Positions 1-25,597 of a stretch of 25,597 bases of DNA are shown one piece after another. Both the position numbers and the translations under genes were made by a program. The stretch comes from a virus, in IMG/VR virus record IMGVR_UViG_3300021962_000584, positions 1 through 25,597 of that record; one strand, written 5' to 3'. Position 1 is the first letter of the stretch. The number at the start of each line of letters is the position of its first letter. The notes below the pieces were generated by a model. It saw only the letters and a list, made by a program, of their open reading frames with translations, was not told the DNA's origin and did no database searches.

Positions 1-2234
1 ATATAAGTTTTTGATGGTAAATCATAAGGAATTTTCAAGAACTTACATTCAACCATACTTTCACTTGTAATATCAGCATCAGTCATTTCATATAAACGCC
101 AATAAGCATCTTGGAAATATACTTTATCATTATAGTTTATGTTATTCACATCTTCAGGGGTAAGGAAGAACATACCCGTAAAGAATTTAGTATCAGCTTC
201 GTATAATGTAGTCAGCCTACCAGCCCAAAAATCATTATACACATCATGTGATGTATAACCCACATAACTATCATTCCATCTTTGCCAGAAGTCATACTGG
301 TTCTTGTAGTTCAAATCACTAAATGTAGATGCCGAATATTCATACGAAGATAAATGTGAAATAGCTGGATAGGTTGAATGAGCTATAGCGGTTGCTCCAC
401 TCAACATATACCAATTCACACTTGAACCTGTGATGGTTGCGTCCAACATTCCGTTATACCACCCCAATCGTAAATCAGATGATACTGGTGTAAATTGCTC
501 GGGACTATCAGATGTCGGTGCCTTCCATTCGTAAAGATGGGGGATAAGAATATTACTTTCCGTAGCATCGTCAAATGTTGAAATTGGAAGTGGTGCGAAT
601 ATGCTAGTTTGTCTATACACTCCAGCGTGGAATGGTTGTCTATCTACATAACGATATGTGCCGAAAACCTGATTGTTATTTTGAATATTCAAATCAGACA
701 ATTTATCTTTTGTTGTTTCATATTCCAAAATATACTCCCTATTCAAATTGTTCGTAGGTTCAATCGTTGTGGTCTGTGATAGGTCTAACTTCATAGACCA
801 GTCCAAAGTCCTTCCAGACGCAAAGAAATTGTCCCAAGGCTCAATCAAAAAGTTTCTATCACCATCAGGTATTACAACCAAATTGAAATGATTTACAATC
901 CCCCTGAAATAATCCAAACAGGTAATCTCTGCGGGTAGTTGTTGTTGTAATAAAATGTTGTCTGTGAAACTGATAATAGGGGAAGTCCATAACTCCCACT
1001 TTTGATATGTAAAATAAATGTCTGAATAGGGGTCTCCACCCGTATTCTGAACGGCATAATACAAAGCCACCCTTCTACCTGCTGGCAATACAGCATTCAT
1101 ATACAAATCTGTATATTCTGTTGGCGTGGTTGTGTTGAAAATAATAAGTCCCTGTTTCTGTTGATAAATTGTTCCATCATCAACATCTTTGATGGCAATA
1201 TTCAAATAAGTCGGTAAGAAAGCATTAGACAAGAATGCTGAAAAACTTACCTTGAATTTGTAAGTGCCAGTAACGGCTGGCGTAAAGAAATGTCCCCTAC
1301 CACTTGGTGTATTGTTGATAGACGGACTAAAGATATTCAAGGGGTCATTCAGTTCATCTGTAAAGATAAATCCATCGTAGTAGTTTGTATTGAAATTGTA
1401 TCGGTCAGGGTTCCAGCCTTTATCCAAAAATGTTGTATTATTTTCAACCAAAAACACATTCGCATTATCACTAACATCTGATGATTTTTTTGCCCCCATC
1501 AAATCATTAGCTTTTGATAATACAAATAAACTTGTGAAATAATCTGAATTTAGAAATTCTGATGTGTATGTAAAATTGGACGCTGAAAATGATTTATCCA
1601 ACAGATACTTCGCATTTAGCCACGGAGCAAATTGGGTGGGGGATATAGGGTGTCCTGAATTGGTAAATCCACTTGAACCTGGTAAAAATTCACCATAGTA
1701 AAATTCACTATCATATCCGTAGTGTCCTAATGGATATAACAGCCTGCCAGTCAAACCAGAATAACTATCATACGAACCCCCTGAATAAGACCAAGTTGAA
1801 ACGACATTATCGTAGGTCAAAGTGTGTGTAAGTTCAGATACATCTAAATTTACCAAACGGATATTCTGTAAGGTCTGTGATAAATCGGGTAATGATTGGG
1901 TCAAGAACACTTCATAAGTTCCACCAATTTCCCTGTTGTTGATTTTGTTTAGACGGAGCTGTCCGACAAAGACATCAGCCCCACCATACTTTACCACAGC
2001 ATTCACCACCACCGCATCTGCGAAGTTTGATGAATTTACCATAAAACAACTTCTAAAGAATTTGTTGTTCGTTGATGTTTGGGGGACTTCAAATGTTTTT
2101 GAATAACTTGATTTGATTGTTGAAAAATCTTCAATCTCGTCAAAGGACTTGGTAATTGATATTGCCAAATCTCCACTTATATCTATTGAAATCCATTCAT
2201 CAGTAATATTGGATTGTAGCCATAATTCTACCAT
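1..2234 (-). CDS. Large tail/baseplate structural protein, C-terminus cut by window edge
   Basis: I read this frame by eye from an ATG at 2234 to base 1 and found no stop, so at least 744 residues are encoded and the C-terminus lies outside the window. The N-terminus (MVELWLQSNITDEWISIDIS) is followed near residues 42-55 by an SKTFEVPQTSTNNKFF block and then by a GGADVFVGQLRL segment. From memory this combination recurs in large tail-tip or baseplate proteins of Bacteroidetes phages; I cannot name a characterised homologue. Aromatic and Asn/Ser/Thr-rich beta-type sequence dominates the rest, with no transmembrane segment or enzyme motif seen. It begins 4 nt after the stop of the Cys-rich tail protein, so it is the distal gene of the same tail operon. 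Tail location is fairly secure; exact role (distal tail, spike anchor or hub) is not. Confidence 0.7.
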   Translation of the reverse strand, partial: MVELWLQSNITDEWISIDISGDLAISITKSFDEIEDFSTIKSSYSKTFEVPQTSTNNKFFRSCFMVNSSNFADAVVVNAVVKYGGADVFVGQLRLNKINNREIGGTYEVFLTQSLPDLSQTLQNIRLVNLDVSELTHTLTYDNVVSTWSYSGGSYDSYSGLTGRLLYPLGHYGYDSEFYYGEFLPGSSGFTNSGHPISPTQFAPWLNAKYLLDKSFSASNFTYTSEFLNSDYFTSLFVLSKANDLMGAKKSSDVSDNANVFLVENNTTFLDKGWNPDRYNFNTNYYDGFIFTDELNDPLNIFSPSINNTPSGRGHFFTPAVTGTYKFKVSFSAFLSNAFLPTYLNIAIKDVDDGTIYQQKQGLIIFNTTTPTEYTDLYMNAVLPAGRRVALYYAVQNTGGDPYSDIYFTYQKWELWTSPIISFTDNILLQQQLPAEITCLDYFRGIVNHFNLVVIPDGDRNFLIEPWDNFFASGRTLDWSMKLDLSQTTTIEPTNNLNREYILEYETTKDKLSDLNIQNNNQVFGTYRYVDRQPFHAGVYRQTSIFAPLPISTFDDATESNILIPHLYEWKAPTSDSPEQFTPVSSDLRLGWYNGMLDATITGSSVNWYMLSGATAIAHSTYPAISHLSSYEYSASTFSDLNYKNQYDFWQRWNDSYVGYTSHDVYNDFWAGRLTTLYEADTKFFTGMFFLTPEDVNNINYNDKVYFQDAYWRLYEMTDADITSESMVECKFLKIPYDLPSKTY

Positions 2235-2238
2235 AACC

Positions 2239-4524
2239 TTATTCGTGATTTTGTCTTATTGTATCATATCCAGATTTATATTCAATATTGATTTGGTATT
2301 TGTTTGAATTTACTTGATAGTTAGGAACAACAACTTCTGTGTTCGTCAAAGTAATAGGTTCTAATACCCCATTATCACCCACCAAATAAACCGATGGGGA
2401 TTGGAATAATTCCTCACTCAACCAAATCATTTCTGATTGTGGCATATAGTCCGTATAAAGAATACCTGACTTATTTACCAACTGCGACCATACCTTTCGT
2501 CTTTCATTCCAACCATAATAGCTGTCGTTAGACCAACCTTCAGAATATAATGGGGGTGCTTGTTTGTATTCTTCCTTTTGAATACCATAACCAATATCTT
2601 CCTTCGCTCTGAAGTTATAGCTGTCCCAAGTTCCCATCTTATTCATAAAGTAAATTACTCTATCACCAGCAGAACAATTCCCGTCCAAATAGAAGAAGAA
2701 TGGTTCAGAAATAATTGTCGTGTCTAAACACAATCCCGTTGATGTTGTAGGACAAGGGAAAGCCGCTAATGCGTCTTCTTCAGTATCAAACACATAAGGG
2801 TATGATAATGGAACAAATCCCCCTCCACCGACATTTACGATTTCATAAGCTGTATTTTCGTAGTTGATAAACTTACCAACCTCTAATGTGTCCCCTGTAT
2901 AACTGAAATACATATAGGTCAAATCACATACATTCTGTGCGATGATATTATCACCCGTTCCAAATGTGGTTGGACTTGGTGGGACTGGGTCTGGCGGACA
3001 AGTGTAAGTAGCCGCTCCCAAATCAACAGCCGTCCAGCCAGCTACACTTGGGAATGGATTATTAGCAATAATGAACGCACTTACTGATGGGGGAACTGCT
3101 GTTGTCTGTAATGTTCCACAACAACCCGTATAGGTTATTTCCTGTGTCGTTGAACCCGTATGTGATACACCAAATGTCCTACAATCCGCACTAAACGGAA
3201 TAGGACAAGCATTCGTGTCTGTGATAATCAATCCCTCTGATGAAGCAACTGAACCTTCACAAGCACAGATGAATACTTCATCATCAGGGGGAACTGAACC
3301 ACTTATCGTTCCACCACTACAAGAATATCCCGTATAAGATAATGAAAAATCAGGGTCGGGGTTTTGTATTCTAAATGTTCTACAATTACAATAATCGCAA
3401 TCTTGTAGTTGTGTAATCGTATAATCAATACCACTAACTGATATGGTATTCTGGCAAGCGCAGAATTGAGTAAATGTATCAGGGTTTGCTACGATGTTCT
3501 GTGCGTTTCCAAAACAATCCAAGTAGTCAATACTAATCTGTCCTTCAAGTCCGTAGTTATGGATTTCATAGCTATAACACGAACAACCACTAAATGTATC
3601 TATACTTGGCGTTGGTGGGGCTGGCTGTGATAATGTGCCTTCCAATTCAATCTTGTAATATGAAGTCCCTACTGGTAATGTAAATCCGTGTTCTTCCATA
3701 TTAGGTGTCCCCACACCCAAATAAACTACCTGTTGCTCCGACCAATTTGTAGGTGTATCCCAGTAATGGTCGTAATAAGAACAATTAGGTCTTGTTCCAC
3801 ATAGGTCATAAACATTATAGGTTCTTTCAGTTGTGATTAGAGCATTTGTGGCATCATAGAATGTGAATAACGCAGAATAGATTTGTCTAGCGTCCAAATC
3901 TTCTGTTGTATCATACCAGTTCAAAGCAGCCAGCGTAGAATAATCCCCAACTCTAATCCATCTTGAACGAGGGGAATTAGTCATATATCTTGAAACACCA
4001 CTATTGAACGATGTTGAACCTGTTAGGTAATAAGGGGTGAAGTCATATTGCTTTCCGTTGAACCATTCTTTTACTCCGTTGTAAGCATAACTAACATCAC
4101 TTCTTACATCAGGTTCTCCAATATCACCTTTTCCGTTATACACGAAGATTGCTCCATTAGATGTAGTAGCATATTCCTCACCCACTTTGATTGAATATAC
4201 CAACATGTTTTTATCCAAATAACCCCAAGCTGAAGTGTGTAATGGTGTTGTGTTTCCACTACAGCCAGCATTCACAGGTTTTGAATGTGTGTAGTTCTTC
4301 AAGATAGGGGAAATATCTACTTGTCCCCAACCATCAGAAGATGGGGTAATTTTTAGTTGTGCTATTTGTCCGTCAATTTCATCAGAACCTTCTGAAACAT
4401 AGACATCAACAACATATCTGTATTTGTATTTTGTGGGGTCAGTCGCTCCCGTTGAGCTGAACTGAAATACCAAGTTTGAATAAACTGGCTCAATAGTGTT
4501 TGGTTGTGCTAAAAAACTTATCAT
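2239..4524 (-). CDS. Tail protein with three Cys-rich beta repeats
   Basis: A 761-residue protein in the tail operon. The ATG overlaps the stop of the preceding gene (ATGA), indicating translational coupling. It has three parts. An N-terminal region (about 1-300) with Tyr/Trp-rich beta sequence is likely the conserved tail-binding part. A middle section holds three related Cys-rich units at about 314-377, 379-440 and 447-509, each with a CxC or Cys-Arg-Thr-Phe start, an SIDYLDC / LSYTGYSC / ITYTGCC core and a VPP-type turn; the first two also have a CAC near the end. A C-terminal region (about 610-761) returns to ordinary tail-protein sequence with many Trp and Tyr. Repeat modules inserted in a tail protein usually serve receptor binding, but that is inference here. 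The cysteines (more than 20) are unusual for a cytoplasmically assembled virion and could form disulfides outside the cell or bind metal. Confidence 0.65.
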   Translation of the reverse strand: MISFLAQPNTIEPVYSNLVFQFSSTGATDPTKYKYRYVVDVYVSEGSDEIDGQIAQLKITPSSDGWGQVDISPILKNYTHSKPVNAGCSGNTTPLHTSAWGYLDKNMLVYSIKVGEEYATTSNGAIFVYNGKGDIGEPDVRSDVSYAYNGVKEWFNGKQYDFTPYYLTGSTSFNSGVSRYMTNSPRSRWIRVGDYSTLAALNWYDTTEDLDARQIYSALFTFYDATNALITTERTYNVYDLCGTRPNCSYYDHYWDTPTNWSEQQVVYLGVGTPNMEEHGFTLPVGTSYYKIELEGTLSQPAPPTPSIDTFSGCSCYSYEIHNYGLEGQISIDYLDCFGNAQNIVANPDTFTQFCACQNTISVSGIDYTITQLQDCDYCNCRTFRIQNPDPDFSLSYTGYSCSGGTISGSVPPDDEVFICACEGSVASSEGLIITDTNACPIPFSADCRTFGVSHTGSTTQEITYTGCCGTLQTTAVPPSVSAFIIANNPFPSVAGWTAVDLGAATYTCPPDPVPPSPTTFGTGDNIIAQNVCDLTYMYFSYTGDTLEVGKFINYENTAYEIVNVGGGGFVPLSYPYVFDTEEDALAAFPCPTTSTGLCLDTTIISEPFFFYLDGNCSAGDRVIYFMNKMGTWDSYNFRAKEDIGYGIQKEEYKQAPPLYSEGWSNDSYYGWNERRKVWSQLVNKSGILYTDYMPQSEMIWLSEELFQSPSVYLVGDNGVLEPITLTNTEVVVPNYQVNSNKYQINIEYKSGYDTIRQNHE

Positions 4525-5123
4525 AGTCCAATTGCTAAATTATATTCCTCTTTTCCTAATACTCGTAGGTATTCAAGTTTATCTAATATTTCTTGTCTTA
4601 CAATCGTTTCAGCAAATCTGTCGTCTTGTAAAAGTTTATCCATCTCTGCGGCAATCAAATCATTCACCTCTTGTGTGAATAATGGTAATCCCTTATATCC
4701 CGCTTTGAATAAGTTTGTTCTAACGGCAAATGCGATGGACTTGGCTTGTGCTCCCCTTATCTGTAATTTATCATTTACCCATTTTTCCAATTTCTCTAAT
4801 AATGGGGAATATTTACCTCTGGCTCCTGGTGGTCTTCTATCAGGGTAATACTTACCACCGCCAGGCCAAGAACCACCTTCACCGCCAGTAGCAGCAGCCA
4901 AATCAGAAAATACATATTGAACCCCGTAATCTTCCATTAGAATTAGTATCTCTTCGTCCATAACAACATAAGACACACTACGCAATAGATTACCTGATGC
5001 GGTAAAATTGTAAGTCCCCTTTGGAATGTTCCCCCTCTTTGTATATCGCATACGGGGGGTAAGCATTTCTGCTCTTACAATCTTGACTATAGCCTTACCT
5101 AACAAATCCAAAAATTCTTCCAT
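4521..5123 (-). CDS. Neck / tail-completion protein, HK97 gp10-like (putative)
   Basis: A 200-residue protein whose ATG overlaps the TAA of the upstream neck-lectin gene (TAATG) and whose stop overlaps the start of the Cys-rich tail protein (ATGA). An N-terminal helix is followed by a basic, Gly-rich central part (GNLLRSVSYVV near 44, then a Gly/Pro-rich loop near 78-100) and a C-terminal helical half. The layout, with an N-terminal amphipathic helix, a G-x-L-x-x-S segment and a flexible glycine loop, and its position between a terminator-like protein and tail proteins, resemble HK97 gp10-type head-tail joining or tail-completion proteins. I see no catalytic motif. The family assignment rests on layout and context and is moderate; a structural search would settle it. 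Confidence 0.55.
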   Translation of the reverse strand: MEEFLDLLGKAIVKIVRAEMLTPRMRYTKRGNIPKGTYNFTASGNLLRSVSYVVMDEEILILMEDYGVQYVFSDLAAATGGEGGSWPGGGKYYPDRRPPGARGKYSPLLEKLEKWVNDKLQIRGAQAKSIAFAVRTNLFKAGYKGLPLFTQEVNDLIAAEMDKLLQDDRFAETIVRQEILDKLEYLRVLGKEEYNLAIGL

Positions 5124-6316
5124 TATAGCCAGTAAGGTTGTCTGTATTTATCTTTCAAGTATTTCAATACTCCGTTATATTCATCGTCTGTGAGTTTTCT
5201 ATCGTAGATAATTGCCTCACAGATATTCAAATCACCAGTCCCACCTGGCACAATATCACCTAATATGATATAATCAAAATCAGTCGTATCTGTAGTAATT
5301 GGTGATGCTACTAAATCTTCATAGTTATACACACCACCATACATATACATTTTCATATCACTTGTAAGTCCATCTTGTAATGATGTGGTAATAAACGCAT
5401 TATTTGATGGGTCAATACTACCACCCAATATTTGTGTTAGATAATTTTGTCCCGATTGATATACAGATGCCGTCAATCTATAAATATTTATACCCGCATC
5501 TCTCAAGTCAAATAGAGTTGAAAAGGTATTACCAGTTACTACACCAAACACAGAACGGATACTATCAGTATTTTCCCAATCACTTACCAAGAACATCGTA
5601 TATCCACTTGGGAATGATACTGGTGATGATAGGTTATGTTGTAATCCCGTCATATTTGTATCATACAACGCATAGAATGGTGTTAGATTACCCGATGGGA
5701 CTTTCTGATAAGTTGGTGGTGTATTGAATGGTGTTAGGGTATAGTTATTACCTGACTTGTCTAATAGTTGTGTAATTGATGTTCCCCCTGTTAGTGTGAT
5801 TGTATCTGCGTCTTGTAAGTCATACCAAGCAAACAGCCCGCTTACAGCATTTGGATTGAGCGGGACAGGGACAATAGAAGCAGGGATACACGATGTTTGT
5901 TCCATCGTAATAACAATCTGTGCTTCAACACCACAAACACTTTCTGCGAACCTATCAACAAACGGACTAAATGTAATCGGCATTTGAAGATAATATCCAT
6001 AGTCGGTGAGCTGGTTGATAAACTCATTTACAAAGTCATTCAGAATGTCTTGGCATAAAGCCATACTATCCAACTGATTTGAATTGATGGGGTCTCCAAC
6101 ATACTCATTCAATAAGTCATAGATAAGAACTGAAAAAGTCATATCTGTTGATGTGTTCCCCAAAGTAGCGGGGAGTGGCACGATATGTAAGGCGGGGTAT
6201 TGTGTAATATAATCTTCCCTTGAATAATCAGACAGATTACCCCAACTGAAAGTGCGAAGAATGGGGTGTTGCTCTGTAAAATTTCTAAAATAATCTATAA
6301 GTGTTTTTATATTCAT
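5123..6316 (-). CDS. Tail terminator/neck-like protein fused to a LamG/ConA-type lectin domain
   Basis: A 397-residue protein with two distinct parts. Residues 1 to about 150 look like a tail-completion/terminator protein: an N-terminal helix, a YPALHIVPLPATLG strand, then a long helix (about 95-125) and a strand with QIVITMEQTSC, a pattern typical of minor tail or neck subunits that sit at the top of a siphovirus tail. Residues about 155-397 look like a concanavalin/LamG-type jelly roll: the opening VSGLFAWYDLQDADTITL, a LLDKSGNNYTL turn and a closing ICEAIIYDRKLTDDEYNGVL helix are characteristic of phage and secreted LamG-like domains. The ATG overlaps the TGA of the -1 frame extension of the chaperone-like gene. 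A glycan-binding domain on a neck protein suggests decoration exposed on the virion; this is inference. Confidence 0.7.
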   Translation of the reverse strand: MNIKTLIDYFRNFTEQHPILRTFSWGNLSDYSREDYITQYPALHIVPLPATLGNTSTDMTFSVLIYDLLNEYVGDPINSNQLDSMALCQDILNDFVNEFINQLTDYGYYLQMPITFSPFVDRFAESVCGVEAQIVITMEQTSCIPASIVPVPLNPNAVSGLFAWYDLQDADTITLTGGTSITQLLDKSGNNYTLTPFNTPPTYQKVPSGNLTPFYALYDTNMTGLQHNLSSPVSFPSGYTMFLVSDWENTDSIRSVFGVVTGNTFSTLFDLRDAGINIYRLTASVYQSGQNYLTQILGGSIDPSNNAFITTSLQDGLTSDMKMYMYGGVYNYEDLVASPITTDTTDFDYIILGDIVPGGTGDLNICEAIIYDRKLTDDEYNGVLKYLKDKYRQPYWL

Positions 6317-6597
6317 TTTATAGCGTTTTTGTATTTTTGGTTTTCCCTATCAGCTTTATCTAACCTATATGATAAATACGACAATACCTGATATAAATTT
6401 AGTTTTAGAACTTCCCCTTGATTTAGTAGATTATCATTACAAGCCAACATCAAGGAGTTATAGTAGAAATCTACTATTGTTTGTAAAATTTCTTCTTTTG
6501 TAGTTTCTTCGCTTCGTTCATTAGTTTCTGTTTCTTCAGGTTGTTCTCCATAGAGCCTAACAAATTTTCCGTATATTTCTGCGCGAAAGTTGCTAAA
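6313..6597 (-). CDS. -1 frame extension of the tail assembly chaperone-like gene (predicted frameshift product)
   Basis: The -1 frame relative to the upstream 205-residue ORF is open from just upstream of a T10 run (bases 6595-6604) to a TGA at 6313-6315, which overlaps the ATG of the neck-lectin gene. It encodes 94 residues beginning FSNFRAEIYGKFVRLYG, then an acidic Glu/Thr stretch and a helical end (about KLNLYQVLSYLSYRLDKADR). It has no ATG before about residue 50, so it is best explained as the C-terminal half of a 259-residue fusion made by slipping back one base on CTT TTT TTT TTA. The composition is protein-like and the gene spacing only closes up (ATGA overlap) if this frame is translated. 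The alternative is a homopolymer miscount in the assembly (T11 would make one continuous ORF). Confidence 0.7.
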   Translation of the reverse strand, partial: FSNFRAEIYGKFVRLYGEQPEETETNERSEETTKEEILQTIVDFYYNSLMLACNDNLLNQGEVLKLNLYQVLSYLSYRLDKADRENQKYKNAIK

Positions 6598-7091
6598 AAA
6601 AAAAGCGACGATGTGAATACTGGCATAGGAAATGAAAGAAACTCATTATAGCGACTTTCACATTCAGACAAGTCATAATCTATCAATTCCCTATCATCAC
6701 CCACCTTATCCGACTTTAGTGGTTTGTAAAGGTGTGTTGCTAGAAGTGGTAAATTCAAGGGGGATTGTCCCATAAACACTTCCAAGTTTATCCATTCTTC
6801 AAAGGTCAATTCTGACGGCTTTATCAATCCATATTTTTTACCATTATGTGTATAAACCAAATCTAATGTTCCAGTATCATCATCAGCCCCCCAGCTACTT
6901 CTAATCATGGACGCAATAAAATTGATTTTGTGAAATGGTTGTTTCATCAATTCTTTCTTGGGTGCGTTGGTAAATCTAACGATTAGGTCTATGTCTTTTA
7001 TTTTTGAACCTTCACTACTTGTATAAAAATTGTAGTCCTCTAAAGTTAGGGGGTTGATTTGGTATTCGTTTTCACCTATTACTAGTTTCAT
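6474..7091 (-). CDS. Tail assembly chaperone-like protein (gpG-like), with frameshift site
   Basis: A 205-residue protein whose ATG overlaps the TerL stop (ATGA). It starts with a short beta unit (MKLVIGENEYQINPLTLEDY) and continues as a mostly helical, soluble protein; residues 125-165 contain a segment ending FPMPVFTSSLFF at a T10 homopolymer. The zero frame continues 39 residues into a Lys-rich tail and ends at tandem TAG TAG. The -1 frame continues 94 residues to the next gene. A short and a long form joined by a -1 slip is the hallmark of phage lambda gpG/gpGT-type tail chaperones, which load onto the tape measure protein during tail assembly. The N-terminal sequence resembles tail-chaperone-like proteins of other phages only loosely, so function is inferred mainly from the slip architecture and the tail-operon position. 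Confidence 0.6.
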   Translation of the reverse strand: MKLVIGENEYQINPLTLEDYNFYTSSEGSKIKDIDLIVRFTNAPKKELMKQPFHKINFIASMIRSSWGADDDTGTLDLVYTHNGKKYGLIKPSELTFEEWINLEVFMGQSPLNLPLLATHLYKPLKSDKVGDDRELIDYDLSECESRYNEFLSFPMPVFTSSLFFLATFAQKYTENLLGSMENNLKKQKLMNEAKKLQKKKFYKQ

Positions 7092-8254
7092 ATAAAGCTG
7101 TATTTTACTTTTGGTTTATCCATAAATTCCATCATCACATATCGTAGAGCATCTAATAAGTGGTCTTGACCTTCTGGCACATTTGTTAGACGACCACTTC
7201 TGTCTCTTTTGAATTTGTAATTTCTGAACTCTGCTTGTAAGTTTTCAGATGTCTCTTTTACAAATATCTTATATGTTCTAATTTTCTGAATACCAAACAA
7301 TACAGAACCTTCACCTTTTTTTACACCTCTAATTCTAAACCCCGCTCTTCGTAGTTCTTCTATTGATTTGGGTTCAGCACTATCTGCTACAATTTCAGTT
7401 GTTCTGTCTATTCCGTATTCTTTCAATAAATATATCAAATCCGCATTTGTTAGTCCCTGTTCGTAAATCACTTCTTCCACATAAACATTACCATCAGCAG
7501 CCAGCATTACTTTCACTACACCACAAGGGTCAGAACCAAAACCCCAGTCAAGTCCGATGTATGTGGATTTGATTTGTGTGGGGGGTTCAGAATATGTCTC
7601 TGGTTGAACGAATATCTTTTCACGGGGTGGAACTATCTTTCCTTCAGCATAAATCAAATACAAGTCATAATCTGTGTCTTTTAGGGACATAATAGATTGA
7701 CGGATACTATCTTCTAAAAAGGGGTTCTCCCTGAATGTTGAAATAATCAATTCTGCGTTGTCCTTCTTTTCATAGTCAAACCCCCACCAGTATTCATCAA
7801 CTTCAGGGTTGTATGCTCCGATGATATAATCTTCACATCTGATGTCTAATTGAACGAAGCTATTTCTGTCTATGGTGTTTATTTCATCTACCATAGCAAT
7901 CGTGGATTTTAGACCACGCAATTTTCCTGTTGTATCATCTAACCCTATGAACCTTACGATTGAACCATTCTGAAATGTATAGGTCAAATCCACTTTATTT
8001 AGTGTCCCCAAGTGGAATATACCCATCGCCTCTAATTGTTGTTTGAAATCAATTAGAATGGTGTTCTTGATGGATACTTGTGTAGCTCTGGCTATGGTAA
8101 TAGAAATACCTGGTCGGGTTAGTGCTTCAACAATTAGTGTTTGAACTGCGGCTATTGATTTACCACTTCTACTTGAACCACGAAGAAAGATGTATCGTTT
8201 ATTTTCTTTGGCTTCATTTATTTTCAGGTATAGTTCCGTTGCTTGTATTTTCAT
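7088..8254 (-). CDS. terL: Terminase large subunit
   Basis: A 388-residue packaging ATPase/nuclease. The Walker A motif GSSRSGKS is at residues 26-33 and Walker B IAMVDE at about 119-124 (D123, E124), giving the motor that pumps DNA into the prohead. The C-terminal RNase H-like nuclease that cuts the concatemer is recognisable from acidic residues in GLDWG (D236), VADSAEP (D291) and DHLLDALRY (D364, D368). It is complete but short for the family, with almost no extra N-terminal domain. The ATG at 8254 lies 41 nt inside the end of the small-subunit gene, the usual terS-terL overlap. Phage terminase_3/PBSX-type large subunits share this motif order. Identification is secure. Confidence 0.95.
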   Translation of the reverse strand: MKIQATELYLKINEAKENKRYIFLRGSSRSGKSIAAVQTLIVEALTRPGISITIARATQVSIKNTILIDFKQQLEAMGIFHLGTLNKVDLTYTFQNGSIVRFIGLDDTTGKLRGLKSTIAMVDEINTIDRNSFVQLDIRCEDYIIGAYNPEVDEYWWGFDYEKKDNAELIISTFRENPFLEDSIRQSIMSLKDTDYDLYLIYAEGKIVPPREKIFVQPETYSEPPTQIKSTYIGLDWGFGSDPCGVVKVMLAADGNVYVEEVIYEQGLTNADLIYLLKEYGIDRTTEIVADSAEPKSIEELRRAGFRIRGVKKGEGSVLFGIQKIRTYKIFVKETSENLQAEFRNYKFKRDRSGRLTNVPEGQDHLLDALRYVMMEFMDKPKVKYSFI

Positions 8255-8693
8255 CTGCTTTTGGTTTCACTATTTCTACAATTATGGAATTGTCGGGGGG
8301 TGTGATTTTATCCCCTTTGCTTGTAATATCTATGGACTGCTCGTCGCCTTTCCAACTATCCCTATACACATTAGCCATATAGTATTTCCATAGTTGAGCG
8401 TTGAATTTATTGGACTTATCTTCTTCGTATGCTTCACCTACTTTATTGACCCACCACATTTCCGATAGTTGTATTGCTTCTTTTATAGTGTCCGCAAATT
8501 TGGGGTCTCTATCCATAATTTTATACAAAGTGTCCCTTGAAATGTGAAGATAATTGGCGAAGTGTAGTTTGTTTTTTCCACGACTACCCAACGCCAATAT
8601 GTCTTCTTTCCAAGTAGGCGGAACTTTTCCCCTATGAACTAATGCGTCCATACAAGTATAACGGGGGCGTCCTCTACCTCTTTTCTCTTCCAT
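8214..8693 (-). CDS. terS: Terminase small subunit
   Basis: A 159-residue DNA-recognition subunit of the packaging enzyme. The N-terminus carries an AT-hook-like basic patch (RGRGRPR, residues 5-11), followed by a helix-turn-helix region about 37-62 (FANYLHISRDTLYKIM) that fits the DNA-binding domain of small terminases. A central helical region (about 65-115) would make the oligomer ring and the polar C-terminus would contact TerL. It sits directly upstream of and overlaps terL by 41 nt and begins 6 nt after the stop of a possible holin gene. The HTH and position make the call reliable even though small terminases diverge quickly. Confidence 0.85.
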   Translation of the reverse strand: MEEKRGRGRPRYTCMDALVHRGKVPPTWKEDILALGSRGKNKLHFANYLHISRDTLYKIMDRDPKFADTIKEAIQLSEMWWVNKVGEAYEEDKSNKFNAQLWKYYMANVYRDSWKGDEQSIDITSKGDKITPPDNSIIVEIVKPKADENTSNGTIPENK

Positions 8694-8699
8694 CGTATT

Positions 8700-8861
8700 T
8701 TAGTTCTTTTCAGCTTGACCCCATACTAATCCAATAAGGGTCATAACACCAGCGATGATTTGTTCTGCGACACTTTCTTCAAGTGTGCCTTTCAATACTA
8801 ACATACCACCAACAAATGTTAGGGTGTGTCTAATTACGGAAAACCATTTTTCTTTAGTCAT
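8700..8861 (-). CDS. Small membrane protein, possible holin
   Basis: A 53-residue gene I translated by hand (ATG at 8861, TAA at 8700-8702). It begins MTKEKWFSVIRHTLTFVGGM and contains two hydrophobic stretches, about 12-23 with a GG pair and about 35-47 (IIAGVMTLIGLVWG), ending in a charged AEKN tail. Two short transmembrane helices with a Gly-rich first one and an RH-x-LT start resemble the small Pam3-gp28-like family of putative phage holins; the name is from memory. It lies just upstream of the terminase genes, 6 nt before terS. No endolysin is visible in the window, so a lysis role cannot be supported by context. The leader contains ATAAACA and an AT-rich TATATTTATTGG element. Confidence 0.6.
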   Translation of the reverse strand: MTKEKWFSVIRHTLTFVGGMLVLKGTLEESVAEQIIAGVMTLIGLVWGQAEKN

Positions 8862-8908
8862 AATTGAAATTGTTTATACCAATAAATATATGTAAATGAC
8901 TAAAATAG

Positions 8909-8936
8909 AAAACCCCCACCTTTATTCAGATGGGGG
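8909..8936 (-). terminator. Intrinsic terminator (minus strand)
   Basis: On the minus strand an 8-bp stem, CCCCCATC paired with GGTGGGGG (one T-G pair), closes an 8-nt loop and is followed by TTTT, C, TATTTTA. It lies about 65 nt after the stop of the 62-residue gene at 9002 and ends that small-gene unit before the holin-terminase unit. Confidence 0.75.
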
Positions 8937-9001
8937 AACAAACCAAATGGGAGCAGTTTGTTTTTGTATCTTGGTTATTGTAATTCAGCCAGTCAGCCAA
9001 T

Positions 9002-9190
9002 CTACAAGATAAATATTCTTTCTAATACTTGGTGTTCTTTGATTTGTTTTCTAATATCATTACAAATCGTTTGGGTAGAATAATCAACCCCACCATTATC
9101 TGTTATTTGTCTTGACCTTTCTTCAGCATTATCCAATATTGATAAAAATGCTGGTAGGTCGTTGAGTTCTATTTCAAATTGTATTTTCAT
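9002..9190 (-). CDS. Hypothetical small acidic protein
   Basis: A 62-residue protein beginning MKIQFEIELNDLPAFLSIL. I chose the ATG at 9190 because it lies 1 nt after the stop of the upstream gene; a GTG at 9202 in the same frame would add four residues and overlap that gene. A short beta strand followed by two helices is suggested, with no membrane segment or known motif. It is the last gene of a two-gene unit ended by the terminator at 8909-8936. I do not recognise it; position among small accessory genes suggests an early or host-interaction role, which is only inference. Confidence 0.6.
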   Translation of the reverse strand: MKIQFEIELNDLPAFLSILDNAEERSRQITDNGGVDYSTQTICNDIRKQIKEHQVLERIFIL

Positions 9191-9191
9191 A

Positions 9192-9422
9192 TTATTTACC
9201 ACGATATTCAGAATTTATGAATGCGTCAAGCTTTTCAAATTTTGAAACCATATCTTTAGAATATCCGTTGATGACGAAATCTTCCAACATGGTTGTTGTT
9301 TTGATAAGGTCGCTCATAGTGGGGCATATCCCACAGGTGTTGTAATAATCTAATGCCAATTTTAGTTGGCTCTGACGAATGATTTGTTTGTCTTTGTCGG
9401 TTGCGTTTGTTGAGTTTGCCAT
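9192..9422 (-). CDS. Hypothetical small helical protein
   Basis: A 76-residue protein starting MANSTNATDKDKQIIRQSQL. It is predicted to be mainly helical, with a CGIC pair at about 30-33 and no transmembrane segment. It has its own upstream promoter-like region (TTGACTTT and TATATTTA at 9458-9487) and an A-rich leader containing ATAAACA, so it probably starts a transcription unit with the 62-residue gene that follows 1 nt downstream. I do not recognise the family. Confidence 0.6.
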   Translation of the reverse strand: MANSTNATDKDKQIIRQSQLKLALDYYNTCGICPTMSDLIKTTTMLEDFVINGYSKDMVSKFEKLDAFINSEYRGK

Positions 9423-9457
9423 AATTTTACTTTTTTTTCTGTTTATTGTTATACTAA

Positions 9458-9487
9458 TAAATATAACATAAGTGTTCCTAAAGTCAA
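9458..9487 (-). promoter_or_regulatory. Promoter-like module TTGACTTT ... TATATTTA
   Basis: TTGACT (9482-9487) and TATATT (9460-9465) are 16 bp apart. A 13-mer, GTTATATTTATTA, spanning the second box (9455-9467) is identical at 13536-13548. The module sits between a stop codon at 9489 and the ATG at 9422, with the ATAAACA leader element at 9440-9446. Confidence 0.5.
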
Positions 9488-9488
9488 G

Positions 9489-9800
9489 TTATTCAGCCAA
9501 AATTTTATCAATAACATTTACAAATACTAACACATCATCGTCTTCGTGTTTGTATGCGGTGCTTTCATAGAAATAACCTTTTGATGTTCTACCACCGACA
9601 TTCATAACAAAGTCCAATTCCATATTGTATAGTTTTGGAAGTGATGGTGCGTTTTCCACAACACTCATAATCATAGACCTTGTAAGGTATTCTTCCAAAG
9701 TCATATTGAGGTGTTGGCTCATAAAGGTTTCTTCATTTTTCTTATCAACCACAAGAATTGCGTTGAGTTTGGTTTCAGGTTTCAATACTACTTTTTCCAT
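9489..9800 (-). CDS. Hypothetical protein
   Basis: A 103-residue soluble protein starting MEKVVLKPETKLNAILVVDK. It shows a beta-alpha-beta-beta pattern with a central GGRTSKGYFYES strand-turn and an acidic HEDDDVLVFVNV end. It follows the 55-residue gene by 5 nt, so the two probably share the promoter at 9978-10009. No family is recognised and no catalytic residue pattern is obvious. Confidence 0.6.
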   Translation of the reverse strand: MEKVVLKPETKLNAILVVDKKNEETFMSQHLNMTLEEYLTRSMIMSVVENAPSLPKLYNMELDFVMNVGGRTSKGYFYESTAYKHEDDDVLVFVNVIDKILAE

Positions 9801-9805
9801 TTTGT

Positions 9806-9973
9806 TTATTTTTTATTTAGTTGTTTTACTTCAAAGTGTGGATAAAAACCAGACATTATACCTTTCTGTATTTTGGTTTTTACATATTCTAACAAGTCAG
9901 TTATGTCTGTGCCTCTTTCAACACCTAACCATACCATATATGTTATTCCGTTTAGCTCTATTTTCTTTTTCAT
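9806..9973 (-). CDS. Hypothetical 55-residue protein from a predicted leaderless transcript
   Basis: A short gene found by hand: ATG at 9973, TAA at 9806-9808, encoding MKKKIELNGITYMVWLGVER and a Lys-rich end. A perfect Bacteroidetes-type promoter (TTTG, 20 bp, TATCTTTG) ends 4 nt before the ATG, so the mRNA is predicted to start at or within one base of the start codon. The protein has a beta hairpin-like start and a helix; I do not recognise it. The exact promoter-gene spacing supports it being a real gene. Confidence 0.65.
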   Translation of the reverse strand: MKKKIELNGITYMVWLGVERGTDITDLLEYVKTKIQKGIMSGFYPHFEVKQLNKK

Positions 9974-9977
9974 AGTT

Positions 9978-10009
9978 CAAAGATACATCAAAGATTTTAT
10001 ACTGCCAAA
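9978..10009 (-). promoter_or_regulatory. Bacteroidetes-type promoter, leaderless start
   Basis: On the minus strand TTTG (10006-10009), 20 bp, TATCTTTG (9978-9985): a full match to the Bacteroidetes consensus TTTG-N19-21-TAnnTTTG. Only 4 nt (AACT) separate it from the ATG at 9973. The -33 side reads TTTGGCAGT, identical to the promoter at 10283-10314. Confidence 0.8.
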
Positions 10010-10010
10010 A

Positions 10011-10253
10011 TTATTTTGAAATATTTTTTGGATTTAGACAAGCTATTTCAATCAAACCAAACTCCCGATGGTGTTTGTGGATTGGGTGATTGGGATTACC
10101 AGTAACATAATCGTAGTAATATTGTGCTTCTTTCTTGGTAGAAAAAGTAATTGACGATTGTTCTTTGGTATTCCAATTTACGAATACTTTGTGTAATCCA
10201 CGCTTGATGGTGGATAATTCTACAGATACGATGTTTTGGTCTATGTAATTCAT
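10011..10253 (-). CDS. Hypothetical small protein
   Basis: An 80-residue protein starting MNYIDQNIVSVELSTIKRGL. A beta-rich first half is followed by a helix (KKEAQYYYDYV) and a His-rich segment (HPIHKHHREFG, about 56-66). The pattern of strand, strand, helix with KEA-x-x-Y-x-D resembles small phage proteins of unknown role that I cannot name. It is driven by the promoter at 10283-10314 with an ATAAACA leader. The next gene has its own promoter, so it may be monocistronic. Confidence 0.6.
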   Translation of the reverse strand: MNYIDQNIVSVELSTIKRGLHKVFVNWNTKEQSSITFSTKKEAQYYYDYVTGNPNHPIHKHHREFGLIEIACLNPKNISK

Positions 10254-10282
10254 AATTTTATTTGTTTATCAGATTAGTCCTA

Positions 10283-10314
10283 CAAAGTAAAAGCAAAAAA
10301 TCTGAACTGCCAAA
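10283..10314 (-). promoter_or_regulatory. Bacteroidetes-type promoter
   Basis: TTTG (10311-10314), 20 bp, TTACTTTG (10283-10290), one mismatch to TAnnTTTG. Predicted transcript start near 10279, giving a leader of about 26 nt that contains ATAAACA (10263-10269) before the ATG at 10253. Confidence 0.65.
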
Positions 10315-10322
10315 TAAATTTT

Positions 10323-10568
10323 TTACAAATTGTATTTTTTTTTGAATTGCTCGTGAATGGGGGTTTCAATATCATACCCAAGTGTTTTCATAATATCTTT
10401 CACTTCATTACCATAAGTGTAATTGAAATCCACCAGCTTTTCATTTTTGTTTCTTCGTATGTTCCAGCATTTTTTACAGATATTAGCAAAGCTGTCCCTA
10501 TTACTTCTTGAGTAATAAAAATTGGAAGTATCCAATTCCAAATCACACATGGAACAAATTTTATTCAT
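10323..10568 (-). CDS. Small zinc-ribbon protein
   Basis: An 81-residue protein starting MNKICSMCDLELDTSNFYYS. Two Cys pairs, CSMC (5-8) and CKKC about 25 residues later, make a zinc ribbon of the type found in HNH/endonuclease VII-like phage proteins, but no catalytic His-Asn-His core follows. The C-terminus (EVKDIMKTLGYDIETPIHEQF) is a short conserved helix-turn tail shared with the zinc-ribbon gene at 11335. I chose ATG 10568 because an upstream in-frame start at 10727 would read straight through the terminator hairpin at 10583-10604 and overlap the previous gene. Function unknown; nucleic-acid binding is an inference from the ribbon. Confidence 0.65.
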   Translation of the reverse strand: MNKICSMCDLELDTSNFYYSRSNRDSFANICKKCWNIRRNKNEKLVDFNYTYGNEVKDIMKTLGYDIETPIHEQFKKKYNL

Positions 10569-10582
10569 AATCATAATTACAT

Positions 10583-10604
10583 AAAAAAAGGGGTCATAGA
10601 CCCC
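10583..10604 (-). terminator. Intrinsic terminator (minus strand)
   Basis: Minus strand GGGGTC, TAT loop, GACCCC, then TTTTTTT (10583-10589). It follows the stop of the 63-residue gene at 10630 by about 25 nt and precedes the ATG of the zinc-ribbon gene by 14 nt. Confidence 0.85.
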
Positions 10605-10629
10605 CTTTCCCTGAAAACAAATGGAACAC

Positions 10630-10821
10630 TCAAGCCTTGATTGATTTGGCTTCACCATAGAAAGAAATTCTTTCTTCCATAGAATTTGGGTATTTTTCCA
10701 ATTTAGAAAAAATAAAATTATCCACAACCCTAATGTCTGACGGAGCCAGCTTCTGCCAGCCCCAATATTGTATTTTTCTTTCAGTCCTTTCTAATGGACT
10801 TTGCTTACACGAACAACCCAT
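10630..10821 (-). CDS. Hypothetical small protein with N-terminal CxC
   Basis: A 63-residue protein starting MGCSCKQSPLERTERKIQYW. It overlaps the end of the preceding 91-residue gene by 17 nt and is followed by a strong terminator, so it is the last gene of its unit. The CxC at residues 3-5 and the basic, Trp-containing body suggest a small soluble protein, possibly metal binding; no family is recognised. Confidence 0.55.
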   Translation of the reverse strand: MGCSCKQSPLERTERKIQYWGWQKLAPSDIRVVDNFIFSKLEKYPNSMEERISFYGEAKSIKA

Positions 10822-11080
10822 CGTATTCTTCTTCTATTTTTTTTACAACTTCAGTTAGGAAAAAACAAAGTTCAAATTCATCGGCTTCTTCATAAGCTTG
10901 AATTTTTATTTTTGTTTCTTCTATGGTTCTTTTTAGAAAAGATAAGAAATCTACATCACAAAGTGTAGCACCTAATTCAGATTGTCTAATATAAATTAGA
11001 GCAGATTGCTTTATCAATTCTTCTCTTTGTTGGGTAGTGAGCCCAAAAATATCTTCCTTTGTGAGCTCTTCTAAATCCAT
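10805..11080 (-). CDS. Hypothetical acidic helical protein
   Basis: A 91-residue protein starting MDLEELTKEDIFGLTTQQRE, predicted nearly all helical and acidic, with an EEYDGLF end. It starts 1 nt after the stop of the membrane/coiled-coil gene and overlaps the next gene by 17 nt, so it is in the middle of a tightly packed unit. No known motif was seen. Confidence 0.6.
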   Translation of the reverse strand: MDLEELTKEDIFGLTTQQREELIKQSALIYIRQSELGATLCDVDFLSFLKRTIEETKIKIQAYEEADEFELCFFLTEVVKKIEEEYDGLFV

Positions 11081-11081
11081 T

Positions 11082-11342
11082 TTATTTATTCATTTGTTTC
11101 TTGAATGTATTGAGTTCTTTTTCCATCTTATCAATACAAGCTTTATATTCTTTGATTTCCTTTTTCAGCTCTGAAACTTCATCTTTCAAATCTTCTATGG
11201 TTCTGGTATAAACATCTAAAATACCTTTTACATTATCCAATACGATTTTATCAGTTTCCGCTTGGTTTTTTCTTGAGCCAAATATAAAACCTACTATTGT
11301 TGCGATAAAACTGAATATCGCAGTAATAATAACATTATCCAT
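11082..11342 (-). CDS. Small membrane-anchored coiled-coil protein
   Basis: An 86-residue protein with one N-terminal transmembrane helix (about 4-22, VIITAIFSFIATIVGFIFG), a short basic turn (SRKN), then a long charged helix (about 28-84) with heptad-like leucine/isoleucine spacing. The layout suits a cytoplasmic coiled coil anchored in the inner membrane, as in small phage lysis-accessory or superinfection proteins, but no specific family is recognised. It overlaps the end of the upstream zinc-ribbon gene by 8 nt. A spanin-like role is possible but would need an outer-membrane partner, which I do not see. Confidence 0.65.
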   Translation of the reverse strand: MDNVIITAIFSFIATIVGFIFGSRKNQAETDKIVLDNVKGILDVYTRTIEDLKDEVSELKKEIKEYKACIDKMEKELNTFKKQMNK

Positions 11343-11634
11343 ATCTTTTCTTATTTCGTTCTTCTACTTGTTTCCAAACAGGTTTTTCTTTATTATATGG
11401 GTCATAACCCATTCCAATAAGTATCTCGTTGATGCTATTTCTATCGTTATTCTTTTTAGTTTTCATAGCTTTTTTAGCTATACAACTTCTACACATCAAA
11501 CAATTTCCATAGGCATCAATCCAATCTACACAACCAGTAAATTTACTCTTGGGAAGCCATAATTTACAACTATCGCATTCGTATTCCCATTCACCGATTT
11601 CATTTACACGCTTTCTTCTGACTATCTGTTCCAT
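11335..11634 (-). CDS. Small zinc-ribbon protein, related to the one at 10323
   Basis: A 99-residue protein from ATG 11634 starting MEQIVRRKRVNEIGEWEYEC. It has CDSC followed about 25 residues later by CRSC, plus extra Cys in the loop, and ends with INEILIGMGYDPYNKEKPVW, a tail matching that of the 81-residue zinc-ribbon protein. The same frame is open upstream to 11784, adding a hydrophobic T-rich-encoded stretch (MSAILLLFQIILF...). I prefer the short form because the upstream DNA is a poly-T/hairpin intergenic region, but a membrane-anchored longer form cannot be excluded. Function unknown; DNA or RNA binding is inferred. Confidence 0.6.
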   Translation of the reverse strand: MEQIVRRKRVNEIGEWEYECDSCKLWLPKSKFTGCVDWIDAYGNCLMCRSCIAKKAMKTKKNNDRNSINEILIGMGYDPYNKEKPVWKQVEERNKKRYG

Positions 11635-11646
11635 AATAAAAAAAAA

Positions 11647-11733
11647 GGGGGGATAAGCGAAAAAAAAAATTATCATAAACAGAATAATCTGAAATAAAAG
11701 TAAAATAGCAGACATAAAAAACTTATCCACCCC
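11647..11733 (-). repeat. Long-loop inverted repeat followed by T9 (possible weak terminator)
   Basis: Minus strand GGGGTGGATAAG (11722-11733) pairs with CTTATCCCCCC (11647-11657) with one bulged T and a loop of about 64 nt rich in T; nine Ts follow (11638-11646). It lies between the replication genes and the zinc-ribbon ATG. The loop is long for an intrinsic terminator, hence low confidence in that function. Confidence 0.35.
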
Positions 11734-11746
11734 TGTATAATAAATA

Positions 11747-12511
11747 TTACAATTCCAAGTCAAAAACATCAAGTGTTTCTTCATGGGACTTCCAGTCAGC
11801 CTTACCGCTCTTTTTTTGATTTACAAATCCAAGTCCAAGCTGATAGACGGGCTGATTGTCTATGGTCTGTTCTGTTTTTATGCCTTTTTCAACCAAGATA
11901 CTTTCTTCAAAAGTTCTCATCGTTGGATATTGTTTCCAATATTCAGGGTGTAAATTCATTTCAAGGTCTGTAATCCACTTTTCCAACATCGGTGGGGTCA
12001 GGGTATTCAAATCAAGTTTCGTTTCATTACAGAAGACCTGGTAGTCCTTTACGGACATTATTACACCTTTGGGTGTAAGACCCTTGAGTGCTATTTCATT
12101 TTTCGTTGAATATCTTACCAAAATTCCGTTGGAAGTTCTGGTTGTTTTTGTATTCTTCCATTTGGGTAGTTCATACTTGTCCTTGATAAGTTCCACAGCC
12201 TGCCATTCAACAATTTCACCAAAGTTGTTTCTAACGGGCTTCCATAACTTGTTGGAATATTCTTTAGCTAATTGCTTGGATAAATTTGTAATACTTTGAT
12301 AAACACTATCTTCAGTTGCTAAATCAGTTTCCAATCTGTCCCAAAACCAGTGGTCTTGGTTCTCATCAAGGAAATCAACTATTCCGTTGAAGATATTATC
12401 TTCTACCAAATTCGTAGAATACTTTTTGATAAATGGTTGTAGGTCAAACCATAGTTGAAGCAAAAAATCGTCTGTGTTTGCTTCAAATGCTCCGATGTAA
12501 TTTGTTTTCAT
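11747..12511 (-). CDS. Replication-module protein of unknown function
   Basis: A 254-residue protein whose ATG overlaps the stop of the initiator-like gene (ATGA), so the two are translationally coupled. It is rich in Trp, Lys and Asp, predicted helical in the first 110 residues, with a basic middle (about 125-165) and an acidic C-terminus. There is no Walker motif, zinc site or nuclease signature, so it is not a DnaC-type ATPase or primase by sequence. By position it could be a partner of the initiator, in the way lambda P follows lambda O, loading or recruiting a host helicase; this is context-only inference and the family is not recognised. Confidence 0.6.
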   Translation of the reverse strand: MKTNYIGAFEANTDDFLLQLWFDLQPFIKKYSTNLVEDNIFNGIVDFLDENQDHWFWDRLETDLATEDSVYQSITNLSKQLAKEYSNKLWKPVRNNFGEIVEWQAVELIKDKYELPKWKNTKTTRTSNGILVRYSTKNEIALKGLTPKGVIMSVKDYQVFCNETKLDLNTLTPPMLEKWITDLEMNLHPEYWKQYPTMRTFEESILVEKGIKTEQTIDNQPVYQLGLGFVNQKKSGKADWKSHEETLDVFDLEL

Positions 12512-13287
12512 TTTTGTAAAAATTTATTTAGTTGTTCTAGTGCTAATTTATTTTGTTCTTCTTTGGATAGTTTTTTTGGTTGAGCTCTGAAATTTTTGAT
12601 TACAGCCCACGAATATATGCCATCTTGAAGATAATACGCTAATTCTTTTTTGTAATACCCTTTTTTGTTCTTTTCACTTTCCAAATATAAACAATATTTT
12701 TCCGCATTATCAAATGCTAATTTTCGTTGGACTGCGTCTAACCTGTTCCACACTTGGAATGCCTTTTCCATATTCACCCCCTCTTCGTTGTATCGTTCAA
12801 CCAAAGAAAGAAAATCAGATGGGTAGGCTGACGGCTGCCAGACAGCAGCTATACTATCATCTATATTATCTACTATATTATTTATAGACGACCTGTCTAT
12901 AGCTATAGACGAATTGTCTATAGGGTATAGACCATCTGTCGTGGGGGTATAGACATCTTGTCTATGGGGGATAGACAGATTGTCGTGGGGTTCTTCTTCA
13001 AGGGAACATACCAAATCTTCAATACCAGTAAAAATTTCAGGTTCTTTTTGAAGATAGATAAATCGTCTTTTACCATCAAAGAAAATCTTGATATATCCTT
13101 TTTCAGTAAAGTTGGAAATGATACGACTAATTTGTCTTTCAGACACCCCAATCTTATATGAAGCATATTCATTTGAAAAGCATATTGATTGCTTGGATTT
13201 ATGTAATCCAACAATAAGGGACATCAAGACATTTTCATCTGCCTTGAAGCCCTTATATGTTTGGAAGACAATAAAATTACTCTTCAT
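12508..13287 (-). CDS. Replication initiator-like winged-helix protein carrying an internal origin
   Basis: A 259-residue protein from ATG 13287. The N-terminal domain (about 1-90, starting MKSNFIVFQTYKGFKADENV) has the pattern of a phage/plasmid initiator winged helix: helices, then SNEYASYKIGVSERQISRII (HTH), KGYIKIFF strand and RFIYLQ wing. A low-complexity linker (about 110-160, Asp/Ile/Ser rich) is encoded by a repeat array resembling an origin. The C-terminal helical domain (about 165-259) resembles DnaD-like or helicase-loader-binding tails. An in-frame ATG at 13419 would give 303 residues, but overlaps the HTH gene by 143 nt; the chosen start overlaps it by only 11. The arrangement copies lambda O, where iterons lie within the gene between the DNA-binding and partner-binding domains. 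Confidence 0.75.
   Translation of the reverse strand: MKSNFIVFQTYKGFKADENVLMSLIVGLHKSKQSICFSNEYASYKIGVSERQISRIISNFTEKGYIKIFFDGKRRFIYLQKEPEIFTGIEDLVCSLEEEPHDNLSIPHRQDVYTPTTDGLYPIDNSSIAIDRSSINNIVDNIDDSIAAVWQPSAYPSDFLSLVERYNEEGVNMEKAFQVWNRLDAVQRKLAFDNAEKYCLYLESEKNKKGYYKKELAYYLQDGIYSWAVIKNFRAQPKKLSKEEQNKLALEQLNKFLQK
12849..12884. repeat. Three tandem AT-rich 12-mers (candidate DNA unwinding element)
   Basis: CTATACTATCAT, CTATATTATCTA and CTATATTATTTA follow each other without gaps at 12849, 12861 and 12873. They sit directly beside the five iterons, as the AT-rich 13-mers do at many bacterial and phage origins. Confidence 0.7.
12883..12988. repeat. Five dyad iterons (candidate replication origin)
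   Basis: Five 19-bp units start at 12883, 12904, 12926, 12948 and 12970: TATAGACGACCTGTCTATA, TATAGACGAATTGTCTATA, TATAGACCATCTGTCGTGG, TATAGACATCTTGTCTATG, GATAGACAGATTGTCGTGG. Consensus TATAGAC-N5-GTCTATA, an inverted repeat. Periods are 21, 22, 22 and 22 bp, two helical turns, so an initiator would bind one face. The period is not a multiple of three, so selection is on DNA rather than on the encoded peptide. Confidence 0.8.
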
Positions 13288-13483
13288 TCTTATTGTCTTC
13301 AAAAGTGATGTATCCCCAACGACCATTTGGATTTGTTGGGTCTTCCATTCCAAGACGAATTTTTCTAATGTGTCCCGCAGACACTCCGTAATCTCTGGCA
13401 ATCGTGGTTGATTTTTCACCCGATGCTAAACGCTTCTTGATTTGACGAATTACACGCAAACCATACAATTTGATTTTTGGCAT
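13277..13483 (-). CDS. Small helix-turn-helix protein
   Basis: A 68-residue protein beginning MPKIKLYGLRVIRQIKKRLA. The middle (about 22-45) is a clear resolvase/homeodomain-like HTH: SGEKSTTIARDYGVSAGHIRKI, with recognition helix around VSAGHIRKI. A short NPNGRWGYITF strand follows, as in HTH modules attached to phage homing nucleases, but no nuclease is present. It is the first minus-strand gene after the divergent control region and is preceded by the promoter at 13539-13567 and a palindrome at 13511-13525 in its own leader, so it could regulate itself and the replication operon. It overlaps the start of the initiator gene by 11 nt. Confidence 0.75.
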   Translation of the reverse strand: MPKIKLYGLRVIRQIKKRLASGEKSTTIARDYGVSAGHIRKIRLGMEDPTNPNGRWGYITFEDNKNEE

Positions 13484-13510
13484 TTTACTAATTTTTTTTG
13501 TTTCTGTTTA

Positions 13511-13525
13511 TTATGTGTTCCATAA
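13511..13525. promoter_or_regulatory. Candidate operator palindrome
   Basis: TTATG, 5 nt, CATAA: a perfect 5-bp inverted repeat in the leader of the HTH gene, downstream of its predicted promoter. Its position would suit autoregulation by the HTH protein. The arms are short, so chance is possible. Confidence 0.35.
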
Positions 13526-13538
13526 GGGAATACAATAA

Positions 13539-13567
13539 TAAATATAACATTCTAACAGAAAAGTCAA
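13539..13567 (-). promoter_or_regulatory. Promoter-like module for the replication operon
   Basis: TTGACT (13562-13567) and TATATT (13541-13546) spaced 15 bp on the minus strand, sharing the 13-mer GTTATATTTATTA and the TTGACTTT box with 9458-9487. The leader to the ATG at 13483 contains ATAAACA (13505-13511). Confidence 0.5.
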
Positions 13568-13595
13568 GCGACCATAAAAAAAAAGTTCCAAAAGG

Positions 13596-13627
13596 TTTGT
13601 TTTTCTAAAAACTTATATTTATATTTG
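13596..13627 (+). promoter_or_regulatory. Bacteroidetes-type promoter for the plus-strand gene
   Basis: TTTG (13596-13599), 20 bp, TATATTTG (13620-13627): perfect consensus. Predicted start near 13631, leaving a leader of about 17 nt with A-rich sequence and no Shine-Dalgarno before ATG 13648. It is divergent from the promoter at 13539-13567. Confidence 0.85.
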
Positions 13628-13647
13628 TATCATAATACAAAATAACT

Positions 13648-13863
13648 ATGAAAACAATTTATATTGATTACCCTGTTGAAATGTCCTTCAACACAAAAAA
13701 AGAGTTTCAAAACAACGATGAACGCACTACCTATCTTCATCAGGTTTTGCGTAGAAAGAAAGTTGATAGTCCCTGCCACGCTTATACTGACTATGTGGTA
13801 GAACACGCAGATATTGCCCCTATCAAACAAGATAATTGGGAAGTATGGGCTGTTGGTTCGTAA
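13648..13863 (+). CDS. Hypothetical small protein, plus-strand gene
   Basis: A 71-residue protein starting MKTIYIDYPVEMSFNTKKEF, one of only two plus-strand genes. It is soluble, with a beta strand start, a helical middle (ERTTYLHQVLRRKK) and a Trp-containing end (WEVWAVGS). A perfect Bacteroidetes promoter lies just upstream, which supports expression. The opposite orientation to all neighbours and the closeness to the replication control region suggest an early or regulatory role; the family is not recognised. Confidence 0.7.
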   Translation: MKTIYIDYPVEMSFNTKKEFQNNDERTTYLHQVLRRKKVDSPCHAYTDYVVEHADIAPIKQDNWEVWAVGS

Positions 13864-13883
13864 GGAATTATTCTATATCTTTG
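13852..13883 (+). promoter_or_regulatory. Promoter with leaderless start
   Basis: GTTG (13852-13855; one mismatch to TTTG), 20 bp, TATCTTTG (13876-13883), then 4 nt (TAGT) to the ATG at 13888. It overlaps the end of the upstream 71-residue gene. The -7 box and its 4-nt distance to the ATG match the promoter at 9978-10009. Confidence 0.7.
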
Positions 13884-13887
13884 TAGT

Positions 13888-14220
13888 ATGGAAGACAGAA
13901 TGATTAGAAGTGGTATGATTACTTGGGACGATAATTACTTTATCGTTGAAGTAATGACTATTGGTTGGGGGGAATGGTATGTCGTGAAAACATGTGTGAA
14001 TAAGAAATGGGAAGAGCGTAGGTTCTACAAACCCAATCGTGTTATTTCTTACTATCGTTCTTTGACGAAAAAGGCTGATTTAGCAAAAGTCGGCTCTCTC
14101 TCACAAAATCTCTACACAATTCTAAACGACCATCTATTGTCGGAACTAACTTCTGTAAGTTCCTGTTCGCAGAGCAACGCTGAATGTATCCAACCATACT
14201 CTCCCCACGGCGATATGTAG
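13888..14220 (+). CDS. Hypothetical protein, plus-strand gene
   Basis: A 110-residue ORF starting MEDRMIRSGMITWDDNYFIV, directly behind a promoter that would make the ATG the 5' end of the mRNA. Residues 1-75 read like a compact beta-rich domain (FIVEVMTIGWGEWYVVKTC, then KKWEERRFYKP). The last 40 residues are Ser/Cys/Pro-rich and encoded by DNA with a different codon and base composition (more C, with CTC, TCG and GGC codons). It ends at TAG, 13 nt before the convergent end of the connector gene. In-frame ATGs at 13900 and 13915 are alternative starts if the transcript begins a few bases later. Function unknown. Confidence 0.6.
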   Translation: MEDRMIRSGMITWDDNYFIVEVMTIGWGEWYVVKTCVNKKWEERRFYKPNRVISYYRSLTKKADLAKVGSLSQNLYTILNDHLLSELTSVSSCSQSNAECIQPYSPHGDM

Positions 14221-14233
14221 GAAAATAAATCAT

Positions 14234-14806
14234 TTAGCAACAAAATCTACCTCTGAACGAATGGTTATTTACAGACCATCTTGGAGCTTGACCCAAGACC
14301 AAACCACCATATCCAAACTTTTCTGTTGAAGACGCAGCTTGTGTGCCATCACCTGAATAGTAAGTAAATTCTGGAAACAAATTCTGATTGAAGTAAAGGT
14401 AGTTCTTGGCTCTATCAGACCAGTAATCAGCCAGCTCTCTAAACTCTTTTTTCAATTCACGATAAACCGACAAGTCAGCAGATGAAGAAAACTCTGAATT
14501 TTCTTGTTGTAGTCCTCTATTTTGGAGTTTTGCTAGGTTGTTGGTAAGTAGATATACCCCAGTCCAATATAAGCTCACCTGCGTCAAATATTCGTCCATT
14601 AGATATTTGTAATTTGAATTGGTTGAACCTGTGATTGAACCATCTGTAATTTTATCTACGATTGCGTTATACAAGTCATCACCCGTCAAATCACGGCAAT
14701 TGATGTATTGGGATTGTTGAATTGCGGGTAAGATGTTTCCAGTTAGAAGTGAATACTCTACTGGTAGGTTGTTTCTTACCATATCTTCTGAAATGAAATA
14801 TACCAT
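14234..14806 (-). CDS. Head-tail connector protein (putative)
   Basis: A 190-residue protein whose ATG overlaps the portal stop codon (TAATG). It opens with MVYFISEDMVRNNLPVEYSL, then a helical bundle with a YLTQVSLYWTGVYLLTNNLA helix, the layout of gp6-like head-completion/connector proteins that dock on the portal. The C-terminus ends in RGRFCC. Gene order portal then connector agrees with the role. Similar proteins next to portals are common in Bacteroidetes phages, from memory; the exact family name is not certain. It is the last gene of the structural unit and converges with the plus-strand gene 13 nt away. Confidence 0.65.
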   Translation of the reverse strand: MVYFISEDMVRNNLPVEYSLLTGNILPAIQQSQYINCRDLTGDDLYNAIVDKITDGSITGSTNSNYKYLMDEYLTQVSLYWTGVYLLTNNLAKLQNRGLQQENSEFSSSADLSVYRELKKEFRELADYWSDRAKNYLYFNQNLFPEFTYYSGDGTQAASSTEKFGYGGLVLGQAPRWSVNNHSFRGRFCC

Positions 14807-15933
14807 TACTCTAAATTGAATTTTTTGAATTTATTTACGATTTTTACAGGTTGGTTGTATTTTAGTGCCAATACATTTTCCAAACCCATATTCATCTTCT
14901 TTATGAATGGTTCAATTACGAAAGTAATAAGGTGGTTTGTAGCCACTTTGATTTCTTCAGCATTTGAACTGAACCCGTTAGACAATCCGACCTGAACCCC
15001 GAGAAGAAGGGGGCTACTTATCTGATTGGCTGTAAGTATGTTCTGTTGAACCAAAGTCAAAACATCAAGATACAAACCTGAATTTGCGTCATTTGAAATG
15101 GTTTCAATAGTTGGTTTTTCTTCAGGACTATCATAGAATGCGACCATCAACTTTGAACCATTCTTTCCTTGATAAGCTGCCACCAATTCAGAATAGATGG
15201 CTTCCTTTTCTGTCGGGGTAGGGGAACCAGCTAATCCAATAAATAGGTTTGGCAGAAGTGAATTTGCTAAATTTTTCTTATGGAACTCCCAAATCTCCGC
15301 TTCCAAAGCCACAGCGTCAGTTGCTGCCTGCCAAGGTAATACGGGATAGATTTTATTGTTTGATGGCTGGTAGTTAGTCCAATAGTAGATTTGTCTGGCA
15401 TCTTTTACATCAGGGTCTAATGTGTGAAATTTTGTGATTTTCTTATCCCTTTTGCTTGTATTCCAATCTTCACAATAATAGAACCAATCTATGTCTCTAA
15501 TGTGTTCGTCTTCTGTTTTCTTTTCAGCTCTTACATATTGGAATGGTAAGTGATACAAACTTTCAATAGCTGTTCTTTCCCTGTTCCAAATACATTCAAT
15601 AGCCCAACCGCCAAACAGCCAAGCGTCCATAACCAATTTGTAATATAACTCTGTGAAACTTTCAAATCTATTCACCATTACATTACCCAAGCCTTCAATT
15701 TCTACTCCCTCACCGATTGATAAGTTAGATTTAGCGTCAATACATACAGATAAAGTAGGGGATAGTTCTTTCAATTCTAAAACGAATTGTGGGTAATCAT
15801 TCATACCACCCTGACCCCAATTCACCCAGTCGTATTGTCTTGTGGTGCTTTCAGTATTCACACGAATATCTAATCGCTGAATAGGGTATTCTTGATAGAA
15901 AGTTTTTAGGTCAAAATTTTTATTATGTTCCAT
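14806..15933 (-). CDS. Portal protein
   Basis: A 375-residue protein with the sequence character of a phage portal, the dodecameric ring through which DNA enters. An N-terminal region with NWGQGGMNDYPQFV (about 37-50) is followed by a clip/wing region with Trp- and Tyr-rich strands (LVMDAWLFGGWAIECIWNRE, about 99-118), a stem-like segment and a long helix near 285-315 (VLTLVQQNILTANQ). The end (FVIEPFIKKMNMGLENVL) is the typical C-terminal helix. It is slightly short compared with classical HK97 portals. It overlaps the 144-residue protein by 11 nt and the connector by 1 nt. Confident by sequence impression and context. Confidence 0.85.
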   Translation of the reverse strand: MEHNKNFDLKTFYQEYPIQRLDIRVNTESTTRQYDWVNWGQGGMNDYPQFVLELKELSPTLSVCIDAKSNLSIGEGVEIEGLGNVMVNRFESFTELYYKLVMDAWLFGGWAIECIWNRERTAIESLYHLPFQYVRAEKKTEDEHIRDIDWFYYCEDWNTSKRDKKITKFHTLDPDVKDARQIYYWTNYQPSNNKIYPVLPWQAATDAVALEAEIWEFHKKNLANSLLPNLFIGLAGSPTPTEKEAIYSELVAAYQGKNGSKLMVAFYDSPEEKPTIETISNDANSGLYLDVLTLVQQNILTANQISSPLLLGVQVGLSNGFSSNAEEIKVATNHLITFVIEPFIKKMNMGLENVLALKYNQPVKIVNKFKKFNLE

Positions 15934-16357
15934 AGTAAATTATATTATTTGGTGTCGTATTCCCTGTATAATAAGTATCATCTTCACTAACAAAAATGAA
16001 TGCTAATGACGACAATAACTTATCATGGGACAACGATGTCTGTAGATTGGTAGATGAAACTTGTTCGTAAATCCCCAACCAATATTCGTTATTATCTAAT
16101 AAATGTATATTACAATTAGTAGAACCTGAAGCAATAAAAACTTCAGGTTGTGATTTATATGTATCAAATTGGAATACATCGTATTTGTTGGCATAATAGG
16201 ACGGATATACATTACTGATATTTCGTGGTATGAAAGTCGTTCTAACCCCACTCTGTGCGTTCTGTAAAGCCCATAGGTAAGTAGGGGAGCTCAATTCTTT
16301 ATACTGGCTCACATTCACCATTATTGTATTCGTTGCGTTTTGGGTAATGTATATCAT
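15923..16357 (-). CDS. Small virion-associated protein next to the portal
   Basis: A 144-residue beta-rich protein beginning MIYITQNATNTIMVNVSQYK. Tandem strands, a YDVFQFDTY centre and the EYWLGIYEQ motif recall small structural proteins that Bacteroidetes phages carry beside fibre genes; I recall the pattern but not a name. Its start overlaps the preceding stop (ATGA) and its end overlaps portal by 11 nt. No catalytic motif or transmembrane segment. Likely a virion or fibre accessory protein. Confidence 0.6.
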   Translation of the reverse strand: MIYITQNATNTIMVNVSQYKELSSPTYLWALQNAQSGVRTTFIPRNISNVYPSYYANKYDVFQFDTYKSQPEVFIASGSTNCNIHLLDNNEYWLGIYEQVSSTNLQTSLSHDKLLSSLAFIFVSEDDTYYTGNTTPNNIIYYGT

Positions 16358-16569
16358 AAAGGTAGTGGTTCTTTTTTATATTCAAATTCAATTTCAGGAC
16401 AATTCTTTACCCATAAGAAATCTGAATTTGTGATATTATCAACTTGTGCCATTTCTATAACCCAATTATCAAATGTGTCTTGTAATGGTAAAAAATAGTT
16501 AGTATCATTATACTTCTTATTCAATACCAATTCAAGTTGTTCCTGTGTAAGTAATTTTCCCGTTTTCAT
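16354..16569 (-). CDS. Hypothetical small structural-operon protein
   Basis: A 71-residue protein starting MKTGKLLTQEQLELVLNKKY, with a helical N-terminal half and an acidic/Pro C-terminus. It begins 1 nt after the stop of the Pro/Thr-linker fibre gene and overlaps the next gene (ATGA), so it is co-expressed with fibre and portal genes. No family recognised; it may be a fibre chaperone or minor virion protein, which is only a positional guess. Confidence 0.55.
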   Translation of the reverse strand: MKTGKLLTQEQLELVLNKKYNDTNYFLPLQDTFDNWVIEMAQVDNITNSDFLWVKNCPEIEFEYKKEPLPL

Positions 16570-16570
16570 A

Positions 16571-17662
16571 TTATCTTCCTAATGTTGTATTGAAATTCAT
16601 TATAGCTAAATCTAATGCTGCTCTTTCACCACTACCCAAACCAGCTCCATAAGATACGCTGGCTATTCTTTGATTACCAAAATCTGGATATACATAATCT
16701 GGTGCGTAGTTAGGGTTCCACCATAAAGCTAATAATATTGGCTTATGTTTTCCTAATGAAACAATAGGTCTAGCCGTATCAGTTCTTGTCTGTATCAAAG
16801 TGCCATTTTGATAAAGTGATATTGATGTTGGATTAGTTCTATTCAAAGTCATAACACCTTCACCATTATTTGATACTGAATTCCAGCCACTATTAGTTCC
16901 ACCATACATTTCAACATAAGGACTATTAGCACCATAACAACCATTCACGAAGAATTGATATGGGGTGCCTTCAATAGTGTTGATAAATCCATTCAAACCA
17001 GAAGCGTCAGCTCTGTTTCTATACAAAGCAAAGTGTGAAGAACCACTTGTTGAATATACAAAATTTTCAATATAGAAATCAGGGATTACAGCACCTGCCA
17101 CACTATCATTAGTCATACCTTCTATGGTGTGATTTACTGAACCATAATAAGACCAATCATAAGTTGCGTTTGTAGGTTCAACCAAGTTGATTTTATGTGA
17201 ATTAGCTGTAGCTCCCAGAACAGGTAAGAATACATCAATTTTACCCCATACACCAGCAGTTTTCAAATCAGATACAAGGGTCTCAACAGCCCCACTCATA
17301 ACAACATCTAATGTTCCGCCCGCATTCAATACTGCCGTCATATAAGCCGCAGCATCAGGGTCAATAGACGGAGCTGGCGTGCTACTTGGTGTTGGGGTCA
17401 AAGTTGGTGTCGCAGTCGGAGTTGCCGTATGAGTTGGTGTAATACTCGGAGTAGGGGTATTAGTCGGAGTATGCGTTGGTGTGATAGTCGGGGTCGCAGT
17501 TGGAGTTGCCGTAATAGTCGGTGTAATCGTAGCTGTTGGGCTGGGAGTTGGACTAGGGCCTGGAGGTGTTTGACCTGCCAATATACCTGGAACCAATCCA
17601 CCAAAGTTGAAGACCTGTTCCCCGTTTATGTATTTTGTTTCTATTTTTTTATAGGTCGCCAT
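16571..17662 (-). CDS. Tail fibre-like protein with Pro/Thr linker and lectin-like domain
   Basis: A 363-residue protein in three parts. Residues 1-32 are a short N-terminal anchor ([18 protein letters not shown]). Residues about 33-98 are a Pro/Thr/Ser tract of repeated TPT, TPS and TAT units. Residues about 103-363 open with [20 protein letters not shown] and continue with [20 protein letters not shown], then an extended beta region with many Asn, Gly and Tyr that resembles phage ConA/LamG-like receptor-binding domains; it ends [17 protein letters not shown]. The flexible linker would space the lectin domain away from the virion. The ATG overlaps the preceding stop (TAATG). Confidence 0.7.
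17369..17566. repeat. Pro/Thr linker repeat tract
   Basis: Degenerate DNA repeats of the kind GTCGGAGT / GTTGGTGT on the plus strand, encoding TPTP/TATP units on the minus strand (residues about 33-98). Length variation by slippage or recombination is expected in such a tract. Confidence 0.75.
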
Positions 17663-17892
17663 TAGTGTTGAGCTTTTACTTTATCTATCAATTTATTTAC
17701 ATCTACATCGTCTGAACCCTCATAACAAAAATCTTTCGTAAATGAAAGATTTTCCCCGTTATAGTATTCTACCCTTATACATATATTTCGTGTTGCCAAA
17801 TCCCAAATTAGATAGGTTATTTTGTATCTGGTAATAGGTCTCGCTAGGTTTGTATTGTCTCTAACTTTTATATTACCAGATACTTCTAACAT
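17662..17892 (-). CDS. Hypothetical small structural-operon protein
   Basis: A 76-residue protein starting [21 protein letters not shown] beta-rich body ([20 protein letters not shown]) and a short C-terminal helix suggest a compact fold. It starts 6 nt after the YadA-like fibre gene and overlaps the next fibre gene by 1 nt, so it probably helps fold or attach one of the two fibres. No family recognised. Confidence 0.55.
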
Positions 17893-17898
17893 ATTTTA

Positions 17899-19716
17899 TT
17901 ATAGTGCTCCAAAGTTTAGGTGTTCGTCTAATACACCAACTTTTCCACCCAATCCGTCATCTACAATACGCAATCTGTAATATGTGTATCCATTATTAGT
18001 TGGATTTACACTACTTCCCTTTGCGAAACAAGAATTACTTACACCATCAAGGTTGATTGAAGAAATTGTGTATGTTCCACTATTATACACCCAAAATTCA
18101 TATTCATATCCAATCTTGGTATTATTCAACTGAATTGTTCCAATATTACCAGTAATGGTGAAACTGAATAATGAACCCGTAGATAAATCTACGCTAAATG
18201 AACCTGATACATTACCACCTTGTTTCCACTCTACCCCGTGTGCTTGATATGCGAAAAGATTTTCTGTATATGTGGTATTATCATAATTTGCTGTTCTGTT
18301 GTCTGTTCCTACCATAGTAGCTCTTGTCTTACTACTAATAGTATTACCACTACCATTTATTATACTATTATATGTTCCCGCTCCAGTTATTATATTACTT
18401 TCACCAGAAATAAAAGCACCATAGTTAGATGTTGAACCTGTGTTTGCTCTACCCGATAAATAACCATTATACGAGCCACTTGGGTTTCTATGTTTTGTTC
18501 CACCTATTTCAGCGTTGTATGACCCACTTTCAATATCATTATCCATACCTAATGATAAGTTGTATGGTGTTATTACTCTGTTTCCATCACCATACGCAAA
18601 ACTAAAACTACCAGCATTTACTATGTTTGTTCCTATACTCAATCCGTAGTCCCCATTTACATTACTATTGTCTCCAAAGACATAACCCGTTGTAGCATTT
18701 ACAGCACAACCATTACCGACTATCATACTCCATCGGTTATTCGCACTATTAGCATTACAATTTCTACCAAAGATAAATGAGCCTAATGGGTGGTTTCCGT
18801 TGGTATTACTATTACCTTCACCAAATACGACATGGAATGAACTTGACCCTCCAATAGTGTTTCCACTACCAACAACAAAGTTGTTTTTAGAACCCGCAGT
18901 TTGTGTATTTGTTCCACCACCAGTATTTAGTTGAGTTGAATTTCCAACGCCAACTAATTTATCAACATAAGTGGTGTTTGAAGCCAAAGATGTTGGTTGT
19001 GTTTGTAGGTTCAAGAAAGTTGTATAATTTGTCGCTCCAGATAGGTTATGTGAAGCACCACCCAAAATCATATTGTTTGTTCCCGTTGAAGAAATCGTAT
19101 GACTTTTTCCACCTAAAATAACTGATTGAGTTGAACCTCCACCAGCACCATTATCTATGATTGACGCTGAACCTATTACAACAGCGTTATTTCCTTTGTT
19201 ATTTGTATTAGAAGCACCTATCGTAATACCTCTTGTTCCAGTAGCTCTTGATGGATTACCATTTTCTGCGGTATTTCCAATAACAATACTACCTTGACTA
19301 GCCGCCAAGTCATCTCCTATTTGTATTGTTCCCTTTGTAGCATCACCATATAGTCCTTTACCGATACTAACACTCCTTTCACCAACACTAAAAATATCAT
19401 TACCAATAGCAATAGCATTAGCCTTATCATTAGTGGTATTATTTCCATAAGTTATACTACCCGTATTAGTTGATGACGCACCTTTACCAATAGCGATACT
19501 ATTTGTTCCCGATGCTGTCGCTGGTGTTGATGTTAGAGTTGATTTTATACTATCAGTCCCTGTTCCAGCAACCAAACCAACAGCATCAGTTCCAGCCAGT
19601 AAATCTACTCTTTTTATTCTATAAGTGGCAGTATTACCACTATCATTCATTACTATCCAACTATTATCATCAGCCGTTGTTGTGGTGGTAAGTTGGCTTA
19701 TTTTCTTGTTTGCCAT
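17899..19716 (-). CDS. Tail fibre with YadA-head-like repeats
   Basis: A 605-residue fibre. The N-terminus (ANKKISQLTTTTTADDNSWI) is the typical phage fibre anchor with a KISQL and a YRIKRVDLL motif. Residues about 65-490 are repeated short units of the form S/N-x-A-I-A/V-I-G-x-G (AIAIG, SVSIG, TIQIG, SIVIG, GITIG and more), which in trimeric autotransporters such as YadA form a left-handed parallel beta-roll. The C-terminal part (about 500-605) is a beta domain ending KVGVLDEHLNFGAL and may be the tip. Trimeric structure and host recognition are inferred from the repeats. It follows the 69-residue gene by 22 nt. Confidence 0.75.
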   Translation of the reverse strand: MANKKISQLTTTTTADDNSWIVMNDSGNTATYRIKRVDLLAGTDAVGLVAGTGTDSIKSTLTSTPATASGTNSIAIGKGASSTNTGSITYGNNTTNDKANAIAIGNDIFSVGERSVSIGKGLYGDATKGTIQIGDDLAASQGSIVIGNTAENGNPSRATGTRGITIGASNTNNKGNNAVVIGSASIIDNGAGGGSTQSVILGGKSHTISSTGTNNMILGGASHNLSGATNYTTFLNLQTQPTSLASNTTYVDKLVGVGNSTQLNTGGGTNTQTAGSKNNFVVGSGNTIGGSSSFHVVFGEGNSNTNGNHPLGSFIFGRNCNANSANNRWSMIVGNGCAVNATTGYVFGDNSNVNGDYGLSIGTNIVNAGSFSFAYGDGNRVITPYNLSLGMDNDIESGSYNAEIGGTKHRNPSGSYNGYLSGRANTGSTSNYGAFISGESNIITGAGTYNSIINGSGNTISSKTRATMVGTDNRTANYDNTTYTENLFAYQAHGVEWKQGGNVSGSFSVDLSTGSLFSFTITGNIGTIQLNNTKIGYEYEFWVYNSGTYTISSINLDGVSNSCFAKGSSVNPTNNGYTYYRLRIVDDGLGGKVGVLDEHLNFGAL

Positions 19717-19738
19717 ATTCTTTATATGTTATTTTTAT

Positions 19739-19948
19739 TTATACGAAATCATAATCTATATTATCCCCACCTTCTGTAAGTAATTCAAAACTATCTTCCG
19801 ATAATAAATGGTAAGTTTCAACTGGCGGGGTGGGCTCCTCTGTTGTCCCTAAACCATAAGGAATTTGTTGTTTTATACCAGCAATTCTGTTTGACTTCCA
19901 TAAGTCAATCCATTCTTTATTACCTGTATATCGTGGTGATGTTGCCAT
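19739..19948 (-). CDS. Hypothetical small structural-operon protein
   Basis: A 69-residue protein starting MATSPRYTGNKEWIDLWKSN, with a Pro-rich middle (TTEEPTPPVETY) and an acidic LLTEGGDNIDYDF end. It is the first gene after the strong terminator behind the capsid cassette and leads into the fibre gene. The LLTE-G-DN pattern resembles tails of other phage virion proteins, but I do not recognise the family. No clear promoter is seen between the terminator and this gene, so it may be read by partial readthrough. Confidence 0.6.
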   Translation of the reverse strand: MATSPRYTGNKEWIDLWKSNRIAGIKQQIPYGLGTTEEPTPPVETYHLLSEDSFELLTEGGDNIDYDFV

Positions 19949-19972
19949 ATAGTATAATTATTATGTTAGGCT

Positions 19973-19998
19973 AAAAAAGGGGGGTTTCTACACCCCCC
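19973..19998 (-). terminator. Strong intrinsic terminator behind the capsid cassette
   Basis: Minus strand GGGGGGT and ACCCCCC pair (7 bp) around a 6-nt loop, followed by TTTTTT (19973-19978) and AGCC. It lies 22 nt downstream of the stop of the 195-residue structural gene and limits transcription into the fibre and portal genes. Confidence 0.85.
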
Positions 19999-20019
19999 AT
20001 AAAATGATTTTTATTTTTA

Positions 20020-20607
20020 TTACTCTCTATCAACGCTGATGTTTGAACCAGCCAAGAAAGCAGAAATTGTAGTTGTAATATCAACTTGTGGAACTGAAAT
20101 TGTAGAATTTGAAGTCAAATTCAAAGTGTAAAGCTGACTATCACCAGGTAAAGAACCTGAAGCAATAGAAGCAGAACTGATAAACATACCTCCATCGGCA
20201 CCAGCCAAGAAGTATTTACCTGTCTTCAATTTTACCAACCAATATGAAGCAGTATTTTTTACAATCTCTTCATACAAATTAGTTCCGTTTATTTGGTCTA
20301 GACCAGGGATTGTGAAGATAAGTGAAGTGTTGAATGTGAAGCCTAAACTTTCTAAATTCACACTTACTTCTTCGTTTAGAGCTGCGCTTGAATTACGCAC
20401 CACATCAATTTTCTTGAACTCTAAACCTAATCCCGTAGCACCAGACACAGCACTTACTAAACCATTAGCATCATAAGTGATGCTTTCAAAGTCAGCAGTT
20501 GAACCCGTAGATGTAAGAACCCAAAGTCCTTCTACACCAGGGACATTATTTACACAAGAAGACAATTCTAGTCCATTTGTGATTACGCAGTTAGAACCTG
20601 TAGCCAT
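20020..20607 (-). CDS. Major structural protein, probable tail tube or head decoration
   Basis: A 195-residue protein starting MATGSNCVITNGLELSSCVN. It is Ser/Gly/Thr-rich with beta strands, a KTGKYFLAGADGGMFISS core and a DSQLYTLNLTSNSTISVPQV strand near the end, in keeping with tail-tube or decoration proteins made in many copies. It is directly downstream of the major capsid gene and followed by a strong terminator, an arrangement typical of highly expressed virion components. Which of the two roles it has is not settled by sequence alone. The leader has AATAACT repeats and no Shine-Dalgarno. Confidence 0.6.
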   Translation of the reverse strand: MATGSNCVITNGLELSSCVNNVPGVEGLWVLTSTGSTADFESITYDANGLVSAVSGATGLGLEFKKIDVVRNSSAALNEEVSVNLESLGFTFNTSLIFTIPGLDQINGTNLYEEIVKNTASYWLVKLKTGKYFLAGADGGMFISSASIASGSLPGDSQLYTLNLTSNSTISVPQVDITTTISAFLAGSNISVDRE

Positions 20608-20643
20608 AGTTTTAGTTATTAGTTATTAGTTTATTCAAGTTTA

Positions 20644-21591
20644 TTATGATGCGAATACTACTTGGTCGCAGAAAGGAACAGCCGCTCCAACCTTACAAAC
20701 CAACTTCATACGCAATTGCGCGAAATCTTGTGAAATCCAAGAAATCGGTGAGCTTACATCTGAAAGCAAATCAGTTCCCATCATCAAACCTTCTGATGTA
20801 GAAATTACAGCGTATGAACCAGCTGAACCAATTTCAGTAGAAACGATTTTAGTGTTTGTGAATGGAACTTGAATTTCCATTTGACCTTCTTTCAAAGTAG
20901 ATGGGTCAAACCAGTATAAATTGCTATTTCTCAAAGCTAAAGCGTAAGCTTGGAAATCAGCGTGTGAAACAGCCAAGATAGTTGGAACTGACTTCAACGC
21001 ATCAGGAATAGCACTTACATAAGCATCAACTACAGCAATAGCGTTTGCGCTAGTCAAAGCTGTATAAGTGATGTTGTTTGTAGAAGCAGAACAAGTAGCA
21101 GATTGTAATTGCTCTATTACACCTGAAAAACCATCAGCAGCTGAAGTAGCACCCCAGAACTTTCTAGACATGAATACATTTGCTTTTTTAGCCAAGTCAG
21201 CCATAAATGCTTCAGTCAAAGATGGTAAGTCAATATTATATGAACCTGGACGCATTCTTACAGATAAGATGGTTTGGTTCAATTCGCCTTCACAATATGA
21301 TTTCTCAAATGTGTAAGGACTTACTTTCAATTCTACTTCAGACATAGTTTCAGTTCCACCTGTGAAAGTAGAACAACCATTTCCTTTGTAGCCTAATGTG
21401 TCTATATCACCACTATCAAATACTGGGATAAGTTCCGCATACTTGATGCCTGGGATTACACGATATGTATTCGCTTCAGTCGTATCCATAATAATACGGC
21501 TCAATAACAAATCAGCATTAGCGTTCATATAGTCGCTCATAGCAGATGTATCAGCAGCGAAATTGAATTGTTTGAAATTTCCGTTTTTCAT
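20644..21591 (-). CDS. Major capsid protein
   Basis: A 315-residue protein with HK97-like capsid character: N-terminal helix (DTSAMSDYMNANADLLLSRI), a TTEANTYRVIPGIKYAELIP strand, spine-like helix (SLTEAFMADLAKKANVFMSR, about 125-145), and an A-domain-like C-terminal half with SVPTILAVSHADFQAYALAL and EIGSAGSYAVISTSEG. Order protease, scaffold, capsid supports the call. The N-terminus is short because the scaffold is a separate gene. It has an AT-rich leader and is the first gene of the capsid/195-residue cassette ended by a terminator. Identification is good; the fold is inferred from patterns. Confidence 0.85.
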   Translation of the reverse strand: MKNGNFKQFNFAADTSAMSDYMNANADLLLSRIIMDTTEANTYRVIPGIKYAELIPVFDSGDIDTLGYKGNGCSTFTGGTETMSEVELKVSPYTFEKSYCEGELNQTILSVRMRPGSYNIDLPSLTEAFMADLAKKANVFMSRKFWGATSAADGFSGVIEQLQSATCSASTNNITYTALTSANAIAVVDAYVSAIPDALKSVPTILAVSHADFQAYALALRNSNLYWFDPSTLKEGQMEIQVPFTNTKIVSTEIGSAGSYAVISTSEGLMMGTDLLSDVSSPISWISQDFAQLRMKLVCKVGAAVPFCDQVVFAS

Positions 21592-21634
21592 AATTCTTAT
21601 TATTTGTTGTTGTTTTTATTTTTAGATTTTTTTA

Positions 21635-22213
21635 TTATCTTTTTTGTCTCATAGCCTTCAACACCTCATATCTACTATCGGTTGAAAACATTTTTGAAAC
21701 AACTTTATCCTCATTTAGAGGTGTGTGTGAAGCTTCTGACTTGAATTTCTCATAATCAGATTTCAACTTCATCATTTCTTCTTGAACTTGTTGGATTTGC
21801 TCCACTACAGGTGTAAGCGCATCTACGATTGATTGGACGATGTCTTCACTAACTACATCTTCAACTTCAGCAGGAACTTCAATTTCTACTTCCTCCATCT
21901 TTTCTTCTGTAGCTTCTGTTTCAACAACATCATCTGAACCTGAACGAACCTCAACCAATTTACCTTCTTCATCGGTAATCAATTTCTTTTCGCCGTCCAA
22001 ATAAGTCCATTCGCCAGCACCTACAACTGAATAAGTCCCGTCTTCATTCACAAGATAAATAGTATCACCAACAACGAAGTCAGCTTCTGACTGGTTGCTT
22101 ACAATATATCCACCTTCTAATTCTACTTCGGCAAACTTTTCAGTTTTAGTAGTTTGGAATTTCAAGCCAACTAATTCAGCAACTCTTTCCAAAATTTCTT
22201 TAGAATTTTTCAT
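21635..22213 (-). CDS. Head scaffolding-like protein
   Basis: A 192-residue acidic protein. The first 75 residues form a beta region with YIVSNQSEADFVVGDTIYLV. A long Glu/Val-rich helix follows (about 98-170) that is coiled-coil-like (DIVQSIVDALTPVVEQIQQV), ending with a basic LKAMRQKR. Scaffolds are typically acidic, helical and sit between protease and capsid genes with a short basic C-terminus that binds capsid; this fits on all counts. The N-terminal beta domain is an unusual addition. The leader contains ATAAACA (22227-22233) and a TAATATTTATTA element. Confidence 0.75.
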   Translation of the reverse strand: MKNSKEILERVAELVGLKFQTTKTEKFAEVELEGGYIVSNQSEADFVVGDTIYLVNEDGTYSVVGAGEWTYLDGEKKLITDEEGKLVEVRSGSDDVVETEATEEKMEEVEIEVPAEVEDVVSEDIVQSIVDALTPVVEQIQQVQEEMMKLKSDYEKFKSEASHTPLNEDKVVSKMFSTDSRYEVLKAMRQKR

Positions 22214-22257
22214 AATCTTTTTTGTTTGTTTATTAGTAATAAATATTACTTGAAAAT

Positions 22258-24453
22258 TTATTGTTTATTTTCATTAGATAAATATTCAGCTAAAATGTCT
22301 TTTAGCTCAAATAATAATAATGAACTATCATAAAGGTCAGCAGCTTCATCGTGTGTTTCACATGGCATATAACCAACACCCTCTTCATAGTGAGTGCCCT
22401 TACAGCCAAGCCTACCAGCCATTTCATCTGCTTCCCCCTCTGTTGAATAGGCGGGGGCTCCACCATATATGCCTAACATAGACATATATTCTTTTCCAAG
22501 TGCCACGGGGACACAATTTGGAACTTCCTTACCATCAACTATCTTTGTCCCAATCGGTTCATAACCTTCCCAACAAGTATCAGGGGGGAACGCAAATCTT
22601 TCACGCCAATATGAATAACATACTGCCGCTCGTTGTTCTTGGTCTGGAAATTCAGCATTCATCTTACTATCACCCATACATCTTGAAATAAAATCGTCTT
22701 CACTTTCACCTGGTCTCGGTTCAACAAAATTTTCAGGTTTTACCTCTTCAAAGTTGAATGGTAATTCTTGGAATAACCCCTCTAAAGAAATTCCCATCGT
22801 CTTTTTGGATAATACAAATTCATCAAATAATTTTTTGTTCTTGAAGTGAATGGTTGTAATCCAAGTGCCAGGTTTCATTTCACGACCGAAGATTTGATAT
22901 GACTTATCTTCTTTTGGATTATTACCCACCAGCCAGTTTTCATAAGAATACACATCGTTCGCATCAAACACCTTATCTGAATGTTCTAAATTGATGGTAT
23001 TTTTTACCTTACCAGCTTCCTTCAATCTTGAAAATTTCTTCAACAATTTTTCAATCGTATCACGGGACATAAACACATAATAGGGGGTCTGTGTCTCTTG
23101 GTCGTATCTGTAGATGTAAGTATCTGGTTCAAATACAACAGCTGTAATATCACCCTTGTATTCATCAGAAGAAAACTTCACAGACATTTCTGTAGCTTCG
23201 TCTAATTGTCTTTCCAACCACTTCATAGCAGCATCATAGTTCTCTGGTGAAAATCCCCACGAACTCATCATTCTAAATCCGCAACCCGTTTCAAAATCTT
23301 TTGAACTTTCCCAATCTTGTTTGTGTCTTGAACCATACGAATACATACGAGCCAAAACATCTAAACTTGGTTCATAGTCAGCAGAAGCCAAATCTGAAGC
23401 TCTACGCTTACCCACGGCTGTTCCACAAGAACCCCAACCATTTTCTTCAGCGTATTTTACAGCTCTTTCAGCAACTTCACGGATATATTCAGGAACTTTT
23501 ACGAACTTGTGTTTTACCTTGAACTTATCAATTACAACACCCGTTTCTTCCAAATAACTATCCATTACATTCGCACCAACCCAAGCTTCCAAATCACCCA
23601 ATTTTATCTTGGATAGATATTTAGCCTCGGGCTCACCTACCAAACATGAAAATCTGTCTTTGTATAAGAATAGACCCATATGGAAACCTACTGGCTTCAA
23701 ACGCTGTTGGGCTGAAAATAATTCTAATTGACCTGTTCCATTTGGAATTTTAGCTTCAGCAACATAAGGTCTTGTAGCCCCTTGAACTATAGCATCAGCA
23801 TTTCTTGTGCCAGCCAGCGCAGCCAAAGGTATTCTACTCAATAAATCTTCAAAACTTTCATCAGGTTTCTTATAGAATACAAGTTCCCTCCAGCAGTGTC
23901 TGTCGTTCTTCCCCATTTTGTAGTTCCAAATATCAACACCTAACCCTTTTTTACGGAATACATACTTGAAACTTTCTTCACCTAATGCTTGTAATTTGTT
24001 GGATAGGTCGTTTATATCACTTCTACGAAATACTTTCTGTGCCAAAATCAATTTACGACACATCGTTCTTGATGTTGCGATAAGTGGAGCTCCCATTCCC
24101 GTATCAACCACATAGATATATCTTGATACACCTACTGATGTTTGGGGGTTGTCCCACCCAATATCTTCTGCTCTTGGATTACTTCTGATTGTCGGAGCAG
24201 CAAAACCCTCTTCCGTCAATTCAATTTCCCTTTGCTCTGCTTCAAATAAAACTTCATTTGGTATGGAACTACCATACTCATCAAATAAGTCCAAAGCATC
24301 GTCTGTAAAGTCGTAATGACGGGAACAATCGTGGGGTTCTTCATCGTTGAATACTTCCCATTCAAACATATTAGCTGGTGATTTTACAAGGGACAGATAT
24401 TGTGTTCCTGAAATTTCATCATTTTCATCTATTACTAATTCAAATATTTTCAT
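22258..24453 (-). CDS. Multidomain XkdF-like prohead protease
   Basis: A 731-residue protein. The N-terminal 1-36 (FELVIDENDEISGTQYLSLV) is the start of XkdF-type (S78_2) head-maturation proteases. The protease core is at about 430-570: a catalytic His in INLEHSDK (H491) and a Ser in MGISLEGL (S556), with a GTWITTIHF strand between. Between these lies a large insertion (about 45-425) with SRTMCRKLILAQKVFRR (128-144), NDRHCWRELVFY (183-194) and a WGSCGTAVGKRRASDLA plus YSYGSRHKQDWESS segment (about 340-385), all of which recur in phage virion proteins. The C-terminus carries a Cys pair motif ISRCMGDSKMNAEFPDQEQR, a CWEGYEPIGTKIVDGKEVPN motif and a final acidic tail. It would cut scaffold and capsid during maturation. 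Confidence 0.75.
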   Translation of the reverse strand: MKIFELVIDENDEISGTQYLSLVKSPANMFEWEVFNDEEPHDCSRHYDFTDDALDLFDEYGSSIPNEVLFEAEQREIELTEEGFAAPTIRSNPRAEDIGWDNPQTSVGVSRYIYVVDTGMGAPLIATSRTMCRKLILAQKVFRRSDINDLSNKLQALGEESFKYVFRKKGLGVDIWNYKMGKNDRHCWRELVFYKKPDESFEDLLSRIPLAALAGTRNADAIVQGATRPYVAEAKIPNGTGQLELFSAQQRLKPVGFHMGLFLYKDRFSCLVGEPEAKYLSKIKLGDLEAWVGANVMDSYLEETGVVIDKFKVKHKFVKVPEYIREVAERAVKYAEENGWGSCGTAVGKRRASDLASADYEPSLDVLARMYSYGSRHKQDWESSKDFETGCGFRMMSSWGFSPENYDAAMKWLERQLDEATEMSVKFSSDEYKGDITAVVFEPDTYIYRYDQETQTPYYVFMSRDTIEKLLKKFSRLKEAGKVKNTINLEHSDKVFDANDVYSYENWLVGNNPKEDKSYQIFGREMKPGTWITTIHFKNKKLFDEFVLSKKTMGISLEGLFQELPFNFEEVKPENFVEPRPGESEDDFISRCMGDSKMNAEFPDQEQRAAVCYSYWRERFAFPPDTCWEGYEPIGTKIVDGKEVPNCVPVALGKEYMSMLGIYGGAPAYSTEGEADEMAGRLGCKGTHYEEGVGYMPCETHDEAADLYDSSLLLFELKDILAEYLSNENKQ

Positions 24454-24456
24454 ATC

Positions 24457-25597
24457 TTACAATTTAGCCAAATTTTGTATTCTGGCATTTAGTTTTTCTG
24501 TGTTCTGAATGTCGTTATACAGAACATAAGTTTTTATGGGGGTTTGTGAAGTATTCTGTGAAGCTATTGCTTGAACCAATCTACTATCGTCAATCTGTAA
24601 AGGTCTGCCACCGACGCTGGCATTCAAAGACCCAACCAAATCCCCGTATTTTTCAACAGCGGGTCTTGATAATACAAATTCGCCACCTTCCAACATAGCA
24701 GGGACACCCCCGCCTTCGTGACTGGCACCTTGTATTAGACCACCTCGTCTTCCTATAAATACTTTACTCTTCGTAAAGTTTATTTGCTCGTTTATTACGG
24801 CTACTTGTGCTGCGGTTATTCCACCCAACACACCCGCATATATCGCTCCAAATGGTGCGGGGATTGTAGCTAATGCGTTGATGATGGCTTGAGCTGATTG
24901 TGATAATGCGTTCGCTAAACCAAATTGAAGTTCTTGAATACGAGCTCGTTTTTCAATTTCAAATCTTCTTTTCTGAAATTCCTTTTCAGCCTTTTCCCTT
25001 TCAGCCAGTATCTTCTTATTTTCATTTGCGTTTTCTGTATTAGCCTCACCAATCAAATCTAAAGTAGCTTCCTGTTCGTATTGTAATTGCTCCAATAACA
25101 AACTCGTTGATTGTGATATAACATTACTAATCTGATTTGATAAATCGCTGAATACCTGTAATACTTGGTCTGCGATTTGCTTGAACTTACTTTCACTAAA
25201 TGTTTGTTCCCAAGTTTTAGCAGCATCTTCTGTAGCGGCTGGTAAATCTTTCAGGTTCTTCAGAATTTCTGTAATGATGTCGTTGAATACTTCCGCACCC
25301 TGTGGTAATCCCCCTTCTTCAAATTGTTTCTGAAGTTCGTTTAGTTGTAATACTAAATCTTGGACTTGTTCTTTGGTCTCAAATGAAATATCAGCCAAAC
25401 CTTCAGCACCCTTCTTGATATAATCTATCAACTGCTGTGGGGATAATACCTTCAATAAATCTGTTCTAATATTGTCCGTATCTTGAAGTATTCTATCCAA
25501 GAAACCTAAAAATTCTTCTGAACTACTTGTTGCTAATTGAGCCAAGTTTTGACCTAATTTTTCAAGTTCTTCTGCTGTAAGAGCGATGGGGTTTCCT
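24457..25597 (-). CDS. Tape measure protein, C-terminal part (N-terminus outside window)
   Basis: The frame is open to the right edge without a start, so about 379 residues of the C-terminal end are seen. A TTG at 25545 could serve as a start, but the upstream codons (GNPIALTAEELEKLGQNL) are in the same frame and read like protein. A helical region is followed by a long charged coiled coil (with ILAEREKAEKEFQKRRFEIE), a hydrophobic Ala/Gly-rich segment (NALATIPAPFGAIYAGVLGG) and a GGLIQGASHEGGGVPAMLEG motif followed by GEFVLSRPAVEKYG, which is the usual C-terminal signature of phage tail tape measure proteins. It sits just before the protease gene, not directly after the chaperone-like gene. 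Confidence 0.8.
   Translation of the reverse strand, partial: GNPIALTAEELEKLGQNLAQLATSSSEEFLGFLDRILQDTDNIRTDLLKVLSPQQLIDYIKKGAEGLADISFETKEQVQDLVLQLNELQKQFEEGGLPQGAEVFNDIITEILKNLKDLPAATEDAAKTWEQTFSESKFKQIADQVLQVFSDLSNQISNVISQSTSLLLEQLQYEQEATLDLIGEANTENANENKKILAEREKAEKEFQKRRFEIEKRARIQELQFGLANALSQSAQAIINALATIPAPFGAIYAGVLGGITAAQVAVINEQINFTKSKVFIGRRGGLIQGASHEGGGVPAMLEGGEFVLSRPAVEKYGDLVGSLNASVGGRPLQIDDSRLVQAIASQNTSQTPIKTYVLYNDIQNTEKLNARIQNLAKL

Follow-up and report, generated by a model that had tools for sequence, protein, structure and literature searches.

Two-length products generated by −1 recoding in the genome region considered here are characteristic of phage tail chaperones. In the lambda gpG/gpGT and HK97-type systems, late genes give a short form and, by a −1 shift, a long form (PMC5009743 and PMC3711429, in the parts used here). 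A different process, programmed transcriptional realignment, operates in genes of IS elements, in Thermus dnaX and in type III secretion genes (parts of PMC5009743 and PMC1088944). The locus described below shares with the chaperone genes the short form and the predicted −1 long form, and ORF1 gives a weak fold match to the HK97 chaperone 2ob9 over its first 68 residues. It differs from them in that the slip site is a U9–U11 homopolymer, the gene lies directly after the terminase gene, frame 0 extends 13–55 codons past the site, no sequence family is matched, and distant relatives use a single ORF. With the realignment genes it has in common an A/T run of about nine or more nucleotides with a coding frame one base slip away; unlike them, an in-phase ribosomal heptamer is always present as well.

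The window, a stretch of 25,597 nucleotides of viral DNA (IMG/VR record IMGVR_UViG_3300021962_000584), carries the genes listed in Table 1. An earlier note on this DNA had proposed a programmed −1 frameshift at the T10 run, joining two halves of a tail chaperone-like gene. The start codon of ORF1 lies in an ATGA shared with the terminase large subunit gene. Past the run the −1 frame is open, as had been stated, but for 93 codons; the 94 given earlier include the stop, which indeed lies in an ATGA overlap with the next gene. Upstream of the run the −1 frame is closed, the closest stop being 16 codons before it, and ORF2 has no in-frame ATG until about codon 50, in line with the earlier remark that no usable start lies near its beginning. 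The product fused in silico has 259 residues, so that both proposed lengths (205 and 259) were reproduced. From one start, standard decoding would yield the short form; at the U9–U11 run a fraction of the decoding events would slip by one base and append ORF2 in the −1 frame, and if the ribosome is responsible, this would be a tandem slip on the in-phase U_UUU_UUU. The comparisons below make it highly probable that programmed −1 recoding yields both forms. The window is AT-rich and T10 runs are expected 1.25 times in its shuffles (2 were found), so the run alone is not evidence; what exceeds chance is the conservation of the run, not its presence. A tract at 11638–11669 (minus strand) consists of T10, then C6 and T9, just 5' of the probable start of a 99-aa ORF near 11634, and mechanical ORF calling extends through it.

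Table 1. Positions in the window of the features at and around the recoding junction.
Feature	Position	Strand	Remarks
TerS	8693-8214	minus	first in minus-strand gene order
Terminase large subunit (TerL)	7088..8254	minus	immediately 5' of ORF1; Pfam Terminase_3 1.2e-18; PHROG terminase
ORF1, frame 0	7091-6474	minus	205 aa, short form; conserved domain is residues up to ~165
T10 slip run (U10 in mRNA)	6604-6595	minus	frame 0 reads CTT TTT TTT TTA
In-phase U_UUU_UUU heptamer within run (CTT TTT TTT)	6597..6603	minus	candidate ribosomal slip site
ORF2, −1 frame past run	6313..6594	minus	93 codons + TGA; C-terminal part of long form
ATGA overlap of ORF2 stop and next gene start	6313..6316	minus	stop 6315-6313, ATG 6316
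Genes after ORF2	6316-5123, 5123-4521, 4524-2239, then one off left end	minus	gene order
Probable tape-measure protein, C-terminal part	24457..25545	minus	weak: PHROG 3336 tape measure E 0.0039

Homologues were collected through the upstream part (ORF1) only. A search of viral contigs with the ORF1 alignment yielded 57 close-family loci. Together with the window these make 58 sequences, two of which stop short of the junction; a T9–T11 run is present in all 56 others. Two of the 56 (L070 and L071) end exactly at the last T of a T10, as if the assembly had been unable to pass the run. The sequences that continue past the run have ORF2 in the −1 frame, with one exception (L024/L004); in L023 the −1 frame is open to the contig end, and in L029 it stops after 61 codons, near the contig end. 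A second search added four new close-family loci, each with T10 and ORF2 in −1. The exceptional sequence, L004 (equal to L007, L015 and L024), has an ORF1 98% identical to that of the window and a T9 at 2570-2578, as a result of which frame 0 stops right after the run and ORF2 lies in the +1 frame; the −1 relation would thus be lost in L024, if the T9 count is real. Further along, the product of the window gene at 5123-6316 and its counterpart in L004 (2857-4056) are near-identical over the first ~170 residues and clearly more divergent over the rest, which looks like a modular C-terminal domain. Another near-identical contig, L002, differs from the window in the middle of one protein (12508-13419 versus 3-905 of L002), which looks like mosaic exchange.

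A gene after TerL with a T9 run and a −1 ORF was also found in L013, the TerL of which is 41% identical, and in two cultured phages of Nonlabens, P12024S and P12024L. Searches with these three led to 29 remote-family loci; one stops before the junction, and the remaining 28 all have T9 or T10 with ORF2 in −1 (L165, among them, looks like an IMG/VR copy of P12024L). Near-duplicates were removed at an ungapped identity of at least 95%. L070 and L071 (which end at the run), L075, L076 and L143 (which end before it) and L072 (which lacks the start of the gene and has T10 with ORF2 in −1) were left out of the count, and L020 was added, giving 50 distinct junctions (30 close-family, 20 remote-family). 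The comparison of related phages that the earlier note had called for bears out its frameshift layout: a run of T9–T11 is present at 50/50 junctions (15 T9, 34 T10, 1 T11), in all three codon phases, and ORF2 follows in −1 at 49/50, the exception being L024/L004. The 46 junctions with complete products fall into 20 clusters at 70% identity (11 close, 9 remote). Four sequences (L024, L023, L141 and L029) are not part of this clustering, of the fused-product profiles or of the single-ORF comparison. Frame 0 continues past the slip site over the range given above at all distinct junctions except L024.

The close and remote families match each other on both sides of the junction, with E 1.2e-20 for ORF1, a probability of 98.6 and E 5.6e-16 for ORF2, and E 1.3e-30 for the fused products at ~20% profile identity. 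In the annotation of P12024S, two hypothetical proteins (gp38 and gp39) stand at the junction; the remote ORF1 matches PHROG 32199 and the remote ORF2 PHROG 38404, both of unknown function. These two PHROGs, which hold gp38 and gp39 of P12024S/L and their relatives, are homologous to the window family across the junction and have the T9 run and the −1 relation, but they are filed as two separate families and differ from it at the low identity just given. The annotation of the cultured phages thus seems to have missed the join.

Elsewhere the protein is encoded without a junction. Flavobacterium phage 6H was matched in a fold search with the ORF1 model (E 3.7e-3), and its relatives 2A and FPSV-F7 have one uninterrupted ORF of 293 aa. 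By tblastn, 27 records were obtained, including phages of Cellulophaga, Polaribacter, Bacteroides and Microcystis. Six single-ORF proteins (Flavobacterium 2A and laban6-1, Cellulophaga Ingeline_1, Polaribacter Leef_1, Bacteroides BT-TP2 and Microcystis Mea-Yong924-1) were aligned and compared with the fused profile of the remote family, giving a probability of 99.0 and E 2.4e-18 over 242 columns across the junction. Taken singly against the remote profile, 2A, laban6-1, Leef_1, BT-TP2 and the Microcystis phage gave E values of 1.4e-8 to 3e-6 and Ingeline 0.0014, although the single alignments do not all span both parts; the close family alone fell short of significance when compared with the single-ORF proteins (E 0.014, prob 3). 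These proteins belong to PHROG 25418 (259–301 aa), by profile the same two-part protein as that of the remote family, but in one ORF, and the six phages have no long T-run at the matching point. Since distant phages encode the two-part protein as one ORF, it is very probable that the −1 fusion does exist as a protein. The earlier note had counted relatives with an uninterrupted ORF against a frameshift; they do exist, in a group of distant phages only, where they support the fused product and do not refute the split in the window family. Comparison establishes that the gene is split, that this layout is conserved and that other phages encode the fusion in a single ORF; from these we infer that the fusion is made in the window phage itself, in some ratio to the short form. 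Not every phage of the wider group shows an obvious separate short form, in contrast to the lambda paradigm. In 6H itself (L170, 10030-10930, minus strand) the single-ORF homologue is broken into a 191-aa gp10 and an unannotated gap, while the ~97% identical DNA of 2A and FPSV-F7 keeps the 293-aa ORF; the break is an error or a natural disruption.

Relatives of the close or remote family were absent from the GTDB genome contigs. With L161, L144 and L154 as queries against phage genomes, only the Nonlabens phages were matched; L169 gave no match. A match to MT838548 was discarded as a chance match, being a GC-rich, primase-like region with neither T-run nor −1 layout. The fetched stretches of five phages with similar terminases (Olleya Harreka_1, Riemerella PJA1, Cellulophaga phiST, Phocaeicola BV737P2 and Bacteroides BS-TP2) contain no T-run/−1 layout; A7–A8 candidates in the scan of such phages numbered three in PJA1 and one in BV737P2. 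The terminase match in OQ791282 (Shigella phage Henu10) shares coordinates and score with that of Riemerella phage vB_RanS_PT15, which suggests a mislabelled host or record. P12024S/L infect Flavobacteriia and the single-ORF relatives mostly infect Bacteroidota; the window phage probably infects Bacteroidota.

Codon choice at the run was examined in 30 close-family sequences. The Leu before the two Phe is CTT in 25/25 sequences with Leu there, against a background of 15.5% of Leu codons and a top-codon share of 0.36–0.61 at other conserved Leu columns, and the two Phe are coded TTT TTT (30/30 and 29/29). In the codon that precedes the run codon (column 162), C or G is the last base in 25/26 sequences with offset 1, a feature at the nucleotide level adjoining the run on its 5' side, while such codons make up about a quarter of Ala codons; all these counts come from related sequences and do not represent independent events. 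Among 193 mechanical ORFs of at least 120 aa from the same contigs (junction genes excluded), one T9 and one T10 occur, both in an apparent non-coding extension 5' of the gene starting near 11634. For the frame-0 tail of the short form (the last ~40 residues), synonymous reshuffling that keeps the −1 protein was used, leaving out L024, L023 and L141. The tail was no longer than under reshuffling (p<0.05 in 0/28 close-family sequences and in 1/19 others), and we dropped it as a selected feature because reshuffling gives similar lengths. With no sign of selection on the length of this tail, the functional short form may perhaps consist only of the first ~165 residues.

The structure of ORF1 was predicted with AF2 at a mean pLDDT of 85.7; the model of ORF2 (mean pLDDT 56) was too poor for use. 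The HK97 tail assembly chaperone 2ob9 was the only solved structure with Z of at least 2 among 179 chains (Z 2.7, rmsd 4.1, 67 residues), a score in the range below 8 that is stated to be noise. The ORF1 model also matched a 'Tail assembly chaperone' entry of BFVD weakly (E 6.4e-3), and in the PDB no Foldseek match reached E<=0.001. Contig L002 extends further, with a gene for 840 aa followed by one that resembles a tape measure, an order that places the putative, weakly identified tape measure four genes downstream of ORF2, on the same strand. In 6H the homologue lies 5' of the annotated tape measure. Its layout and position point tentatively to a tail assembly chaperone; of the earlier description as 'tail chaperone-like', the two-frame layout held, whereas the family goes unnamed in the Pfam, NCBIfam and PHROG models, the distance to the weakly identified tape measure is four genes, and the HK97 match is weak.

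Four readings compete with parts of this proposal. A miscounted run, with T11 in the actual DNA and one continuous ORF, as the earlier note had also considered, might be thought of because homopolymers are error-prone and the near-identical contig L004 has T9 instead of T10. Random miscounts would, however, not always leave the same frame, and the −1 relation is kept at all but one of the distinct junctions across T9, T10 and T11 and three codon phases, including those of the cultured P12024S and P12024L; a miscount is effectively excluded. It is very improbable, too, that ORF2 begins at an internal ATG and is never fused: the annotation of P12024S as gp38 and gp39 and the in-frame ATG some 50 codons into the window ORF2 would fit two separate proteins, but the part of ORF2 that precedes any ATG is conserved in an alignment of 20 homologues and aligns across the junction with the single-ORF homologues. 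If recoding is real, the protein might still come in two lengths and yet serve on the neck side, or in some other structural or morphogenetic role. This is the less probable assignment but a serious one, given the location directly after the terminase and not directly before the tape measure, the Ingeline single-ORF homologue two genes after an annotated adaptor protein, and the absence of a family model naming the protein. On the other hand, −1-recoded two-length products in this region are characteristic of tail chaperones (PMC5009743, in the part used here) and the HK97 chaperone, though weak, is the only solved-structure match. On these analogies we regard a tail assembly chaperone working like gpG/gpGT as reasonably probable.

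As for the machine that slips, precedent (PMC5009743, as far as it was used) gives the ribosome a slight lead, which makes it somewhat better than an even bet. U_UUU_UUU is in phase at 50/50 distinct junctions, and motifs of the type H_HH.U_UU.Y work efficiently in E. coli (PMC4066793, in the part used). Alternatively, as the earlier note had pointed out, RNA polymerase would insert one U at T9–T11 by programmed transcriptional realignment, and some mRNAs would then be single-frame and need no ribosomal slip. We hold this to be somewhat short of even, with the polymerase close behind the ribosome, and both are possibly acting together. It would agree with a run of at least nine T at every junction, the length at which a large share of bacterial genomes show evidence of selection against slippage (PMC1088944, in the part used), with its occurrence in all three codon phases, and with the lack of any T9+ run in a clear gene among the 193 mechanical ORFs. 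The T9 neighbour and the two contigs breaking at the run would fit a length-unstable tract. Nor was a stimulator found, be it a downstream structure or an upstream SD, which are common in ribosomal −1 frameshifting but not universal: RNAalifold gave 0 consensus pairs downstream, folding z-scores were about those of a control stretch, with a slight excess for the 90 nt after the run in the close family (mean −1.0 vs −0.4), and an SD-like motif was absent from 30/30 close-family and 17/20 remote-family junctions (three remote ones have one). Against realignment, the known tail-chaperone cases are described as ribosomal (same part of PMC5009743), and run length does not discriminate, because an in-phase U_UUU_UUU, with the Phe after it also encoded in the −1 frame, takes up ~9–10 T by itself; run length and the invariant CTT were therefore dropped as evidence for the polymerase. 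The depletion of T-runs in the other ORFs was likewise dropped as a discriminator, since it begins at T5 with no step at 9 and extends to in-frame heptamers (21 vs 38 expected).

Overall, the data make of PHROG 32199, 38404 and 25418 one two-domain protein, and the two arrangements of this protein, with a slip site and without one, can be compared as they occur in nature. If the polymerase reading is true, programmed transcriptional realignment would determine the two lengths of a phage assembly protein, and this would be conserved on both sides of a deep divide among uncultured phages, the cultured members of which infect Flavobacteriia; in the literature searched, consulted in part, no such phage case was found. 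The locus provides a clean test for telling ribosomal slippage from that of the polymerase at the poly-T run of a phage.

Follow-up and report, generated by a model that had tools for sequence, protein, structure and literature searches.

An iteron array resembling a replication origin inside a phage initiator gene and its exchange together with the DNA-binding domain

Gene content of the window

The DNA analysed here (the window) is a virus record of 25,597 bp encoding a terminase large subunit, a portal protein and other proteins of tailed phages. The best matches of the terminase are found in Bacteroides/Phocaeicola phages (about 33% identity). Features of the replication locus are compiled in Table 1. 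The related contig L015 continues for 2,256 bp past the end of the window (L015:13412-15667) and then rejoins the other window end. The bridging of both ends by this contig implies a circular or circularly permuted map with a length of about 27.85 kb. The approximately 2.3 kb missing from the window are covered in L015 by a large gene that begins in the window and by an ORF of 738 aa, and from their position the ORFs of this bridging piece appear tail-like. The scanned ORFs included no recognisable helicase, primase or polymerase. Because of this, and because the missing piece is made up of two large ORFs, a host-dependent replication fits the gene content. The GC skew computed over the window was uninformative, since nearly all genes are located on one strand.

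Table 1. Features of the replication locus, with positions in the window and strand
Feature	Position	Strand	Remarks
Next gene, 254 aa	11747..12511	-	ATGA overlap with the initiator gene; 94-100% identity in relatives
Replication initiator gene, 259 aa	12508..13287	-	ATG at 13287, end at 12508; WH domain, iteron-encoded linker, putative recruiting C-terminal domain
C-terminal domain	12511..12879	-	86-100% identity among relatives; predicted to recruit the replisome
Predicted AT-rich unwinding element	12846..12881	-	three tandem 12-mers, ATAATATAGTAG ATAATATAGATG ATAGTATAGCTG
Single 12-mers	12846-12857, 12858-12869, 12870-12881		
Iteron 5, nearest the AT-rich tract	12883..12901		19-bp dyad; 12 bp between its centre and the tract
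Iteron 4	12904..12922		19-bp dyad
Iteron 3	12926..12944		19-bp dyad, one arm degraded
Iteron 2	12948..12966		19-bp dyad
Iteron 1 in gene order, distal	12970..12988		19-bp dyad, one arm degraded
Winged-helix (WH) DNA-binding domain	13048..13260	-	residues about 10-80; AlphaFold block with pLDDT 62-87
Exchangeable specificity cassette, about 405 bp	12883..13287	-	WH domain and iterons; window compared with L006
Small HTH gene, 68 aa	13277..13483	-	conserved flank upstream of the cassette; 204/207 nt as in L005; weak HTH_7 match

The gene following the initiator gene gave no family match, and its AlphaFold model was unusable. Upstream of the small HTH gene, a stretch on the minus strand (13480-13580) is conserved with contig L005 and contains TTGACTTTTCTG...TTATATTTATTATTG, followed by an inverted motif of the TTATGGAACACA type; it is a possible promoter/operator. 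A small divergent ORF on the plus strand (13648-13863) is not present in L005, where a different small ORF is located beside the replication operon. This difference is regarded as a second local exchange.

Initiator gene and encoded domains

A role of the 259-aa protein as replication initiator is well supported by its sequence relationships. All four aligned members of the family match phrog_186, a DnaD-like helicase loader family (best E 1.9e-6), three of the four match the replication initiation family phrog_270 (best E 1.3e-7) and only two of the four match the O-like phrog_345 (best E 0.0025). Overall, these family matches are modest. A match to phrog_186 with an E value of 2.6e-6 covers residues 31-246 and thus spans both the WH and the C-terminal domain. 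The RepA_N family (PF06970) was absent among the Pfam matches. A GTG at 13419 merely lengthens the initiator frame into the upstream ORF.

The AlphaFold model is confident for the N-terminal winged helix only; the C-terminal domain was modelled with low confidence and gave no confident fold. Foldseek returned winged-helix regulators, many of them repressors, and N-terminal domains of Rep proteins (4pql and 4pt7, E 0.01-0.03, no match below 0.001), with 5kbj also among the matches. An earlier note, made from the window's letters alone, had placed the repeat array in the linker between the WH and the C-terminal domain. This placement holds: the array lies mid-gene, the linker is encoded by the iterons, and the 12-mers encode the start of the C-terminal domain.

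The iteron array and the AT-rich 12-mers

Five dyads and three 12-mers, as noted earlier, are found at the coordinates listed in Table 1. The consensus TATAGAC-N5-GTCTATA ascribed to the dyads is matched in full by three of the five only; in the dyads 12926-12944 and 12970-12988, the degraded arm reads GTCGTGG. On the plus strand, the dyads follow each other in steps of 21, 22, 22 and 22 bp. Degraded arms occupy the alternate positions 1 and 3 in both the window and the L006 arrays, and in the initiator gene of another contig (L038:2970-3049) the iterons alternate between two dyad versions.

The iterons appear to be conserved as DNA rather than as peptide, as had been proposed. Their centres fall in all three reading frames, and shuffling of synonymous codons with the protein kept fixed destroyed the array: the real sequence had a dyad-array score of 67/75, compared to a maximum of 60 in the shuffled sequences, none of which reached the real value (0/200). 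The same procedure gave 0/200 for each of the arrays of L005 and L006. In a scan of the whole window for dyad arrays, the array in the initiator gene scored best (56/60), followed by a runner-up with 44.

The adjoining AT-rich tract (34 nt) has a GC content within the lowest 5% of the window. The 12-mers are translated to NIVD, NIDD and SIAA. Since their period is divisible by three, repetition at the peptide level is possible for the 12-mers, unlike for the iterons. A core of 31 nt of the AT-rich element is identical in all four contigs (4/4).

Exchange of the WH domain and the iterons between related contigs

Among viral contigs, only three relatives were found, L001, L005 and L006 (the full contig of the latter is L015), and compared with the window. 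L001 and L005 stem from different data sets and are 99.96% identical over 2.4 kb. The C-terminal half of the initiator, the 12-mers with their core and the upstream gene are common to the window and its relatives, whereas the iterons of the relatives are entirely different from those of the window, and the WH domain covaries with the iterons. The iterons read TAGAC-N5-GTCTA in the window, GGAAY-N3-RTTCC in L001 and L005 and TAATC-N5-GATTA in L006. Each type is present in five copies with steps of 21-22 bp, and the distance from the centre of the last iteron to the start of the AT-rich core is exactly 12 bp in all three. Dyads are thus kept in the related phages, and the result goes beyond the conservation test proposed earlier: to the base pair, the arrays agree in copy number, period, location and spacing from the AT-rich tract, and the iteron sequence changes together with the WH domain.

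The window and L006 are identical in the 113 bp upstream of the start codon (113/113). Downstream, from the AT-rich tract to the window end, identity to L006/L015 is 99.9% over 12.9 kb, so that only about 405 bp differ; the junctions of this cassette are local, and the distant flanks are linked via metagenomic contigs only, which are prone to chimera formation where flanks are shared. In the recognition/wing part of the WH domain, the two proteins are 39% identical, with third-base differences of 0.42, compared to 100% identity and no third-base differences (0) in the following 124 codons. This contrast in third-base differences argues for cassette exchange rather than drift. Between the window and L005, residues 1-40 are conserved (90%), and the differences lie in the recognition helix, the wing and the iterons. 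The breakpoints are located close to the start codon or inside the WH domain on one side and at the AT-rich tract on the other.

Phase variation from a second cassette copy was considered and rejected, as the initiator gene is single-copy and dyad arrays of the two other types are absent in the window. For the same reason, an exchange between genomes is preferred. Donor phages were sought with the WH halves of L005 and L006, and these searches returned the same contigs only. No relatives were found in isolate phages, plasmids or bacterial genomes, and tblastn in the phage collection gave no direct relative. One dyad of the L005 type (GGAACGACATTCC, GGAAC-GAC-ATTCC) is located in L006 (L006:407-419), 22 bp upstream of the first L006 iteron and in register with it. 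Such a near-match is unique within the examined part of the contig and is apparently left over from an earlier origin specificity.

Arrays of the same type in other viral contigs

The pattern TAGAC-N5-GTCTA-N5..8-TAGAC-N5-GTC was used as sole query in a blind scan of 2.9 million viral contigs. The scan yielded 19 stretches, which were grouped by reading into 11 unrelated clusters. Seven of the 11 clusters have the array within an ORF that encodes an N-terminal helix-turn-helix, and each of these seven ORFs has a match to PHROG replication families. The arrays in these seven initiators have mostly steps of 21-23 bp. Related stretches in L021, L031 and L034 contain a TAGAC-type pair without a long ORF across it. 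In one cluster, an iteron-like pair is found inside a terminase-like gene (L026:2306-2341 and L029:10425-10460), probably by chance or coding similarity.

Proposed origin function and alternative explanations

The array very probably represents a theta-type phage replication origin located inside its own initiator gene in the manner of lambda O, with the WH domain and the iterons forming the exchanged cassette. The earlier proposal that array and protein are the phage origin and its initiator is well supported at the sequence level by the array, its geometry, the covariation and the matches to replication families, and the cassette boundaries are clean. In the proposed mechanism, the WH domains would bind the five dyads, which are about two helical turns apart and lie on one face of the DNA, to form a nucleoprotein complex. 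This complex might melt the adjoining 12-mers of the AT-rich tract. The host helicase and primase would then be recruited by the constant C-terminal domain, either alone or together with the product of the next gene. From its position and the ATGA overlap, the latter product is possibly a lambda P analogue acting as loader or partner. WH domain and iterons would constitute one specificity unit, which is swapped en bloc among relatives.

The dyads would also suit a dimeric WH repressor, and the many repressors among the Foldseek matches are consistent with an autoregulatory operator or a partition-like site for the WH protein, replication then beginning elsewhere. This is very unlikely, as the array is found mid-gene, its distance to the adjoining AT-rich tract is constant (12 bp), replication-initiation families are matched by the proteins whose genes carry the same iterons, and the window has no competing array. 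A selection of the repeats at the peptide level, as coding repeats of a low-complexity linker, is hardly conceivable: they do encode a poorly conserved linker and the 12-mers are in frame, but the iteron centres occur in all three frames, the linker peptides of relatives share only 14-25% identity and the array is lost in the synonymous shuffles.

It is also improbable, if slightly less so than an operator function, that the differing cassettes of the window and L006 result from a chimeric assembly. Only 113 bp precede the gene in L006, as would be expected for a break in the assembly graph, and in a mixed sample either cassette could be joined to the common flanks. However, both versions have intact frames, their own matched pair of WH domain and iterons and the same 12-bp register, and a third such pair is found in L001 and L005, which were obtained from two other data sets.

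Relation to known replicons

In-gene iteron origins are found in lambda and Stx phages (PMC7466680). In the lambda genome (J02459), O carries four annotated iterons mid-gene, followed by an AT-rich tract, and P overlaps O by 4 bp; the next gene in the window overlaps the initiator gene by 4 bp as well. The likeness to the lambda origin noted earlier is therefore borne out in its anatomy, with iterons mid-gene and then an AT-rich tract, between the DNA-binding and the recruiting half. In contrast to lambda, the window contains five dyads of another sequence with 21-22 bp steps and an AT-rich tract built of 12-mers, and alternative iteron types occur in near-identical genomes of its group.

In the RepA_N/DnaD-like plasmid initiators (pSK41 and the chimeric pPR9), the Rep boxes are central in rep, the N-terminal WH domain binds them and the central part of the protein is a linker (PMC5703833). 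In pPR9, about 500 bp comprising the N-terminal domain and the origin were replaced and the C-terminal domain was retained (PMC5703833). The likeness of the window's initiator to these proteins is structural only (4pql, 4pt7 and 5kbj in Foldseek, no match to RepA_N in Pfam), and the window differs in being a phage and in its constant AT-rich 12-mers. For the PLE satellites of V. cholerae, covariation of the DNA-binding domain with the iterons and replication by the cognate pair only were demonstrated experimentally, and an origin-directed phage nuclease was proposed as the selector (PMC8263062). The PLE origin is intergenic and apart from repA, whereas in the window the origin and the WH domain form a single in-gene cassette of 405 bp in a tailed phage. 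As in PLE and pPR9, WH domain and iterons are replaced together and the C-terminal domain is kept.

What appears to be new is the single-gene cassette of 405 bp in near-identical tailed phages, with its conserved 12-bp register, fixed AT-rich element and relic iteron. No paper describing such cassettes in phages of this kind was found in the part of the literature covered. A replication origin is hereby predicted for an uncultivated phage to which the annotated phage collection contains no close relative, and an exchange of origin specificity is resolved to about 405 bp between otherwise near-identical genomes. The exchange may be driven by selection. Rather tentatively, in-gene origins might be rapidly exchanged specificity cassettes, with origin-targeting enemies, satellites or competing relatives as the driving force, in which the WH recognition code could be read. 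Selection for new phage origin specificities becomes testable with these genes, and so does the recognition of half-sites by WH residues, because protein and target are both contained in every such gene.

Half-sites and recognition helices

As each gene carries a DNA-binding domain together with its own sites, these genes are a self-labelled record for the WH recognition code. A recognition helix of the form [SN]x[RK]x[ILV][STE]R accompanies TAGAC half-sites in the window and in six of the seven initiators found by the blind scan. The helices of L005 (CDRQIRN, GGAAT type) and L006 (SVPTITR, TAATC type) each lack one of the two basic positions. The motif is close to the generic HTH consensus, and the link between helix and half-site is therefore a lead only.

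A GGAAT-N3-ATTCC pair was found in 52 stretches in genome_contigs, and the ORFs of 80 aa or more that cover these stretches included no apparent initiator gene. Therefore, the pair is not diagnostic in genome_contigs. Many of the 52 stretches resemble repeats between genes or operator-like sites. Tandem 22-bp repeats of GGAATNNNATTCC are located outside initiator genes in Bacteroidales genomes (L048, L051, L054 and L079).
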